DNA of 64,000 nt, from positions 3,038,001-3,102,000 of the forward strand of contig NC_013947.1 in assembly GCF_000024545.1 (NCBI RefSeq), read 5' to 3'. The translations under genes and the position numbers were made by a program. Each line of letters opens with the position of its first letter. Position 1 is the stretch's first letter. The stretch is from Stackebrandtia nassauensis DSM 44728 (lineage in GTDB: Bacteria > Actinomycetota > Actinomycetes > Mycobacteriales > Micromonosporaceae). Below are positions 1-64,000 of this stretch, in pieces. The notes below the pieces were generated by a model, which made no database searches, was not told the origin of the DNA, and was given only the letters and a program-made list of their open reading frames with translations.

Positions 1-744
1 GAGGTGCCCGGCATGTGCGGCGTGGTCGAGAACGGCGTGGTCACCGGCAGCTGGGGCTACGAGGCGGGGCAGAGCGGCGTCGGCGACATCTTCGCGTGGT
101 TCACCGACAACCAGCTTCCCGGCCCGTACGGGGTCGCCGCCCGCCGCCGCGGCATCGACCCGCACGAATACCTCAGTGGACTGGCCGCCGCCCAGCCCGT
201 CGGCGGGCACGGGCTGCTGGCCCTGGACTGGCACAGCGGCAACCGTTCGGTGCTGGTCGACCACGAACTGTCCGGCGTCATCCTCGGCCAGACGCTGGCG
301 ACCCGGCCCGAGGACATCTACCGGGCACTGGTGGAGGCGACCGCCTTCGGCACCCGCACCATCGTGGAGGCGTTCGGCAACGCCGGGCTGCCGGTGACCG
401 AACTGGTGGTCGCCGGGGGTCTGCTGAAGAACGAGTTCATCATGCGCACCTACGCCGACGCGTGCGACATGCCACTGTCGATCATCGGCTCCGAACAGGG
501 ACCGGCACTCGGCTCAGCCATCCACGCCGCCGTCGCCGCCGGTGCCTACCCGTCGGTGCGGGCCGCGGCCGAGGTCATGGGCCGCGTCGAACGACGGGTG
601 TACAAGCCGGACCGGCACCGCGCCAAGGCATACGACACCCTGTACGGCGAGTACCAGCGACTGCACGACTACTTCGGACGCGGCGGCAACGACGTGCTGC
701 GCCGGTTGCGCCGGATCCGCAACGAGGCGGGAGCCTCGTCGTGA
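1..744 (+). CDS. araB: Ribulokinase AraB, C-terminal part (cut by left edge)
   Basis: This is the C-terminal ~247 residues of an FGGY-family sugar kinase. The reading frame is open to the first base, so the start lies outside the window and roughly 300 N-terminal residues are missing. The C-terminal ATPase half is recognisable: a VVAGGLLKNE segment followed by a QGPALGSAIHAA segment, as in ribulokinases, which phosphorylate L-ribulose with ATP in the cytoplasm. Assignment to araB rather than another FGGY kinase rests on the next two genes, araD and araA. The stop overlaps the araD GTG start by four bases (GTGA), which indicates translational coupling. Confidence 0.87.
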   Translation, partial: EVPGMCGVVENGVVTGSWGYEAGQSGVGDIFAWFTDNQLPGPYGVAARRRGIDPHEYLSGLAAAQPVGGHGLLALDWHSGNRSVLVDHELSGVILGQTLATRPEDIYRALVEATAFGTRTIVEAFGNAGLPVTELVVAGGLLKNEFIMRTYADACDMPLSIIGSEQGPALGSAIHAAVAAGAYPSVRAAAEVMGRVERRVYKPDRHRAKAYDTLYGEYQRLHDYFGRGGNDVLRRLRRIRNEAGASS

Positions 745-1409
745 CCGCGAGACTCCCCGAAGCCGTGACCGCGCTGCGCGAACAGCTCGTCGGGCTCCAC
801 ACCGAACTCGTCCGCTGGGGCCTGGTGGCCTGGACCGCGGGCAACGTCTCCGCCCGGGTGCCCGGCGCCGACCTGCTGGTGATCAAACCCAGCGGCGTGT
901 CCTACGACGACCTGTCCGCCGAGGCGATCGTGGTGTGCGATCTCAACGGCGACCTGGTCGACGGCGAACTGACACCGTCCAGCGACACCGCCGCACACGC
1001 CTATGTGTACCGACACATGGACGACGTCGGCGGCGTGGTGCACACCCACTCCACCTACGCCTCCGCGTGGGCGGCGCGCGGCGAGCCGGTGCCGTGCGTC
1101 CTGACCGCCATGGCCGACGAGTTCGGCGGCGAGATCCCGGTGGGGCCGTTCGCGTTGATCGGCGACGACTCGATCGGCAAGGGCATCGTGTCCACCCTGG
1201 CCGGACACCGCTCCCCGGCGGTCCTGATGCGCAACCACGGCGTCTTCACCGTCGGACCCGACCCCAAGGCCGCCGTCAAGGCGGCCGTCATGTGCGAGGA
1301 CGTCGCCCGCACCACCCACCTGGCGCGGTCGCTGGGCGAGCCCGTCCCCATCGACCAGTCCGACATCGACCGGCTGCACCAGCGCTACCAGAACGTCTAC
1401 GGCCAGTAA
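741..1409 (+). CDS. araD: L-ribulose-5-phosphate 4-epimerase AraD
   Basis: A 222-residue class II aldolase/epimerase of normal family length. It converts L-ribulose-5-phosphate to D-xylulose-5-phosphate, the last arabinose-specific step before the pentose phosphate pathway. Visible motifs are GNVSAR and KPSGV (phosphate binding), SSDTAAHAYVY, the zinc-binding HTHS pair and a third histidine in MRNHG. The GTG start is fixed by the four-base overlap with araB. The araA start follows the stop by 23 bases. Confidence 0.93.
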   Translation: MTARLPEAVTALREQLVGLHTELVRWGLVAWTAGNVSARVPGADLLVIKPSGVSYDDLSAEAIVVCDLNGDLVDGELTPSSDTAAHAYVYRHMDDVGGVVHTHSTYASAWAARGEPVPCVLTAMADEFGGEIPVGPFALIGDDSIGKGIVSTLAGHRSPAVLMRNHGVFTVGPDPKAAVKAAVMCEDVARTTHLARSLGEPVPIDQSDIDRLHQRYQNVYGQ

Positions 1410-1432
1410 TCCTCGACAAGGGAGTCACCGTC

Positions 1433-2833
1433 TTGAAGCCAGCACGCAGACCACGCATCGGGATCCTCGGCATCATGCAGGACCTGTACGACCACATGAT
1501 TCCCGGCATCACCGAGCGGCAGGGCCGTTACGCCGCCGACATCGCGCACCGGCTGTCCGAGCACGCCGACTTCGAGGTGGCGCCGCCGGTCAAGGACCGC
1601 GCCGACGCCGAGTCGGCGATGCGCCGCTTCGCCGACTCCGATCTGGACGGTGTGCTGGTGACCATGCTGACCTACGGCCCCGCGATGCGGGTGGCCCGGC
1701 TGTTCAACGAGAACCGGATGCCGGTGTGCCTGGCCAACATCCAGCCCGAAGCCGCCGTCACACCCGCCTGGGACATGGCCGACATGACCTACAACCAGGG
1801 CATCCACGGCGCCCAGGACACCGCCAACGCGATGGTGCGGGCCGGACGCCGCTTCGCGGTCATCACCGAGGACTGGCGCTCGGCGGACTTCGCCGTCCGG
1901 TTCGACCGCTGGGCGCGGGCGGCCAGCGCCGTCACCGCCTGGCGGTCGCTGAAGATCGGCGTGTTCGGGTACGCGATGAACGACATGGGCGACATCCGCG
2001 TCGACGAGAACGCGCTGCTGCGCACCCTCGGCCCCGAGATCAGCGCCATCGCGCCGGGCGAACTGTGGCGGGGCATGCGAGCCGTGACCGACGAGGCCAT
2101 TGCCGCGTTGCGGGCCTTCGAGGACGAGCGCTTCGAGATCGACCCGAAACTGTCCGATGAGGAACGCGACGACCACGCCCGGATGCAGCTGGCCATCGAG
2201 TCGATCCTCGTCGACGGCGGGTACGCCGCCTACTCGACCCACTTCGACGCCATCGGTGAGGACGGCCGCTTCGACCGGCTGCCGCTGGCCGCCGCGTCCA
2301 GTCTCATGGCCGCCGGATACGGCTACGGTGCCGAGGGCGACGCGATGGCCGCCGCCATGGTCCACGCCGGACACCAGCTCATCGGCGACGGCCACTTCAC
2401 CGAGATGTACGCCATGGACTTCCCGTCGGAGTCGATCCTGATGAGCCACATGGGGGAGGGCAACTGGCGCATCGCCCGCGACGACGAACCGGTCCGGCTG
2501 ATCAAACGACCGCTGGGCATCGGCAAACTCGCCGACCCGCCGACCTTCCTGTTCCGCTACCAACCCGGGCCGGCCACCCTGGCCAGCCTGGTGTCGCTGG
2601 GCGGCAACCGGTTCCGGCTCGTCGTGTCCGAAGGGGAAGTCCTCGACGGCCAGGTGCTCCCGGCCCTGGAGATGCCCTACGGCCAGTTCGCGCCGACCAG
2701 CGGACTGCGCGCCTGCATGGACGGCTGGCTGCGCGCCGGGGGCACCCACCACCAGGTGATGAACCTGGGCCATCGCTCCCGCGACTGGGAGGCGTTCGCC
2801 GAACTCGCCGACATCGACATCGTCCACGTCTAG
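1433..2833 (+). CDS. araA: L-arabinose isomerase AraA
   Basis: A 466-residue enzyme expected to isomerise L-arabinose to L-ribulose using a divalent metal. Metal and catalytic residues appear in the expected order: Glu in GAEGDAM, Glu in FTEMYAM, His in MSHMGEGN and His in GGTHHQV, matching E306/E333/H350/H450 of E. coli AraA. The start chosen is TTG because it is the first start after the upstream stop with an AAGGGAG ribosome site at 1418-1424, and the Rossmann-like [15 protein letters not shown] begins right after it. The protein is slightly shorter than E. coli AraA (500 residues), and the N-terminal half resembles the DLYDHMIPG subgroup. Confidence 0.88.
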
Positions 2834-2870
2834 CCACTCCACGCCAACCACCCCCCGAAGGAGCAATCCC

Positions 2871-3950
2871 GTGAACCTCAACCGAAGAAGCCTTCTGACC
2901 TCGGCCGCCGGTCTCAGCACCCTCGCCGTGCTGGCCGCGTGCGGCGGCGCCGGTTCCGAGAAGGGCACCGTCGGCATCGCCATGCCCACCAAGTCCTCCG
3001 AGCGCTGGATCGCCGACGGCGACAACATGGTGGCCGCCTTCAAGAAGGCCGGATTCGACACCGACCTGCAGTACGCCGAGGACGTCATCGAAACCCAGGT
3101 CTCCCAGATCGAGAACATGATCACCAAGGGCGTCAAGGCCTTGGTGATCGCCCCGGTCGACAACACCTCGCTCACCGGCGCGCTGCAACAGGCCGCCGAC
3201 GCCGGTATCAAGGTCATCTCCTACGACCGGCTCATCCGCGAGACCGACAACGTCGACTACTACGCCACCTTCGACAACTTCAAGGTCGGCGAACTGCAAG
3301 GCGGCTACATCGAGGAGAAACTCAAACTCGCCGACGGCGAGGGCCCGTACAACATCGAACTGTTCGCCGGTTCGGCCGACGACAACAACACCGCCTACTT
3401 CTTCGACGGCGCCATGTCGAAACTCAAGCCGTACATCAAGTCCAAGAAGCTGGTCGTCCGCAGCGGACAGACCGACATGGACGACGTGACCACGCTGCGC
3501 TGGAACGGCGAGACCGCGCAGTCGCGAATGGAGAACATCCTCAACGCCAACTACGGCGACGAACGCGTCGACGCGGTCCTGTCGCCCTACGACGGCATCA
3601 GCCTGGGCATCATCGCCGCGCTGCAAAGCGACGGCTACGGCGAAGGAGACAAACCGCTGCCCGTGGTCACCGGCCAGGACGCCGAGATCGCGTCGGTCAA
3701 GTCGATCCTCGCTGGGGAACAGACCCAGACCGTCTACAAGGACACCCGCAAGCTGGCCAAGCTCGCCGTCGAGATGACCTCGGCGGCCATCGACGGCAAG
3801 AAGGCCAAGACCAACGACACCGAGTCCTACGACAACGGCAAGAAGGTCGTCCCGGCGTACCTGCTCAAACCGGTGTCGGTCGACAAGGACAACGTCGAGG
3901 AAGCCCTCGTCGAGACCAAGCAGTACACGAAGAAGCAGCTGGGGCTGTGA
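2871..3950 (+). CDS. chvE: Monosaccharide ABC transporter substrate-binding lipoprotein (ChvE type)
   Basis: A 359-residue periplasmic-binding-protein-like lipoprotein. The N-terminus has a twin arginine (NRRSLL), a hydrophobic stretch and a lipobox LAAC near residue 24, so it is probably exported (possibly by Tat) and anchored by a lipidated Cys. The mature part follows the ChvE/XylF sugar-binding pattern, with [14 protein letters not shown] and VVTGQDAE segments. GTG start with AAGGAG at 2858-2863. It captures sugar for the ATPase and permease encoded directly downstream. Arabinose as ligand is inferred from the operon. Confidence 0.87.
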
Positions 3951-3979
3951 CGAGGGCCCGAACGGACAGGTGAACCCGA

Positions 3980-5530
3980 ATGACGCGGAACATCCTGCGA
4001 ATGCGGGGAATCGGCAAGGAATTCCCCGGCGTCCGCGCCCTCGACGACGTCAACCTGGACGTCAGGCGCGGCGAGATCCACGCCCTCGTCGGCGAGAACG
4101 GCGCCGGGAAGTCCACTTTGATGAAGGTCCTCAGCGGCGTCTACCGGTACGGCGAGTACACCGGTGAGATCCTCCTGGACGACAAACCGGCGCGGTTCAA
4201 GGACATCCGTGGTTCCGAGGCCGCCGGGATCGTCATCATCCACCAGGAACTGGCGCTGATTCCGCAACTGTCCATCGCCGAGAACATCTTCCTGGGCAAC
4301 GAACGGTCCCACACCGGAATCGTCGACTGGCGCGCCACCAACCTCGCCGCCCAGGAGCTCATGGCCACGGTGGGGCTTCGGGCCGACCCGCAGGCACTGG
4401 TGTCGGGCATCGGCGTCGGCAAGCAGCAACTGGTCGAGATCGCCAAGGCGCTGTCGAAGAACGTGCGGCTGCTGATCCTCGACGAACCCACCGCCGCCCT
4501 CAACGAGACCGACAGCGCCAACCTGCTGCGGCTGCTGGAACGCCTGCGGGAACAGGGAATCACCTGCATCCTCATCTCGCACAAGCTCGGCGAGGTGCTG
4601 TCGGTGGCCGACTCGATCACGATCCTGCGCGACGGGAAGACGATCGAGACCCTCGACGTCGGCACCGACGAGGTCGACGAGGACCGCATCATCAAGGCGA
4701 TGGTGGGCCGGGACCTGGAACACCGGTTCCCGCCCCGGCGCCCCGACATCGGCGAGGTGCTGTTCGAGATCCGGGACTGGAACGTGTTCCACCCCGAACA
4801 CGGTGACCGCAAACTGGTACACGACGCGAACCTGCGGTTCCGGCGCGGCGAGATCGTCGGCCTGGCCGGGCTGATGGGCGCCGGACGCACCGAACTGGCG
4901 ATGAGTGTCTACGGACGCTCGTACGGCGACAGGATCTCCGGCGAGGTCCGCAAGCACGGCAGACCGATCCGGGTCCACACCGTCGCCGAGGCCATCCGCA
5001 ACGGCATCGCCTACGTCACCGAGGACCGCAAGCAGTACGGCCTGCTGCTGGAGGAGGACATCCGCCGCAACATCACCCTCGCCGACCTGCGGCAGGTCTC
5101 CAAACGCTCCATCATCGACGTCCACAAGGAAGTCATCGAGGTGGAACGGCTGCGCGATCGACTGCGCATCAAGACACCCACCATCTCCCAGAAGGCCAGG
5201 AACCTGTCGGGAGGCAACCAGCAGAAGGTCGTCCTCGGCAAGGCGGTGTTCTCCCGCCCCGAACTGCTGATCCTGGACGAACCGACGCGCGGCATCGACG
5301 TCGGCGCCAAGTACGAGATCTACACGATCATCCACCAGCTCGCCGCCGAGGGGAAGGCCGTGCTGGTCATCTCCTCGGAACTGCCGGAACTACTGGGACT
5401 GTGCGATCGCGTCTACGCGATGAACCAGGGCCGCATCACCGGTGAGCTACCCCGCGAAGCCGCCACTCAGGAAGAGGTAATGAGGTTGATGACCAACAGC
5501 CCGGCCACGGCCAAGGCGGTGGAGAAATGA
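3980..5530 (+). CDS. mmsA: Monosaccharide ABC transporter ATP-binding protein (MmsA/GguA)
   Basis: A 516-residue protein with two fused nucleotide-binding domains, as in ribose/xylose-type importers. The first has Walker [10 protein letters not shown] at residues 38-46, a degenerate signature around [13 protein letters not shown] and Walker [12 protein letters not shown]. The second has a degenerate Walker A ([10 protein letters not shown]), a canonical signature LSGGNQQK and Walker [14 protein letters not shown]. This asymmetry is normal for the family. It powers uptake by the neighbouring permease; its TGA overlaps the permease ATG by four bases. Confidence 0.93.
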
Positions 5531-6753
5531 GCAAACTGGACGAACCCGACACCGTCGAGGCACCGGTGCTCGCCACCCCGAGCGTGTGGTCGGCGATCCG
5601 GGAATCGTTGCGCGGCAACCTGCGCCAGTACGGGATGATCGTCGCGCTGGTGCTGATCGCGCTGCTGTTCCAGGCGATGACCTACCAGTACAACGGCGGC
5701 ATCCTGACCCCGGTCAACATCACCAACCTGATCATGCAGAACGGCCACATCCTGATCCTCGCGATCGGGATGATGCTGGTCATCATCAACGGCCACATCG
5801 ACCTGTCGGTCGGTTCGGTGGCCGCCTTCGTCGGCGCCGTCACCGGTGTCCTCATCGTGCAGTGGCAGCTGCCGTGGCCGCTGGTCGTGGTCGTCGCGCT
5901 GGTACTCGGAGGTCTTATCGGCGCCTGGCAGGGCTTCTGGATCGCCTACATGCGCATCCCGGCGTTCATCGTGACCCTCGGCGGCATGCTGCTGTTCCGG
6001 GGACTGGCACAGCGAGTGCTGGACGGCCAGACCGTCGCCGGATTCCCCGACGGCTTCCTGCAACTGGCCCGCGGCTACCTGCCCGGCGGCGAGGGCCTGC
6101 ACGTGCCGACCGTCGCGCTCGGCCTCCTCGCCGCCGGTGTGGTGGTGTGGCTGGAATGGCGCGGCCAGCAGCAGCGGGTCGCCTATGGACTCCCCACCGG
6201 ACCCAGCGTGCTGTTCTGGCTGCGGGTGGCCGCGCTGGCCGTCGTCATCAACGCCTTCTGCGTGACACTGGCGCTCCACAGGGGACTGCCGGTGCTGGGT
6301 CTGATCCTCATCGCGTTGATCGTCGTCTACTCGTTCGTGATGAACAAGGCCGTCGTGGGACGCCAGATCTACGCCGTGGGCGGCAACGAGAAGGCCGCGC
6401 TGCTGTCGGGTGTCAAGACCAAACGCAACACCTTCTGGGTGTTCGTCAACATGGGCGCCCTGGCCGCGCTGGCCGGGGTCATCTTCATGGCGCGACTGAC
6501 CTCGGTGTCGCCCAAGGCCGGGGTGAACTTCGAACTGGACGCCATCGCGGCGGCCTTCGTCGGCGGGGCCTCGGCTTCGGGCGGCATCGGCACCGTCGTG
6601 GGCGCCATCGTCGGCGCGCTGGTCATGGGTGTCATGAACATGGGCATGTCCATCCTGGGGCTGAGCCCGGACTGGCAGCAGGCCATCAAGGGCGTGGTGC
6701 TGCTGCTGGCCGTCGCCTTCGACGTCTACAACAAGAAGCGGGTGAAGTCCTGA
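5527..6753 (+). CDS. mmsB: Monosaccharide ABC transporter permease (MmsB/GguB)
   Basis: A 408-residue integral membrane permease of the BPD_transp_2 family with about ten hydrophobic segments. Family markers include [32 protein letters not shown], the [13 protein letters not shown] loop that contacts the ATPase, and the glycine-rich [16 protein letters not shown] stretch. It starts inside the stop of the ATPase gene (ATGA) and closes the arabinose operon. The gene converges on the LacI repressor gene, with only 58 bases between the two stops and no long terminator stem seen there. Confidence 0.92.
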
Positions 6754-6811
6754 TTGACCGGTGGTCCGGTGGGAGCGGCGGCGGCCGGGACGTCCGCCCA
6801 CCGGGCCACCC

Positions 6812-7834
6812 CTATCGTTTCGGCGCGCCGGTGCTCTCGCGCACCACGAGCGTCGAGGCGATCGGCTCCGGACGCGGGTCGCTGTCACCGTCCAGAATCG
6901 CCAGCAGGGTCGCGATCGCGGTGCGCCCCATCTCGTCGAAGTCCTGCCGGATCGTCGTCAGCGGCGGCGACAGGAACGGGGCCTCGGGGATGTCGTCGAA
7001 GCCGACCACGCTGACGTCGTCGGGGACCCGCAGTCCCTTCTCGTAGAAGGCCCGCAGCATGCCCAGCGCCATCTGGTCGTTGGCGGCGAACACGGCGGTG
7101 ACGTCGGGCTGTGCCGCCAGCATCGCACCCGCCGCGTACCCGGACCGGGCGCTCCAGTCGCCGGTGATGACCGGCGGCTCCACGGCGCCGTGCCGCTCCA
7201 GGATCGAACGCCAGCCCTCGATGCGGTCGCGGGCCTCCAGCCAGTCGCCGGGGCCGGACACGTGCCACACGGTCTTGTGCCCCAGTTCGAGCAGGTGAGC
7301 TGTGGCCTGGGCGGCGCCACCGACCTGGTCCACCGACACCGCGGGCAGGCCGCTGTCGGGTCCACACTCCACGGCCACCGCCGTCAGGTTCCTGGGCATG
7401 CTGTGCAGCGCCGAGCTGACCGCGGTCTGCGGTGCGATGATGACGATGCCGCTGACCCCCTGGTTCGCCAGCGTGTTCGCCGCCTCCACCACACTGGAGC
7501 GATCCAGTTTCTCCAGCGTGGCGATGCTGACGCCGTACCCCTTGGCGCGGGCGGCGCGTTCGATGCCCAGCAGCGTCGAGGCCGGTCCGAACAGGATGGT
7601 GTCGAAGGTGATGACGCCGATCATCGTGGACCGTCGGCTGACCAGCCCGCGCGCCATCGCGTTGGGCCGGTAGTCGAGCTCCTCGATGGCGCGCAGCACC
7701 CGCTCCCGGGTCTCGGGCCGCACCTGCGAACTGTCGTGCAGCACCCGCGAGACGGTCTGGTGGGACACGCCCGCGAGCCGGGCCACGTCGGTCATGACCG
7801 CGGGCCGTTTACCGGCGGGCGAAGCTGTCGTCAC
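6812..7834 (-). CDS. LacI-family transcriptional repressor, probably of the arabinose operon
   Basis: A 340-residue LacI/GalR regulator. The N-terminal helix-turn-helix and hinge are clear (VMTDVARLAGVSHQTVSRVL, then DYRPNAMARGLVSRRS), followed by a periplasmic-binding-protein-like sugar-sensing domain (FAANDQMALGMLRAF, VGFDDIPEAPFLSPPLTT). Two GTG codons lie in frame at the start. The second is chosen because GAGGAG lies six bases before it, while the first overlaps that site. The gene is convergent to the transporter operon and has a LacI-type operator in its own leader, so autoregulation is likely. Control of araBDA is inferred from position. Confidence 0.9.
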   Translation of the reverse strand: MTTASPAGKRPAVMTDVARLAGVSHQTVSRVLHDSSQVRPETRERVLRAIEELDYRPNAMARGLVSRRSTMIGVITFDTILFGPASTLLGIERAARAKGYGVSIATLEKLDRSSVVEAANTLANQGVSGIVIIAPQTAVSSALHSMPRNLTAVAVECGPDSGLPAVSVDQVGGAAQATAHLLELGHKTVWHVSGPGDWLEARDRIEGWRSILERHGAVEPPVITGDWSARSGYAAGAMLAAQPDVTAVFAANDQMALGMLRAFYEKGLRVPDDVSVVGFDDIPEAPFLSPPLTTIRQDFDEMGRTAIATLLAILDGDSDPRPEPIASTLVVRESTGAPKR

Positions 7835-7874
7835 GGGCACTCCTCGGTTGTCGGCCGCTGTCGGCTCGACCCAT

Positions 7875-7886
7875 GTTAACGCTAAC
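7875..7886. promoter_or_regulatory. LacI-type operator upstream of the repressor gene
   Basis: GTTAACGCTAAC is an inverted repeat (GTTA, four bases, TAAC) centred on a CG step. It lies 41 bases upstream of the repressor's start codon. This matches the general actinobacterial LacI operator form (TGTTAGCGCTAACA-like). It is the only such site visible here; the operon's own promoter lies left of the window. Confidence 0.7.
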
Positions 7887-8009
7887 GTGCGGCGACGGTT
7901 CCACGCGGCGAGGTTTTCGTCCGGCCGCCGTGGGCCGGGTAAACGTGTTGCCGTCGCCCACGGCCACACCGTACTGTTGCGAGTCGCCGAAGTGGAGAGG
8001 CAGGTGTAT

Positions 8010-8747
8010 ATGACGAAGCTCAACCAGATCATCGCGGTCGAGAAGAGCGTGAAGGCCAAGGCACAGGGTGCTTTGAGCGCCGCGGGCCGGGAACTGTCCA
8101 AACAGCCGCTGCTGTCGGGTATCTCCCGGACGTACCAGCCCAAGGACGAGGAGGGCGAACAGCTGCCCCCGGAGTCGACGAAGGTGCAGGTGCGCGCGGA
8201 GGACACGCTGCGGTCGATCGCGGCCAGCCTGTCCCGGCTGTTCGACGTCACCGGCGCCAAGGACGCGACCAACAACATCGCCACCGCGGACGTCACGATC
8301 GACGACGAGGTGCTGCTGGCCGAGGTCCCCGTGACCTACCTGCTGTTCCTGGAGAAGCAACTGGCCGAACTGCACGGTTTCATCAAGACGCTTCCGGTGC
8401 TGGACGCGGCGGAGTCGTGGACGTTCAACGACTCGGCCGACTGCTTCGCCACCGAACCGGTGCGCACGATCCGCACCAAGAAGGTGCCGCGCAACCACGT
8501 CAAGGCCGAGGCCACCGAAAAGCACCCGGCCCAGGTCGAGGTGTACCACGAAGACGTGACGATCGGTTACTGGAACACGGTGAAGTTCTCCGGCGCGATC
8601 CCGGCCAAGCGGGTGTCGCAGCTGCTGGACCGGGTCGAGAAGCTGCAGCACGCGGTGAAGTTCGCCCGTGAGGAGGCCAACGCCACCGAGGTCGTCGACT
8701 ACAAGGTGGGGGACAAGGTGTTCGGTTACCTGTTCGGCAACGGGTAG
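8010..8747 (+). CDS. Conserved actinobacterial protein of unknown function
   Basis: A 245-residue soluble protein that I recognise only as a conserved actinobacterial hypothetical. It is highly charged. It carries a YQPKDEEGEQLPPEST stretch near residue 45, a VTYLLFLEKQLAELH segment and a basic region TIRTKKVPRNHVKAEATEKHPAQ, and ends in a LLDRVEKLQHAVKFAREEAN helix. No signal peptide or membrane segment is visible. ATG start with GGAGAGG at 7994-8000. It is read away from the LacI gene. Long antisense frames cover the locus but have no family features. Function unknown. Confidence 0.85.
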   Translation: MTKLNQIIAVEKSVKAKAQGALSAAGRELSKQPLLSGISRTYQPKDEEGEQLPPESTKVQVRAEDTLRSIAASLSRLFDVTGAKDATNNIATADVTIDDEVLLAEVPVTYLLFLEKQLAELHGFIKTLPVLDAAESWTFNDSADCFATEPVRTIRTKKVPRNHVKAEATEKHPAQVEVYHEDVTIGYWNTVKFSGAIPAKRVSQLLDRVEKLQHAVKFAREEANATEVVDYKVGDKVFGYLFGNG

Positions 8748-8758
8748 CCTTCGAGACT

Positions 8759-8783
8759 CCTCCGGGCCGCTAAAGCCCGGAGG
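8759..8783 (+). promoter_or_regulatory. Perfect 9-bp hairpin that hides a Shine-Dalgarno sequence
   Basis: CCTCCGGGC (8759-8767) and GCCCGGAGG (8775-8783) form a perfect 9-bp stem with a 7-base loop, starting 12 bases after the preceding stop codon. It could be a terminator of that gene, but no T-run follows. Its 3' arm contains GGAGG placed five bases before an ATG at 8789, so it could equally mask translation of the small frame that follows or form the 5' end of the structured RNA downstream. Confidence 0.6.
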
Positions 8784-8788
8784 TGCGC

Positions 8789-8863
8789 ATGGAGCGCAAG
8801 CTGAAACTAAGGTTCAGACTGATCGCGGCCAAACCGCCGCGCAGACTCAGATTCTCGCTCTAG
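8789..8863 (+). CDS. Possible 24-residue basic leader peptide
   Basis: An ATG preceded by GGAGG at five bases opens a 24-codon frame ending in TAG. The peptide is strongly basic (about nine Lys/Arg) and ends RRLRFSL. Four of its six Arg codons are AGG or AGA and one Leu codon is CTA, all rare in such GC-rich genomes, which would suit a stalling leader or may mean that it is not translated. The Shine-Dalgarno is locked in the 8759-8783 stem and the ATG sits in the loop of a second hairpin (TGCGC/GCGCA). It may simply be part of the structured RNA. Confidence 0.3.
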   Translation: MERKLKLRFRLIAAKPPRRLRFSL

Positions 8864-8914
8864 ATTCAGCATTCGCCGCTTCGGCGTCGAAGCGATCGTG
8901 TGCCTGCCTTGGGA

Positions 8915-8986
8915 CCTCGTCATTGCTGGTTCGAGTCCGGCCCGGGCCTCCACAGTGGCCCGGTGGCGTAATGGAAACGCGCGAGG
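8915..8986 (+). tRNA. Circularly permuted tRNA-like gene (3' half precedes 5' half)
   Basis: 3' half, in order: anticodon-stem strand CCTCG 8915-8919, variable loop 8920-8924, T stem GCTGG, T loop TTCGAGT (8930-8936), CCGGC, acceptor strand CCGGGCC 8942-8948, T73 and CCA 8950-8952. After four bases (CAGT) comes the 5' half: acceptor GGCCCGG 8957-8963, TG, D stem GCGT/ACGC with loop AATGGAA 8970-8976, G26, then CGAGG 8982-8986. Acceptor (7 bp), D (4 bp) and anticodon (5 bp) stems are perfect; the T stem has one G-U. U8-A14, A15-U48 and G18G19 are present. The amino acid is unknown: U73, G2:C71 and C3:G70 recall tRNA-Cys, while joining the loop ends would give a Pro-like loop. Confidence 0.7.
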
Positions 8987-9045
8987 CTAGTAGCAGCCTG
9001 ACAGCACACTTAAACGACTCGACGCCGCCATACAGGTGGCATATG

Positions 9046-9078
9046 CCGGGCCGGGAGAGGGTAAAACTCCCGGCCCGG
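9046..9078. terminator. 12-bp perfect stem-loop, bidirectional terminator candidate
   Basis: CCGGGCCGGGAG (9046-9057) pairs perfectly with CTCCCGGCCCGG (9067-9078) around a 9-base A-rich loop. No T-run follows, which is common for actinobacterial terminators. It lies between the permuted tRNA-like RNA and the minus-strand gene remnants, so it could end both transcripts. Confidence 0.6.
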
Positions 9079-9090
9079 TCCCTTGTCGAC

Positions 9091-9267
9091 TCAGCCGAGT
9101 TCCCGCTCCAGCCGGGCCAGCGCCCCCCGCGGCCCGCCGCACCACCCGCACCGCGATGGGCCACAAACGCGCGCCACATACGGGCCGAGCCGGTCCAGCA
9201 GCTCCGCCATGGCGAGGGTGTCCCCGCCGCGCGCGCGCCGGATCAGCTCGATCTCAGGGTCGGTCAC
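9091..9267 (-). pseudogene. Fragment resembling the start of an RNA polymerase sigma factor
   Basis: A 58-residue frame whose first ~35 residues (DPEIELIRRARGGDTLAMAE and the LLDRLGPYVARVCG that follows) look like the opening of sigma-70 region 2. The rest of region 2 and all of region 4 are absent, and the Gly/Cys-rich tail does not fit the family. The GTG start overlaps the TGA of the neighbouring hydrolase remnant (GTGA), so the pair was once a coupled operon. It is best read as a sigma-factor gene shortened by an internal deletion; a very small functional protein cannot be excluded. Confidence 0.5.
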
Positions 9268-9683
9268 GACAGGAAGGCTTTCATGAGCGCGGTGGTCTCG
9301 TCCGGGCAATCGAGGGTGAGGGCGTGTCCACAGTCATCGACCATGTGGGCCTCGGCGTCGGGGATCAACTTCGCGAACCGGGCCGCCTGTGCCGGCGGCA
9401 TAATCGTGTCCTGATCGCCCCAGACGACGAGCGTCGGTTGCGTCGTCGCCGCCACCAGCTCGGTAGTGGCGAGTTCCTTGTGCACGAACATGTTCGCGGC
9501 ACTGTCGCGCAACGCGTCCTCAAGGTCGACGACATACACGGTGCGCGACGCGGCCAAGGCCTCCACCTGCGGCTCCCACATGAACGTCGACGCCGTACCG
9601 GCCGACAACAACACCAACGGCGGACCCGACCCCTTACCGGGGTACTCCGCCGAACCCGGCGAATACCCATAAGATGTCGGCAC
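9264..9683 (-). pseudogene. Alpha/beta hydrolase remnant lacking its catalytic core
   Basis: About 139 residues remain. The N-terminal strand and oxyanion region (PPLVLLSAGTASTFMWEPQVEAL, given here as separate blocks PPLVLL, STFMW, PQVEAL) and the C-terminal third (PTLVVWGDQDTIMPP, then DDCGHALTLDCPDET) are clear. After RTVYVVDL the sequence jumps to ALRDSAANMF, so the stretch carrying the nucleophile elbow GxSxG and the cap, about 100 residues in normal members, is missing in frame. The acid and histidine survive but no nucleophile does, so it should be inactive. The first plausible start (GTG at 9683) lies only 18 bases from the divergent acetyltransferase start. Confidence 0.7.
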
Positions 9684-9701
9684 CCATCCCGAGGAGGAAC
9701 C

Positions 9702-10280
9702 GTGCCGGTACGCGTCGCCACCACGATGGACGCCGCCGCGATCCAGCGAGTACGAGTCGACAGCTGGCGGGCCGGATACGCCGGAGTCGTCCCCGCCCCC
9801 GTCCTGGCATCGATGTCCACCGAAGTCCCCGAACACCTGACCCGACGCCTGGCCGAACCACCCCCCTCCTGCGCCCTCTACGTGGACGAACTGGACGGCG
9901 ACATCCGGGGCTTCGTCAACTGCGGCCCCTACCGACACGACCAGGACGCCACCCGACGCGACCCCAGCCAGGGCGGCGAGATCTACGCGATCTACGTCGC
10001 CCCCACCCACTGGGGCGGCGGGGCCGGACAGGCCCTGATGACCCAAGCCCTCACCCACCTGGAACACGAAAACCTGAACCCGGTCCGCCTGTGGGTACTC
10101 GCCGACAACCCACGCGCCCGCCGCTTCTACGAACGCGGCGGCTTCACACTCGACGGCGCCGCATCGCCCTACATCTTCGACGACGGCACCACACTCACCG
10201 AAGTCCGCTACCGCCGCGACCAGCCATTATCGAACCACTGGGAACTCGTGCAGGATTCGTGCAAGGTTCAGGAGCCTTGA
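9702..10280 (+). CDS. GNAT-family N-acetyltransferase
   Basis: A 192-residue acetyl-CoA-dependent acetyltransferase. The fold is shown by VRVATTMDAAAIQRVRVDSW at the N-terminus, the core strand GEIYAIYVAPTHWGGGAGQAL carrying the pyrophosphate-binding loop (GGGAGQ), and LWVLADNPRARRFYERGGF. The substrate is unknown. GTG start with GAGGAGGA at 9691-9698. It probably shares a very short divergent promoter with the decayed hydrolase. Confidence 0.88.
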   Translation: MPVRVATTMDAAAIQRVRVDSWRAGYAGVVPAPVLASMSTEVPEHLTRRLAEPPPSCALYVDELDGDIRGFVNCGPYRHDQDATRRDPSQGGEIYAIYVAPTHWGGGAGQALMTQALTHLEHENLNPVRLWVLADNPRARRFYERGGFTLDGAASPYIFDDGTTLTEVRYRRDQPLSNHWELVQDSCKVQEP

Positions 10281-10315
10281 GAGGAGCGATAAGCGAACTC
10301 AAGGGGCTACGACAG

Positions 10316-11518
10316 ATGACCTATCCGAACCATCAGCACGAGTACTACCCGGGCACCGTGCTGACACCTACCCCCAAAAAACCGAGGTGGGGCCGAATCC
10401 TGGGCGGCATCGCCGTGGTGATCGTCGTATTGGCCGGAGTCGGTGGCACACTCGTCGCGACCGGGGTCATCAGTCTGGGCGGCTCCGAGCCCAAGATCTC
10501 CGAGCCCAAACCCGAAGACCAGACCTACGGCTTCATCTCCGATCTCTGCGGACAAGCTCAGTTTGACGACGTCGAGGACACCTTCGCGCCGATCAGCGGC
10601 GACACCAGCGATGATTTCACGCCCTACGAGGGATTCGGCGTTCAGTCCTGCAGCGCGCAGCTCTACGACTCCGTCTCCGAGAAGTTCGGTGATGTCCGAG
10701 TTGACGTCACCGTCTTCGAGAAGAGCGCCGATGCGAAGGAGCACTTCGAACCAGATGGTGGATTCGAGGGCTATGAACTGGAAAAGCTCAAAGGCGACTG
10801 GATGCAGGGCAACTCAGCCATCATGAAGCTGGATGGTGGCGGGACACGTCACGGCGCCAAGATTCTTGACGGGAACCTGCACCTTTCCGTCAGTGCCTTC
10901 GTCTCCGGGCTGGACCCGGATGAGAAACAGGCGACAGGCGTCATGTCGAACCTGGTCAACAACCTCATGGTTCCGTTGGTGAAGTCCGAGGATCTCAAAG
11001 AGCCGCCGTCCGGCAATGGACAATCGAAGCCGAAGTCCGGGGCGTACTCCTTCATGGACGATTTCTGCGAGAAGATCGACTGGTCGAGTCTCGACTCGTT
11101 CCCGTTCGAGAGCCTCGACAACAGCGAATACACCGCCGACGCCGACGGCAAGGGTATGTCCCAGGAGAGCTGCGAGAACGGGACCTTTGATGACAAGGAA
11201 CTGAAATCCAACGCCGCGTTGATATTCAAGGTGAGCACTCACCCCGATGCCAACGCCGCTGAGAAGGAGTACAAGCGGCTGAAGGAATCGATGGAGACCA
11301 GCCACAAGACCGTCACCGACGCCGAGGGAAAGTGGTCGCAGGGGAAACTGGGTGAGGTCGGTGGTCCGGTCCGGATCGAGACCAGCGTCGTGATTCTGGA
11401 CGACAACCTCACCGCGAACATCGTCCTCGCGTTCAACGGGGATGAGGGGACGCCGACAGCCGCGAAGAAGGCTCTGCTCGACCTGGCCGGACAGACCATC
11501 AAGGTTCACCAGGAGTGA
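10316..11518 (+). CDS. Membrane-anchored extracellular protein with two similar lobes
   Basis: A 400-residue protein with a cytoplasmic N-tail of about 28 residues, one transmembrane segment (about residues 30-52, IAVVIVVLAGVGGTLVATGV) and a large extracytoplasmic part. That part looks duplicated: YGFISDLCGQ near residue 67 and YSFMDDFCEK near residue 245 open two lobes, each with a later conserved Cys and an E/K-rich stretch. Four Cys suggest one disulphide per lobe. I do not recognise a named family. It is less GC-rich than its neighbours and stands alone. Confidence 0.8.
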   Translation: MTYPNHQHEYYPGTVLTPTPKKPRWGRILGGIAVVIVVLAGVGGTLVATGVISLGGSEPKISEPKPEDQTYGFISDLCGQAQFDDVEDTFAPISGDTSDDFTPYEGFGVQSCSAQLYDSVSEKFGDVRVDVTVFEKSADAKEHFEPDGGFEGYELEKLKGDWMQGNSAIMKLDGGGTRHGAKILDGNLHLSVSAFVSGLDPDEKQATGVMSNLVNNLMVPLVKSEDLKEPPSGNGQSKPKSGAYSFMDDFCEKIDWSSLDSFPFESLDNSEYTADADGKGMSQESCENGTFDDKELKSNAALIFKVSTHPDANAAEKEYKRLKESMETSHKTVTDAEGKWSQGKLGEVGGPVRIETSVVILDDNLTANIVLAFNGDEGTPTAAKKALLDLAGQTIKVHQE

Positions 11519-11540
11519 GTCGGCGAGTCCGGCACGGCCG

Positions 11541-12197
11541 TCAACCCAGGACGAGGGGGAGTTTGGCGGCCAGGGGTCCCAGTTCGGCGGCTTCGGTGGC
11601 GGTGGGTTCGCGTCGGCCGGTGCCGATCCGGAGGACGTCCGTGTCGGACCATGAGGCGGGGAACGGCGTTCCGGCGATCGTGTCGATCATTTCGCGGGTT
11701 CGGGTGAGGGTTTCGGCGGGTGGTTGGTCCGCGTTGGGCAGGTGTGCAGTCAGGTCCAGATGGTGCAGGGTCCATTCCAGGACGTAGGCCGAGAGGTAGT
11801 CGGCGACGGTGAGTGCCTGGTCCTGGGTGCTGACCGTCTGGTGGGGGTCGGCGAGGCGGGCCGCGCGTCCGGCGGCGGAGCCGACGTCGTCGAGGTGGAA
11901 CTTCAGCAGCGCGGGGTCTTGGTAGGCGGCGGCCAGTCGCACGGTGAGGGCGGCGAGCGGGTCGTCGCCGGTGGGTGGGGTGTCGGCGACCGTCCAGTAG
12001 GTGACCGCGTCGCGGGTGGGTTCGGCCTGGGTGGGGGTGGCGAGGGTGATCAGGACGTCTTGTGCGTCGATGATCAGGTGGCACACCAGGTCTCGCACGA
12101 GCCAGCCGGTGCAGCCCGAGGGCTTGGTGAAGTCGTCGTCGGCGAGGTCGGCCACGGCGGCGCGTAGCGCTGTCCACGATCGTGAGAAGAGATCCAC
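11541..12197 (-). CDS. Maleylpyruvate-isomerase-like (TIGR03083/DinB-fold) protein
   Basis: A 218-residue protein of the mycothiol-dependent maleylpyruvate isomerase N-domain type, a DinB-like four-helix bundle binding a metal through histidines. The signature GCTGWLVRDLVCHLI near residue 28 carries the first His, and a later TLHHLDL segment gives the others. Members are abundant in mycothiol-producing actinobacteria and usually have unknown substrates. ATG start; monocistronic. Confidence 0.82.
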   Translation of the reverse strand: MDLFSRSWTALRAAVADLADDDFTKPSGCTGWLVRDLVCHLIIDAQDVLITLATPTQAEPTRDAVTYWTVADTPPTGDDPLAALTVRLAAAYQDPALLKFHLDDVGSAAGRAARLADPHQTVSTQDQALTVADYLSAYVLEWTLHHLDLTAHLPNADQPPAETLTRTREMIDTIAGTPFPASWSDTDVLRIGTGRREPTATEAAELGPLAAKLPLVLG

Positions 12198-12249
12198 GGC
12201 CGCAACCTAACAGCGTGGGCGGGGACCGTGGCCGAACCCCCTGTCGACG

Positions 12250-12648
12250 TCAGAAGCGGATCGCGATGGCGTCCACTTCGAACAGCATCTCCGGCAGTGC
12301 CAGTCGGGCGACGCCGTTGAGGGTCTGGGCCGGGGGCCGGTCGCCCCAGTGCTCGTGGACGAGTTTGCCGACGGTGGTGAGCTTGTCGGCGTCGTGGTCG
12401 ACGATGAAGGTGCCGAGTTTGACGACGTTGTCGTAGTCGAGACCGGCGGCGCGCAGTGCTTTGCCCAGGTTGTCGAAGGCCCGTCGCGCCTGGGTGTTGA
12501 AATCGGACGATGTGGGCGTTCCCTGGTCGCCGGAGTCGTACTGTCCGGCGATGAAGACCAGGGGGCTGCCTTCGGTGGTGTTGACGTGGCTGTAGCCGAA
12601 GGCCGTGGGGTCGTGCAGGTCGGACGGGTTGATGATGGTGCGGGACAT
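12250..12648 (-). CDS. RidA/YjgF family protein
   Basis: A 132-residue chorismate-mutase-like-fold protein. Recognisable elements are VFIAGQYDSGD, the ARRAFDNLGKALRAAGLDYDNVVKLGTFIVD stretch (cited here as blocks ARRAFDNLG and DNVVKLGTFIVD) and LPEMLFEVDAIA. True RidA deaminases carry a catalytic Arg in a CEXXR-like segment near the C-terminus. That Arg is not visible here, so deaminase activity is uncertain and this may belong to another Rid subfamily. Start by AGGAAA before the ATG. It follows the Rrf2 regulator on the same strand by 44 bases and may be co-transcribed. Confidence 0.85.
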   Translation of the reverse strand: MSRTIINPSDLHDPTAFGYSHVNTTEGSPLVFIAGQYDSGDQGTPTSSDFNTQARRAFDNLGKALRAAGLDYDNVVKLGTFIVDHDADKLTTVGKLVHEHWGDRPPAQTLNGVARLALPEMLFEVDAIAIRF

Positions 12649-12692
12649 GGCTTTCCTCCAGTCGTGATGGTTGTTGTCCGTGATGGGGGTGG

Positions 12693-13181
12693 TCATGAGG
12701 GGCCGAACCAGTCGCGGACGCGTGCGGTCAGGCCGGGGGCGTCGTGTTCGGCCTGGTGTTTGGCGTCGGCGAGGGTGTGTTGGGCGAGTTCGCGGCGCCA
12801 GGTCAGTTCGGCGGCTCGCATCGTCCGCGACACGGCGCAGGTGTGCGGGAAGTTCTCGGCCGGGCCGCCGTTCGGGCCGCGTTGCCGGATCTCGGTGCAG
12901 GCGAAGGCATCGTCGCCGCCTTCGATCGCGGTCACGACGTCCATGAAACTGATGTCGTCCAGTGGCCGGGCGAGCCGGAAGCCGCCGCGTGGGCCGGTGG
13001 TCGAGGTGAGGATTCCTGCCCGGCACAGGGCCTGTAGCTGTTTGTTGAGGTAGGCCGGGGGTAGTTCGTGGTAGGCGGCCAGTCGACTGGCCGGTATGGC
13101 GTCGCGGTTCGCCCAGGCGAGGTTGAGGCAACTGTGGATGGCCCATTCGACGCCTTCGGACATCTTCATGGTTCTGGACAT
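12693..13181 (-). CDS. Rrf2-family transcriptional regulator
   Basis: About 158-162 residues. The Rrf2 opening (KMSEGVEWAIHSCLNLAW), winged helix with YLNKQLQALCRAGIL and wing TTGPRGGFRLARP are clear. The C-terminal half has Cys in FACTEI and HTCAVS, separated by about 20 residues, which could bind a cluster or sense redox. The first ATG (13181) lies inside a perfect palindrome. ATGs at 13169 and 13163 give MKMSEG or MSEG and fit family N-termini better, and none has a good ribosome site, so a leaderless mRNA is possible. Divergent from the exporter gene. Confidence 0.85.
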   Translation of the reverse strand: MSRTMKMSEGVEWAIHSCLNLAWANRDAIPASRLAAYHELPPAYLNKQLQALCRAGILTSTTGPRGGFRLARPLDDISFMDVVTAIEGGDDAFACTEIRQRGPNGGPAENFPHTCAVSRTMRAAELTWRRELAQHTLADAKHQAEHDAPGLTARVRDWFGPS

Positions 13182-13194
13182 TACATGTCCAGAA
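13172..13194. promoter_or_regulatory. Perfect palindromic operator over the Rrf2 gene start
   Basis: TTCTGGACAT (13172-13181) and ATGTCCAGAA (13185-13194) are perfect 10-base arms around TAC. The site covers the first possible start codon of the Rrf2 gene and lies 75 bases before the exporter ATG. It is the expected place for autoregulation and for coupled control of the divergent exporter. Confidence 0.75.
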
Positions 13195-13268
13195 TTGGGG
13201 TTACCAGCAGATGGACTGTCGCGGTTGTCACGTATGCGGCGGACGGGTTTCGTGGCAGGATCCTGTCC

Positions 13269-13898
13269 ATGCCCATCGATGTCGCCCTGCTGGCTGCCTT
13301 CACCGTGACCACGCTCGTCGCCATGATCACCCCCGGACCGGACATGTTGTTCGTCCTGGGCTGCGGGATGCGTGGCGGCCCGAGGGCCGGGTTGCTGGCC
13401 ACCGCGGGTGTTGCCGTGAGCGAGGCGGTGCACGTCATCGTGGCCGCGGCGGGGTTGGCGGCTCTGTTCACGGCGGTGCCGACGGCTTTCACCGTGGTGC
13501 GTTTCGCCGGCGCGGCCTACCTGATCTACCTGGGCGTACAGATGATCCGCAACCGCCGCAAGGGATCGGATGAGATGGCGGTCGGCGGCGGGATGCTGGG
13601 TCGTCGGGCCTTCGTCAGCGGGCTGCTGACCAATCTCCTCAACCCGAAGATGGTCACCTTCACGATCGCGTTCCTGCCGCAGTTCATCGATCCGTCGTTG
13701 GGGAACGTGTGGGCCCAGTTCGCGATCCTGGGGACCGTCCTCATCGTGCTGGAGTTCATCGTGGACGGTACGGTCGGGGTGCTGGCCGGGCGGATCGGCG
13801 GTTGGCTGCGGCGTCGGCAGGCGGCGAAGCGGCGCATCGACACCGCCACCGGCGGTATCTTCATCGGGCTCGGTATCCGGCTGGCCGTGGAGCGCTGA
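13269..13898 (+). CDS. LysE/RhtB-family amino acid exporter
   Basis: A 209-residue inner-membrane exporter with about six hydrophobic segments. Family markers are the N-terminal MITPGPDMLFVLGCGMRGG, a GVAVSEAVHVIVAAAG helix, YLIYLGVQMIRNRR and NLLNPKMVTFTIAFLPQF. Such proteins expel amino acids or their analogues. No strong ribosome site precedes the ATG. Placement opposite the Rrf2 regulator, across a shared palindrome, suggests that Rrf2 controls it. Confidence 0.88.
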   Translation: MPIDVALLAAFTVTTLVAMITPGPDMLFVLGCGMRGGPRAGLLATAGVAVSEAVHVIVAAAGLAALFTAVPTAFTVVRFAGAAYLIYLGVQMIRNRRKGSDEMAVGGGMLGRRAFVSGLLTNLLNPKMVTFTIAFLPQFIDPSLGNVWAQFAILGTVLIVLEFIVDGTVGVLAGRIGGWLRRRQAAKRRIDTATGGIFIGLGIRLAVER

Positions 13899-13909
13899 CG
13901 CCGCGGCGG

Positions 13910-14608
13910 TCAGTGCGACGGTGCCCGCGCGGGTTCGCCCAGGGCGATGCCGCGTCCCCTCACGGTGTGCAGCAACCGGGGGCGGCGGGCAGACTCGCCC
14001 AGTTTGGAACGCAGCCGCGACAGTAGGACGTCTATGGTGGCCCGATCGTCGTGGCAGCGGGTTCGCGCCATCACGGTGGCGCGGGGCAACAGCCGGCCCG
14101 GGTATTCGGACAGGCAGGCCAGCAGGTCGAACTCGGCGCGGGTCAAACGGATCGGGATGCCGCGCAGGGTCACGGTGTGGGAGGCCAGATCCACCCGCAG
14201 GTCGCCCACCAGACGGGGTGCCGGGGCCGGTGGGGCGGGGGCGCGGCGCAGCGTCGCGGCCAGCCGGGCCTCCAAGGCGTTGACCGAGAAGGGTTTGGGC
14301 AGGAAGGTGTCGGCGCCGCATCGCAGTGCCGCGACGATCTCGGGTTCCGGGCGGGGCAGGCCGGTGATGATGACCGGTCGCCCCGAGGCCGCGACGATCG
14401 TGCGCAGCAGTTGGAGTGCGTCGGTGTAGTCGTTGTACGGGTCGATGATGACGACGTCGGGACGCTGGCAGGTGGGGCGCAACAGGTCGGTGAGGGTGGC
14501 GCCCACGACGCTCACCGCGGCCGAGCGCACCTGGTAGTGGGGGAACAGCCGGGTGGCGAGGTCGCGGCGGTGCCGGGTGTCGTCGTCGAGGATCAGCAGT
14601 TGTCTCAT
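13910..14608 (-). CDS. OmpR-type response regulator, no adjacent kinase
   Basis: A 232-residue two-domain regulator. The receiver has the acidic pocket LILDDD, a phosphoacceptor Asp in VVIIDPYND (about residue 55) and the Lys in FLPKPFS. The C-terminal winged helix has RLTRAEFDLLACLSEYPG and VDVLLSRLR-like segments ending in LLHTVRGRGIAL. No histidine kinase is encoded nearby, so it is an orphan here. It is divergent from the LysR gene across 88 bases. Confidence 0.88.
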   Translation of the reverse strand: MRQLLILDDDTRHRRDLATRLFPHYQVRSAAVSVVGATLTDLLRPTCQRPDVVIIDPYNDYTDALQLLRTIVAASGRPVIITGLPRPEPEIVAALRCGADTFLPKPFSVNALEARLAATLRRAPAPPAPAPRLVGDLRVDLASHTVTLRGIPIRLTRAEFDLLACLSEYPGRLLPRATVMARTRCHDDRATIDVLLSRLRSKLGESARRPRLLHTVRGRGIALGEPARAPSH

Positions 14609-14683
14609 GGCTTCGTTTCGGGCTCAGTGGACGGCTGCTTGCAGATTTGCATACCTGACATGCACGTGGTCATATGCATCGAT

Positions 14684-14698
14684 ATAACCTTTGGTTAT
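14684..14698. promoter_or_regulatory. Inverted repeat over the LysR start
   Basis: ATAACC (14684-14689) and GGTTAT (14693-14698) are perfect arms around TTT and run into the ATG of the LysR gene. The region upstream to about 14640 is unusually AT-rich for this genome. It probably binds LysR itself or marks the promoter between the divergent genes. Confidence 0.5.
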
Positions 14699-15662
14699 GG
14701 ATCCCGAGATCCGGCACCTGCGGGCGATCTGCGCCATCGCCGACGCCGGAAGCCTGTCCAAGGCCGCCCGCGTCCTCGGTATCTCGCAACCGGCGCTGTC
14801 AGCCCAGCTCAAACGCATCGAGCGCATCGTCGGCGCCGAACTGTTCGTCCGCGCCCGGTCGGGCGTCGTGCCCACACCCGACGGGGAGCGCACCCTGGAG
14901 CGAGCCCGGATGCTGCTCGTCGAACTGGACGCGTTCGTCGGCGGACTGCGCCATCCGAACGGCCGCACCAGAACCGCGCTGCGGCTGGGTTCGGCCCATA
15001 TGGAGTGTGTCGGCACCATGATCGAACTGGTGCGCAAGGCGTTGCCCGAGTACGAGGTTCGGCTGCGTGTCGAACCCTCGGCGGTGATCCTGGCCCAGGC
15101 CGTCACCCACGACCGGATGGACCTGGCGGTGATCGGCACCATGGTGGACCACGACGTGCGGCTGGCGCCGCCGGTCGAGCAACGCGTCCTGGTGCCACAG
15201 GTGCCGGTGTTCGTGGCCATCGCCAGCGGTCACGCGCTCGCCTCCCGGCCCGAGATCGCACTGTCCGAACTGGCCGGTGAGTCGTGGATCTGTCCGCCCG
15301 GCGCCGACGACGGCTCGCTGGCCTCGTTGCGGGATGCCTGCCGCCACGCGGGTTTCGAGGCGAGGGTCGACTACGAGGCGCCCAGTGGCGGTGCCCGGCA
15401 GCTCATCGAGTCCGGGCAGGGCGTGCGGCTGGTCGAACCCACCGCGAGCCAGGAACCGGGTATCGCGGTGCGGCCGCTGACCGGCGATCCGCTGCACATG
15501 CGGTACCGCTTGGCCTGGCGGTCGGGACGCTTCACCGACATCGAACTGGGCCGGGTGTACCGGGCGGTCGGGCAGGCGTACACCAGCCACGCCGTCGGCA
15601 GCCCGGTCTTCGCGCCGTGGTGGCAGCGGCATCCCGAGGTGCATCCGCTCGCCGGTGCTTAG
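14697..15662 (+). CDS. LysR-family transcriptional regulator
   Basis: A 321-residue LysR-type regulator. The helix-turn-helix is at residues ~17-45 (AGSLSKAARVLGISQPALSA), followed by a linker and a co-inducer domain starting at LRLGSAHMEC. The co-inducer domain ends near GRFTDIELGRVYRAV. An in-frame TTG at 14691 would add two residues; ATG was preferred. The target is unknown: the exporter/response-regulator side is divergent, and the collagenase gene follows. Confidence 0.87.
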   Translation: MDPEIRHLRAICAIADAGSLSKAARVLGISQPALSAQLKRIERIVGAELFVRARSGVVPTPDGERTLERARMLLVELDAFVGGLRHPNGRTRTALRLGSAHMECVGTMIELVRKALPEYEVRLRVEPSAVILAQAVTHDRMDLAVIGTMVDHDVRLAPPVEQRVLVPQVPVFVAIASGHALASRPEIALSELAGESWICPPGADDGSLASLRDACRHAGFEARVDYEAPSGGARQLIESGQGVRLVEPTASQEPGIAVRPLTGDPLHMRYRLAWRSGRFTDIELGRVYRAVGQAYTSHAVGSPVFAPWWQRHPEVHPLAGA

Positions 15663-15813
15663 GGTCCCGGCAAGGTTTCCACCCCGATCCGGGGGCCACG
15701 GCTAAAGACCGATTGCCCGAGGTGCCGCCCGGGAATACTGTCGCGCCGAGTGGACCCGCTCCCGGGCCACCGTCCCCATAGCTCCATGTTCATGACACAT
15801 AGGAGACAGCCCC

Positions 15814-17712
15814 ATGTCCCTGACCCGAACCCGGCGACTGATCGGCGCGGCCACCGTCGCCGTCGTCCTGACCGCCGGTATCGCCCTGACCGCCTCGCAA
15901 GGCGCGGCGGACCCGGCACCCGACCGACCCCACACCCCACCGACGGCGGCCAGCCCCGCCGCCACCCACACCGATCCCGGCCCGGCCGACATGCGCGACC
16001 GGCCCCCGAACCCCGCGCCCGACCCCGGCACCGACAACCCTTACGCCGCCGAGGATCCGAAACGTCCCTCCGACAAGCACGGCACCCGGCAGGCCTGCGA
16101 CCCGGCGGACTTCACCTCACGCACCGGCGACGAACTGGTGGCGTTCATCCGCGAGACCGAGACCTCCTGCGTCAACACCCTGTTCGGCCTCACCGGCACC
16201 GACGCCAACGGCGCCTTCCGTGAGGAACAGATGATCTCGGTGGCCAACGGCATGCGCGACAACGCCGCGTCCTATCCCGGCGACAACTCCACCGGCACCG
16301 CGCCGCTGGTGCTGTACCTGCGCGCCGGATACTACGTCCAATGGGGTCACCCCGACGACGTCGGCGAATATGGCCCCGAACTGGACCAGGCCGCGAAGTC
16401 CGCACTGGAGACGTTCTTCGCCAGCGAGCGCGCCTTCGACGTCAACGACGCCAACGGCGAGATCCTCGCCGAGACGGTCACCCTCGTCGACAGCGCCGAA
16501 CAGAATCCCCACTTCCTCGACGTGGTCAAGAAACTGCTCACCGACTACGACACCTCCTGGAACGAGCACTACTGGATGACCGCCGCGGTCAACAACGTCT
16601 ACATCGTCCTGTTCCGCGGCCACCAGCTGCCGGAGTTCGTCGAAGCCGTGAAGGCCGACTCCTCGGTCCTGGACACCGTGCACGACTTCGCCATCACCCA
16701 CATCGGCCAGTCCCGGGGCGACCAGTGGTACCTGATCCACAACGCCGGACGTGAACTGGGCCGGTTCCTGCAACACGACTCACTGCGCGACACCGCCCGG
16801 CCGCTGGTGAAGGACCTGCTCGACAGCAGCGACATGACCGGCGATTCAGCGCCACTGTGGATGGGTTCGGCGGAGATGGCCGACTACTACGACCAGTCCA
16901 ACTGCGACTACTACGACGTCTGCGACCTGGCCAACCGGGTCTCCGAGGCCGTCCTGTCGGTCAAGCACAGCTGCGGCGACACGGTTACGATCCGGGCCCA
17001 GCAACTGGACGCGGGGGAGTTGTCGCAAACCTGCGACAGCCTGTCCGGCCAGGACGGGTTCTTCCACGACGTCGCGAACGACCCCGGACCAGTGGCCGAC
17101 GACAACAACGACTCCCTGGAGGTGGTCGTGTTCGACTCCAGCGTGGACTACCGGGTCTTCGCCGGAGCCGTGTTCGGCATCGACACCAACAACGGCGGCA
17201 TGTACCTGGAAGGCGACCCCGCCGACCCCGACAACCAGCCCCGGTTCATCGCCCACGAAGCCGATTGGCAGACCGAGTTCGCCATCTGGAACCTCAACCA
17301 CGAGTACACCCACTACCTCGACGGCCGCTTCGACATGTACGGCGACTTCGCCGCTGGCGTCAGCACCCCGACCATATGGTGGATCGAGGGCTTCGCCGAG
17401 TACGTGTCCTACTCGTACCGCGACGAGCAGTACGACGCCGCCATCGCCGAGGCCGCCAAGGGCACCTACGACCTGGACACCCTGTTCAGCACCACCTACG
17501 ACCACGACCAGACCCGCGTCTACCAGTGGGGCTACCTGGCGGTGCGGTTCATGATCCAGAACCACCGCCAGGACGTGGACACGGTGCTGGGCCACTACCG
17601 CTCCGGCGACTGGGACGCCGCCTACGCGCACCTCACCGACACCATCGGCTCTGAGTACAACGCCGAATGGCGCGACTGGCTGACCGCCTGCGGCGCGGGC
17701 GACTGCGGCTGA
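15814..17712 (+). CDS. Secreted M9-family zinc metalloprotease (collagenase-like)
   Basis: A 632-residue exported protein. The signal peptide covers about residues 1-33 (RTRR, hydrophobic core, ASQGAADPAP cleavage region), followed by a Pro-rich linker to about residue 90. The catalytic gluzincin motif is HEYTH at 496-500 with the zinc-ligand Glu in WWIEGFAEY (E525), the arrangement of microbial collagenases. The activator-like helical part precedes it. No PKD or collagen-binding domain follows, so it is a short member that may cleave other peptides. ATG with AGGAGA upstream; a strong terminator follows. Confidence 0.88.
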   Translation: MSLTRTRRLIGAATVAVVLTAGIALTASQGAADPAPDRPHTPPTAASPAATHTDPGPADMRDRPPNPAPDPGTDNPYAAEDPKRPSDKHGTRQACDPADFTSRTGDELVAFIRETETSCVNTLFGLTGTDANGAFREEQMISVANGMRDNAASYPGDNSTGTAPLVLYLRAGYYVQWGHPDDVGEYGPELDQAAKSALETFFASERAFDVNDANGEILAETVTLVDSAEQNPHFLDVVKKLLTDYDTSWNEHYWMTAAVNNVYIVLFRGHQLPEFVEAVKADSSVLDTVHDFAITHIGQSRGDQWYLIHNAGRELGRFLQHDSLRDTARPLVKDLLDSSDMTGDSAPLWMGSAEMADYYDQSNCDYYDVCDLANRVSEAVLSVKHSCGDTVTIRAQQLDAGELSQTCDSLSGQDGFFHDVANDPGPVADDNNDSLEVVVFDSSVDYRVFAGAVFGIDTNNGGMYLEGDPADPDNQPRFIAHEADWQTEFAIWNLNHEYTHYLDGRFDMYGDFAAGVSTPTIWWIEGFAEYVSYSYRDEQYDAAIAEAAKGTYDLDTLFSTTYDHDQTRVYQWGYLAVRFMIQNHRQDVDTVLGHYRSGDWDAAYAHLTDTIGSEYNAEWRDWLTACGAGDCG

Positions 17713-17720
17713 CCCGATCC

Positions 17721-17760
17721 GAAGCCGTGGGTGTGCCCCCGGCCCCACACCCACGGCTTC
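17721..17760 (+). terminator. 15-bp perfect terminator stem of the protease gene
   Basis: GAAGCCGTGGGTGTG (17721-17735) pairs perfectly with CACACCCACGGCTTC (17746-17760) around a 10-base C/G loop, starting 9 bases after the stop codon. No T-run follows. Confidence 0.85.
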
Positions 17761-17798
17761 GCAGCCCCAGCCGACGACGCTCCCGTATAACTGAAGCC

Positions 17799-18488
17799 AT
17801 GCCGGGAACCAGCAGCACGACCCCAAGCGAGGAACCGCCGCCGTCCATGGCCCGCGAGTCGCTGTTGCGGGAACCGCCGGTCACCGAACGCGGCAAACGG
17901 ACCTGGGAGGCGCTGATCGCCGCGGCCCGCACGGTCTTCGAACGCGACGGCTACCTCGACGCGCGGCTGACCGACATCACCGCCGAGGCGAAGTGCTCGG
18001 CCGGAACCTTCTACACCTATTTCGCGGGCAAGGAGGAGATCTTCGCCGCGGTGCTGGCCCGCGCGCAGGAGGACATGCTGCACCCGGGTATGCCGCATGT
18101 GGACGCCGACGACGACCCGGTCGCGATCGTCGAGGCCAGCAACCGCGCGTACTTCGCGGCCTACCGCCGCAACGCCCGGCTGATGGGCCTGTTGGAACAG
18201 GTCGCCAACGTCGACGCCGAGTTCCGCCAGGTGCGGCAGAACCGGGGCGACGCCTTCATCCGACGCAACGCCCGCAGCATCGCCGCGCTACAGAAACGCG
18301 GCCTGGCCGACCAGACCCTCGACCCGCAGCTGGCCTCGCGGGCACTGTCGAGCATGGTCAGTCGCTTGGGGTTCTGGCATTTCGTGCTGGAACCGGAGGA
18401 GTCGGCCGACCCGGCCCGCTTCGAGGAACTCGTCGCCACCGCCACCCGGCTGTGGGCCAACGCGCTACGGCTGCCGCAACGGGACTAA
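17799..18488 (+). CDS. TetR-family transcriptional regulator
   Basis: A 229-residue regulator. After a ~35-residue flexible N-tail the DNA-binding domain is clear: ALIAAARTVFERDGYLDARL, then TDITAEAKCSAGTFYTYFAGKEEIF. The C-terminal ligand domain is typical in length. It converges on the acyl-CoA ligase gene, overlapping it by 24 bases at the 3' ends, so it may regulate the neighbouring fatty-acyl cluster. That role is inferred from position only. Confidence 0.87.
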   Translation: MPGTSSTTPSEEPPPSMARESLLREPPVTERGKRTWEALIAAARTVFERDGYLDARLTDITAEAKCSAGTFYTYFAGKEEIFAAVLARAQEDMLHPGMPHVDADDDPVAIVEASNRAYFAAYRRNARLMGLLEQVANVDAEFRQVRQNRGDAFIRRNARSIAALQKRGLADQTLDPQLASRALSSMVSRLGFWHFVLEPEESADPARFEELVATATRLWANALRLPQRD

Positions 18489-19973
18489 CCGCAGCGCGGA
18501 TGTGTCGATGGCGCGTTTGAGTACCTTTCCGCTGGGGCCCTTGACAAGCGTGTCGACGAACGTGATGACGCGCGGGATCTTGTACGCCGACAGCCGCTCG
18601 CGGCTCCACTCGCTGACCTGTGCTTCGGTCAGGTTCGAACCCGGCCTGGCGACGATCATCGCGGCGACCTCTTGCCCGTAGTGCTCGTCGGGGACTCCCA
18701 CCACCGCCGCCTCGACGACGTCGGGATGCGCGTACAGCACCTCCTCGACCTCGCTGGGGTAGACGTTGTACCCGCCACGAATGATCAGTTCCTTGATGCG
18801 GTCGACGATGCGCAGGTACCCGTCGGCGTCGAACTGGCCCAGGTCGCCGGTGCGGAACCAGCCGTCCTCACCGAGCACCTCGGCGGTCTCCCGCGGCCGG
18901 TTCCAGTAGCCCTTCATGACGGTGGGGCCCTTGATGAAGACCTCGCCGACGGCTCCCTGCGGACACGGCTTCCCGTCGGTGTCCCTGACCTCCACTTCGG
19001 TGCGTGGTGAGGCGCTTCCGGCGTGGCCGAGCTTCGCGTCGCGGTGCAGCTGGTTGAAGGTGCCGTAGGCGGCGGTCTCGGTGAGGCCGTAGCCCTCCCG
19101 CAGCGTGCAGCCGAAGCGTTCCTCGAAGGCGCGGGCGATCTTGCCGGGCAGGGTGTCGCCGCCGGACACCGCCAGCGTCAGGTCGGGGAAGTCCTGCGGG
19201 CCGGTGTCGGCGGCGGCGTGCAGCAGCGCGTTCCAGATGGTCGGCACCCCCGCCGTGTGGGTGATGCGGTGCTCGCGCAGCATTGCCAGCAGCTCGTTCA
19301 TGTCGAAGTGGGCCAACAGTGACAGTGAACCGCCGGCGGTCAAAGCGGGCATCATGACCGACGCCTGCCCGAAGACGTGGAACAGGGGCAACGCGGTGCC
19401 GGAGCGGTCCTCGCGGGTTCCCCGGCTGCATTCGGCGCCGATCTCACCGGCGGACAGCAGGTTTTCCACCGTCAGTTCCGCGCCCTTGGGGCGCCCGGTG
19501 GTGCCGGAGGTGTAGAGGATCGCCGTGGTGTCGTGCGGGAGCCGGTCGACCGGCGTGACGGTCGGGGCCGCGTCCTTCGACTGTCCAGGTTCTAGTATCC
19601 ATGAGGGAATGTCGTGGTTCGCCGCGGCGGCGGCGGTCGCGTCGGCCACCACATGCCAGGCGACGGCGAGTCGGCAGCCCGCGTCGGTCAGGACGTGGGA
19701 GATCTCGGCCTCGGTGGCCATGGTGTTGATGGGCACGACGACGGCTCCGGCGGCCTGGATGCCCATGTACGCCATCACGAACTCGGGCACCGACGGCGCG
19801 GTCAGCAGCACCCGGTCGCCGTGGTCGACACCGGCGGCGGCCAGCGATTGGGCGTAGCCGAGGCTGGCGTCGCGCAGTTGTCGGTAGGTCCATTGCTCGC
19901 TGCCGCCGCGCAGCGCGACGGATTCGGGGTGGGAGTCGGCGTTGCGGCAGACCGGATCGATGACGTTGGCCAT
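18465..19973 (-). CDS. Acyl-CoA ligase (FadD-like, AMP-forming)
   Basis: A 502-residue ANL-superfamily ligase that should activate a carboxylic acid to its CoA thioester with ATP. The P-loop YTSGTTGRPKGAELT, motif GYGLTETAAYG, TGDLGQFDADGYL, the hinge RIKELIIRGGYNVYPSEVE and the C-terminal catalytic Lys in GPSGKVLKR are all present. Substrate chain length cannot be read. It lies 42 bases downstream of the MaoC gene on the same strand, forming a two-gene unit divergent from the dehydrogenase operon. Confidence 0.9.
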   Translation of the reverse strand: MANVIDPVCRNADSHPESVALRGGSEQWTYRQLRDASLGYAQSLAAAGVDHGDRVLLTAPSVPEFVMAYMGIQAAGAVVVPINTMATEAEISHVLTDAGCRLAVAWHVVADATAAAAANHDIPSWILEPGQSKDAAPTVTPVDRLPHDTTAILYTSGTTGRPKGAELTVENLLSAGEIGAECSRGTREDRSGTALPLFHVFGQASVMMPALTAGGSLSLLAHFDMNELLAMLREHRITHTAGVPTIWNALLHAAADTGPQDFPDLTLAVSGGDTLPGKIARAFEERFGCTLREGYGLTETAAYGTFNQLHRDAKLGHAGSASPRTEVEVRDTDGKPCPQGAVGEVFIKGPTVMKGYWNRPRETAEVLGEDGWFRTGDLGQFDADGYLRIVDRIKELIIRGGYNVYPSEVEEVLYAHPDVVEAAVVGVPDEHYGQEVAAMIVARPGSNLTEAQVSEWSRERLSAYKIPRVITFVDTLVKGPSGKVLKRAIDTSALRLVPLRQP

Positions 19974-20015
19974 GGTGGGTACCTCCTGGGGCGTGGGGGC
20001 GAAGAGCTGGTGAGG

Positions 20016-20492
20016 TCAGGACTTCTCGACGAGGCGCGCCACCGCCACGGCGACGACGGCGGGTTTGGCGGCCGCGTCGCTGTCGAACAGCTGTTGAAAG
20101 GTCACCTGGACGCCGCCGGGTACCCGGGTGGCGTCGGTGACCGTGGCGCGCATGCGAAGCCGGGAACCCACCGGTACCGGGGTGGGGAACCGGACCTTGT
20201 CGTAGCCGTAGTTGAGTCCGTGGGCGAAGCCGTCGAACCGCAGCAGTTCCGCCGAGAACGCCGGGCCGAGTGACAGGCTGTACAGACCGTGGGCGATGGT
20301 GCCGCCGAGCGGGGAGTCGGCGGCGCGCTCGGGGTCGGTATGGATCCACTGGTGGTCGCCGGTCACCCGGGCGAAGGCGTTGACGGCCTCCTGGGTGACG
20401 TGGTGCCAGCCGGTGGGGCCGAGTTCGACGCCGATCAGCGCGGTGAGCTCGTCGAAGGTCGCGGGGCGTGCCGGTAGCGAGCTGAAGTCCAT
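20016..20492 (-). CDS. MaoC/NodN-type (R)-specific enoyl-CoA hydratase
   Basis: A 158-residue single hot-dog-fold hydratase. The hydratase 2 signature is intact: DHQWIHTDPERAADSPLGGT with the catalytic Asp and His, then IAHGLYSLSL. It should add water to a trans-2-enoyl-CoA. ATG preceded by AAGGAG. First gene of the leftward unit with the acyl-CoA ligase. Its promoter region is shared with the rightward acyl-CoA dehydrogenase operon. Confidence 0.88.
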   Translation of the reverse strand: MDFSSLPARPATFDELTALIGVELGPTGWHHVTQEAVNAFARVTGDHQWIHTDPERAADSPLGGTIAHGLYSLSLGPAFSAELLRFDGFAHGLNYGYDKVRFPTPVPVGSRLRMRATVTDATRVPGGVQVTFQQLFDSDAAAKPAVVAVAVARLVEKS

Positions 20493-20552
20493 GGTGGCTC
20501 CTTGGCGAGGAACCGATGGCGGAACTTCGCCGGGTCGTGCATGGGTTACCGT

Positions 20553-20580
20553 AGAGTATTGAAGTTGACGCCAGATTCAA
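20553..20580 (-). promoter_or_regulatory. Possible promoter/dyad in the divergent acyl-CoA region
   Basis: On the minus strand TTGAAT (20580-20575) and TACTCT (20558-20553) are 16 bases apart and could be -35 and -10 of the MaoC gene. TTGAA (20559-20563) and TTCAA (20576-20580) also form a dyad with a 12-base centre, in a notably AT-rich patch, so a regulator such as the nearby TetR may bind here. Weak evidence. Confidence 0.3.
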
Positions 20581-20666
20581 GTATACAGTTCTCGAGCCCG
20601 TCGCGGTGCCTGTCGCGACCGCCGGGACAATGAGGAAGAGGCGGCTCTTCCGGTAAAGGAGCGCGC

Positions 20667-21884
20667 ATGGCCGAACTGTTCGCGGTGTCCGACCGCGCCA
20701 AGGCGTATCAGGAAGACCTGCGGGAGTTCATGACCTCCCACATCTATCCGGCCGAGCCCGTCTACGACCGGCAGATGCGCGAATCGGGTGACCCGCACTT
20801 CCAGCCGCCGGTGCTGGAGGAGCTGAAGGCCGAGGCCAAGAAGCGCGGACTGTGGAACCTGTTCCACCCCCACCCCGAATGGGGCCCCGGACTGACCAAT
20901 CTGGAGTACGCGCCGCTGGCGGAGATCATGGGCCGCAGCTTCATCGCCCCCGAAGCCTGCAACTGCAACGCCCCCGACACCGGCAACATCGAGGTCCTGA
21001 CGCTGTTCGGCACCCCCGAACACCACCGGCTGTACCTGAAGCCACTGCTGGACGGCACCATGGCCTCCGCCTTCGCCATGACCGAACCCGACGTGGCCAG
21101 TTCCGACGCCACCAACATCGAACTGCGGATGGAACGCGACGGCGACGACTACGTCCTCAACGGACGCAAGTGGTTCGCCTCCAACGCCCTGCACAAGAAC
21201 TGCCGGGTGCTGATCGTGATGGGAAAGACCGACCCCACCGCGGCACCGCACCGGCAACAGTCCATGGTGGTGGTTCCGATCGACGCTCCCGGCATCACCG
21301 TGGTCCGCAACCTGCCCGTGTTCGGCTACCTGGACCGGGAAGGACACGCCGAGCTCACCTTCGACAACGTCCGGGTCCCGGCGTCCGACATGCTCAAAGG
21401 GGAAGGCGAGGGCTTCGCCATCAGCCAGGCCAGGCTGGGGCCCGGCCGCGTCCACCACTGCATGCGCACCATCGGCATGGCCGAGCGCGCGCTGGAACTG
21501 TTGTGCACCAGGGCCCTGTCCCGCTCGACCTTCGGCAAGCCGTTGAGCACCCGCGCCAACATCCAGGACTGGATCGCCGAGGCCCGCATCGAGATCGACA
21601 TGGCCCGGCTGCTGACCCTCAAGACCGCGTACCTCATGGACACCATGGGCAACCAGGCCGCCGCCACCGAGATCTCCGCGATCAAGGTCGCCGCACCGCA
21701 GGCCGCGCTGAACGTCATCGACCGCGCGATCCAGGTGCACGGCGGCGCCGGGGTCACCGACGACTTCCCGCTGGCGATGGCCTGGGCCCACCTGCGGGCG
21801 CTGCGACTGGCCGACGGCCCCGACGAAGTGCACAAACGCGCGATCGCCCGACGGGAACTGCGCAAATACGACGTGGAGGACTGA
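20667..21884 (+). CDS. Acyl-CoA dehydrogenase (ACAD10/11-like)
   Basis: A 405-residue FAD-dependent acyl-CoA dehydrogenase fold protein. [18 protein letters not shown] (flavin-binding), the GRKWFASNA strand and the C-terminal [16 protein letters not shown] loop are all present. The overall sequence style resembles the dehydrogenase half of ACAD10/11. The next gene, five bases downstream, encodes a phosphotransferase like the kinase half of those fusions, so this pair may act on 4-hydroxyacyl-CoAs, as LvaA/LvaC do. ATG with AAAGGAG at 20656. First gene of the rightward operon. Confidence 0.9.
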
Positions 21885-21888
21885 GGGC

Positions 21889-22932
21889 ATGACCGCGGCG
21901 CGACCCGACACCGAACAGGCAGTCGACCCGGCCAGAATCCGGCCGTGGCTTGACGAACTCGGCATCGCGGTGTCGGGGGAGTTGACGATCGATCGCGTCG
22001 GCCTGGGGCAGTCCAATCTGACCTATGTGGCCTGCGACGCGGACGGGCACAAGTGGGTGCTGCGCCGTCCGCCGCTGGGAACACTGCTGGCCTCGGCCCA
22101 CGACGTGGTGCGCGAGGCCCGGATCATGGCGGCGCTTCGGGACACCACCGTGCCGGTGCCGAGCATCCTCGGTGTCAGCGACGACGCGGCGGTGTGCGAC
22201 GCGCCGCTGGTGCTCATGGAACACGTCGACGGGCAGGTGCTGGACCACCTGGCGGTCGCGCGAACCCTGTCGTCGCGGCAACGCCACGACATCGCCGCCT
22301 CGCTGATCGACACCCTGGCCACAGTGCACACGGTGGACCTGGAAGCGGTGGGACTCAACGACCTGGCCAGCCACAAACCCTACGCCGCCCGGCAGCTCAA
22401 ACGCTGGAGCAGCCAATGGGAGAAGTCCAAGACCCGTGAGTCGTCCGCACTCGACAACCTCACCGAGCGATTGTGGGCCGCCGCCCCGCCGCAACGCGAA
22501 CTCACCCTGGTGCACGGGGACTTCCACCTCAACAACCTCATCACCGATCCAGCCACCGGACGGATCCGGGCGGTGCTGGACTGGGAACTGGCCACCCTGG
22601 GAGATCCGCTGGCCGACATGGGAAGCCTGCTGGCCTACTGGGCCGAACCCGGCAAGGCGGCCATCCCCGGATTCGACGTCACCACACTGGACGGCTTCCC
22701 GAGCCACGCGGAACTGGCCGAGCGGTACCTGTCGGCGACCGGCCGCGACGCCCACGCGCTGCGCTACTGGCACGTCCTGGGACTGTGGAAGGTCGCGGTG
22801 ATCGCCGAAGGCGTGCTGCGCCGGGCCCTCGACGAGCCCAAGAACCGGGCCGCGTCGGGCACCCCCACCACCGACATCATCGACGGACTCGTCGACCGGG
22901 CGCGGCGCATCGCCGACGACGCCGGAATCTGA
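21889..22932 (+). CDS. Aminoglycoside-phosphotransferase-fold kinase (ACAD10/11 N-domain / LvaA-like)
   Basis: A 347-residue APH-fold kinase. The N-lobe has VGLGQSNLTYVA and a lysine in KWVLRRPP. The catalytic loop is LVHGDFHLNNLI, followed by the metal-binding VLDWELATLGDPLADMG, close to the DWE motif of the ACAD10/11 kinase domain. In that family the kinase phosphorylates the hydroxyl of a 4-hydroxyacyl-CoA so that the partner dehydrogenase can eliminate it. It lies between two dehydrogenase genes, so antibiotic resistance is unlikely. Confidence 0.87.
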   Translation: MTAARPDTEQAVDPARIRPWLDELGIAVSGELTIDRVGLGQSNLTYVACDADGHKWVLRRPPLGTLLASAHDVVREARIMAALRDTTVPVPSILGVSDDAAVCDAPLVLMEHVDGQVLDHLAVARTLSSRQRHDIAASLIDTLATVHTVDLEAVGLNDLASHKPYAARQLKRWSSQWEKSKTRESSALDNLTERLWAAAPPQRELTLVHGDFHLNNLITDPATGRIRAVLDWELATLGDPLADMGSLLAYWAEPGKAAIPGFDVTTLDGFPSHAELAERYLSATGRDAHALRYWHVLGLWKVAVIAEGVLRRALDEPKNRAASGTPTTDIIDGLVDRARRIADDAGI

Positions 22933-22968
22933 GTCACCGAAAGCCGGAGCCACCGAAAGGCGCGAGCC

Positions 22969-24159
22969 ATGAGCGACACCGAGTCCATCGAACCGGATCT
23001 GACCGCCCGGGTGGCGACGCTGCTGCGGGACCACGACCCGGCCACCACCGATCCGCAGGAGTTTCGCGGCGCCCTGTTCGACGCCGGACTGGCCCGAGTG
23101 GACTTTCCGCCGGGACTGGGCGGACTAGGTCTGCCGCAACGGTTCCAGAAACTCGTCGACGCCCGACTGGAAGCCGCCGACGCGCCCATGCTGCTGCGGG
23201 AACACAACGGCATCGGCCTGGGCATGGCCGCACCCACCATCGTGGCCTTCGGTACCGACGAACAGCGACGAACGCTGCTGCGGCCGATCTTCACCAACGA
23301 ACACGTCTACTGCCAGCTGTTCAGCGAACCCGAAGCCGGATCCGACCTGGCGGCGGTGGCCACCAGCGCGCGCCGCGACGGCGACGAGTGGATCGTCAAC
23401 GGCCAGAAGGTGTGGACCTCGGGAGCCCACAACGCCGACATGGCGATCCTGTTGGCGCGCAGCGACCCGGACCTCCCCAAACACGCGGGACTCACCTACT
23501 TCGTCTGCGACATGCGCGATCCCGGCGTGGAGGTCCGGCCACTGCGGCAGCTCACCGGCGAGGCCGAGTTCAACGAGGTGTTCCTCACCGACGTCCGCGT
23601 TCCCGACTCGCTGCGGCTCGGCGAGATCGGCCAGGGCTGGAAGGTGGCCACGACGACCCTCAACAACGAACGGGTCGCGATCGGCTCCGGCGCTCCCCGC
23701 GAGGGTGGCATGATCGGCAGGGTCGCCGCCACCTGGCGCGACAATCCACAGTGGCGACATCCGGGGATGCACGACCGGCTGATGCGGCTGTGGGTGGACG
23801 CCGAGGCCATCCGCATCACCGGCGAACGACTCCGGCAGCAACTGGCCAACGGCCAACCCGGCCCTGAGGGCTCGGGCATGAAGGTCCTGTTCGCCCGCTC
23901 GGCGCAGGAAGTGTCCGGATTCGACCTCGAACTGCGCGGCGAGGACGGCCTGCGCTACGACGACTGGACGATGCGGCGACCCGACAAGGTCGACTACACC
24001 GGCCGCGAACCCGGCTACCGGTACCTGCGCGCCAAGGGCAACTCGATCGAGGGTGGCACCTCCGAGATCCTGCTCAACGTGATCGCCGAACGGGTCCTGG
24101 GACTGGCGCCCGAACCGCGCGCCGACAAGGACATCGCCTGGAAGGACCTGCCGCGATGA
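22969..24159 (+). CDS. Acyl-CoA dehydrogenase
   Basis: A 396-residue dehydrogenase. Features include QLFSEPEAGSDLAAVATSA (flavin/substrate loop), VNGQKVWTSGAHNAD, LNNERVAIGSGA and the C-terminal RAKGNSIEGGTSEILLNVIAERVLG, a common actinobacterial FadE ending in which the catalytic Glu region is replaced by EGGTSEI. Its ATGA overlaps the next dehydrogenase. Such tandem pairs can form alpha2beta2 heterotetramers in steroid side-chain catabolism, so the two may be one enzyme. Confidence 0.9.
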   Translation: MSDTESIEPDLTARVATLLRDHDPATTDPQEFRGALFDAGLARVDFPPGLGGLGLPQRFQKLVDARLEAADAPMLLREHNGIGLGMAAPTIVAFGTDEQRRTLLRPIFTNEHVYCQLFSEPEAGSDLAAVATSARRDGDEWIVNGQKVWTSGAHNADMAILLARSDPDLPKHAGLTYFVCDMRDPGVEVRPLRQLTGEAEFNEVFLTDVRVPDSLRLGEIGQGWKVATTTLNNERVAIGSGAPREGGMIGRVAATWRDNPQWRHPGMHDRLMRLWVDAEAIRITGERLRQQLANGQPGPEGSGMKVLFARSAQEVSGFDLELRGEDGLRYDDWTMRRPDKVDYTGREPGYRYLRAKGNSIEGGTSEILLNVIAERVLGLAPEPRADKDIAWKDLPR

Positions 24160-25274
24160 ACACTCTCCCGACGCCACCGGCCGCCGACCTGCTGTACTCC
24201 GAAACCGAGACCGAACTGCGCGCCAGCCTGCGGCGGCTGCTGGACGACCGGTGCCCACCCGAGTGGGTGGTGTCCGGCTACGACACCACACTGGACGCCT
24301 CCGGACTGTGGAAGGCGATCGCCGTCGACCTCGGCCTGGCCGCGATCCTGATCCCGGAATCGTGCGGCGGCGCGGGACTGGGCGCCCGGGAAGCCGCCGT
24401 GGTGCTGGAGGAACTGGGTCGCGCCGCGGCCCCGGTGCCGTTCCTGAGCAGCGCGGTACTGGCGACCGTCGCCCTGTCGACCATCGGCGAGCGGGAAACG
24501 CTGCGGCGATTGGCCTCTGGCGACTCCACTGCCGCCCTGGCCGTACCGCTGTCGACGTCCCCCGACGACCTGACACCGACCGTCTCGGCCGACGACACCG
24601 GACTGACCGGCCGTATCACCACTGTGGCCGGTACCGAACTGGCCGACGTACTGCTCGTCCCGGTGTCCGACGGCGACGGCGTCCAGCTGCACCAGGTGAC
24701 GCTCCCGGCCGACGGCGTGACCATGACCCCCGCGACCGCACTCGACATGACCCGGCCGCTGACGGACATCACGCTGTCCGGTGCGGCCTCCACCCGCATC
24801 GACTCCGGCGACGCCGAGGCCGCCATCCGGCAGGCACTGCTGTGCGCGGCAGCGTTGTTGCCGTCCGAACAGTACGGTGTCGCGTCCTGGTGCCTGGACA
24901 CCACACTGGCCTACCTGAAGCAACGTCGCCAGTTCGGCCGGACCATCGGCTCGTTCCAGGCCGTCAAGCACCGCATGGCGAACCTGTGGCTCCAAGTGGG
25001 ACAGACCGGCGCCCTGGCCCGCTACGCCGCCGACACCTACGCCCGTCGCGACCTGGACACCGAGATCGCCGTGTGCGTGGCGCAGTCGTTCTGCGGCGAC
25101 GCCGCCGTCCTTGCCGCCGAGGAATGCGTACAACTGCACGCCGGTATCGCCATGACCTGGGAGTACCCCGCGCATCTCTACCTGAAGCGCGCCAAGGCCG
25201 ACCAGCTCGCCCTCGGCGCCGCCCATCGCTACCGGAACCGACTGTCCCAACTGGTCGATCTGCCGTCCCACTGA
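24156..25274 (+). CDS. Acyl-CoA dehydrogenase, probable partner of the preceding one
   Basis: A 372-residue, more divergent acyl-CoA dehydrogenase. The N-domain has LGLAAILIPESCGGAGLG and VLEELGRAAAPVPFL. The C-domain has YLKQRRQFGRTIGSFQAVKH and LHAGIAMTWEYPAHLYLKRA. The middle flavin-contact segment is poorly conserved, as in the non-catalytic-looking subunit of FadE heterotetramers. The four-base overlap with the previous gene supports co-assembly. Confidence 0.88.
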   Translation: MNTLPTPPAADLLYSETETELRASLRRLLDDRCPPEWVVSGYDTTLDASGLWKAIAVDLGLAAILIPESCGGAGLGAREAAVVLEELGRAAAPVPFLSSAVLATVALSTIGERETLRRLASGDSTAALAVPLSTSPDDLTPTVSADDTGLTGRITTVAGTELADVLLVPVSDGDGVQLHQVTLPADGVTMTPATALDMTRPLTDITLSGAASTRIDSGDAEAAIRQALLCAAALLPSEQYGVASWCLDTTLAYLKQRRQFGRTIGSFQAVKHRMANLWLQVGQTGALARYAADTYARRDLDTEIAVCVAQSFCGDAAVLAAEECVQLHAGIAMTWEYPAHLYLKRAKADQLALGAAHRYRNRLSQLVDLPSH

Positions 25275-25287
25275 GAGGAGCTGGCCC

Positions 25288-26289
25288 GTGAAAGCACTGC
25301 GATGCCACCAAACCGGAGAACCCGGCGAGGTGCTGTCCGTGGAGGAGATACCCGACCCGACGGTCGCCGACGGCCAGCTGCTGGTGTCGGTGTTGGCGGC
25401 GCCGCTGAGCTTCCCGGACCTGCTGCTGTGCCGGGGCCAGTACCAGTTCGCGCCGCCGCTGCCGATGACACTCGGAGTGGAACTGTGCGGCACCGTCCTG
25501 GCGGTCGGCGCGGGCGTCAACCGGTTCGCCGTCGGCGACCGCGTCATCGGCAACCCGGCGCCACCCGACGGCGCCTTCGCCGAACTGGCGATCCTGGAGG
25601 ACTCGGCCGCCTACCCGGCCCCCAAAGCGCTGGACGACGCCCAAGCCTCGGCACTGGGCATCGCCTACCAGACCGGCTGGTTCGCGCTGCACCGCCGAGC
25701 CCGGTTGCAGCCCGGTGAAACCCTCTTGGTGCACGCCGCCGCCGGTGGCGTGGGCAGCGCGGCGGTGCAACTCGGCAAAGCCGCCGGTGCCACGGTCATC
25801 GGCGTCGTCGGCGGGGCGGACAAAGCCCGCCACTGCGCCGAACTGGGCGCCGACCTCGTGATCGACCGGCGCGACGCCGACTTCGTCAAGGCGGTCAAGG
25901 ACTTCACCGACGGACGCGGCGCCGACGTCATCTTCGACCCCGTCGGTGGCGACGCCTACGCGGGCTCCACCAAATGCGTCGCCTTCGAAGGCCGGATCCT
26001 GGTCGTCGGCTTCGCCGGTGGCACCATACCCAAACCCGGACTCAACCACGCGCTGATCAAGAACTACTCCATCCTCGGACTCCACTGGGGACTGTACTTG
26101 CGGCACGATCCCGGCGCGGTCGTCGAATGCCACCGGCACCTGACGACACTGGCTGACGCCGGAGCGATCACGCCGCTGGTCACCGAGCGACTGTCCCTTG
26201 CCGACACCGCCGACGGCCTGCGGCGGCTCGGCGACGGCCACACCAGCGGACGCGTCGTCTGCGAACCCACCGCCGGGAGCACGCCATGA
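25288..26289 (+). CDS. NADPH:quinone oxidoreductase-like MDR protein
   Basis: A 333-residue zinc-independent medium-chain dehydrogenase/reductase. It has the GroES-like N-domain (PLPMTLGVELCGTVLAVGAGVNRF, cited here as blocks PMTLGVELCGTV and AVGAGVNRF) and the nucleotide-binding segment VHAAAGGVGSAAVQLGKAAGA. No zinc-binding Cys cluster is visible. GTG start with GAGGAG close upstream. It probably reduces or oxidises an alpha,beta-unsaturated intermediate of the pathway. Four-base overlap with the following SDR gene. Confidence 0.87.
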   Translation: MKALRCHQTGEPGEVLSVEEIPDPTVADGQLLVSVLAAPLSFPDLLLCRGQYQFAPPLPMTLGVELCGTVLAVGAGVNRFAVGDRVIGNPAPPDGAFAELAILEDSAAYPAPKALDDAQASALGIAYQTGWFALHRRARLQPGETLLVHAAAGGVGSAAVQLGKAAGATVIGVVGGADKARHCAELGADLVIDRRDADFVKAVKDFTDGRGADVIFDPVGGDAYAGSTKCVAFEGRILVVGFAGGTIPKPGLNHALIKNYSILGLHWGLYLRHDPGAVVECHRHLTTLADAGAITPLVTERLSLADTADGLRRLGDGHTSGRVVCEPTAGSTP

Positions 26290-27035
26290 CCCGCACCGCG
26301 ATCGTCACCGGAGCCGCCCGCGGCATCGGCGCCGCCGTCGCCGCGCGACTGGCACACGACGGCCTCCAGGTCGCACTGCTGGACCTCGACGAAACCGCTT
26401 GCGCCGACGGCGTCCAACGCATCACCGACTCCGGCGGCCGGGCCCTGGCCGTGGGCGCCGACGTCGCTGACTCCGGTGCCGTGACCGACGCGGTGGCGCG
26501 GGTCGCCGAGGAACTCGGCCCACCGACGGTCCTGGTCAACAACGCCGGGATCACCAGGGACAACCTGCTGTTCAAGATGAGCGAGGACGACTGGGACTCC
26601 GTCATCGGCGTGCACCTGCGCGGCGCCTTCCTCATGACCCGCGCCGTCCAGGAGTTCATGACCCAGCGGCGAGATGGCCGGATCATCAACCTGTCCAGCA
26701 AATCAGCACTGGGAAACCGAGGCCAGGCCAACTACTCCGCCGCCAAGGCCGGTCTACAGGGCTTCACCAAGACACTCGCGATCGAGCTGGGCAAGTTCGG
26801 CATCACCGTCAACGCGATCGCCCCGGGCTTCATCGCCACCGACATGACCGCGGCCACCGCGCGCCGCCTGGGCATGACGACCGAGGAACTGCACCGCGCC
26901 GCCGCCGAACAGATACCGCTGGGACGAGTGGGAACACCCGAGGACATCGCCAACACGGTGTCCTTCCTGGCCGGAGAAGGCGCGTCCTTTGTATCCGGAC
27001 AGGTCATCTACGTGGCCGGTGGCCCGGTCGACTGA
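26286..27035 (+). CDS. SDR-family 3-oxoacyl reductase (FabG-like)
   Basis: A 249-residue classical short-chain dehydrogenase. The cofactor motif is TGAARGIGAAVAARL, then NNAGITRDNLLFKM, a catalytic Ser in NLSSKSALGNRGQ, YSAAKAG with the Tyr and Lys, and a PGFIATDMT tail. The sequence is close to FabG, so it would interconvert 3-oxoacyl and 3-hydroxyacyl thioesters. Starts inside the previous stop. Confidence 0.9.
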   Translation: MTRTAIVTGAARGIGAAVAARLAHDGLQVALLDLDETACADGVQRITDSGGRALAVGADVADSGAVTDAVARVAEELGPPTVLVNNAGITRDNLLFKMSEDDWDSVIGVHLRGAFLMTRAVQEFMTQRRDGRIINLSSKSALGNRGQANYSAAKAGLQGFTKTLAIELGKFGITVNAIAPGFIATDMTAATARRLGMTTEELHRAAAEQIPLGRVGTPEDIANTVSFLAGEGASFVSGQVIYVAGGPVD

Positions 27036-27057
27036 CCACAACCGACGAGGAGAGACC

Positions 27058-27801
27058 ATGACACGAACGGCCATCATCACCGGCGCGAGCCGGGGCATCG
27101 GACTGGGCATCGCACAGGCCCTGGTGGACCGCGGCGACCGCGTCTGCGTCACCGCCCGCGACCCCGAAACCCTCGCCGAAGCCGTGGAAACGTTGGGCGG
27201 CCCCAAATCCGCCATCGGCGTGGCGGGCAAAGCCCACGACCCGGCACACCAGGACGAAGCGATCGCACGCACCGTCGACGCGTTCGGCGGCATCGACCTG
27301 CTCGTCAACAACACCGGCACCAACCCGGTCTTCGGCCCACTGCTCGACCTCGACCTCGACGTCGCCCGCAAGATGGTCGACATCAACCTGCTGACGGTGC
27401 TGGCCTGGACCAAGAAGGCACACGCCGCGTCCATGGGCGAACGCGGCGGCGCGATCGTCAACATCGCCTCGGTCGCCGGACTCAAACCGGCCCCCGGCCT
27501 GGGCTTCTACGGCGTCACCAAAGCCGCGATGATCCAGCTGACCGCACAACTGGCGGTCGAACTGAGCCCCGGCATCCGCGTCAACGCGGTGGCACCGGCG
27601 GTGGTCAAGACGAAGTTCGCCGCCGCGCTGTACTCCGGCCGCGAGGAACAGGCCGCCGCACCCTACCCACTGGAACGGCTCGGCGTCCCCGCCGACGTCG
27701 CCGGAGCCGCGGCCTTCCTGCTGTCCGAGGAAGCCAGCTGGATGACCGGCCAGACCCTCGTCGTGGACGGCGGACTGACCCTGATGGGCGGCCTGACATG
27801 A
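27058..27801 (+). CDS. SDR-family oxidoreductase
   Basis: A 247-residue classical SDR with TGASRGIGLGIAQAL, NNTGTNPVFGP, Ser in NIASVAGLKPAPGLG, YGVTKAAMIQL and the C-terminal WMTGQTLVVDGGLTLMGG. Start is ATG with GAGGAGAG just upstream. An earlier in-frame GTG exists but lies inside the previous gene. Second of three consecutive SDRs. The substrate is a hydroxyacyl- or ketoacyl-type compound by context only. Confidence 0.9.
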   Translation: MTRTAIITGASRGIGLGIAQALVDRGDRVCVTARDPETLAEAVETLGGPKSAIGVAGKAHDPAHQDEAIARTVDAFGGIDLLVNNTGTNPVFGPLLDLDLDVARKMVDINLLTVLAWTKKAHAASMGERGGAIVNIASVAGLKPAPGLGFYGVTKAAMIQLTAQLAVELSPGIRVNAVAPAVVKTKFAAALYSGREEQAAAPYPLERLGVPADVAGAAAFLLSEEASWMTGQTLVVDGGLTLMGGLT

Positions 27802-28574
27802 CGGTGCGGCAGGGCGCGGTCGTCGTGGTCACCGGCGGCGGCAACGGCATCGGCGCGGCCTTGGCGCGCCGCTTCGCCGCCGACAAGGCCACCGTCGTCG
27901 TCAACGACCTAGACCCGGACGCGGCAGCGGCGGTGGCCGCCGACATCGACGGGGTGGCCATCGCCGCCGACGCGGTACATCCCGAGCACCTGATAACCGA
28001 AGTCCGGCAACGCTTCGGCGAGATCGACCTGTACTGCGCCAACGCCGGAGTACCGGCGGGCGGCTCCGAACAGGCCCCCGACGAGGACTGGGACCGCGCC
28101 TGGCAGGTCAACGTGATGGCTCACGTCCGGGCCAGCCGCGTCCTCATCGGCCCCTGGCTGGAACGCGGCCGGGGCCACCTGCTGACCACCGTGTCGGCGG
28201 CGGGCCTGTTGACGATGCTGGGCGCCGCCCCCTACTCGGCCACCAAACACGCGGCCCTGGCCTTCGCCGAATGGATGACCATCACCTACGGCGACAAAGG
28301 AATCCGAACCCAGGCCATCTGCCCGCTCGGGGTGCGCACCAACATGATCAACGACATCGGCCGCTACGGCGAAGTACTCCTGGAACCGGCGGCGATCGCC
28401 CCCGAAGCCGTGGCCGACGCGGTGGCCGACGCTCTGGACGACGGCCCGTTCCTCATCCTCCCGCACCCCGAGGTCGCCAAGATGTACGCCCGCCGCGCCA
28501 CCGACCCCGACCGCTGGCAAACCGCGTTGCGGCAGATCCAGTCCACCATCGAGGCCGACCCCGCCGCGACCTGA
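27798..28574 (+). CDS. SDR-family oxidoreductase
   Basis: A 258-residue SDR with TGGGNGIGAALARRF, CANAGVPAGG (instead of NNAG), Ser in LTTVSAAGLLTMLG and YSATKHAALAF. The C-terminal part is more divergent than in its two neighbours. It starts in the stop of the previous SDR (ATGA) and is the last gene of the operon, ending two bases before the convergent MFS gene. Confidence 0.88.
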   Translation: MTVRQGAVVVVTGGGNGIGAALARRFAADKATVVVNDLDPDAAAAVAADIDGVAIAADAVHPEHLITEVRQRFGEIDLYCANAGVPAGGSEQAPDEDWDRAWQVNVMAHVRASRVLIGPWLERGRGHLLTTVSAAGLLTMLGAAPYSATKHAALAFAEWMTITYGDKGIRTQAICPLGVRTNMINDIGRYGEVLLEPAAIAPEAVADAVADALDDGPFLILPHPEVAKMYARRATDPDRWQTALRQIQSTIEADPAAT

Positions 28575-28575
28575 A

Positions 28576-29952
28576 TCAGCTGGCCGAAGCCGTCGCCTCC
28601 GCCGGAGTGCGGGGACGGGTGGCGACGCGTCCGGCCAGGATGTACACCACCGCGATCAGCGACACCAGTGCCGTCACCGCGGCCACCAGCCGAAGGCCGG
28701 TGAGGAAGTTGTCCTGCGCCGACACCATCGCCCCCAGTAGGGCGATGCCGATGGCCAGGCCGGTCTGGCGGGTGGTGTTGATCGTGGCCGAGGCGATGCC
28801 CGAGCGTTCGCGGGGCACGGCGTCCACGGCGCCGTTGGTCGTGGGGGTCATCGACAAGCCCATGCCGACGCCGATGAGGACGAACACGGGGCCCATCAGG
28901 AACCAGGACGTGTGGGCGTCGAACAGGGCCACACCCGCCAGGCCCACGGCCGAGGAGCCGTATCCGGCCAGCATCGCCGGAACCGGGCCGGAGGCACCCA
29001 CCCAGCGTCCGGCCAGCGGCGCGACGATCGCGGTGGCTATCGACATCGGGACGAAGGCCAGGCCCGCCGACAGCGCCGAGAAGTCGCGTTCCTGTTGCAG
29101 GTACAGGGCCAGGAACGCGTACATCGTGTACGGTCCGAAGCCGAGGCTGGCGGAGGCGAAGTTCATGGCGGCGAAGCTGCGGTCGGCGAACAGCCGCACC
29201 GGCAGCATCGGGGTCCGGGTACGCAGTTCGACCACGATGAACACCACGAACAGCACCAGCGCGGTTCCGGTGACGATCAGGGCCACGGTGTCGTCCCAGC
29301 CCTTGTCGCCCAAGCGGATGAGCCCGAACGACAGCGAGCCCAGCGACAGCATCGCCAGGATCTGGCCCAGCGGGTCGATCGCGGCGTGCTCGGGGTTGGC
29401 CGATTCGGGCACGAACACCAGGGTCGCGATCAGTGCCGTGACGCCCAACGGGACGCACAGCCAGAACAGCGACGGCCAGCCGAACGCCTGGATGAGTACG
29501 CCACCGACCACCGGTCCGATGACGAGGCCCACGGCCGACACCGCCGCCCAGATCCCGATCCTGCGGACGCGTTCGGCGGGGTCGGTGAACGTCTGCGCCA
29601 GAATGGACAGTGAACCGGGGAGCAGCAGCGCGGCCGCGATTCCCTGGATCAGTCGACCGGTGATGAGCATGCCCAGGTTCACCGACACAGCACAAACGAC
29701 GGTGCCCACGATGAACGCGGCCAGGCCGGTGACGAACACGCGCTTGCGTCCGAACCGGTCACCCAGCGAGCCCCCGGCCAGCGTCAGCGCGGAGATGCAG
29801 ATGGTGAACGCGTTGAGGACCCACTGCAGGCCCGCCAGGGAGGTGTCGAGGTCTTTTTGTATCGCGGGCAAGGCCACATTGACCACGCTGATGTTCACAA
29901 TGGCCATGAACTGGGCCGCGCACAGTGCGGCCAGTACCCACAATTTTCTCAC
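28576..29952 (-). CDS. MFS drug exporter (DHA2 type, 14 TM)
   Basis: A 458-residue major facilitator with about 14 hydrophobic segments. It has the DHA2 motif A GGSLGDRFGRKRVF, an N-terminal NISVVNVALPAIQKDL and a motif-C-like LIGPVVGGVLIQAFGWPSLFW region. It probably exports a lipophilic drug or metabolite by proton antiport. GTG at 29952 is preferred (CAGGA seven bases upstream). A TTG at 29973 would add seven residues but overlaps a ribosome-site-like AAGGAG. A palindrome lies just upstream. Confidence 0.88.
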   Translation of the reverse strand: MRKLWVLAALCAAQFMAIVNISVVNVALPAIQKDLDTSLAGLQWVLNAFTICISALTLAGGSLGDRFGRKRVFVTGLAAFIVGTVVCAVSVNLGMLITGRLIQGIAAALLLPGSLSILAQTFTDPAERVRRIGIWAAVSAVGLVIGPVVGGVLIQAFGWPSLFWLCVPLGVTALIATLVFVPESANPEHAAIDPLGQILAMLSLGSLSFGLIRLGDKGWDDTVALIVTGTALVLFVVFIVVELRTRTPMLPVRLFADRSFAAMNFASASLGFGPYTMYAFLALYLQQERDFSALSAGLAFVPMSIATAIVAPLAGRWVGASGPVPAMLAGYGSSAVGLAGVALFDAHTSWFLMGPVFVLIGVGMGLSMTPTTNGAVDAVPRERSGIASATINTTRQTGLAIGIALLGAMVSAQDNFLTGLRLVAAVTALVSLIAVVYILAGRVATRPRTPAEATASAS

Positions 29953-29969
29953 TCGTTGATCCTGCTCCT

Positions 29970-29983
29970 TCAACCATGGTTGA
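29970..29983. promoter_or_regulatory. 14-bp perfect palindrome before the MFS gene
   Basis: TCAACCATGGTTGA reads the same on both strands and sits just before the ribosome-site region of the exporter gene, a typical operator position for a local-ligand regulator (TetR, MarR or MerR type). No regulator gene is adjacent, so its owner is unknown. Confidence 0.5.
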
Positions 29984-30056
29984 GGTCAAGCGCTTTCCGC
30001 GTGACTTGTATTACGTGTGAAGCGTTCGCGGCATCGGTCGTTGCACAATCGCCCCC

Positions 30057-30461
30057 ATGACTTACGCCAACGCACATGTACGCATCGCCCGTCCGTCGAC
30101 GAACCTCCAGGCGGCCGAACGCTTCTGGGTGGAGGGCCTGGGCCTGGACGTGTTGTGGCGCGTCGACCCGGCCACCGACGACCACACCGAATACGCCCTG
30201 CTGATGGTCGGCTGGACCGACGCCGCCTGGCACCTGGAGTTGGCCGACCACCCGGGGGAGCCGGTGAAACCGACCCCCACCGACGAGGACCTGCTGGTGA
30301 TCTACCTCAATGGACCGGTTCCCGACGAGCTCGTGGAACGGCTGGAGCGGTGCGGTGGCCGTCGGGTGACCGCCCGCAACCCGTACTGGGACGAATGGGG
30401 TGTCACGATCGAGGACCCCGACGGGTACCGGCTGGTGTTGTCCACACGCGACTGGGGCTGA
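30057..30461 (+). CDS. VOC/glyoxalase-fold protein
   Basis: A 134-residue vicinal-oxygen-chelate protein with the two beta-alpha-beta-beta modules: NAHVRIARPSTNLQAAERFWVEG (blocks NAHVRIARPS and ERFWVEGLGL), a WHLELADHP metal-ligand strand, and GVTIEDPDGYRLVLSTRDWG at the C-terminus, which carries the usual DPDGY. His and Glu candidates for metal are present. The substrate is unknown. ATG start without a strong ribosome site. Confidence 0.85.
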   Translation: MTYANAHVRIARPSTNLQAAERFWVEGLGLDVLWRVDPATDDHTEYALLMVGWTDAAWHLELADHPGEPVKPTPTDEDLLVIYLNGPVPDELVERLERCGGRRVTARNPYWDEWGVTIEDPDGYRLVLSTRDWG

Positions 30462-30527
30462 GGACGCGAATCTAACGGATTTGTGACATGGCGGCCCTGG
30501 CGGTCGTCGACGACCTACCGTGACCGG

Positions 30528-31916
30528 GTGCGGAAACTCAAGGGTTGGCCGAACCCGGACCTGATCGCCGTGGCCTGCGGCGCGGCGCTGGTCGGTGCCG
30601 CGTTCTGGGTCGGGCTGTCCGTGGAACCGGTGGCCGACAGCGGCGTGTACTGGCCGCCGCTGTCGGCCAAACCCATACCGCACTTCGGTGCCGGGACTCC
30701 GCTGGCGATCGCCGTCGCGGTGGCCGTGATCGGCTACGGGCCGGTGCTGGCCGCGCGGTTGCGGTGGCGGGCACTCGTGGTGGTGGCGTGGCTGGCCGCG
30801 ATCGCCTGGACCTTCGCGCTGGCGCTTGTCGACGGCTGGCGTCGCGGCATTGCCGGGCAGCTGACCAGCGACAACGAGTACCTGTCGATCATCGGGCGCT
30901 TCGACGACATCGGCGCGGCCCTGCGCGGCTACAGCGATCACATCCTCATCGACGCCCCCGCGAACTGGCCCGCCCACGTGGCGGGGCATCCGCCCGGGGC
31001 GGTGCTGACGTTCGTCGGCTTGGATCGGCTCGGCCTGGGCGGGGGAGCCTGGGCCGGGGTGTGGTGCATTGTGGTGGGTTGCTCGGCGGTGGCGGCGATA
31101 CTGGTCGCCGTGCGGGCACTGGCCGGGGAGGACCTCGCCCGGCGCTCGGCTCCGTTCCTGGTGTTGAGTCCGGCAGCGATCTGGATCGGGGTGTCGGCCG
31201 ACGGCTACTTCGCGGCCGTCGCCGCGTGGGGGATCGCGCTGCTGGTGCTGGCCGCGCGGCGCGAGTGCCGGTGGCCGTGGCTGGTGGCGCTGGGGGCCGG
31301 ACTGCTGTTCGGGGCGGCGGTGTACCTGTCGTATGGGCTGACGCTGATCGCCGTCGTGGCGGTGGGGGTCCTGCTCATCACCCGCACCGCCCGGCCGCTG
31401 CCGTTGGTCCTCATAGGCGCGTGCGTGGTGCCGTTGGCCTTCACGCTCGCGGGCTTCTACTGGTGGGAGGCGTATTTCCTGCTCGCCGAACGCTATGACC
31501 AGGGCGCCGGTGGAGTGCGGTCCTACGCGTACTGGGTGTGGGGGAACCTCGCGGCCGCCGTCATCGTCATCGGGCCCGCCGTCGTGGCGGGACTGCGCCG
31601 CAGCGCGGTGGCCGCCCCGGCGGCGATACGGCGGTTCCCGATGCGGCCAAGCGCGGTGGCCGCCCCAGCGGCGATACGGCCATCCCCGAAAACCGGCCAG
31701 GACCGGTTCGTGCTGCTGCTGTTGGCGGCCCTGGTCGCCATCGCGGTGGCCGACCTGTCGGGCATGAGCAAGGCCGAGACCGAACGGATCTGGCTGCCGT
31801 TCACGGTGTGGCTCATCCCGGCGGCGGCGCTGCTGCCTGACCGGCGGCGGCTGTGGCTGGGCGCGCAGGCACTGTTGGCGCTGGTCGTCAATCACGCGCT
31901 GCTGACCAGCTGGTGA
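30528..31916 (+). CDS. Polytopic membrane protein, possible GT-C-type glycosyltransferase
   Basis: About 462 residues with 10-12 hydrophobic segments. A HVAGHPPGAVLTF segment near residue 150 recalls the HPPG motif of some lipid-linked-sugar glycosyltransferases, and an acidic DNEYLSIIGRFDD stretch precedes it on the outer face. This is the only functional hint. The start may be GTG at 30528 or a GTG at 30483 that adds 15 residues. A 31-base in-frame duplication in the C-terminal third gives a repeated SAVAAPAAIR. Confidence 0.75.
   Translation: MRKLKGWPNPDLIAVACGAALVGAAFWVGLSVEPVADSGVYWPPLSAKPIPHFGAGTPLAIAVAVAVIGYGPVLAARLRWRALVVVAWLAAIAWTFALALVDGWRRGIAGQLTSDNEYLSIIGRFDDIGAALRGYSDHILIDAPANWPAHVAGHPPGAVLTFVGLDRLGLGGGAWAGVWCIVVGCSAVAAILVAVRALAGEDLARRSAPFLVLSPAAIWIGVSADGYFAAVAAWGIALLVLAARRECRWPWLVALGAGLLFGAAVYLSYGLTLIAVVAVGVLLITRTARPLPLVLIGACVVPLAFTLAGFYWWEAYFLLAERYDQGAGGVRSYAYWVWGNLAAAVIVIGPAVVAGLRRSAVAAPAAIRRFPMRPSAVAAPAAIRPSPKTGQDRFVLLLLAALVAIAVADLSGMSKAETERIWLPFTVWLIPAAALLPDRRRLWLGAQALLALVVNHALLTSW
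31602..31680 (+). repeat. 31-bp direct repeat inside the membrane protein gene
   Basis: Bases 31602-31632 recur at 31650-31680 with one mismatch. The 48-base offset keeps the frame, so the protein repeats a SAVAAPAAIR segment in a cytoplasmic-looking loop. It is probably a recent slippage or duplication. Confidence 0.85.
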
Positions 31917-31924
31917 GTTCCCGA

Positions 31925-32719
31925 TCAGCCGACGCGATGGGTGACGCGCAGCTCCGTCATATAGCGCTTGGTGATCCGGCCGCCGTTGCGGTCGATGTGG
32001 TCACCGATGGCGCCCAACAGCCCGTCGCGCTGGGCGGGATCCAGTGCCCGATGCCCGGAGTAGGTCCGCAACACGTCGAGATACTCCTGTGTGGAGTAGT
32101 CCAGGTCCCATTCGTAGCGGCGGAACTCGGGCGGTCCGAACCGCTCCGAAGATTCGAGGTCGCTGGTGTCGCAAGGGATGTCGTCACCGGGTTCCAGCCT
32201 CAGACCCGGCGGTGTCGACGGGTCGAATCGTTCGTAGAAGTCCTGGAACCTCGCGAACAGCGCTTCGCTGCCACCCTTGACATGGTGGGTGGTCACTGTG
32301 GCCAGTGCCCCACCAAGCCGCAGCGCGTCGGCGGACTTGTCCATCCGCACGTCCGGGTCGATCCAGTAGAACGCGGTCGCCGAGAACACGACGTCGAACG
32401 GTCGCGACGGCAGCGGCCAGTCCTCGAACGAGGAGTTGACCACCTCGACGTCCGGAAACGACGCCAGATTCCGCCGGGCCACCGTGGCCATGCCCGCCCC
32501 CAGCTCCACCGCTGTGACGCGGTAACCCTGTCGCGCCAACGAAACCGTGGCCTGCCCGGTACCGCAACCCAGTTCGAGAACATGGTCGTCCGGCTTCAGG
32601 CCGGTCAACTCGGCGAGGTCCTCGTACATGCGCGCGGGATACCCCGACCGGGCACGGTCGTAGAGTTCGGCGTCCTCGGTGAAGGTCTGGCGCAAGCGCT
32701 CGCGGTCGGTGTCGGTCAC
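31925..32719 (-). CDS. Class I SAM-dependent methyltransferase
   Basis: A 264-residue methyltransferase. Motif I is VLELGCGTGQATVSLARQG, followed by VTAVELGAGM (acidic ribose ligand), FEDWPLPSRPFDVVFSATAFYWI and a C-terminal helical domain. The YDRARSGYP opening is typical of a common actinobacterial group acting on small molecules. The substrate is unknown. Confidence 0.87.
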   Translation of the reverse strand: MTDTDRERLRQTFTEDAELYDRARSGYPARMYEDLAELTGLKPDDHVLELGCGTGQATVSLARQGYRVTAVELGAGMATVARRNLASFPDVEVVNSSFEDWPLPSRPFDVVFSATAFYWIDPDVRMDKSADALRLGGALATVTTHHVKGGSEALFARFQDFYERFDPSTPPGLRLEPGDDIPCDTSDLESSERFGPPEFRRYEWDLDYSTQEYLDVLRTYSGHRALDPAQRDGLLGAIGDHIDRNGGRITKRYMTELRVTHRVG

Positions 32720-32791
32720 CCCGGCACCCTAATCGAGGCACAGCGGCCTGTCCGCCGAGTTTCACCGCCAAGACCGGCTCGCGGCACCACC

Positions 32792-33235
32792 TCAGTCCGG
32801 GTCGTCAAGCGGATCGCGCATTTTCCGCATCATCTCGTCACGAAAGGCGAAGTAGGGTTCGAGGTCGATGATCCTGGCCAGTCGGATGTCAGCGATCGAT
32901 ACCCCTACCGCGGTGACTGCCACGCCGCGTCCGGCGTGCGTCGCCGCGGCCCACCATCGCGTCTCGTCGCCCCACAGTTCGAAGGCGACAGTCTCGTCGT
33001 CGGCGCGTACCTCGACGTGCATGCCGCCGTCGCGATCGTACTTCAGTCCGATGTGGTGCAGTCCACCGGTTCTCGAGCCGCCGTGCCGGGACACCTGAAG
33101 GCGTCCGTCCCATTCGGGGACTCCGAAGCACGGCAGTTCCCTCACCATGCGGCGCAGCCATTCCCGTTGCAGGTCCTCGTCGAAGACCATCTCCTTGAAT
33201 GTCGGTCGTTCGTCGGGTTCCTTACGGTGCAACAC
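32792..33235 (-). CDS. Hypothetical protein
   Basis: A 147-residue soluble, Trp/Arg-rich protein that I do not recognise. The N-terminus is charged (RKEPDERPTFKEM), a Gly-rich strand region follows (RHGGSRTGGLHHIGLKYD), and the C-terminus is a charged helix (YFAFRDEMMRKMRDPLDD). There is no signal peptide or membrane segment. It is separated from its neighbours by 57-72 bases on the same strand. Confidence 0.6.
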   Translation of the reverse strand: MLHRKEPDERPTFKEMVFDEDLQREWLRRMVRELPCFGVPEWDGRLQVSRHGGSRTGGLHHIGLKYDRDGGMHVEVRADDETVAFELWGDETRWWAAATHAGRGVAVTAVGVSIADIRLARIIDLEPYFAFRDEMMRKMRDPLDDPD

Positions 33236-33292
33236 TTACCTCCGGCATCGTCGTCACTCCGCGATGCCTCGACTGTCTCACGAATCCGGGGT

Positions 33293-33964
33293 TCAGGTGA
33301 GCCGCAGGCAGACGAACCGTCGCCGTGACGCTTCGTGGCACCAGGTCTCGGCGATTCGCCAGCCCGCCACCGAGGCATACCGCTCCGCAGCGGAAGCACC
33401 GACTCGGGCCCACGGGAACGCCGCGCCGCTGCGTCCGTCACCGTCGTCGACCCGCACGCTCAAGGTCTCGTCGACATCGTCATACGCCAGTTCCGCCAGC
33501 AGTCGCCCGTCCGGGTGAACGACCTGCGCCACTCGCCGCAGCAGCCGCGCCACGTCGCCGCCGATCCCGATATTGCCGTCGGCCAGCAAAGCGGTGTCCC
33601 ACCGGCCTTCCTCGGGCACCGGGTCGAATATGGAACCGCGAACCGCCGGCGCGCCGGTCTCCACCGTGCGGGCCACCGCGGCGAGGCTGACGTCCACGCC
33701 CAGCACCGGTCGGCCGCGCTGATGCAGCGCGGTGACGAATCTGCCGGGGCCGCAACCGATGTCGAGCACCGCGCCGCCGCACCGGCGCAGCAGCCCGGTG
33801 TCGGCGGCGTCGGGTGGCTCGCACCATCGCTCCACCGGCAGTGGCAGCATCCAGCCGTCGTCGCGTCGCAGGAACAGTGGGCCCTGACCGGCCAGGATGG
33901 CGTCGTCGTAGAGGTGACCGGCCCAGGCCGCGGGGGTGCGGGTCGCCGTCGCGGCAGGGGTCAC
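33293..33964 (-). CDS. SAM-dependent methyltransferase in a glycosyl-transfer operon
   Basis: A 223-residue class I methyltransferase with motif I AVLDIGCGPGRFVTALHQRG, acidic VLGVDVSLAAVA and a downstream TALLADGNIGIGGD. Its GTG start overlaps the stop of the DUF2064 gene (GTGA). It is the last of four coupled genes (epimerase, GT2, DUF2064, methyltransferase), so it probably modifies a sugar or lipid made by them. Confidence 0.85.
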   Translation of the reverse strand: MTPAATATRTPAAWAGHLYDDAILAGQGPLFLRRDDGWMLPLPVERWCEPPDAADTGLLRRCGGAVLDIGCGPGRFVTALHQRGRPVLGVDVSLAAVARTVETGAPAVRGSIFDPVPEEGRWDTALLADGNIGIGGDVARLLRRVAQVVHPDGRLLAELAYDDVDETLSVRVDDGDGRSGAAFPWARVGASAAERYASVAGWRIAETWCHEASRRRFVCLRLT

Positions 33965-34596
33965 GCGGCCGCCTTCCTGGGGTGGCGCAGCCGCCGGGCG
34001 GTGGCGGCGAACCGGCTGTCGGGGGCCAGCGCGGCGACGGTGTCCACATCGCCGGGTGTGTCGACGTCGCGCAGCGGCAGCAGGTCGCGCACCCGCAGGC
34101 CCACGTCTACAAGCCGTTGACGTTGCACGACTCCGGTGTGGTCCTGGGACATCGGGACGCCCAGCAGTAGCCGCCGGTCGGGACGGCGCAGCCCCAGGGC
34201 CCAGAACCCGCCGTCGGCGGCCGGGCCGAACCAGGCGTCGCAGTCCCAGTCGCCGGACTCGACGACCGGCGCCAACATCTCGTGGGTCACCTGTGGCGTG
34301 TCCATGCCGATCAGCAGCGAGGTCCCGCCGCAGTCGTCGAACGCGTTGGCCAGCCGTTCGTCCAGGCCGTGGCCGTGCTGCGGGATCACCTCGAAGCCGG
34401 ACGGCAGCCAGTCGCCGGGTTCGCCGTCCAGGACCAGGACGCGGCGCTCGGCCGCCAGTCCGGCGGCGACGGTGAGGGTGTCGGACAGTGCCGCCTCGGC
34501 CAGTCGCGCGGCCTCGGCGGGGGAGTAGCGCGGCGACAGTCGGGTCTTGACCCGGCCGGGCAGCGGCTGTTTGGCGATGATCAGCAGGTTCGTCAT
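33961..34596 (-). CDS. DUF2064 (TIGR04282-type) glycosyltransferase-like protein
   Basis: A 211-residue nucleotidyl/glycosyl-transferase-fold protein. The hallmark N-terminus MTNLLIIAKQPLPGRVKTRL, SLLIGMDTPQVTHEML (metal-site DTP) and AADGGFWALGL are present. This family usually sits beside a GT2 gene, as here. The activity is not established in general. Four-base overlaps on both sides. Confidence 0.86.
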   Translation of the reverse strand: MTNLLIIAKQPLPGRVKTRLSPRYSPAEAARLAEAALSDTLTVAAGLAAERRVLVLDGEPGDWLPSGFEVIPQHGHGLDERLANAFDDCGGTSLLIGMDTPQVTHEMLAPVVESGDWDCDAWFGPAADGGFWALGLRRPDRRLLLGVPMSQDHTGVVQRQRLVDVGLRVRDLLPLRDVDTPGDVDTVAALAPDSRFAATARRLRHPRKAAA

Positions 34597-35246
34597 CGCT
34601 GCAACACCTCCCGCATGTCGTGGACGGCCTGCCAGGTGCCGCGCCAGGTTCCGGTCACTTTGGACTTCCCGGAGCGGGGCAGGTAGGGGATGTCGACCTC
34701 GTCGATGCGCCAGCCCGCGTCGGCGGCTTTGACGACCATCTCCAGTGGATAGCCGGAGCGACGGTCGGTGATGCCCAGGTCGAGCAGCGCGGTACGGCGC
34801 GCGGCCCGCATCGGTCCCAGGTCCCGCAGCCGGGTTCCGGTGCGGCGGCGCACCATCCGGGCCAGCGCGATGTTGCCGAACCGGGCGTGCAGCGGCCAGG
34901 CGCGCATCGTGGTGGGGCGGCGTCGGCCCAGCACCAGGTCGGTGTCGTCGTCGCGTATCGACTCCACCATGGAGCGCAACAGTCGTGGGTCCATGGAGGC
35001 GTCACAGTCGCAGAAGCACACGATGTCGGCGGTGGCGGCCTCCAGGCCCGCGTGGCAGGCGGCGCCGAAGCCGCGGCGGGTCTCGGTCACCACGGTGGCG
35101 TCGAGGGAGGCGGCCAGGTCCGCTGAGCCGTCGGTGGAGCCGTTGTCGACGACGATGGGACGAAACCGCACCGGGATGCGTTCCAGCACCCACGGCAGCG
35201 CCTCGGCCTCGTTGAGACAGGGGAGGATCACGTCGGCTTCGGTCAT
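34593..35246 (-). CDS. Family 2 glycosyltransferase
   Basis: A 217-residue GT-A-fold enzyme of the dolichyl-phosphate-mannose-synthase type: ADVILPCLNEAEALPWVLERI at the N-terminus (blocks DVILPCLNEAEAL), VVDNGSTDGSADLA, and the metal-binding CFCDCDASMDP. The C-terminal half has GYPLEMVVKAADAGWRIDEV. No C-terminal membrane anchor, so it is probably cytosolic-face associated. Four-base overlaps with the epimerase and DUF2064 genes. Confidence 0.89.
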   Translation of the reverse strand: MTEADVILPCLNEAEALPWVLERIPVRFRPIVVDNGSTDGSADLAASLDATVVTETRRGFGAACHAGLEAATADIVCFCDCDASMDPRLLRSMVESIRDDDTDLVLGRRRPTTMRAWPLHARFGNIALARMVRRRTGTRLRDLGPMRAARRTALLDLGITDRRSGYPLEMVVKAADAGWRIDEVDIPYLPRSGKSKVTGTWRGTWQAVHDMREVLQR

Positions 35247-36301
35247 GTCGCGGCTCCTCGTAGCGGTGCGGCGGCGAACTCGGCGACGCCCTTGCGGAAG
35301 TCGACGCGCGGTTTCCAGTCCAGTTCGGAGCGGATGCGTCGCGTGGACGCGGTGATGTGCCGGACGTCGCCCAGCCGGTACTCGCCGGTGACCACGGGTT
35401 CGGGCCCGCCGAAGAAACCGGCCAGCTCGGCGGCCATCTCCCCGACGGTGTGCGGGGTTCCACTGGCGACGTTGTAGGGCCGCAGTGTCCCTTCGGGAAT
35501 GTTGGCGTACACGGCGTCCAGCGCCGCCAGGTTGGCCGAGGCGATGTCGCGGACGTGGACGAAGTCGCGGCGCTGGGCGCCGTCCTCGAAGACCTTCGGC
35601 GGTTCGCCGTTCTCCAGTGCGGAGCGGAAGAACGACGCCACCCCCGCGTAGGGCGTGTCCCGGGGCATGCCGGGTCCGTACACATTGTGGTACCGCAGGC
35701 TGATCACGCGTCCGGCGCAAGCCCTTGCCCAGGCCGAGGCCAGGTACTCCTGCGCGATCTTGGTGGCGGCGTAGACGTTGCGGGGGTCGATGGTGGCGGT
35801 CTCCTCGACCAGCCCGGGCGACAGCGCTTCGCCGCAGTGCGGGCACGGCGGCTCGAAGCGCCCGGCGTCCAGGTCGCCGACCTGACGCGGGCCGGGACGC
35901 ACCTGGCCGTGCTCGGCGCAGTGGTACACCCCCTCGCCGTACACCACCATGGACCCGGCCAGCACCAGCCGCCGCACCCCGGCGTCGGCCATGGCCGACA
36001 GCAGCGCGGCCGTGCCGAGGTCGTTGCAGTCCACATAGTCGCAGGCGTCGGCGAAACCGTTGCCCAGTCCCACCATCGCGGCCTGGTGACATACGACGTC
36101 GACGTGGCGCAACGCGCGCCGCATGGCGCCGCGATCGCGCACGTCGGCGCACAACATGTGCGGATGGTCCTTGCGGGGATGTGGGCCGTGGGCGGCGGCG
36201 AGCAGGACGTCGGCGATGACGACGTCGTGTCCGGCCTGCCGCAGGGCGGTGGCGATCCGGGAGCCGATGAACCCGGCGCCGCCGGTGACAAGTACACGCA
36301 T
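35243..36301 (-). CDS. NAD-dependent epimerase/dehydratase (extended SDR)
   Basis: A 352-residue nucleotide-sugar-type epimerase: VLVTGGAGFIGSRIATAL (NAD binding), LVLAGSMVVYGEG with the catalytic Ser, and NVYAATKIAQEYL with Tyr and Lys. An insertion with PCPHCGEAL, a CxxC pair that may bind zinc, precedes the YxxxK. First gene of the four-gene leftward unit, divergent from MTA phosphorylase across 115 bases. Confidence 0.89.
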   Translation of the reverse strand: MRVLVTGGAGFIGSRIATALRQAGHDVVIADVLLAAAHGPHPRKDHPHMLCADVRDRGAMRRALRHVDVVCHQAAMVGLGNGFADACDYVDCNDLGTAALLSAMADAGVRRLVLAGSMVVYGEGVYHCAEHGQVRPGPRQVGDLDAGRFEPPCPHCGEALSPGLVEETATIDPRNVYAATKIAQEYLASAWARACAGRVISLRYHNVYGPGMPRDTPYAGVASFFRSALENGEPPKVFEDGAQRRDFVHVRDIASANLAALDAVYANIPEGTLRPYNVASGTPHTVGEMAAELAGFFGGPEPVVTGEYRLGDVRHITASTRRIRSELDWKPRVDFRKGVAEFAAAPLRGAAT

Positions 36302-36416
36302 GCTGCGAACCGTAGGTAGATCGGCGCGGTGCGCGCGAGCGTTTGGCCGGGTCCGTAATGACCTGTTAAGGACTGTGGCCGACCACCGCGTCCGCCGGAA
36401 TCGTAGAGTCGTGGCA

Positions 36417-37208
36417 ATGAGCGCTTCTGTCACTCGCCTGGGAATCATCGGCGGCTCCGGACTGTACGAGCTGCTGGACGACCCGCGATACGTCGAACCC
36501 GAAACCCCCTACGGCCCGGCCAGCGCCCCGATCGCGCTGGGCCGGTTGTCCGGACGCGAGGTCGCCTTCCTGCCCCGGCACGGCGCCTCGCACGAGCACC
36601 CGCCGCACCGCGTCAACTACCGCGCCAACCTGTGGGCCCTGGATTCGCTGGGCGTCACCCGCGTCATCGGGGTGTCGGCGGTGGGCAGTCTCGACCCGGC
36701 CATCGAGCCGGGCACGCTGGTGGTCCCCGACCAGGTCGTCGACCGCACCCACGGCCGGGATGGCACCTATTTCGACGGTCCCCGGGTGGCGCACGCGTCC
36801 TTCGCCGATCCGTACTGTGTGGCCGGACGCGAACTGGCCGTGGACACCGTCCGCTCCCAGGGCTGGCCGATGCGGGACGCGGGAACCCTGGTCGTCATCG
36901 GCGGCCCCCGGTTCTCCTCGCGCGCCGAATCGCTGTGGTACCAGGCGCAGGGCTGGTCCATCGTGGGCATGACCGCGATGCCCGAAGTGGCGCTGGCCCG
37001 GGAGCTGGGACTGTGTTACGTGCCGTTGTGCCTGGTGACCGATGTGGACGCCGGGGTCGCCGTCGGTGAGGGCGTCACCCAGGAGGAGGTCTTCGCGGCC
37101 TTCGCGGCCAATATCGCCCGGATCCGGGAACTGTTGCGCGATCTGGTGGCCAAGGTGGGCGACGGACCCGACCGCGCCTGCGCGGCCCTGAAACCGCAGC
37201 CACTGTGA
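36417..37208 (+). CDS. mtnP: S-methyl-5'-thioadenosine phosphorylase
   Basis: A 263-residue purine-nucleoside-phosphorylase-family enzyme. GIIGGSGLYELLDD at the N-terminus, FLPRHGASHEHPPHRVNYRANLWAL (blocks FLPRHGASHEHPPH and VNYRANLWAL) and GMTAMPEVALARELGLCY are MTAP-type signatures. It phosphorolyses methylthioadenosine to adenine and methylthioribose-1-phosphate in methionine salvage. Specificity between MTA and other purine nucleosides is not certain from sequence. A terminator follows. Confidence 0.87.
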   Translation: MSASVTRLGIIGGSGLYELLDDPRYVEPETPYGPASAPIALGRLSGREVAFLPRHGASHEHPPHRVNYRANLWALDSLGVTRVIGVSAVGSLDPAIEPGTLVVPDQVVDRTHGRDGTYFDGPRVAHASFADPYCVAGRELAVDTVRSQGWPMRDAGTLVVIGGPRFSSRAESLWYQAQGWSIVGMTAMPEVALARELGLCYVPLCLVTDVDAGVAVGEGVTQEEVFAAFAANIARIRELLRDLVAKVGDGPDRACAALKPQPL

Positions 37209-37210
37209 CC

Positions 37211-37230
37211 AGGAACCCCTCAGGGTTCTT
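37211..37230 (+). terminator. Intrinsic terminator of mtnP
   Basis: AGGAACCC and GGGTTCTT pair (8 bp, one G-T) around CTCA, two bases after the stop codon. The second arm runs into a T-rich tract (TTTCAGGTTTTC), so it looks like a classical Rho-independent terminator, rare in this window. Confidence 0.8.
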
Positions 37231-37313
37231 TCAGGTTTTCTCCCGATGACGGCGCCCGGTCCCACCTGGTATTCATGAGTGGAATCCGCCCGAATTCGCA
37301 GGAGGCGACCACG

Positions 37314-38015
37314 ATGACGGCAACGGCCGCGACGACCGACGCCGACCCGATCGCCGGTCACGTCTCGGCTCTGCGCGCGCAGCTGTACGGCCCGCGCGCC
37401 GCCAAGGCATCCATGCTGCGCGAGGTCCGCGACGGCCTGACCGACGCCGCCGAGGGTTACCGGGCCGAGGGCACACCGCCGGACCGGGCGGTGGAACTGG
37501 CGATCGAGGAGTTCGGCGACCCGCGCGAGATCGCCGGTGGCTACCAGGTGGAACTGGCGGCCCGGCAGGCCCGGTTCGCGTTGGCGTTCCTGGCGGTCCT
37601 GGGTCCGATCCTGGAGGTCTCGTCGCGGATCCTGTGGTCGAACTCGCCGCGCACCACCAAGCCGGTGCCCGACGCCGCGTTCGTGATGGCGCAGTTGCAG
37701 GACATCGTGTCGTGGACGGCCAGTCTCGGCGCCGCCCTGGCGCTGGTCGTGTTCGGTCTGGGGGCGCGCTGGCTGGCGTTTCGGGTCGCGTTCGTACGCG
37801 CGGTCGCCTACGTGCTGCTGGGGAAACTGGCCTTCATGATGATCGCGGGCTCGTTCTTGACCAGCGCGTTCGACCCCGGCACCCCGAAGGGCGCCGCGGG
37901 CATCTTCGGCATGGTCTTCGGGCCGATCACGCTGGTGGCGGGCACCTGCATGATCTGGCTGGCGTGGCGGTGCCTGCGGGTGGCCAGCCGGGCCAAGGCG
38001 CTGGGAGCCGGATAA
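37314..38015 (+). CDS. HAAS/DUF1700-like membrane protein
   Basis: A 233-residue protein with a helical N-terminal domain (LYGPRAAKASMLREVRDGL, then AVELAIEEFGDPREIAGGY), the HAAS-type domain common next to PadR regulators, followed by four hydrophobic segments. ATG at 37314 is preferred because AGGAGG lies nine bases before it; an upstream ATG at 37275 has none. A PadR gene lies 1.6 kb away, not adjacent. Function unknown. Confidence 0.75.
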   Translation: MTATAATTDADPIAGHVSALRAQLYGPRAAKASMLREVRDGLTDAAEGYRAEGTPPDRAVELAIEEFGDPREIAGGYQVELAARQARFALAFLAVLGPILEVSSRILWSNSPRTTKPVPDAAFVMAQLQDIVSWTASLGAALALVVFGLGARWLAFRVAFVRAVAYVLLGKLAFMMIAGSFLTSAFDPGTPKGAAGIFGMVFGPITLVAGTCMIWLAWRCLRVASRAKALGAG

Positions 38016-38018
38016 GTC

Positions 38019-38050
38019 GTCAAGAAAACTTGACGTCAAGCAATCTTGAC
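38019..38050. promoter_or_regulatory. Tandem palindromic operator
   Basis: Two 16-bp palindromes abut with no gap: GTCAAG-AAAA-CTTGAC (38019-38034) and GTCAAG-CAAT-CTTGAC (38035-38050). They end 14 bases before the ATG of the small HTH gene. It looks like a double operator, most simply for that HTH protein. Confidence 0.8.
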
Positions 38051-38064
38051 GCAATACTTGGCCC

Positions 38065-38424
38065 ATGCCGACGCCAGAGGACCTCGAAAGCCACCACACC
38101 CTGCTGACCGCCGTGGCCCGCTACGACCAGCTGCGCAGCCGCGACGCCCTGGCGCCACCGGTCACCGACACCGACGAGGCCCTGCCGCGAAACGCCGACG
38201 ACCCGCTCCCGCTGTCGGCGGCCGAGGCGCTGGAGATGCTGGCGCTGGGGGAGTTGATCGCCCGCAAGGCCGGGTACGGACGACAGCTGGGCGTGCGCAC
38301 CGCGCGGGCTGTCGGCGCGTCGTGGACCCAGATCGGCGCGGCGCTGGGCACCAGCAAGCAGGCCGCCTGGGAGTCCCACACCCGTTGGCTTTCCGAGCAG
38401 TTCCCCGAAACCGAGGCGGTCTGA
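38065..38424 (+). CDS. Small helix-turn-helix protein
   Basis: A 119-residue protein with a C-terminal helix-turn-helix (VGASWTQIGAALGTSKQAAW, about residues 83-105). The N-terminal half is helical and acidic. I know it only as a common actinobacterial small HTH type. It directly follows a tandem palindrome, suggesting autoregulation, and is two bases from the epoxide hydrolase gene, which it may control. Confidence 0.78.
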   Translation: MPTPEDLESHHTLLTAVARYDQLRSRDALAPPVTDTDEALPRNADDPLPLSAAEALEMLALGELIARKAGYGRQLGVRTARAVGASWTQIGAALGTSKQAAWESHTRWLSEQFPETEAV

Positions 38425-38426
38425 CG

Positions 38427-39578
38427 ATGAACGACATCCACCCCTACCGGATCGACATCCCCGAGTCACGGCTGGCGGACCTGCGCGACCGGTTGGACCG
38501 CACCCGCTGGCCGCACCAGCCCGCGGGGGTGGGCTGGGAGTACGGCGCCGACGTGTCCTATATGCGGGAACTGGTCGAGTACTGGCGCACCACGTACGAC
38601 TGGCGCGGTCACGAGAAGCTGCTCAACTCGTATCCCCAGTTCACCACGACGATCGACGGGGCCGATGTGCACTTCATCCACGTCCGGTCGCCCGAGGCCG
38701 GGGCGCTGCCGCTGATCATGACGCACGGCTGGCCCGGGTCCATCGTGGAGTTCCTGGACGTGATCGGGCCGCTGACCGACCCGGTGGCCCACGGCGGCCG
38801 GGCCTCCGACGCCTTCCATCTCGTACTGCCCACGATCCCGGGCTACGGTCTGTCCGGACCCACCCCGGACACCGGCTGGACGGTGGAACGCATCGCCGGT
38901 GCCTGGGCGGAACTGATGCGTCGGCTGGGTTATGACCGCTACGGCGCGCAGGGCGGCGACTGGGGCTACCCGATCTCGCACCAGCTGGGCATCCTCTTCT
39001 CCGAGCGCGTGGTCGGCGTCCATCTCAACGCCCTGGCCACGCCCCGGCCCGACGACGCGGAGTACGAGGCCCTGACGGCACAGGAGCGGGAACGACTGGA
39101 CGCCGTCGACCGGATCACCTTCGATCGGACCGGCTACTCCCACCTTCAGGCGACCCGGCCGCAGACCCTCGCCTACGCGCTGACCGACTCCCCGGCCGGG
39201 CAGCTGGCCTGGATCGCCGAGAAGTTCAAGGAGTGGACCGACAGCGACACCGTTCCCGAGGACGCGGTGTCGCGCGATCGGTTGCTGACCAACGTGATGC
39301 TGTACTGGCTGACCGGCACCGCGGGATCCTCGTCCCACATCTACCTGGAGACGATGCGCTCGGGGACCGACCCGTACCTGCAACCCACCGCCACGCCCAC
39401 CGGCGTCGCGGTCTTCGGCGGCGACCTGGTCAAACCGGTGCGCAGCCTGGCCGAGAAGGCACACAACATCGTGCACTGGTCGGAGTTTCCTCGCGGCGGC
39501 CATTTCGCCGCCATGGAGCAGCCCGAACTGATGGTCGCCGACGTCCGCGACTTCTTCGGCGAGCTCGCCGCGCGGTGA
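38427..39578 (+). CDS. Epoxide hydrolase
   Basis: A 383-residue alpha/beta hydrolase with the epoxide hydrolase N-terminal domain (RIDIPESRLADLRDRLDRTRW, cited as blocks RIDIPESRL and RLDRTRWP). The oxyanion motif is HGWPGSIVEF, the nucleophile Asp lies in AQGGDWGYPI, and the catalytic His is in PRGGHFAAMEQPEL. It should open epoxides to diols. It is translated right after the small HTH gene, probably as one operon. Confidence 0.9.
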   Translation: MNDIHPYRIDIPESRLADLRDRLDRTRWPHQPAGVGWEYGADVSYMRELVEYWRTTYDWRGHEKLLNSYPQFTTTIDGADVHFIHVRSPEAGALPLIMTHGWPGSIVEFLDVIGPLTDPVAHGGRASDAFHLVLPTIPGYGLSGPTPDTGWTVERIAGAWAELMRRLGYDRYGAQGGDWGYPISHQLGILFSERVVGVHLNALATPRPDDAEYEALTAQERERLDAVDRITFDRTGYSHLQATRPQTLAYALTDSPAGQLAWIAEKFKEWTDSDTVPEDAVSRDRLLTNVMLYWLTGTAGSSSHIYLETMRSGTDPYLQPTATPTGVAVFGGDLVKPVRSLAEKAHNIVHWSEFPRGGHFAAMEQPELMVADVRDFFGELAAR

Positions 39579-39585
39579 GCCTGCC

Positions 39586-39906
39586 CTAGTCGGTGCCCAG
39601 CACCGATCCGATGGTGCGGGCGGTCTGCCGCCACTGTCCACGTTGCGCGGCCAGTTCCTTGGTGCCCGCGCCGGTGAGGGCGTAGGTGCGGCGTTCGCGT
39701 CCGCCCACATTGCTCCAGCTGCTGCGCAGGTACCCGGCACGCTCCAGACGGCGCAGTGCCGGATAGACGGTGCCGGTGGGCACGTCGAGCTCGCCGCCGC
39801 TGCGCTGTTTGAGCGCCTCGATGATCGCGTAACCGTGGTGGGGTTCGGATTCGAGGACCGCCAGCAGCATGGCGTCCAGGTGTCCACGCAATGTGTCTGC
39901 CCTCAT
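39586..39906 (-). CDS. PadR-family transcriptional regulator
   Basis: A 106-residue winged-helix regulator: MLLAVLESEPHHGYAIIEAL, then DVPTGTVYPALRRLERAGYL and the wing RRTYALTGAG. ATG at 39906 fits PadR length; longer in-frame starts extend into the promoter region. It is divergent from cydA, and two PadR-like ATGT/ACAT motifs sit in front of cydA, so repression of cydAB is plausible. A 10-bp palindrome (CTACCGGTAG, 39918-39927) precedes its own start. Confidence 0.86.
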   Translation of the reverse strand: MRADTLRGHLDAMLLAVLESEPHHGYAIIEALKQRSGGELDVPTGTVYPALRRLERAGYLRSSWSNVGGRERRTYALTGAGTKELAAQRGQWRQTARTIGSVLGTD

Positions 39907-39978
39907 GCGTAGTAAATCTACCGGTAGTGAGACGAAAATGCCAGTTCTACGGCAGATTTGCATATTGCGTCTGTCGAC

Positions 39979-40010
39979 ATGTAGGCTCACGACATGTTGC
40001 TCACCTACAT
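39979..40010. promoter_or_regulatory. Two overlapping PadR-like sites before cydA
   Basis: ATGT-N9-ACAT occurs at 39979-39995 and again at 39994-40010, close to the PadR consensus ATGT-N8-ACAT. The outer ends ATGTAGG and CCTACAT also form a dyad. The sites lie 19 bases before the cydA ATG and between cydA and the PadR gene. Confidence 0.55.
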
Positions 40011-40028
40011 ATCAGAACGAGGCGGGTC

Positions 40029-41252
40029 ATGACCGCCGTCGACGTGGCCCGGCTCCAGTTCGCCGTGACCACCTCCATCCACTGGATGTTCGTCCTGGTC
40101 ACCCTCGGCCTGGTCGTGGTACTGGTGACGCTGCAAACCCGCGCCGCCCTGACCCGCAACCCGGTCAAGCGCGCCCTGCACTTCCGCATGACCCGCTACT
40201 GGGGACTGATCTACGTCATCAACTACTCCGTCGGCATCGCCTCGGGCATCATCATGGAGTTCCAGTTCGGCACCAACTGGTCCGGACTGTCGCATCTGGT
40301 CGGTGACGTCTTCGGCGCTCCGCTGGCGGTCGAGACCCTGGTGGCCTTCGTCGCCGAGTCGACCTTCCTGGCACTGTGGATCTTCGGCTGGGGCAAACTG
40401 CCGGTCTGGATCCACACCCTGCTGATCTGGCTGGTCGCCGCCTCCGCCTACGCCTCCGCGTTCTGGGTACTGGTGGCCAACGGGTTCATGCAGAACCCCA
40501 CCGGCTTCGAACTGACCGACGACGGCCGCGCCAACCTCACCTCGGCCGCGGCACTGTTCAACAACCCCAGCACCATCTGGGCCTTCGTGCACATCCTCGG
40601 CGCCGCGCTGACCGCGGGCGGCGTCATCCTCGTGGTCGTCAGCGCCGCACACCTGTTCCGCCGCAAGGAGAAGGACTTCTTCACCCGGTCGTTCCGGCTC
40701 GGCTACCTCATGGGGCTGTTCGGCATGATCTGGGCGTTCGGCACCGGCTGGGCCCAGTACGGCTTCGTCAACCAGATCCAGCCCGCCAAGGAACTGGGCA
40801 AAGGACTGGGTGTCGAGCCCGCGTTCCACATCATGATGCTGACCGCCGAACTGGCCACCCCGATCATGCTGCTGCTGTCGCCGATCGTGATCTGGAAACT
40901 GCCCGCCAAGCTGTGGTTCTTCATGCCGCTGTTCTGGCTGGCGCTGCCGTTCCCGTTCGCGGCGGCCATCGCCGGATGGGTGTTCCGCGAAATGGGACGC
41001 CAACCGTGGATCGTCTACGGCGTCCAGAAGACCGAGGACGCCGTCAGCGACATCGGCGTCACCACACTGTGGACATCGTTCTGGCTGTTCACCGTCCTGC
41101 TCGGCCTGCTGCTGCTGACCAACTGGTGGCTCATCACCCGTCACGCCGTGCGCGGACCCAACCGCGAGATCTTCGGCATCGAACCCGACGCCGGTTACGG
41201 CAAACCCGCGGCCGCACCCGCGCCCGTCCTGGAAGGAGCCAACCGTGGCTGA
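40029..41252 (+). CDS. cydA: Cytochrome bd oxidase subunit I
   Basis: A 407-residue membrane subunit with about nine helices. H18 in TTSIHWMFV is the expected heme ligand near the N-terminus. IIMEFQFGTNW and GWVFREMGRQPWIVYG, the quinol-side motif, are intact. It is much shorter than E. coli CydA (522), so it is a short-Q-loop type. It oxidises quinol and reduces O2 with high affinity. It overlaps cydB by eight bases and is divergent from PadR. Confidence 0.94.
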   Translation: MTAVDVARLQFAVTTSIHWMFVLVTLGLVVVLVTLQTRAALTRNPVKRALHFRMTRYWGLIYVINYSVGIASGIIMEFQFGTNWSGLSHLVGDVFGAPLAVETLVAFVAESTFLALWIFGWGKLPVWIHTLLIWLVAASAYASAFWVLVANGFMQNPTGFELTDDGRANLTSAAALFNNPSTIWAFVHILGAALTAGGVILVVVSAAHLFRRKEKDFFTRSFRLGYLMGLFGMIWAFGTGWAQYGFVNQIQPAKELGKGLGVEPAFHIMMLTAELATPIMLLLSPIVIWKLPAKLWFFMPLFWLALPFPFAAAIAGWVFREMGRQPWIVYGVQKTEDAVSDIGVTTLWTSFWLFTVLLGLLLLTNWWLITRHAVRGPNREIFGIEPDAGYGKPAAAPAPVLEGANRG

Positions 41253-42198
41253 ACTGTTCTATGTGCTGCTGGGAGCCGTGTTCGCGGGCTACTTCGCCCT
41301 GGCCGGATACGACTACGGCGTCGGGGTGCTGCTGCGGCTGTGCGGCAGGACCGACACCGAACGCCGCCTGATCCTGGGCGCGCTGGGCCCGTTCTTCCTG
41401 GGCAACGAGGTGTGGCTGGTGGCCGGGCTCGGCCTGCTGCTGGCCGCGTTCCCGCTGGCCGAGGGCGCCCTGCTGACCGGTCTGTACCCGGCGCTGTTCC
41501 CGCTGATCGCCGCGATCGTCCTGTTCACCGCCGCGGTCCAGATCCGCAGCCGCGCCACGTTCGCGCGTCCACTGTGGGACCTGCTGATCGTGGGGTCGGC
41601 GGCGCTGATCTCCTTCGGCTGGGGCGCGTCCTTCGGCCTGGTGCTACAGGGAATGCCGGTGCGGTTCGGGCCACTGCCCATCATCACCGGCGCGCTGACC
41701 ACGGCACTGTTCACCATGCACGGTGCCAGCCTGCTGGCTGTGCGCACCCCCGATCCCATCCGCGGCCGCGCCGCCCTGATCGGCTCCCGGATGACGTTCT
41801 CGGCCGTGGTCCTGGTCATCGCCGCGGCCCTGACCGCCGCCGTCAACGCCCACGCCGTCAACCAGCCGGTCATCGCCGCCATCGGCGCGCTGGCACTGAT
41901 CGCGGTGATCCTGGCATCGCAACGACTGCGCCGCCGCAACCGTCCCGGCCTGGCCCTCATCGCCACCGGAACCGCCGCGACACTGCCGATGATCATCGCC
42001 GCGGCCGCGATGTACCCGTACCTGTACGTCGACCTGGACGCGGCCCACTCCCTGACCCTGACCCAGGCCGTGGCGGCGAACTCCTCACTGGACTTCCTGC
42101 TGGCCACCGCGGTCCCGGTACTGCCGGTGCTGCTGGGATTCCAGGCCGCCACCTGGTGGATCTGGCGCGCCAGCCCCACCAAACCCGGCTTCTACTGA
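41245..42198 (+). CDS. cydB: Cytochrome bd oxidase subunit II
   Basis: A 317-residue membrane protein with about eight to nine helices. It opens with LAGYDYGVGVLLRLCG, the CydB FDLGVG-type motif, followed by LGPFFLGNEVWLVAGLGLLLAAFPLAE (blocks GPFFLGNEVW and AAFPLAE). Partner of CydA. No cydC/cydD ABC exporter follows, although those genes are needed for bd assembly and are often adjacent, so they must be elsewhere. Confidence 0.94.
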   Translation: MAELFYVLLGAVFAGYFALAGYDYGVGVLLRLCGRTDTERRLILGALGPFFLGNEVWLVAGLGLLLAAFPLAEGALLTGLYPALFPLIAAIVLFTAAVQIRSRATFARPLWDLLIVGSAALISFGWGASFGLVLQGMPVRFGPLPIITGALTTALFTMHGASLLAVRTPDPIRGRAALIGSRMTFSAVVLVIAAALTAAVNAHAVNQPVIAAIGALALIAVILASQRLRRRNRPGLALIATGTAATLPMIIAAAAMYPYLYVDLDAAHSLTLTQAVAANSSLDFLLATAVPVLPVLLGFQAATWWIWRASPTKPGFY

Positions 42199-42289
42199 AG
42201 CGTCCACGATCGCGACACCTTGTCCGGATATCCTTCGGGGGCGGGGGCAGCACGCACGTGGTGCCCCCTCTTCCCGCCCGGAGGACGCC

Positions 42290-43744
42290 ATGACCGACCC
42301 CACCTCGCCCCACACCGGCACCCAACCGGTCGTGCCGATCTCGCCGACGTATCCCGGAGTCGCCGTCCCGACCGCCCCCCGACCGGCGGGCTCGACGGCG
42401 GTGGCGCTGATCATCGCCGGACTGGCCACGGTGCTGCTGGTGGCGGTGGGCGGCATCATCCTGTTCACCACAACGGACGGACCCTCCGGCCAAAGAGGAG
42501 TCTGGAACGGCCCCATCGCCTACCCCGAGGGAATGGGGGACGGCACCTACCACGACGTCGTCTTCGCCGGGGAGACCGTGTACTTCCGTACCACCTCGCA
42601 GGACCGCAAGACCTGGATCACCGCCGCCGACGCGAAGACCGGCGCCGAGAAGTGGAGCCTCGACGAGGGGCTGGCGGTCGGCGAGGAGTACTCGGTGACC
42701 TATATCGACCCCGGTCAGGACGCGCTGCTGGTGCAGGAGACGGCGTCCTCGTCCACCAACGCCTTCCTGGTCGACGCGAAGACCGGCAAAGCCCACGAAC
42801 TGACCTCACAGGACTCGGGAACCTACCACCGCATGATCGGCGGTGTCCCGGTCCGCACCACCACCGGCGGCGACATGGAGGTCCTGGACGCGAACGGCGA
42901 CAAGATCTGGGACGCCAGCATCGACGTCGGCTCCGGCGACAACACCGTCGCCGTGGCGAGCGCCGACAACCTGGGCGACCTGCCCTACGCCGGTAACCCG
43001 ATCGACGCGAAACAGCTGCTGACGGTGGGATACGACGGATCGGTGAAGATCCTCGACAAGAAGGACGGCAAGGTCGTCACCGAGAAGAAGTCGGCCGTGA
43101 CCGAGGGCTCGGTCGCGCTGCTCGCCTTCGACGACGTCCTGTACGCCAAGACCACCAACGACGACCGCACCCGCGAGACCATCACCGCCTACGACATGAA
43201 GGACGACTTCGCCAAGATCGACAGCTGGAAGGGCGAGAAGGGACAGACCTTCACGCAGCTGTCGCCGTGCACCGCGAAACTCATGTGCGCCAGCGGTTAC
43301 TGGACCAGCGAACCCACCCGCTCCGGCAACGCCGTCATTGATCTCAAGGAAGGCGTCGTGTGGAAGGCGCCCGAGGACAAGGAAGCCTCCTACGCCTCCA
43401 TCAGTTTCGTCGGCGACACCATGGCGGTGGCCTACTTCTCCAGCTACAGCACCGACAGCCCCATCGAGACCCAGCTGTACGACAAGGACTTCAAGGAGAT
43501 GGGGGAGATCCTCCAGGGCTGGTACACCGCCGCCGACGACAAGGTCTTCGCCGCGGTCAGCGCCTCGGACTACACCAGCGCCGAGGCCAAGGTGTACGAC
43601 GCCGAGGTGTCCATCGTCGAGGCCGAGGACGGCCGGGTGTCCAAACTCGACTCCTATCCGGCCTACCCGGGTTGTGAGATCGCCGGGCCGAATCTGGCCT
43701 GCGCCACCGAACCCGGATACCGGCTGTGGAAGTACCGGGACTGA
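42290..43744 (+). CDS. Membrane-anchored PQQ-like beta-propeller protein
   Basis: A 484-residue protein with a Pro-rich cytoplasmic N-tail, one transmembrane segment (about residues 40-62, VALIIAGLATVLLVAVGG) and an extracytoplasmic propeller. Repeats of the AADAKTGAEKW, LVDAKTGKAHEL and ILDKKDGKVV kind mark PQQ-like blades. Two late Cys pairs suggest disulphides. No catalytic residue is recognisable. It may be a binding or sensor protein. The ATG follows GGAGGACGCC. Confidence 0.8.
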   Translation: MTDPTSPHTGTQPVVPISPTYPGVAVPTAPRPAGSTAVALIIAGLATVLLVAVGGIILFTTTDGPSGQRGVWNGPIAYPEGMGDGTYHDVVFAGETVYFRTTSQDRKTWITAADAKTGAEKWSLDEGLAVGEEYSVTYIDPGQDALLVQETASSSTNAFLVDAKTGKAHELTSQDSGTYHRMIGGVPVRTTTGGDMEVLDANGDKIWDASIDVGSGDNTVAVASADNLGDLPYAGNPIDAKQLLTVGYDGSVKILDKKDGKVVTEKKSAVTEGSVALLAFDDVLYAKTTNDDRTRETITAYDMKDDFAKIDSWKGEKGQTFTQLSPCTAKLMCASGYWTSEPTRSGNAVIDLKEGVVWKAPEDKEASYASISFVGDTMAVAYFSSYSTDSPIETQLYDKDFKEMGEILQGWYTAADDKVFAAVSASDYTSAEAKVYDAEVSIVEAEDGRVSKLDSYPAYPGCEIAGPNLACATEPGYRLWKYRD

Positions 43745-43751
43745 AGCTGGC

Positions 43752-44579
43752 TCAGCCCGCGGCCTTGCCGGTGCGCCAGTAGCCGCAGAACATGATGTTC
43801 TGCTTGGGCACGCCGTTCTTGACCCAGTGCCTGCGCAAACCCGTGGGCAGCTGCTGTTCCCCGACCACCCAGCCGTAGAACGGTTCGGCGGGCAGCGGGA
43901 GTTCCATCGCCGCGGCCAGCGCCAACCGGCCCGGTATCTCGGATGATCCGTCGCGCGGCAGCCACGTGACCGCGACGCCGTCGGGTGCTCGCAGTTCCTG
44001 TTCGTCGGCGGCGTCGGGGATCTCGAGGATGGCCTGCCCCGTGACGTCGGCGTCCAGGCTGGCCAGGATCCCGGCGGCGGCGGGCAGCCCGGACTCGTCG
44101 GCCACCAGCGTCACCCGACGCAGCGACGCGTCCGGATTGAAACCGCAGCCCTCGTCGATGACCGCCACCGGATCGCCGGTCTTGCAGTTCTGCGCCCAGG
44201 TCGCGGCCGGTCCGGCGTCGTCGCCGTGGCCGTGCACCACGAAGTCCACATCGAGCTCCGGGCCCTCGGGCCGGAAGGCGCGCACCGAGTAGTTGCGCAG
44301 GACGGGGCGATCGGTCTTGGCGATGCGCAGGTACTTCAGGTACATCGGCAGGTTCACCTTGGTGGCGTTGGGCAACCGGCTCAGCGAGTCGTCCGACACC
44401 GGGATGAACAGCCGGAACCACTGGTCGAACCCGAGGTACTTAAATTGCCCGATGTCGCCGTCGCCGAGCGTGACCCGCACGAAGTGCGGCGAAATCCGCT
44501 GACTGCGCAACACCCGCAACGTCACCAGCTGGGCGGTCTCGGGCTTGACGCGGGTGGAGGTCATGTTGGTGCGGGCCAT
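43752..44579 (-). CDS. Siderophore-interacting flavoprotein (ferric-siderophore reductase)
   Basis: A 275-residue SIP-family protein. The FAD motif is RNYSVRAF, then VDFVVHGHGDDAGPAATWA, LVADESGLPAAAGIL (NAD(P)-binding start) and the C-terminal CGYWRTGKA typical of the family. It releases iron from ferric siderophores in the cytoplasm. Start at the ATG with AAGGAA six bases before it; an earlier ATG at 44618 lies near the iron box. An IdeR/DtxR box lies 46 bases upstream, so iron repression is likely. Confidence 0.9.
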   Translation of the reverse strand: MARTNMTSTRVKPETAQLVTLRVLRSQRISPHFVRVTLGDGDIGQFKYLGFDQWFRLFIPVSDDSLSRLPNATKVNLPMYLKYLRIAKTDRPVLRNYSVRAFRPEGPELDVDFVVHGHGDDAGPAATWAQNCKTGDPVAVIDEGCGFNPDASLRRVTLVADESGLPAAAGILASLDADVTGQAILEIPDAADEQELRAPDGVAVTWLPRDGSSEIPGRLALAAAMELPLPAEPFYGWVVGEQQLPTGLRRHWVKNGVPKQNIMFCGYWRTGKAAG

Positions 44580-44624
44580 GGCGGGTTCCTTCGACTCCGG
44601 GGGTGGAAACCCCGCCATCCTAAC

Positions 44625-44643
44625 TTAGGTCAGCCTTACCTAA
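44625..44643 (-). promoter_or_regulatory. IdeR/DtxR iron box
   Basis: TTAGGTCAGCCTTACCTAA is a 19-bp near-palindrome matching the DtxR/IdeR consensus TTAGGTTAGGCTAACCTAA at 16 of 19 bases. It lies upstream of the siderophore-interacting gene and overlaps the last codons of the preceding hydrolase gene. Confidence 0.85.
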
Positions 44644-45425
44644 CTTCCCTGTGTTCCTTCGAAATGCTTCACGATCGTGTCGGCCACCCACCCCGGCTCC
44701 CGCAACGGCGGCAGATGATCCACCCCCGGCATCCACACCAGACGACACCCCGGGATCCGTTCGGACGCCTGCACATTGCTGTCGATCAACGCCGACAGAT
44801 CCAGATCACCCACCATCAGCACCGTCGGCGCCGACACCTCACCCAGCCGATCGAACACCGGCGGCTCCTCACCGAGGAACTCCGCCTCGGCCAGCCACCC
44901 GGCCGCCGCCGACTGCAACTGCCGCCACGCTGGCAGGTCCTCCTCGCTGCGCGCCCACAACCGCATCCCCAGCAGCGCCAGGCCGTTGACGTCGGCGGCC
45001 TTGATCAGCGCCTCCATCTCGGCGTCGGTGTCGTCCTCGGGCCAGTCGAAGCCCGGAAAACCCGGACACAACAACACCAGGCTCTCCACCCGCTGTGGCT
45101 GCTCCACCGCGAAGGTCGACGCGACCCCGCCGCCCATGCTGCAACCCACCAGCCGCACCCGATCCAGTCCGAAGTGCTCCACAACGGACAGAAAATCCCC
45201 GTAGTACGTGAACGCGGCGGCGGGCTTGGGCGACCGCCCGTACCCCCGAACGTCATAACGGATCACCCGGTAGCGAGCGGTCAGTCGCGGCAGGATCGGC
45301 TCCCAGATCCGCGAATCACCCACCCCTGGATGCAGCAACACGACCACGGGCCCGTCGGTGCCCGAGTCGTCGGCCCAGATGTGTCCACCCTCAACCGGAA
45401 TCAGTACCTCATTCATGATCATCAC
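44640..45425 (-). CDS. Alpha/beta hydrolase
   Basis: A 261-residue hydrolase with oxyanion region VVVLLHPGVGDSRIWEP, nucleophile elbow VGCSMGGGVAS (Ser about residue 96), acid in LMVGDLDLSAL and His in GVDHLPPLREP, an intact triad. The substrate is unknown. Its stop lies inside the iron box of the next gene, so the two are transcribed in tandem but separately regulated. Confidence 0.87.
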   Translation of the reverse strand: MMIMNEVLIPVEGGHIWADDSGTDGPVVVLLHPGVGDSRIWEPILPRLTARYRVIRYDVRGYGRSPKPAAAFTYYGDFLSVVEHFGLDRVRLVGCSMGGGVASTFAVEQPQRVESLVLLCPGFPGFDWPEDDTDAEMEALIKAADVNGLALLGMRLWARSEEDLPAWRQLQSAAAGWLAEAEFLGEEPPVFDRLGEVSAPTVLMVGDLDLSALIDSNVQASERIPGCRLVWMPGVDHLPPLREPGWVADTIVKHFEGTQGS

Positions 45426-45477
45426 TGTAGCCGCGACGCGGTGCCCTCGCCGGACACCGCGCCACGGCCACCGCCGT

Positions 45478-45879
45478 TCACGTCGCGAGCCGAGGAGTGG
45501 TCTGCGCCAAGGCCACCCGCCACTGTCCCTCCTCCTTGGACAGCAACAGTGTCAACGCTCCCGTGCTCGGAAACCCCGCGTCCGCCTCGTCCTTCTCGTC
45601 GCGCTCATCGTGGACGTTCTTGATCGCGCTGACCAGCGCCACGTCCTCGCGCACGAACCGGACATCCTCGATGTCCAAGGTGGTGCGCACCTGCGCCAGC
45701 GGCGACGCCAACGCGGCGGTCATCGCCTGCGCCAGCGCCTCCTTGCCCAGCACCCGCCGCCCCGCGATGTTGACCACGATGGTCTCGTCGCGGTGCATGG
45801 CCAAGAACGGTTCCGGCTCGGTCTGGTGCTCCTGGTACTCGGCGAAGGTGCGGTGAATGGCCTCGATCTCGGTGTTCAT
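45478..45879 (-). CDS. SgcJ/EcaC-type SnoaL-like protein
   Basis: A 133-residue NTF2-fold protein. AIHRTFAEYQEHQTEPEPFLAMHRDETIVVN (blocks AIHRTFAEYQE and MHRDETIVVN), GRRVLGKEALAQAM and the final WRVALAQTTP fit the SgcJ/EcaC family of DUF4440-like proteins. Role unknown. Two similar palindromes lie within 70 bases upstream, so it is probably a regulated monocistronic gene. Confidence 0.82.
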   Translation of the reverse strand: MNTEIEAIHRTFAEYQEHQTEPEPFLAMHRDETIVVNIAGRRVLGKEALAQAMTAALASPLAQVRTTLDIEDVRFVREDVALVSAIKNVHDERDEKDEADAGFPSTGALTLLLSKEEGQWRVALAQTTPRLAT

Positions 45880-45899
45880 GACGGTTCCTCTCGTTCAAT

Positions 45900-45948
45900 C
45901 GGAGCGCTTTGCTCCGTTTGAACGGTAATGCGGAGCGATTCGCTCCGC
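45900..45948. promoter_or_regulatory. Pair of related palindromes before the SnoaL-like gene
   Basis: GGAGCGCTTTGCTCC (45901-45915) and GGAGCGATTCGCTCC (45932-45946) share the form GGAGCG-N3-YGCTCC. They are spaced 31 bases apart, three helical turns, so one protein dimer could bind each on the same face. The second extends to GCGGAGCG/CGCTCCGC. Confidence 0.7.
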
Positions 45949-45979
45949 AACCCTGACCGCTATGACTCGCGCGACACCG

Positions 45980-47191
45980 TCACTTGAGCCGCCACAGGAC
46001 GATTTCGTCATGGGTGTTGGCTTCGAGAGAGGTGTTGACGGCCACCGCCTTGCCCGTGGTGCTGAACGCGACGTGATAAGCCTCTTGTGTGGAGAGGGTG
46101 AGGAGTCTGTCGCCCGTTTCCACGCTCCACAGTGTGGTACCTGGAGGCTCCTCGAATTCAAGGTTCACGATGGCCAGAACCTTGCTGTCGGAACTAAAGC
46201 TGAGATCGAAACAATCGACCAGCCTGTGGGAGTCGACTTTGTCGCCGGTCCGGACCTCCCAACGTGAAACGGTACCGCCGCAGCTGGCAGTGATGAGAGT
46301 CTTGCCGTCCGGGCTGTAGGTCACGGTGCCACCGTTGACGGTGAAGCTTGAGATCTTGTCGCCACTTCGCATGTCCCACAACTCGGCCCTGAAGGGGTCA
46401 TCGAGGTCGGCGCGAGAGGGAGTGACGGCGAATGTGGCGCTGTCGGGGCTGAAGGTGAAATCGATGGCGTCTTCCATGTCGAGATGCATGATCTCATCTC
46501 CTGTAGAGACTTCCCACAGCCTGAGGCCGTCGTGGGGATTGTTGCCAATGGTGGCGAGCGTCTTGCCATCGGGGCTGAACGCCAGATCCTCACTGTCGTT
46601 TTTGGTGATCGTGGCGATCTTGTCCTCAGTGCGGACGTCCCACAGCTGCACCCCGGTTTCTTCGCCCGCACATCCGCCGGTCGCGAGGAGCTTGCCGTCC
46701 GGGCTGAATTCCTGGGCACAGGGGCTGGTGCCCTTCAGTTCGGCGACCTGCTCACCGGTGTCCACATCCCACAGTTGAGTGTTTCGGCTGTATCCGCTGC
46801 CGGTGGCCAGGAGCTTCCCGTCCGGGCTGAATGTCAACGCGTTGAGTGTCTCGGGCGGGTCGAGGGTGCGTTCGTCGGCTATGGCGTAACTGGGCAAAGC
46901 CGCCTCGCTGGGCGTGCCGCCGCCGTCGAGCACACCGGATGTGTGCTGCGGCCGCAGCACGATGACGGCCGCCAAAGCCGCGACCACGATGACACACAGC
47001 GCGGCGACGGCGCCGACGATGACACCGCGCCGTCGCAGCAGCGGCACGGGCGGCCGGGGCGGCGGGACATAAGCCATCGGCGCGCCATTGGGCCCCACCT
47101 GGTTCATGACCGCGGGCGATGCGTCATCCCGCCCCGAGCCCAGTTCGTAGCCGCCCACCTGGCGAGCACCACCGTCGCGCAACAACGCCAT
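45980..47191 (-). CDS. Membrane-anchored WD40 protein, apparently a kinase that lost its kinase domain
   Basis: A 403-residue protein. Residues 1-17 (LRDGGARQVGGYEL) look like the opening of an actinobacterial Ser/Thr kinase (LR-G-P-VG-YRL), but the kinase domain is absent. A Pro-rich juxtamembrane stretch, one transmembrane helix (about 57-80) and a seven-bladed WD40 propeller follow, with repeats such as FSPDGKLLATG and LWDVDTGEQ. Seven repeats can be counted. No catalytic site remains. It may still bind a ligand outside the cell. Confidence 0.82.
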   Translation of the reverse strand: MALLRDGGARQVGGYELGSGRDDASPAVMNQVGPNGAPMAYVPPPRPPVPLLRRRGVIVGAVAALCVIVVAALAAVIVLRPQHTSGVLDGGGTPSEAALPSYAIADERTLDPPETLNALTFSPDGKLLATGSGYSRNTQLWDVDTGEQVAELKGTSPCAQEFSPDGKLLATGGCAGEETGVQLWDVRTEDKIATITKNDSEDLAFSPDGKTLATIGNNPHDGLRLWEVSTGDEIMHLDMEDAIDFTFSPDSATFAVTPSRADLDDPFRAELWDMRSGDKISSFTVNGGTVTYSPDGKTLITASCGGTVSRWEVRTGDKVDSHRLVDCFDLSFSSDSKVLAIVNLEFEEPPGTTLWSVETGDRLLTLSTQEAYHVAFSTTGKAVAVNTSLEANTHDEIVLWRLK

Positions 47192-47356
47192 CGTCCACCT
47201 TCACACAAGAGATGCGTTCGCATGTAGACCAACAACGCTATGGCCCACCCACCGGGACCGGTCCCGAGCAAGCATCACGAACGCGTCGAGCCTCCAGGGC
47301 GCACACGCCGAACGCGAGCCTCTCGGGCCGCGCGACACACATCTACACTTCCCAAC

Positions 47357-47815
47357 ATGACGCCATTCCGCCGATGCCCACGGCGCCAACGACTCGTCTC
47401 CGTCATCGCCGCGACAATGCTCGCGGTCAGCCTCGCTGCCTGTAGCGGTGCCGAGGAGGGATCGTCAAGCGACAACGAGAACGCGGCCAGCAAGGCCGCC
47501 GCCTCCGCCAAGGACGGCACCGACTACGACGCCTGTGGTGACGGCCGCTGCGAGGTCGCCGTTTCCAAGAAGGTCGAGTTCAAGGTGGACGGTGGCGAGA
47601 CCAAGAAGAAGATCTCGGTGACGGACATCTCCACAAAGGAAGTGGCCGTCGAGTGCACCTTCGGATCCGCTGGCAATGGCGGTGAGGTCTCGGCGGTCGT
47701 CGCCGCGGGAAAGGAGTCCGCCCTGGGATGCCAGGACCTCGACGTGCGGATATCCGATGTCGCCGACGGCACCGCCGTACTCACCTTGTCACCCGGCGAC
47801 AACCCCCTGGGCTGA
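47357..47815 (+). CDS. Small secreted lipoprotein
   Basis: A 152-residue lipoprotein. A basic N-tail, a hydrophobic stretch and the lipobox SLAAC near residue 29 are present. The mature part starts with a Ser/Glu-rich linker and has a beta-rich domain with three Cys (ACGDGRCEV, VECTF, GCQDL). No family recognised. Divergent from the WD40 gene across 165 bases. Confidence 0.78.
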   Translation: MTPFRRCPRRQRLVSVIAATMLAVSLAACSGAEEGSSSDNENAASKAAASAKDGTDYDACGDGRCEVAVSKKVEFKVDGGETKKKISVTDISTKEVAVECTFGSAGNGGEVSAVVAAGKESALGCQDLDVRISDVADGTAVLTLSPGDNPLG

Positions 47816-47829
47816 TTCGCCCGACGGAT

Positions 47830-48627
47830 TCACCCCACCAACGCCTCGACCACCCGCGCCACCCCGTCGGCATTGTTCGACCCCGCCCGGCCACTCGCCG
47901 CCGCGACTGCCTCGGCGTGCGCGTCCGCCATCGCGAACGAGCGTCCCGCCCAGCTCAGCATCGGCACGTCATTGGGAGCGTCCCCGAACGCCACCACCCC
48001 CTGTGGACCCACACCCCGTCCGGCACACCACCTCTCCAACGCCGTCGCCTTCGACACCCCCGCGGCACACATCTCCACCAACCCACTGCCACCCGAATGC
48101 GAGACCTCCACCCCGTCCACGCCCGCCGCCCTAACCGCCGCCACCATCTCGTCGGCCCGCCCCGCCGCGTCATGCATCAACAACTTCACGATCTGATCCG
48201 CCCTCACCAGCACCTCCTCGAACGAACCCACCCGCTGTCGCCGATGCCCCACCGAATCCACCCACCCATACCCGGGCTCGGCCAACACCGTGAACCCCGT
48301 CTCCACCGCGAACGCCGCCGACGGCACCACCGCCCGCAACGCCTTCACCACCACCGCGGCCACCCCGGCATCCAACGCCCGCACCGACTCCACCCGCCGC
48401 TCACCCGGCACATAGGTCAACCCACCGTTGGAACAAATCGCCGCGTCCACCACACCCCCGAGCTCCCGCCACTCATCGAAAACCCGGGGCGGGCGCGCGG
48501 TCACAGCGACCACTGCCACACCCCGGGCCCTCACCCGGCCAAGCGTCCGCACCGTCCTTGCCGACACCCGTCCCTCGTCATCCAACAGCGTGCCGTCCAG
48601 ATCGGTCGCGATCACCTCGATGTCCAC
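47830..48627 (-). CDS. Cof-type HAD-superfamily hydrolase
   Basis: A 265-residue HAD phosphatase: motif I VIATDLDGTLLDD (nucleophile Asp about residue 9), motif II VVAVTARP, a type-IIB cap, Lys in IVKLLMHD-SKATALERW region and motif IV VAFGDAPNDVPML. It probably dephosphorylates sugar phosphates or similar. ATG start; 25 bases separate it from the TPR gene upstream on the same strand. Confidence 0.88.
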   Translation of the reverse strand: MDIEVIATDLDGTLLDDEGRVSARTVRTLGRVRARGVAVVAVTARPPRVFDEWRELGGVVDAAICSNGGLTYVPGERRVESVRALDAGVAAVVVKALRAVVPSAAFAVETGFTVLAEPGYGWVDSVGHRRQRVGSFEEVLVRADQIVKLLMHDAAGRADEMVAAVRAAGVDGVEVSHSGGSGLVEMCAAGVSKATALERWCAGRGVGPQGVVAFGDAPNDVPMLSWAGRSFAMADAHAEAVAAASGRAGSNNADGVARVVEALVG

Positions 48628-48652
48628 GCCGACCAGTGTTACCGCCTTCGCC

Positions 48653-49156
48653 TCACTCGACCAGCAACCGGGCGTAGTTCTTCATCGACCGCTGATACCG
48701 CGGCAGGTGATCGGCCATGGCGATCAACAGAATCGACACCGCCTCCCGCTCCCTGCCCAACGCGGTCAACGTCAACGCCATCACGCACCGCAACGCGTCG
48801 TCCAACTCATCCGACCCGGCCTCCATCTCCGCCGTCAGCAACCGCAGACTCTCCTCCGGGTGCCCGACATTGCGCAGCGAACTGGCCAGCTGAATCACCG
48901 CCCGCCGCCGCCGAATCCCGGTCAACCCGTTCTCCAATGCCTCCCGGTACAACGGCACCGCCTTGTCCGAATGCCCGGTCGAGTCAAACGAACACGCCCG
49001 CTCAAACGCCGCGATACCGGTACCCTTCGGCACTTTCGCGGCGTGCTCATCCACCAACGCCACGAACACCTCCGGCTCATACTCATCGATCGCGGCCCAC
49101 AGCTCGTCGTTGCGCTTCTCCCACTCGGCACTCGGCAGCGGATACGTCGCGTTCAT
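48653..49156 (-). CDS. TPR-like helical protein
   Basis: A 167-residue all-helical protein with tetratricopeptide character: AAFERACSFDSTGHSDKAVPLYREAL (blocks AFERACSFD and KAVPLYREAL), AVIQLASSLRNVGHPEESLRLL and CVMALTLTALGREREAVSILL. It resembles the small TPR proteins encoded beside metabolic genes in actinobacteria. Function unknown; probably a protein-binding module. Confidence 0.8.
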   Translation of the reverse strand: MNATYPLPSAEWEKRNDELWAAIDEYEPEVFVALVDEHAAKVPKGTGIAAFERACSFDSTGHSDKAVPLYREALENGLTGIRRRRAVIQLASSLRNVGHPEESLRLLTAEMEAGSDELDDALRCVMALTLTALGREREAVSILLIAMADHLPRYQRSMKNYARLLVE

Positions 49157-49190
49157 GTCTTTCCTCCATCACCTCGTTGGTGAGCCCATC

Positions 49191-50237
49191 GTGTCGCCCC
49201 GGCTATCCTCAACCAAGAGATTCGCCCACAACCGAATCTTCACCACCACGGGAGGCCCCACCATCGCCATCACCCTGCGCTTCAGCCCCGCCGACCTGCG
49301 CCGCACCCGCTTCGCGATCTCCCCGGCCTTCGAAGTCCTGTCCGCGATCCGCGTCCTCACCGGCCCCCAAAAACCCGGCGAACACCACCGCTGGCTCGAA
49401 TCCGTCCGCCGCCGCGCCACCACCCTCGACCTGCGCCCCATCACCCTCCTGCAACCCCGCCGGGGCTACACCCCCGACTTCCTGTCCCCACCCCCGTTCG
49501 AAACCGCCGCCGACTTCGCCACCGAACTGGTCCGCATCGCCGCCACCCCACCCGCCCGCGTCCACACCGAAATCACCCGCTCCCTGGCCGACACACCCGG
49601 CGCCGCCGACTCGGCTCTAGGCCGCTCCCTCCTCGCCGACCCCGCCGCCACCCTCGACCGCCTCACCACCCTCATCCACGACGCCTGGCACCACCTCGTC
49701 CAACCCGTCTGGCCCCGCATCCGCGCCCTCCTGGAAGCCGACATCACCTTCCAAACCCGCCGCCTGGCCACCGGCGGCCTCGACCGCCTCCTCACCGAAC
49801 TCCACCCCCGCCTGACCTGGCACGACAACACCCTCACCCGCACCCAAGGCGACGACGAACACCGCGACCTGTCCGGCGAAGGCCTCATCCTCGTCCCCAG
49901 CGCCTTCAAATGGGACCAAGTAGTCGTAGTCCTCGACGAACCCTGGCAACCCACCCTCATCTACCCCGCCCGCGGCCTCGGCACCCTCTGGCACACAACC
50001 CCCGGCACCCCCCAAACCCTGGGCACCCTCATCGGCCGCACCCGAGCCATGATCCTCACCGGCCTCTCCTCCCCAGCCACCACCACCTGGCTGGCCCACC
50101 GCTACGCCCTGGCCCCCGCCACCGTCTCGGGCCACCTGTCCGTCCTCAAAGCCAACGGCCTCATCACCGGCACCCGCCAAGGCCACGAAATCCGCTACCA
50201 CCAAACCCCCAAAGCCGAGACCCTGCTCGAACCTTGA
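49191..50237 (+). CDS. ArsR-like transcriptional regulator (DUF5937-type) with uncertain start
   Basis: About 324-348 residues. The C-terminal winged helix is clear (LAHRYALAPATVSGHLSVLKANGLI, cited as LAHRYALAPATV and GHLSVLKANGLI). The N-terminal part begins, as in related proteins, with ITLRFSPADLRRTRFAISPAFE-like sequence (block LRFSPADLRRTRFAIS). No ATG/GTG/TTG lies at that point. The nearest conventional start is GTG at 49191, adding 24 unconserved residues, while a strong GGGAGG (49250-49255) is followed seven bases later by ATC at 49263. The coding strand is extremely C-rich. Confidence 0.8.
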   Translation: MSPRLSSTKRFAHNRIFTTTGGPTIAITLRFSPADLRRTRFAISPAFEVLSAIRVLTGPQKPGEHHRWLESVRRRATTLDLRPITLLQPRRGYTPDFLSPPPFETAADFATELVRIAATPPARVHTEITRSLADTPGAADSALGRSLLADPAATLDRLTTLIHDAWHHLVQPVWPRIRALLEADITFQTRRLATGGLDRLLTELHPRLTWHDNTLTRTQGDDEHRDLSGEGLILVPSAFKWDQVVVVLDEPWQPTLIYPARGLGTLWHTTPGTPQTLGTLIGRTRAMILTGLSSPATTTWLAHRYALAPATVSGHLSVLKANGLITGTRQGHEIRYHQTPKAETLLEP

Positions 50238-50271
50238 CTTGAGCAGGAACGCGGCGGTGAAGGAGTTCTGG

Positions 50272-53200
50272 TCAGGACTGGGCCAACTCGCGAGCTACGG
50301 CGTCCGGCTCGGAAAGGCAACGCCACGCGGGGATACGAATCGGTTCGACTCCGGCACCGGCGATCAGGTCGAGCTTGGCGAGCAGCTGCCGGTAAGCCTT
50401 GCCCTCGTCAGGTTCGCCCAAGTCCACGAACAGGGCTCGTGGCCTACGAGCGCCCGCGATCTGTAGATGACAGTGCTGGCCGGCGATCGGCTGATCCCTG
50501 GCGATGATTTCGACTCCGGCAGCGTCCAGTTCGCCTTGCAGCCGGTCGACCAGTTCGGAACTGGCGTCGTCGACATCATGATTCTCGGTCTCTTCGAGAA
50601 GCTGCGTTAGCAGACTGGGGTGCTGTCCCCACCAACCGCGGTCACACACGACGAACAATCGGGACTTGGCGCGAGTGATGGCCACATTCCACAGATTGGT
50701 CTGCTTGACCATCCATTGTGCTGACATTTCACGGATGCCGTCACTGCCGACAGGGGACAGGATGATGATGTCGCATTCGTCCCCCTGGAAGGTATGCGCG
50801 GTGCCTACGACGACCTCCGGTTCCAGCTTCAGTTCGGTCAGCTTGCCCTCAACAAGGTTGACGTGGGCCCGGAATGGGGACACGACACCGATGGAGGCGT
50901 CCGGATACTTGACTCGCAACCCTGCCGCCAGTTCCACGACGCGATCGGCTTCTACCGAGTTGAAACACGACTTCTTACCCGGATGAGTGACCGTTCCTGG
51001 AAGGTCGATGACCTCGACGGCGGGAGTATCGGGTGGTGCCGCCGGTATCGCTAGCCGGGTCGTGTCGGTGAGCACCGACAGCTGCTTTTGGTACACGACC
51101 CGGTTCGGAGTTGCCACGATGGCGGGATCGCAGCGGTAATGCTCGTCCAGCAGTGCGACTTCGCCTGCCGCCAGCGCGCATGCGTGGTAGATCGAACCAC
51201 CCACATAGTTGAGGCGGCGTTCCTTCAGCCAGTCCTCACCCAGCTTGTGCTTACGCCGCAACAAGTCGTCGTACGACTGACTCAGTTCCGCCACCGGCGG
51301 AATCTGATGGGGGTCACCGATGATCAGGGCCCGTTTGGCGCGCATGAGCAAGGCCAGCACCATCGGAGTCGGGCACTGTGCCGCCTCATCGATGACGACG
51401 AGGTCGAAGAGTGCTGGTTTGGGTTGTATCACGCGTGACGAATGCCCGGTGACGGCCCAACCGGGTAGATGACGCAACAACCGCTGAAATCCGCGCCAGG
51501 TCTTCGGAGGTTGCTGATTGAGCACCTCGAGACGCTCCTGGATCGCGGCGCGACCGTTGCTGATGTTGTGGTTCATAATGGACGCGATCAGCTGGCTGCT
51601 GTGCGCGATCCGTTCGGCCACTGCCTGCCGTGCCTGCTTCCAGACTTCCTGCTCGGGCGGCAGACAGTCTATATTCGACTTGATGCCACGACGCTGGTGC
51701 TCCAGTTCGAGCAGCCGAACCAGGTCTTGCCGCTTGTCAACGGCCGTGATCTCCAACCACTTGCGGAGCCAGTACCGAGCTATTACGCCCAATGGCCAAC
51801 GCTTTGTCGCTCGTTGCGAGCGTGCGAGTGCTCGTTCGAGAACCGGGTCCGGCGCGTTGAGCAGTTCCGCGACGGCCGCGGACGGATTGAACTCCTCTCG
51901 CAACCGCTGCAACTCCTGAACCGTTGCCAGCAGGTCGTTCTCGGTCTGGCGGCGCAAATCGAGTTCACAGCGGTGGGTGGTCAACTGGGCGTGGCTGTTG
52001 CGCACCCGGCCCGCCGAAAGGCTGGCATTTCCGGTCGGCTTCGCGTCCATTATCAACCGGTTGAGGACGTCCGGCTCTCTGGCGACGATCTGTCTGTTGC
52101 CGGTGCGCATCAGCAATCCTGGTGTGATGGTATTGGCCTTGTCCAGCACACCGTTGACGGCCTTGTTGTTGGTCGATCCGATAAGGATCGTCTGCCCGTT
52201 CGCCACGGCGGTGGCTGTCAAAGCGGTGACCAGCGCGGTCTTCCCGGTGCCCGGGGGACCGGTGGCAACGGTCAGCCGCCGGGTCATCGCCGAATCGATG
52301 ACGGCTTCTTGGGACTCGTTGAGCGGGCCAGGGGAGACCAGCGTCTGGTAGTGCGTGATCGGATCCGGTTGTCGTTGTGCCAGGGCACTCAGTGCGGTGG
52401 CTGTGAACTCCGGGATCTTGGTGATCATTTCCCTGAGGTCCTGAACCAGTTTGTCGGTTGCCTTGCCGCGTTCGGGGACGTGATGCACGACGGCGAGGTT
52501 CTGGATCCCGGAAACCAACGGTGAATCGAACAGACGCGTCGACAGGTTCAATGGATCCGGTTCCTGTGGCGTCTTCAAGCCGATACCGATGGTCAGGAGC
52601 TTCAGCTGCTCGGCGAACTGCTGTGGATTGGCATAGCGGAAGTTCTGTCCGAACTGTTCAGACAACTCGATGATCTCGGTCTGCTCCAGGCCGGCTTCCC
52701 GCAGTACCTGCGTGTTGAGCTCGGCTGCGACCGCCTTGGCCTTCGACTCCCCGTCAGGCACCAGTTCGGTTACCACCAGTGGAGCGAAGCGTTTCTGCTC
52801 GCCCTCGGCGAATACTACGACCGGGTACCCGTACTGGAACGACCCCGCCGTCTGTACCCGCTCGGTGATGTACTCGTCGACCTGTTCGGGCAGCTCGACC
52901 GCGGTACCGGATCCGCTGAACACTGGTTCGGTCCCGCCCGGCCAGGCCACATGTCCCGAGGGGTCCCCAGGCTTGAGCCAGCCAGCGTGCCCGGCTTCCG
53001 CTGCCAGACAAGCCAAGTAGTAGTTCAGCAACCGTTCCCAGGTACGACTGTCCAATGGATCTGATACGGGGTGCAGCGGCTCGGGGACTCCGTTGACCGT
53101 GACCACCGTCGGTGAGTGGGTCGGTTTGGAGGTGTTCGCCGTGGTCCGGGTGAGCTGGATACTGCCGGTGACGCCGTTGGCGAACATCTGCGGCGTCTGG

Positions 53201-53862
53201 TGACGCAGTTTCTCCGATCGTTGCACATAATCGGCGAGATCTTGCACGCTGATCCATCCATCACCGTCGGTGTCAGCGGCACCGCCGTTGAGGCCCTCGA
53301 CCACGGCTTCGGTGAACAATGCCGGGCGATGGGCTGCCTTCGGATCCTCAAAGGACCGGCTGATTCGATCACTGGAGGTGAGGATGACCGTGCCGTGTTT
53401 GTTGAGCTGCGCCGAGATGGGAACCTTCCGGCCGCTGCGGGCCCTCAACCCGTCGCCGGCCATACCCGCATAACAGCAGTCCAAGAAGACCAGCTTGCAG
53501 TGAGCGCTGGTTTTCGCGGTGAATCGGCGCAACACCTCGGTGTCAACCGATGAGGAGTCGAGCCGACCTTCCTCGGTGTCGCTGGTGGCAAGGTACAACC
53601 GCTCTAGACTCTTGTCGAGCAGACCGTGGCCGGAGAAATAGACCAAGGCGGTGTCGCCGGGACTGCGGTTGTCGAACAAGTCCTCCAACGCCCGGATCAG
53701 TTCCTGGTGGTCGGGATCGACGATGGCTTTGACATCAAAGTCACCCCGCTCTTTCAGCACCCGGCTGACAACATTGATGTCGGCGTGCGCGGCGGGAAGC
53801 CGGGACAGAGTCCGGTCCTTGTGGTAATTGGCCACTCCGACGACGAGAGCATGACGGCTCAT
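50272..53862 (-). CDS. Caspase-domain/SF1 helicase fusion protein
   Basis: A 1196-residue fusion. Residues 1-240 form a caspase-like (C14) peptidase with His79 in YFSGHG and Cys130 in FLDCCYAG, and an EF-hand-like loop at 197-208 (DTDGDGWISVQD). After a ~270-residue linker domain comes a UPF1/DNA2-type SF1 helicase: LNESQEAV, Walker A GPPGTGKT 535-542, a long helical insertion, Walker B VVIDEAAQC 822-830, GDPHQIPP, TAHTFQGDE near 1021 and NVAITRAKSR near 1059. The end resembles an eroded nuclease tail. The ATG overlaps the stop of the EACC1-like gene. It is probably an immunity or cell-death effector triggered through nucleic acid. Confidence 0.9.
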   Translation of the reverse strand: MSRHALVVGVANYHKDRTLSRLPAAHADINVVSRVLKERGDFDVKAIVDPDHQELIRALEDLFDNRSPGDTALVYFSGHGLLDKSLERLYLATSDTEEGRLDSSSVDTEVLRRFTAKTSAHCKLVFLDCCYAGMAGDGLRARSGRKVPISAQLNKHGTVILTSSDRISRSFEDPKAAHRPALFTEAVVEGLNGGAADTDGDGWISVQDLADYVQRSEKLRHQTPQMFANGVTGSIQLTRTTANTSKPTHSPTVVTVNGVPEPLHPVSDPLDSRTWERLLNYYLACLAAEAGHAGWLKPGDPSGHVAWPGGTEPVFSGSGTAVELPEQVDEYITERVQTAGSFQYGYPVVVFAEGEQKRFAPLVVTELVPDGESKAKAVAAELNTQVLREAGLEQTEIIELSEQFGQNFRYANPQQFAEQLKLLTIGIGLKTPQEPDPLNLSTRLFDSPLVSGIQNLAVVHHVPERGKATDKLVQDLREMITKIPEFTATALSALAQRQPDPITHYQTLVSPGPLNESQEAVIDSAMTRRLTVATGPPGTGKTALVTALTATAVANGQTILIGSTNNKAVNGVLDKANTITPGLLMRTGNRQIVAREPDVLNRLIMDAKPTGNASLSAGRVRNSHAQLTTHRCELDLRRQTENDLLATVQELQRLREEFNPSAAVAELLNAPDPVLERALARSQRATKRWPLGVIARYWLRKWLEITAVDKRQDLVRLLELEHQRRGIKSNIDCLPPEQEVWKQARQAVAERIAHSSQLIASIMNHNISNGRAAIQERLEVLNQQPPKTWRGFQRLLRHLPGWAVTGHSSRVIQPKPALFDLVVIDEAAQCPTPMVLALLMRAKRALIIGDPHQIPPVAELSQSYDDLLRRKHKLGEDWLKERRLNYVGGSIYHACALAAGEVALLDEHYRCDPAIVATPNRVVYQKQLSVLTDTTRLAIPAAPPDTPAVEVIDLPGTVTHPGKKSCFNSVEADRVVELAAGLRVKYPDASIGVVSPFRAHVNLVEGKLTELKLEPEVVVGTAHTFQGDECDIIILSPVGSDGIREMSAQWMVKQTNLWNVAITRAKSRLFVVCDRGWWGQHPSLLTQLLEETENHDVDDASSELVDRLQGELDAAGVEIIARDQPIAGQHCHLQIAGARRPRALFVDLGEPDEGKAYRQLLAKLDLIAGAGVEPIRIPAWRCLSEPDAVARELAQS

Positions 53863-54245
53863 TCTCCATCCTCCTCACCGATGGCGGCCGACAGGAGTTT
53901 TGCGACAAGGTCCGGATTCTGTTGGATTGTTGTGGCATCGAAGGTGAATTCGGCTCCGTTGACTTTTACCGTCACCGGGCGCTTTCCCCGGCGGACGTAT
54001 TCGAAGAGCATGGTGACGACGACGGAGGCGGCTCCGGAGAAGACCGGGTTGAGCACGATGTTGAAGATGTTCAGCAAGATGCCGCCGGAGCTGCGCGCAC
54101 CCTCGGGAGCCGCGTCGGCTTGCACGGACTCGACATCGCCGATTCCGGCGTTCTCCAAGTAAGTACGAAGTAGTCGATGCGTCCGAAGTTGGGCGGCATC
54201 GTCATCAGCGGGGAGGGGCAGCGACTGGATCTGAATCAGGGGCAT
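53859..54245 (-). CDS. EACC1-type (effector-associated constant component) membrane protein
   Basis: A 128-residue protein. An N-terminal alpha/beta-like domain (RTHRLLRTYLENAGIGDVES) is followed by one long hydrophobic segment (about residues 58-85: LNIFNIVLNPVF, then SVVVTMLFEYV) and a beta-rich tail (RPVTVKVNGAEFTFDATTI). This matches my memory of EACC1, described by Aravind and co-workers as a constant partner of caspase-like and other effectors in bacterial conflict systems. It is translationally coupled (ATGA) to the caspase-helicase gene. Assignment is by pattern and context. Confidence 0.7.
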   Translation of the reverse strand: MPLIQIQSLPLPADDDAAQLRTHRLLRTYLENAGIGDVESVQADAAPEGARSSGGILLNIFNIVLNPVFSGAASVVVTMLFEYVRRGKRPVTVKVNGAEFTFDATTIQQNPDLVAKLLSAAIGEEDGE

Positions 54246-54313
54246 GAAAGGAGAACTCCCGTGTTCTGCTTGGACGCGACCACGGGACTGTAATCGACAA
54301 CCACCAATCCGGA

Positions 54314-54359
54314 GTGTCAGTTTCTCGACACTTTCATATGGTGAAAACTTGCTTGTCAA
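54314..54359 (-). promoter_or_regulatory. Probable promoter of the EACC1/caspase-helicase pair
   Basis: On the minus strand TTGACA (54359-54354) is followed after 15 bases by TATGAA (54338-54333). A GTGTC/GACAC dyad (54314-54318 and 54327-54331) lies over the expected transcription start. The -35 touches the stop codon of the Hhe-like gene, so the pair may be transcribed on its own as well as by read-through. Confidence 0.45.
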
Positions 54360-57300
54360 TCAGGTGCGGGTCCAGACAGCCACAACCTCGAATCTACGTA
54401 TGCGCGAGTCCACGAGCAACGGAACGACGTCACCGACTTCGGCCCCTATGATTGCCACTCCCAGCGGTGAGTTGGCGGGAATATGGGTTGGACCGTCCCC
54501 GTCCTCAGCGATGGTGCCCTCGTGAACCTCACGATTACCGTCAAGGAATCGCAGGCGAATGCGGCTGCCGATCGCGACTTGATCGGCATCGACCCGGTTG
54601 GCGAGATTTGTGGTGGTCGGCATCAATGGAGCCAACTCTGGTGCCAATTCTTCCGCGACGGCGTCCTTAAACGTTGTCGCATTGTCAGCCGACGTGGCGC
54701 CGTCGGTCGATTGAACCTCACGCAATCGTTGCTCGATCTGTACACGAAGCTTGTGGACCTCTGTGGCAGGGTCGTCGAACCAGTGCGTGGACCACACCCG
54801 GTGAAGTGTCCACCCAAGCCCCTCCAAGACCTCTTGACGGAGCCGATCACGATCGCGAGCGGACTTGGCAGAACGATAGTTCGCGCCGTCGCACTCCACC
54901 CCGAGCAGAAAGCCGTGTGGCCATTGCGGGTGTTTGACGCCGATATCAATGCGAAACCCACCGACTCCGACTTGTGGCACGGCTTCACAGCCGAGAGCTC
55001 GGATCTGTTCGGCGATATGGTATTCGAAGTCGGAATCGGGTTCACGATCAAGAATCTCTCCGGTCTCGAATCGATTGGTCTTGGAATAATCGAGCCAGCG
55101 CTTGAGCATGTTCGCACCCGGATTGGTATCGGCCTGTGCGGAGATATCAGCCGCAGACATGGACGAGAACGTGACGATCTGTTTCTTCGCGCGAGAGAAG
55201 AGGACGTTGAGCCGTCGCTTTCCAGCGACACCGTTGATGGGTCCGAACCGTTGGTAAACCCGCCCAGTTTGCGAATCCGGGCCGTAGACCGTCCCGATAA
55301 AAATCACGTCGCGTTCGTCGCCCTGGACGTTCTCCAGATTCTTCACGAAGAAACTTTCCAGCCCGTCTCGATCACGTTCCCATTTGCGGACGTATGCGAG
55401 CGCCCGAGCGTCGTGGTTCAGGGCATGATCGATCTTCTCCTCGACAAGGTCACGCTGTTTCTGGTTCAGCGTAACGACGCCGAGTGACCGACCGGGGTGT
55501 TCATGCATGAACCGCAACACCGCGTTTGTCATGACGTCAGCTTCGGCGGAATTGGTTCCCGCCCGATAGGAACCATCAACCGCGACCAGCGAGACACCCA
55601 TGTTCGAAAGGCCCTCGGCGGCGGATGGGAATACGATCAGGTCGTCGTCGTAAACGTGATGGTTGGAGAACGCGATCAACCCGGAATGCCGGGACCGGTA
55701 ATGCCAGCGCAGTCGCCGTGACGGCCGGAATGCGGAATTCGCCAACTCCAATATGGAATCCTCGACGATGTCCTCCTCGTTCTCGTCGCCCTCGGAGACC
55801 ATCTTTCGGAAGAAGCTCGACGGCGGCAACTGATTAGTGTCACCGACGATGACCGCCTGGGATGACCGAGCCAGCGCGCCGACAGCGTGCTCGGGAGTCA
55901 TCTGAGAGGCTTCGTCGATCACACACAGGTCAAAGTGGAGGTTAGGGTCGTCGAGATATTGGGCGACGGCCAACGGTGACATCATCCAGCACGGTTTCAG
56001 TTCGAGGAGTGCTGCCCCAGCGCGACGCGTCAGATCTCGAATGGGGATGTGGCGCTTCGACTTGCTTACCTCATGATTGAGCAAAGCGATCTCTGTGTAG
56101 CTGGATTTCAAGCCCGAACCGATACCCGTGGGCGGAGCGGCGTTGTGGAACAGACTCCGGCGCGCGGATCCAGCGGACTCGGCAATGATGGCCCGGTCCA
56201 ACGTGGCCAACCGCCGTCGCAGCTTGTCGAGCCCATCGTGTCGAAATGCTGCCAGAATCTCACCGTGCTGGTCATGGACCCACCTGGCCAGCGACCGATA
56301 GATCCGGGCTTCGATGACCCCGGGGAGTCTGTCGATACCTAGTTCGTGCTCCAGAATCGCGTCGAGTTCGGCGCCGAAACCGAAAGCCCGCACCCGCTCG
56401 GAGCAGGTGTGTGCCTGAGCGTGTTGCACCAGCCCGGACCGATCATTCGCCATGTGTTCGAATTGTTGTGTGAGTTCCGCATAGACGACGAGCTCGTCCT
56501 TGGGACGTGATGGAAGCTCCACCAAGTCGGTCAGTCCCCTCATCTTCGCGAAGACGGCTGGTGCGGTATCCGCCTTGACCAGACGCGCGATCTTGTCGAG
56601 GTCCCGATGCTCGATCACCGTGCAGTAGAAATTAATCCAGTCGGGTCGGCGAGAGATCAGCTCGGCGAAGTCGAGCTCGGCGGCCAAGTCTTCGTGGCGC
56701 AGCTGTTCGTCACACCACCGACGACCAAGCGGCTCTCGCAGGGGGTGTTCTGCTATCGCTCTCAAACCGGAATCGTACGAGTCGAGGATGTCGCGCAGTT
56801 CCAAAAGTTGGTGTGGAGAGGTCGCGTTCGGATTGGTTAGGCGCGGGTGTAGCGCGAGAATTTGTTGGAGCCCGGCCTCCAACAGTCGCAGTTTTTCACG
56901 CCGCAGCCGCAATTCAGAATCCAGGTCCGTGACGGAGCCTGGAAATCCGTCGAGTTCGACCTGTGCCAGGCTGGCCAGGACGTCTATTTCACCATTATGG
57001 AGTAGCGAACGCAGGGAGCGGCTATCGAGTGCGGCGAACTGGTTCTCGACCCCGGCGAGGTAGGTTGTGAGCGATTCGATGATGCTCAGATCGGTGTCCA
57101 CACCGGTGAAGTCCGAGGCTAGCAATGCTTTCAACTCGCGATCATCGGCGAAAGCTGTCGCGTCACGTCTCCAATCGGTGAGCAGCTTGAGATCCCGGGC
57201 TGCGTCAGCCCGCTTGAATGCATCGGTTTGGCGGCGTAGATCAAGCCAGCGGCGCTTGGCACGGCGGTACCCGCTGCTCAAGCCCGAGAACATGCCCGCT

Positions 57301-59765
57301 TTGGCGAGGATCTCCGCTTCGTGACCCAACATGTCCGCGTCGGGGAGACGCATGACGTCGAAGCGAACGTCCAGTTCGGCGCGTCGCTGTCGCAGTCGGC
57401 GAAGATGCTCGACTCCACTCTGAAGGGTCCGAGTGGCTCGAGGGTCAGCCATATCCGGTCTGCGCAATAGCAGCGCGTCACGAGGAGTCTGACGAATCAG
57501 CGTCGCGGCGGCGGCTACAGCCGTCAAGCCGCAGTCTGCGAGACCAGGAACGTGTGAGACCAGCGTAGTGAGCAGGCGCAACGCATTTTCACCGTTGGAC
57601 AGAATGGCGGTCTGCTGAGCTATGTGGGATTCGAGGCTTGCGCGATCCAATGTCTCCATTCCTGTGGATTCACAAACCGCCAAGACAGTTCGCAACTGCT
57701 GTCGCAAGTCGGCGTCGAAGGGGGCCACGAGCCGCGTTGCCAACCGCCCGCACATCGATCGGAGGGATTCGCACTGTGCTAGCAGTTCTCGTATTTCCGT
57801 GCTGGCGTCATGCCGCGCGATCCAGATGGCGAACGCCGTGTCGGTTCGATCGGCGCATTTCAGCAGGCTCACCAAAGTCTCGTCCAGCCAACGAGAATCG
57901 TCGGGAGACGCTTCGTACGGTGCGCCGTACTCAGCGAGGGTGTCACGAAGTCGGGCGGCCTCGCCCGAGAGCTTCGCGATGTCGCCGGCTGATCGTAGTG
58001 CCTCGTCGGTGGTGAACCTGTCGAGTGGGTTCCCGTGAACACCTGACCAACCCGACGGGCGACTGAAAGCATGTGTGTGGGCATCGACGAGTTGCGCGGC
58101 GAGAGACAAGATCTCAGTGATTCGGGAAGCGGCCAAATGATCGACAGAATCGGCTTCGACCTCGGGCAACGCGATGTCGCGAAGGTTCACCTCCAATCGC
58201 AGAGCCCGCCCCAATACGTCGTGAACCGTGTGGCCGGTTCCGGCGACGTCGCTCCGCATCAATGCGATGTAGTCGGCGAGGCGCTGCCGGACCCGACGGA
58301 ATTCCTCTAGATGTGGTTCCCGCGTAGAGGGCTTGTCATCGACGACGAGGTCCAGACGCTCGGCCACCGATGCCAGGACCTGCTGGCGCGAAGCGCCACT
58401 CGCGGTGAGTGGCAGGACGAACGGTCCCAACCCCAGATGATCCAGCCTCGACTTCACGACGTCCAGTGCCGCAGTCTTCTCAGCGACGAACAACACCTTC
58501 TTGCCCTGCAACATCGCAGCCGCGATCGCGTTGACGATGGTCTGTGATTTCCCGGTTCCCGGTGGCCCCTCAACAGCGAGGCTCTTACCGCTGGCGATGT
58601 CAACGAGAGCGCTGAACTGGGACGAATCCGCGTCCGTCACCAGCAGTGGCACCTGGGATTCAATTTCCGGGGCATCGGTGTGGTATTCCTCGGCGAAGAG
58701 GTTGAGCCCCTGCGCGTCATCGGATCCACCGAGAATGTGTCGGACCACGTCATTGGCGGCGAAGTCGCGTAGCTGAGTATCCAGATCGTGGAACATCGCC
58801 AGTTGCGCCGACGGGAACGCACCGAAGGTGACGAAACGCCGTACCTGAGGACTCAATGACCGGGGCAGTTGCCGCGTAACCTCCTCGAGATAGTCCTCAA
58901 TCGACCCGCCGTCGTATGTGGGGAGTTGTACTCCATATTCACCACGGAGCTTCTCTTCGAGAACCATATTCAGCAACGCCTCCTCACCGGAACCGGTGAC
59001 ATGGAATCGCGTGCCTCGGGGACTGTTCGTCTTGGTTAGCTCGACGGGAACCAGGATCAACGGGGAGTAGCAGCGCTTTTTAGACTCGGGATCGGACCAG
59101 TCCAGATATCCAAAGGCCGCCTGCATTACGTTCAGACCGGTCTCCTGTTGAAACGTACGGCATTTGGTCCGAATGCGATTGAGCGTGCGCTCCATGATTT
59201 CCGGCAACAAGAGTGTCTGGATCTCGTCGTCATTGTGACGACCGTCCGTGTGCTCGTTCTCCGGTGCTGGCAGATCATAGTGCGGTGAAATCCCGAACGA
59301 CTTCGCGTGTTCCTGCAGTTTGGGATTGTCCCGAGTGCCTCGGTCCGGCATCCCCAACCGCTCACGCAGACGATCCCGCAACTGACGTTCGGCAGCGATT
59401 TCCTTCACCGGAGCGTCATCGTCACCAGGATTGATGTCATCTATAGCGGCGGCGTAGACCTCGTCATTCGCCATCGCCAGGTGAAGCTCTTCCTGAAACT
59501 GGTCGGTTTGCTCGTCAGCGGGCTCGTCCTCGAAGTCGGGAAGTGCTGCGAACCGAAGCCGCTCACCCTTGGACAGCCGTATGAACAATTCGTCGGGCAA
59601 CTCATCGACGACACGGACATATGAACCGCGTCTGCTGTCCAAAGGCGTGGAGATCAACGGGTTCCTGCGGCTCAGGTCAAGCAACCGCGGTCGAAGTTGT
59701 TCGATCTTCGCATTGACGACCTGTTCGAGTTCATCATTCTTGTCGTACATGTCCCGGTGACTCAT
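54360..59765 (-). CDS. hheA: DUF4011/SF1 helicase/Vsr-like nuclease (Hhe-type defence protein) with GreA-C-like end
   Basis: A 1801-residue protein. The N-terminus has the DUF4011 signature LRPRLLDLSRRNPLIS (about 24-39). The split SF1 helicase starts with Walker A GPPGTGKSQ at 400-408, has a ~900-residue helical insertion, then DLCVIDEASQM, GDTNQLPPS, ENVQGDERDVIFI and LNVLFSRAKKQIV. A PD-(D/E)xK/Vsr-like nuclease lies at about 1580-1681, with Asp in FRIDIGV and E-C-D in GVECDG. The last ~75 residues (ANSPLGVAIIGAEVGD) resemble the GreA/GreB C-terminal domain. This architecture matches the Hhe anti-phage family; the GreA-like end is unusual. Confidence 0.88.
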   Translation of the reverse strand: MSHRDMYDKNDELEQVVNAKIEQLRPRLLDLSRRNPLISTPLDSRRGSYVRVVDELPDELFIRLSKGERLRFAALPDFEDEPADEQTDQFQEELHLAMANDEVYAAAIDDINPGDDDAPVKEIAAERQLRDRLRERLGMPDRGTRDNPKLQEHAKSFGISPHYDLPAPENEHTDGRHNDDEIQTLLLPEIMERTLNRIRTKCRTFQQETGLNVMQAAFGYLDWSDPESKKRCYSPLILVPVELTKTNSPRGTRFHVTGSGEEALLNMVLEEKLRGEYGVQLPTYDGGSIEDYLEEVTRQLPRSLSPQVRRFVTFGAFPSAQLAMFHDLDTQLRDFAANDVVRHILGGSDDAQGLNLFAEEYHTDAPEIESQVPLLVTDADSSQFSALVDIASGKSLAVEGPPGTGKSQTIVNAIAAAMLQGKKVLFVAEKTAALDVVKSRLDHLGLGPFVLPLTASGASRQQVLASVAERLDLVVDDKPSTREPHLEEFRRVRQRLADYIALMRSDVAGTGHTVHDVLGRALRLEVNLRDIALPEVEADSVDHLAASRITEILSLAAQLVDAHTHAFSRPSGWSGVHGNPLDRFTTDEALRSAGDIAKLSGEAARLRDTLAEYGAPYEASPDDSRWLDETLVSLLKCADRTDTAFAIWIARHDASTEIRELLAQCESLRSMCGRLATRLVAPFDADLRQQLRTVLAVCESTGMETLDRASLESHIAQQTAILSNGENALRLLTTLVSHVPGLADCGLTAVAAAATLIRQTPRDALLLRRPDMADPRATRTLQSGVEHLRRLRQRRAELDVRFDVMRLPDADMLGHEAEILAKAGMFSGLSSGYRRAKRRWLDLRRQTDAFKRADAARDLKLLTDWRRDATAFADDRELKALLASDFTGVDTDLSIIESLTTYLAGVENQFAALDSRSLRSLLHNGEIDVLASLAQVELDGFPGSVTDLDSELRLRREKLRLLEAGLQQILALHPRLTNPNATSPHQLLELRDILDSYDSGLRAIAEHPLREPLGRRWCDEQLRHEDLAAELDFAELISRRPDWINFYCTVIEHRDLDKIARLVKADTAPAVFAKMRGLTDLVELPSRPKDELVVYAELTQQFEHMANDRSGLVQHAQAHTCSERVRAFGFGAELDAILEHELGIDRLPGVIEARIYRSLARWVHDQHGEILAAFRHDGLDKLRRRLATLDRAIIAESAGSARRSLFHNAAPPTGIGSGLKSSYTEIALLNHEVSKSKRHIPIRDLTRRAGAALLELKPCWMMSPLAVAQYLDDPNLHFDLCVIDEASQMTPEHAVGALARSSQAVIVGDTNQLPPSSFFRKMVSEGDENEEDIVEDSILELANSAFRPSRRLRWHYRSRHSGLIAFSNHHVYDDDLIVFPSAAEGLSNMGVSLVAVDGSYRAGTNSAEADVMTNAVLRFMHEHPGRSLGVVTLNQKQRDLVEEKIDHALNHDARALAYVRKWERDRDGLESFFVKNLENVQGDERDVIFIGTVYGPDSQTGRVYQRFGPINGVAGKRRLNVLFSRAKKQIVTFSSMSAADISAQADTNPGANMLKRWLDYSKTNRFETGEILDREPDSDFEYHIAEQIRALGCEAVPQVGVGGFRIDIGVKHPQWPHGFLLGVECDGANYRSAKSARDRDRLRQEVLEGLGWTLHRVWSTHWFDDPATEVHKLRVQIEQRLREVQSTDGATSADNATTFKDAVAEELAPELAPLMPTTTNLANRVDADQVAIGSRIRLRFLDGNREVHEGTIAEDGDGPTHIPANSPLGVAIIGAEVGDVVPLLVDSRIRRFEVVAVWTRT

Positions 59766-59809
59766 GAGTCCTCATTCAGCTGAGCGGGTCCCCCGATTGC
59801 GGCAGACCT

Positions 59810-59832
59810 CATTGAATCAGAGCATTTCAATG
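59810..59832. promoter_or_regulatory. Dyad upstream of the Hhe-like gene
   Basis: CATTGAA (59810-59816) and TTCAATG (59826-59832) are perfect 7-base arms around nine bases, in the AT-rich 134-base gap before the 1801-residue protein. It could be an operator. No regulator is encoded in the island. Confidence 0.45.
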
Positions 59833-59899
59833 TGTGTTTAGTTGGCTCCATGACTTCTTGTTGGTCGGGGATGAAAGCGAGATGCCCCGGACCGACGAA

Positions 59900-61132
59900 C
59901 TACCAAGCTGCCGGTGCTGGATACCCCAACACTTCTCGGAACCGATCGACGTCCATGATGGGGATGTTGTAGCCGCGAGCTTTCTTCGCTTTGCCCGACA
60001 ATGAGTCAGAATCAGCCGCGATCACCAGCTTGACCTTCTTAGTCACCGCTCGATGCGGCACGAACCCATGCTCAATCGCGCGCTGTTCCCACTCTTCACG
60101 CGACTCCGGCATCGTCCCGGTGAACACCACCATGTCCCCAGGAGCGATCGGAAGCGGCGTCGTATCGCTATCCTTCGAAAGTGCCTGAGCAGCCTTGATA
60201 GCCAAGTCGATCGCTTCCAAGGGTAGATCGAGAATCCCTGCCACCTGACGAAGATCTTCTTCTTCCTCAGCCGACAGGTGATGATCGGCCAATGCTACTC
60301 GCGCCAACGCTTCCAGATAGTCGTGATGCAGTTGTCGGGTCTGAACATCGCTGATCTGCAAACTCGTGGCCAGCGCTCGCAACGCGGCGGTCTCGTCCGC
60401 TGACAGATATCGATCGGAAAGCGCTTCGTCCAGAACGGCCAAATATGGATCGGAGACTTCGGAAGACTGGACACGCGGTAGATAGTCAACAAGCGCGGAG
60501 ATGAACGGATCGCCGTGTGAAGGTTTATGCGGCACTGACTCGCGCTGGCGAACGTGGGCGTTCGTCACCGGAACTGTTGGCCACGTGCAAGACCGGGAGA
60601 GGGGGAGGCGGTCGTGCCACGGCACCCCTCCTCGGGCGGCATTGATGTAGTGTTTCAGCAGGGCCGCTGTTGCTTCGGCGTCCGACAGCGCCGAATGCCA
60701 GCCAGTTAGCTGGACTCCAGCTGCCTTGCAACACTCAGGCAGCGATCGGCTCGCGCCCTCCAGGAACGTCGTAGACCAGTTCATCGTGCATACACCCAGG
60801 TGGTGGTTGTAGGTGAGTTGATGTCCCAGGCGTTCGAACTCAGCGCTCAGGAAACGCAGATCGAATGGCAGATTGTGTGCGACGAGCGTCCGTCCAGACA
60901 GCATTTGAATCAGTTGTCCGGCAATGTCGCCGAATTTCGGCGCATCAATGACCTGGCGAGCTTTGATGCCATGGATATGTTGTGGCCCAAGGTCTCTATC
61001 GGGGTTCAACAAAGTCGACCAAGTGTTTTCGATGCTACCTTCGTCGTCAGCAAGTACTACGGCGATCTCGATGATCCGGTGGTGCATTCCAGGGATGATG
61101 CCGGTGGTCTCAGTGTCGAATACGGCGTACAT
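59900..61132 (-). CDS. DEDDh exonuclease-TerB-like-BRCT protein
   Basis: A 410-residue multidomain protein. A DnaQ-type 3'-5' exonuclease (residues 1-170) has FDTETTG, AHNLPFDLRFL and the DEDDh end HSALSDAEATAAL. A TerB-like acidic helical module (about 225-325; SDRYLSADETAALRALA and LADHHLSAEEEEDLR) follows, then a BRCT domain (about 328-405; GDMVVFTGTMPESREEW). The start is the ATG with GGAGG before it; a longer in-frame extension is antisense noise. It leads the minus-strand island and may process DNA ends for the helicase-nuclease next to it. Confidence 0.88.
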   Translation of the reverse strand: MYAVFDTETTGIIPGMHHRIIEIAVVLADDEGSIENTWSTLLNPDRDLGPQHIHGIKARQVIDAPKFGDIAGQLIQMLSGRTLVAHNLPFDLRFLSAEFERLGHQLTYNHHLGVCTMNWSTTFLEGASRSLPECCKAAGVQLTGWHSALSDAEATAALLKHYINAARGGVPWHDRLPLSRSCTWPTVPVTNAHVRQRESVPHKPSHGDPFISALVDYLPRVQSSEVSDPYLAVLDEALSDRYLSADETAALRALATSLQISDVQTRQLHHDYLEALARVALADHHLSAEEEEDLRQVAGILDLPLEAIDLAIKAAQALSKDSDTTPLPIAPGDMVVFTGTMPESREEWEQRAIEHGFVPHRAVTKKVKLVIAADSDSLSGKAKKARGYNIPIMDVDRFREVLGYPAPAAW

Positions 61133-61196
61133 TGGGCCTCCAATTTCCAATACGAAACGTGCTCGGGATATTACTTGCGTTCCGCCATAGTGAAAC

Positions 61197-61212
61197 GGGG
61201 CCTTTCTGCCCC
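61197..61212 (-). terminator. Weak stem-loop after dnaE2
   Basis: GGGGC (61197-61201) and GCCCC (61208-61212) form a 5-bp stem with a 6-base loop. On the minus strand it is followed by GTTTCACT. It could partly end dnaE2 transcription before the exonuclease gene. Confidence 0.35.
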
Positions 61213-61308
61213 ATGAGGATGTCCGAGTTGCGCGATGGGCCACATGAACGGTGTTATCGAGCTCATTACCGACTGACCAAGCTGTTCTGGAATAGCCCGA
61301 CTCGCCGG

Positions 61309-64000
61309 TCAGCGGAAGTCGCGGATGGGGATTTTCGCGGTGGTTTGGAGCGGGGTTAGTTTGTCGGCGGTTATGGAGCGGGCGCCGTCGTGGTTTTCGA
61401 GGCGGCCTCGGATGAGGAGGGCGGGGGCGGTGTGGGTCGGGCGGGGGTGGGTGAGGCGGAGGCCGGTGGGGCAGACGATGTTGGCGTGGCCGGTTTCGTC
61501 TTCGAGGTTGAGGAAGAGGACGCCGTGGGCGGTTTCGGGGGCTTGGCGGTGGGTGACGAGTCCGCCGATGGTGACCCGGGATTTGTCGGGCATTGTGGAG
61601 AGTAGGTGGATGGGGATGGCGCCGTGGGCGGCGAGTTGGTGGCGGATGTGGGTGATCGGGTGGGTGGTGGGGGAGCTGTTGGTGGTGTGGAGGTTGGCGG
61701 CGGTGAGTTCGGCGGCGCTCATGCCCGGGAGGGTGGGTGGGGTGAGGGTGGTGGTGCCGTCGAGGGTGTCGGGGGTGTTGGCCGCGGCGGGGGCGGCCGT
61801 CCATAGTGCTTGGCGACGGGTGAGGCCGAAGTCGGCGAGGGCGCCGGAGGTGGCGAGGTTCTCGAGTTGGGTGGTGGTGATCTCGGCTCGGCGGGCCAGT
61901 TGGGAGATGTCGGTGTAGGGCTGGCCCCGGACGATGCGTTCGGCTGTTTCGGTGTTTATGCCGCGGATCTGGTCGAGGCCGAGGCGGACGGTGGGGCCTT
62001 GGGCGCCCCAGGTGGCGGGTGTGGTTTCGGGGAGGGCGGGGGCGCCTTTCTGGTCCAGTGTGGTGGTCGCGGAGCTGTGGTTGATGTGGACGGCGTGGAC
62101 GGTGACGCCGTGGCGGCGGGCGTCGGCGATGAGGGTGTTGACGGAGTAGAAGCCCATGGGTTGGGCGCGGATCAGGCCGACCAGGAAGGCGGCGGGGTAG
62201 TAGCGCTTGAGGTAGGCCGAGGCGTAGGCGATGTAGGCGAAGCTGATGGCGTGGGATTCGGGGAATCCGTAGCCGGAGAACGCTTCGAGTCGGGACCACA
62301 GGTCGTCGGCCAGGGGGCCGGTGATGTCGTTGGCGGCGGCGCCGGTGAGGAAGCGGGATTTGAGGCGCTGCATGCGTTCGACGGATCGTTTGGCGCCCAT
62401 GGCTTGTCGTAGTTCGTCGGCTTCGGCGGCGGAGAAACCGGCGCAGTCGCTGGCCAGGGCCATCATCTGCTCCTGGAACAGGGGGACGCCCAGGGTGCGC
62501 TTCAGGGCGGCTTCCATGGTGGGGTGGGGGTACTCGATGGGCTCCTCGCCGCGGCGGCGGCGGACGTAGGGGTGGACCGCACCGCCCTGGATCGGGCCGG
62601 GGCGAACCAGGGCTATTTGGACGGCCAGGTCGTGCAGGTTCTCGGCGCGCAGTCGAGGAGCGAGCTGGATTTGGGCGCGGGACTCGATCTGGAAGGTGCC
62701 GACGCTGTCGCCCGCGTGGATCATCGCGTACACGTCGGGGTCGGTGGGCGCCAGCTTCTTCAGGTCGATGCCGGTGGCGTAGTGGGTGTTGGCGAGGTCG
62801 GCGGCCTCGTGCAGTGCCGTGAGCATGCCCAGACCGAGGAGGTCGAACTTCACCAGACCGGCGTCGGCGCAGTCGTCCTTGTCCCACTGCAGGACGGTGC
62901 GGTTCTCCATGCGGGCGTGCTCGACGGGGACCACCTCGATGACGGGACGGTCGCAGATCACCATGCCGCCACTGTGGATGCCGAGGTGGCGGGGCGCGCC
63001 GAGCAGTTGGCCCGCGTAGGTGCCCACGTCGGTGGGGAGTTCGTCGAGGGCGGGGCCGCCGCGGCGGGGGGAGTTGGCCGACCAGGCGTCGATCTGGCCG
63101 GGGGAGTGGCCCAGCGCGGTGGCGACGTCGCGGGTGGCCGAGCGGCGGCGGTAGCTGATCACGTTGGCCACCTGGGCCGCGTAGGTGCGTCCGTACTTCG
63201 TGAACACGTATTGGATGACCTCCTCGCGGCGGCGGGCCTCGATGTCGAGGTCGATGTCGGGCGGGCCCTCACGGATCGGGGACATGAACCGCTCGAACAG
63301 CAGGTTGTAGCGGACCGGGTCGACGGCGGTGATGCCGAGGCAGTAGCAGACCACGGAGGTGACGGCGGAACCCCTGCCCTGCACCAGGATCCGGTTCTCC
63401 TCGCAGAAGCCGACGATGTCGCGGACGATGAGGAAGTAGCCGGGGAACCCGAGATTGGTGATGATGTCGAGTTCGTGTTCCAGTCGCCGGTACGCCTCCG
63501 GGCGTTCGGCGGCCGTCCCATATAGACGCAGCGCCCCTTCGCGGGCCAGCTCGCGGAGCCAGGAAGCCTCATCGTGGCCGTCGGGGACCGGGAACGGCGG
63601 CAGCGCGGGGGCGATCAGGTCGAGGTCGAAGGCCAGTTCCCCGGTCAGCCGGACGGTGTTGGCCACCGCCCCGGGGAAGGGCGCGAAGCGTTCGGCCATT
63701 TCGGACGGCGAGCACAGCCGGGCCACCGGTGCCGCGGGCAGCCAGCCGTCCAGCTCCTCCAGGGGCAGGTTGGCCCGGATCGCCGACATCACCTGGGACA
63801 ACCGGTGCCGGGCGGCGCGGGCATAGTGGACGTTGTTGGTGGCCACCACGGGCAGGTCCAGGTCGGTGGCCAGGTCGAACAGCAGCTGGTTGTGATCGGT
63901 GTCGACGAAGGCCCGGTGGTCGGTCAGTTCCACGGCGACGCCCTCGGGGCCGAACAAGTGCTTGAGCCGCTCCAGTTCCCGTCGGACGGCGTCGGGGCCG
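61309..64000 (-). CDS. dnaE2: Error-prone DNA polymerase DnaE2 (C-terminal ~897 residues; cut by right edge)
   Basis: A C-family polymerase whose start lies beyond the window. Visible parts are the end of the PHP domain, the thumb/palm RGSAVTSVVCYCLGI, the catalytic PPDIDLDIEARRREEV with two metal-binding Asp, fingers with PLFQEQMMALASDCAGFS and GYGFPESHAISFAYIAY, a helix-hairpin-helix region (IRGINTETAERIV) and an OB-fold end. The DnaE2/ImuC type is indicated by the PDIDLDIE form and the missing tau-binding tail. It works in SOS translesion synthesis with ImuA/ImuB, whose genes may lie further right. Confidence 0.9.
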   Translation of the reverse strand, partial: GPDAVRRELERLKHLFGPEGVAVELTDHRAFVDTDHNQLLFDLATDLDLPVVATNNVHYARAARHRLSQVMSAIRANLPLEELDGWLPAAPVARLCSPSEMAERFAPFPGAVANTVRLTGELAFDLDLIAPALPPFPVPDGHDEASWLRELAREGALRLYGTAAERPEAYRRLEHELDIITNLGFPGYFLIVRDIVGFCEENRILVQGRGSAVTSVVCYCLGITAVDPVRYNLLFERFMSPIREGPPDIDLDIEARRREEVIQYVFTKYGRTYAAQVANVISYRRRSATRDVATALGHSPGQIDAWSANSPRRGGPALDELPTDVGTYAGQLLGAPRHLGIHSGGMVICDRPVIEVVPVEHARMENRTVLQWDKDDCADAGLVKFDLLGLGMLTALHEAADLANTHYATGIDLKKLAPTDPDVYAMIHAGDSVGTFQIESRAQIQLAPRLRAENLHDLAVQIALVRPGPIQGGAVHPYVRRRRGEEPIEYPHPTMEAALKRTLGVPLFQEQMMALASDCAGFSAAEADELRQAMGAKRSVERMQRLKSRFLTGAAANDITGPLADDLWSRLEAFSGYGFPESHAISFAYIAYASAYLKRYYPAAFLVGLIRAQPMGFYSVNTLIADARRHGVTVHAVHINHSSATTTLDQKGAPALPETTPATWGAQGPTVRLGLDQIRGINTETAERIVRGQPYTDISQLARRAEITTTQLENLATSGALADFGLTRRQALWTAAPAAANTPDTLDGTTTLTPPTLPGMSAAELTAANLHTTNSSPTTHPITHIRHQLAAHGAIPIHLLSTMPDKSRVTIGGLVTHRQAPETAHGVLFLNLEDETGHANIVCPTGLRLTHPRPTHTAPALLIRGRLENHDGARSITADKLTPLQTTAKIPIRDFR

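Follow-up and report, generated by a model that had tools for sequence, protein, structure and literature searches.

At 8915-8986, the permuted cloverleaf forms one arm of a conserved noncoding RNA that measures about 320 nt and lies just downstream of a DUF7873 gene in Stackebrandtia nassauensis DSM 44728 (positions refer to the window, the whole 64,000-nt stretch of contig NC_013947.1 that was analysed). Such tRNA-like modules beside DUF7873 recur in many actinobacterial genomes, as well as in phages that infect actinobacteria, cyanobacteria, alphaproteobacteria or gammaproteobacteria. We think it probable that the locus encodes a small ribonucleoprotein (RNP), made up of DUF7873 and a structured RNA of 0.3-0.4 kb downstream on the same strand, whose arms mimic tRNA in the manner of Y RNAs. 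The best reading of the DUF7873-linked RNA is as a new class of Y-RNA-like RNP in which DUF7873 is the likely protein partner, the suggested likeness to Y RNAs being purely one of topology. To our knowledge, Ro60 has so far been the one protein linked to the tRNA mimicry of bacterial Y RNAs; the DUF7873-linked RNA shows such mimicry with a different, uncharacterized protein of no recognised fold, and often twice per RNA.

A permuted tRNA-like fold on a larger RNA

Every strand of a cloverleaf is present on the forward strand at 8915-8986, with the 3' half first, followed by CCA, the tetranucleotide CAGT and then the 5' half. The preliminary description had called this a circularly permuted tRNA gene with perfectly paired stems, and direct reading bears out the pairing in the acceptor (7/7), D (4/4) and anticodon (5/5) stems. 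Our permuted-cloverleaf finder scored 21/21 pairs for this element, hereafter domain 2. The domain has the 7-bp acceptor, D and T arms, U8, A14, G18G19 and T54-A58 of a tRNA core, where the stems, the GG and the T loop are demanded by the finder and U8 and A14 are not. An anticodon stem-loop fit for decoding is absent. Since there is no anticodon loop and the anticodon stem continues into two conserved long-range helices (LR1 and LR2), 8915-8986 is not a tRNA gene; what stands of the earlier reading is a full permuted tRNA-like fold, conserved with compensatory changes. An intact tRNA overlapping the locus was also looked for, and ARAGORN found no ordinary tRNA in the window. The features of the locus are as follows.

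6812-7795, - strand: LacI-family regulator gene, divergent from the DUF7873 gene (start estimated from the domain match)
8010-8747, + strand: DUF7873 (PF25283) gene, 245 aa (Pfam 2.8e-113 on the longer open reading frame; alignments A1 and A2; AlphaFold2)
8759-8783, + strand: 5' hairpin of nine pairs, CCTCCGGGC/GCCCGGAGG (sequence; minimum-energy fold)
8784-8798, + strand: small hairpin TGCGC-ATGGA-GCGCA (sequence; minimum-energy fold)
8800-8822, + strand: 5' strand of the stem bearing domain 1 in relatives, GCTGA...CTGA (helices 92.6% and 88.4% paired)
8824-8841, + strand: domain-1 remnant, anticodon stem CGCGG/CCGCG closing on CCAAACCG (relatives; minimum-energy fold)
8846-8877, + strand: conserved block CTCAGATTCTCGCTCTAGATTCAGCATTCGCC, which includes the 3' strand of the domain-1 stem (alignment A3)
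8883-8888, + strand: LR1 5' strand GGCGTC, partner 9021-9026 (6/6 pairs changed on both sides, 94.6% paired)
8898-8903, + strand: LR2 5' strand GTGTGC, partner 9004-9009 (family helix 8/8 changed on both sides, 84.7% paired)
8915-8948, + strand: tRNA 3' half of domain 2, from anticodon-stem 3' strand to acceptor 3' strand (sequence, finder, covariation)
8915-8919, + strand: domain 2, anticodon-stem 3' strand CCTCG (sequence)
8920-8924, + strand: domain 2, variable loop TCATT (sequence)
8925-8941, + strand: domain 2, T arm GCTGG-TTCGAGT-CCGGC, five pairs including one G-U (sequence)
8942-8948, + strand: domain 2, acceptor 3' strand CCGGGCC (sequence)
8949-8956, + strand: domain 2, acceptor loop, with T73 at 8949, CCA at 8950-8952 and CAGT at 8953-8956 (sequence)
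8957-8986, + strand: tRNA 5' half of domain 2, from acceptor 5' strand to anticodon-stem 5' strand (sequence, finder, covariation)
8957-8963, + strand: domain 2, acceptor 5' strand GGCCCGG, followed by U8 and G9
8966-8980, + strand: domain 2, D arm GCGT-AATGGAA-ACGC (sequence)
8981-8986, + strand: domain 2, G26 at 8981 and anticodon-stem 5' strand CGAGG at 8982-8986 (sequence)
9004-9009, + strand: LR2 3' strand GCACAC (covariation; minimum-energy fold)
9010-9016, + strand: TTAAACG linker between LR2 and LR1, kept in many relatives (alignment A3)
9021-9026, + strand: LR1 3' strand GACGCC (covariation; minimum-energy fold)
9046-9078, + strand: terminator-like hairpin CCGGGCCGGGAG/CTCCCGGCCCGG, lacking a U run (sequence; minimum-energy fold)

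The unconstrained minimum-energy fold of 8757-9082 holds the T arm, acceptor, D arm and anticodon stem of domain 2 together with LR1 and LR2, and its stability corresponds to z -5.9, with none of 100 shuffles as stable. Each tRNA-like domain sits at the tip of an arm, attached through its anticodon stem: domain 2 stands on LR2 and then LR1, and domain 1 of relatives stands on the stem GCTGA...CTGA / TCAG...TCAGC. The window RNA has no domain 1, keeping the stem and the anticodon stem that would carry it while an 8-nt loop (8829-8836) replaces the rest, and this natural loss suggests that the tRNA-like modules are independent of each other. A candidate domain 1 of the window at 8748-8790 was rejected, as that region is the 5' hairpin and domain 1 is missing. 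The strong hairpin at 9046-9078 is probably the 3' end of the RNA; it was not reported by a terminator consensus scan that requires a T run. From the sequence, a hairpin competing with LR1 is possible, formed by GATC...GATC in relatives and by CGCTTC/GAAGCG in the window.

Conservation and covariation

The preliminary description had proposed that related loci be examined for compensatory stem changes, and these were found in 54 of 64 base pairs, each showing changes on both sides in alignment A3. This alignment comprises 108 sequences, namely the window and 107 finder-picked rows chosen from 135 with two well-spaced domains, acceptor loops of at most 14 nt and near-duplicates dropped. Across A3, 90.1% of cells are paired, as against 38-45% when partners are slid by one to three columns, and 1085 cells are changed on both sides, as against a mean of 368 after shuffling and 144-289 after sliding. 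Because the finder placed the T and acceptor columns, the pairing there arises partly by selection; most T, acceptor and D stem pairs were demanded by the finder, and LR1, LR2 and the domain-1 stem were not. These helices outside the finder's demands are nevertheless paired in 92.4% (LR1), 88.4% and 79.4% (the two parts of LR2) and 92.6% and 88.4% (domain-1 stem) of A3 cells, and all 14 pairs of LR1 and LR2 changed on both sides. Mutual information over 113 sequences was highest for the acceptor and T stems of both domains, the domain-2 D-stem pairs and the two long-range helices, and in alignment A4 the five helices of the domain-2 arm are paired in 94.3% of cells.

The weakest helices on A3 are the anticodon stems (57.1% and 81.8% in domain 1, 48.2% in domain 2). 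When the variable loop is left free, at least four of five anticodon-stem pairs form in 100/107 rows for domain 1 and 96/107 for domain 2 (strand-swap means 75 and 57), and all five in 75/107 and 60/107 (strand-swap means 23 and 15), a pairing that the finder also favours. U8, which the finder does not demand, is kept in 105/107 rows in domain 1 and in all 107 in domain 2, and A14, likewise not demanded, in 105/107 and 97/107. Homologues differ in the first acceptor base, in the discriminator and in the NCCA. Judged by eye, the conserved block keeps no reading frame.

Linkage to DUF7873 and distribution

Permuted domains are a regular companion of DUF7873 genes. The finder required the T loop, at least 4/5 T-stem, 6/7 acceptor and 3/4 D-stem pairs, the D-loop GG and a total of at least 18/21 pairs. 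The 105 DUF7873 loci searched yielded 96 with distinct downstream sequence, of which 94 carry at least one permuted domain downstream of the gene and 71 carry two, usually about 145 nt apart. At the same threshold, only two matches arose among 960 dinucleotide-shuffled downstream regions, and the 96 unique loci gave no site on their reverse strands and one within coding sequences. A chance origin of the permuted cloverleaf is ruled out by these shuffles, the covariation and the linkage. At least one domain was likewise found in 71/79 loci from viral contigs and 77/79 from genome contigs, collections that partly overlap the first set and from which L169 and L251 were excluded for downstream sequence too short. 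Three of the ten misses (L150, L199 and L260) carry domains once acceptor loops of up to 200 nt are permitted; their loops measure 47-117 nt, so this loop accepts large inserts. Among five further misses inspected, L148 shows two imperfect domains by eye, a T arm is visible in L197 close to where the inspected stretch ends, and L161, L200 and L239 show no domain in theirs.

At the DNA level, a search of 200 genomes of the family matched 14, namely the genome itself and 13 others, and on reading the sequences 11 of the 13 are homologues, all 11 lying downstream of a gene similar to the window DUF7873 (59-74% identity). The other two matches, L007 and L014, were rejected as chance matches in apparent coding sequence. 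ARAGORN reported no ordinary tRNA in any of the 13 matched loci. DUF7873 itself was found in 93/200 family genomes, 73/50,697 phage records and 4/72,556 plasmid records.

A covariance model, R1, was built from 57 domain-2 arm sequences including the window, which as a training member scores 92 bits over 8885-9026, with the DUF7873 gene directly upstream. In a survey of 396 phylum genomes, whose strict search filters lose weak matches, DUF7873 occurs in seven, and the seven best R1 matches fall in exactly those seven genomes, at full length, with 63.5-122.6 bits and 150-297 nt past the end of the DUF7873 match; the eighth-best match scores 54 bits. At E <= 0.01 the model matches in 155/396 genomes, and weak R1 matches are therefore mostly other things. 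Among the lower-scoring loci inspected, L308, L314 and L315 are tandem tRNA-Asn genes and L309 and L310 are tRNA-Pro/tRNA-Gly pairs; in these five cases checked, tandem tRNA genes mimic the permuted tRNA weakly, at 43-46 bits.

In the relatives L108-L114, DUF7873 and the RNA lie within arrays of ordinary tRNA genes (15 in 5 kb of L108), an arrangement also met in some phages.

The DUF7873 protein

The longest open reading frame (7686-8747) is over-extended, as homologues in A1 and A2 begin at the methionine of position 8010. The AlphaFold2 model of the protein has a mean pLDDT of 93.7 and a pTM of 0.78. Foldseek found no matches to it at E <= 0.001 in either the PDB or BFVD, the BFVD row of a phage cr118_1 protein (probability 0.99, TM 0.44 on the query) having E 0.047, and a sequence search of the PDB gave a best match at E 0.036; no similarity to a known RNA-binding fold is thus detectable in Foldseek against the PDB and BFVD or in PDB sequences. 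Searches of PHROGs and NCBIfam returned no family, and a literature search of partial coverage found no paper under the name DUF7873. The window protein is mildly acidic (pI 5.8), a property that speaks against the RNP, as does the failure to find an RNA-binding fold. Upstream of it, the LacI-family gene and ABC transporter genes suggest that the locus has ordinary chromosomal surroundings.

Acceptor loops and possible processing

Cleavage of the RNA into tRNA-like pieces is possible. One alternative to an intact RNP is a processed split RNA, in which RNase P would cut 5' of each G1 and 3' maturation would leave CCA; as in two-piece tmRNA, the result would be two or three pieces that hold together non-covalently and have real acceptor ends, which might be aminoacylated. 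We consider this unlikely. In its favour, the acceptor stems have the seven pairs of tRNA, and NCCA occurs in the loop of 51/107 rows in domain 1 and 47/107 in domain 2, a half-encoded CCA that resembles the ordinary tRNA genes of this genome, where 14 of 30 examined encode it (45 tRNA matches). Both domains carry NCCA in 23/107 rows, while in 32/107 neither does, which speaks against the split RNA, as do tetraloop-like closures in 25/107 rows in domain 1 and 28/107 in domain 2, such that about a quarter of loops look stably closed. Among the 107 rows the most frequent loop length is 7 nt, and the range of 4 to 117 nt that is tolerated is again compatible with cleavage.

The neighbourhood of the loci gives a further handle on the CCA. 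Three or more scorable tRNA genes lie near 42 loci, mostly from phages; at 23 of the 42 none of these genes encodes CCA, and 12 of these 23 nevertheless show NCCA in at least one listed permuted domain, in support of the split RNA. A counter-trend is seen in a Rhizobium phage, where 14/14 tRNA genes encode CCA; in cellular loci within tRNA arrays, CCA is mostly absent from both the tRNA genes and the permuted domains.

In domain 2, pairing of N73 with N-1 is avoided (21/107 rows, as against 42 by a shuffle that ignores kinship) and U-1 is common (69/107), both as expected were the RNA split, but in domain 1 the avoidance is weak (30/104 as against 34, by the same kinship-blind shuffle). The avoidance fits a tRNA-precursor-like end and equally a conserved open loop. 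The discriminator of domain 2 is not fixed (T 68, G 28 and A 11 of 107), and by eye the CCA could pair with UGG in the loop of several distant phages, both of which count against processing; CCA-UGG pairing is described as a known anti-determinant of RNase P (PMC9433436).

A composite of the two readings is unlikely, namely an RNP of DUF7873 and an RNA cut by RNase P and the tRNA 3'-end machinery into several pieces that display one or two genuine split tRNA ends, perhaps charged with an amino acid, by which phages and actinobacteria would act on the translation apparatus or disarm tRNA-targeting defences. With this locus, whether bacteria have split tRNA-like RNAs can be put to a direct test.

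The RNA could also be a cis-regulatory 3' untranslated region, in which tRNA-like arms within the DUF7873 mRNA would place the stability of that mRNA under the control of tRNA-processing enzymes or of DUF7873 itself, an explanation that we consider quite improbable. The domain-1 T loop lies 65-259 nt (median 96) past the stop codon in the 107 rows, and a scan for one promoter type found no promoter consensus between the gene and the RNA in the window, as this explanation would have it. The first domain is much farther away in L028 (+264), L141 (+405), L044 (+443) and L191 (+541), however, and the structure is more elaborate and conserved than such control seems to require.

Relation to Y RNAs and other known RNAs

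The closest analogue of the DUF7873-linked RNA is the bacterial Y RNA YrlA, described as a stem that binds Rsr/Ro60 joined to a tRNA-like domain that binds PNPase (PMC8394870). Both bear a tRNA mimic on a stem, with T arm, loop-closed acceptor and D arm in permuted order, and both occur in bacteria and phages; the Y RNA module is thus a precedent for the permuted topology, one that the preliminary description did not name. The DUF7873-linked RNA differs in adjoining DUF7873 rather than Ro60, in usually having two modules, in its conserved core with two long-range helices, and in the NCCA present in about half of its acceptor loops, as against two of nine modules beside Ro60.

That the window RNA is a bona fide Ro60-bound Y RNA of the YrlA family is nonetheless very improbable. 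YrlA (RF02553) is the best Rfam family for the window, at 32.6 bits and E 1.6e-4, and homologues score 24-43 bits, but the gathering score of 69 is not reached. This score alone is weak evidence because the model also matches in 7/14 control genomes, and the cut-off alone is not decisive because Ro60-linked Y RNAs fail it as well (29-50 bits, a similar range to that of the window RNA). Given those control matches and the 43-46 bits of tandem tRNA genes, R1 or YrlA scores in the tandem-tRNA range mean little. The genome of the window has no TROVE match, the neighbouring gene being DUF7873, and TROVE is matched in 3 of 11 genomes with the RNA and in 1 of 10 DUF7873 phages, there at a separate locus; a TROVE survey of the phylum at E 1e-30 picked up none of its controls and so carries no weight. 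Where Ro60 is present it lies apart from the DUF7873-linked RNA, and of five TROVE loci, from three related genomes and one phage, four have Y RNA matches of their own at 29-50 bits and one (L295) has none.

The Ro60-side modules share the permuted order, and TROVE was confirmed by Pfam in two of the proteins. Nine such modules were counted, five further matches having been excluded by eye as coding stretches or implausible loops, and two of the nine carry NCCA, as does one more in L305. Permuted domains in L305 and L306 lie beside an open reading frame whose start resembles Ro60 by eye. R1 scores of the Ro60-side modules together with those of L305 and L306 are 24-53 bits, as against 78-103 bits for domain 2 of actinophage DUF7873 RNAs (GodonK being in the training set). 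The tRNA-like module is therefore common to both, whereas the DUF7873 RNA of actinobacteria and actinophages has an architecture and a neighbour gene of its own. Distant phage RNAs score 22-51 bits, overlapping the Y RNAs, and their likeness to the DUF7873-linked RNA covers the module. The identity as a Ro60-bound YrlA is accordingly rejected, for want of a Ro60 match and on architecture, and YrlA is retained as an analogy. Permuted modules also occur away from DUF7873, both beside Ro60 and in L318 (genome G249, with no DUF7873 match), whose permuted domain has a finder score of 20, an R1 score of 42.4 bits and no ordinary tRNA nearby; this is a counterpoint to the DUF7873 RNP.

Large RNAs of phages and mobile elements that lie beside tRNA arrays, GOLLD and ROOL, offer a looser parallel as ornate noncoding RNAs amid phage tRNA genes, and both families are absent among the Rfam matches listed for the stretches scanned. 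The two-piece tmRNA of alphaproteobacteria and cyanobacteria also places the 3' half before the 5' half, with a CCA-like loop end and extra helices, but the DUF7873-linked RNA has two tRNA-like domains, and Rfam (7500-10500 in the window) and ARAGORN found no tmRNA in the window or the 13 loci. In the permuted tRNA genes of red algae and archaea the order of halves is alike, and their products are described as circularized and recut into normal tRNAs (PMC10085705); the DUF7873-linked RNA is without an anticodon loop and shows no sign of end joining. The titles and abstract openings returned by a literature search of partial coverage on permuted tRNA, Y RNA, tRNA mimics and two-piece tmRNA hold nothing that describes the DUF7873-linked RNA.

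A functional permuted tRNA gene for decoding, which would require a ligated, circularized product, or a chance or degenerate product of tandem tRNA genes could account for the full set of cloverleaf strands, and tandem tRNA genes do mimic the pattern weakly, but the missing anticodon loop, the conserved non-tRNA core with its long-range helices, the lack of ordinary tRNAs in the window and the 13 first homologue loci, the strong covariation, the shuffles and the DUF7873 linkage lead us to reject the chance and tandem-tRNA origins and to give decoding a negligible probability.

A proposed tRNA-mimic particle and its phage loci

In the favoured reading as a DUF7873 RNP, the RNA would be transcribed and its core, bearing one or two arms that each end in an L-shaped tRNA mimic, would bind DUF7873 by analogy with Y RNAs. 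Each mimic would be attached by its anticodon stem, so that both ends of the transcript are on the anticodon side and a short loop caps the acceptor, an arrangement that for this reason reads as a circularly permuted tRNA. Following the same analogy, we infer that tRNA-handling enzymes would recognise the mimics, and would either be tethered to the RNP, with the RNA as a scaffold, or be competed away from tRNA, with the RNA as a decoy.

The pair of DUF7873 and RNA is found in phages of Arthrobacter, Gordonia, Rhodococcus, Rhizobium, Klebsiella, Vibrio and Pseudanabaena. Clear domains are present even in distant phages with 28-37% protein identity, namely Vibrio D472, Klebsiella Kp24, Rhizobium TM39, Rhizobium Y1_11 and Pseudanabaena Pam2, and a Microcoleus phage shows a weak and unconvincing domain match directly downstream of DUF7873. 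Within 3-4 kb on each side of DUF7873, tRNA genes were found in 7 of 10 phages examined, leaving a doubtful call in Kp24 uncounted: there are many in Mimi, NiceHouse, GodonK and Rhizobium TM39, one or two in Ziko, Vibrio D472 and Rhizobium Y1_11, and none annotated in these stretches of Pam2 and the Microcoleus phage. Because the pair sits among tRNA genes in several phages, it may serve tRNA-related functions during infection, as this setting suggests. Through one named gene and one defined RNA, it also gives concrete access to the question of why tRNA-related functions are so common in large phages.

In the Microcoleus phage, a stretch with two tandem T arms (L289, 5780-5960), some 2 kb downstream of the DUF7873 gene, scores 39.3 bits with R1; it may be a copy of the RNA that has moved or what is left of tRNA genes.

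In the Klebsiella phage vB_KpM_FBKp24, a 'tRNA-Sup-TTA' is annotated inside the RNA region (L286, 4018-4097), partly over domain 2. It is probably a misannotated piece of the DUF7873-linked RNA, and calls for caution in annotating tRNAs in such regions. The RNA of this Klebsiella phage also gave one partial match to beta_tmRNA, at 24.5 bits against a cut-off of 84.

Rhizobium phage RHph_TM39 carries both kinds of locus, with a Ro60 (TROVE) gene (L293, 1655-2535) and four permuted modules upstream of it, about 5 kb from the DUF7873 locus.
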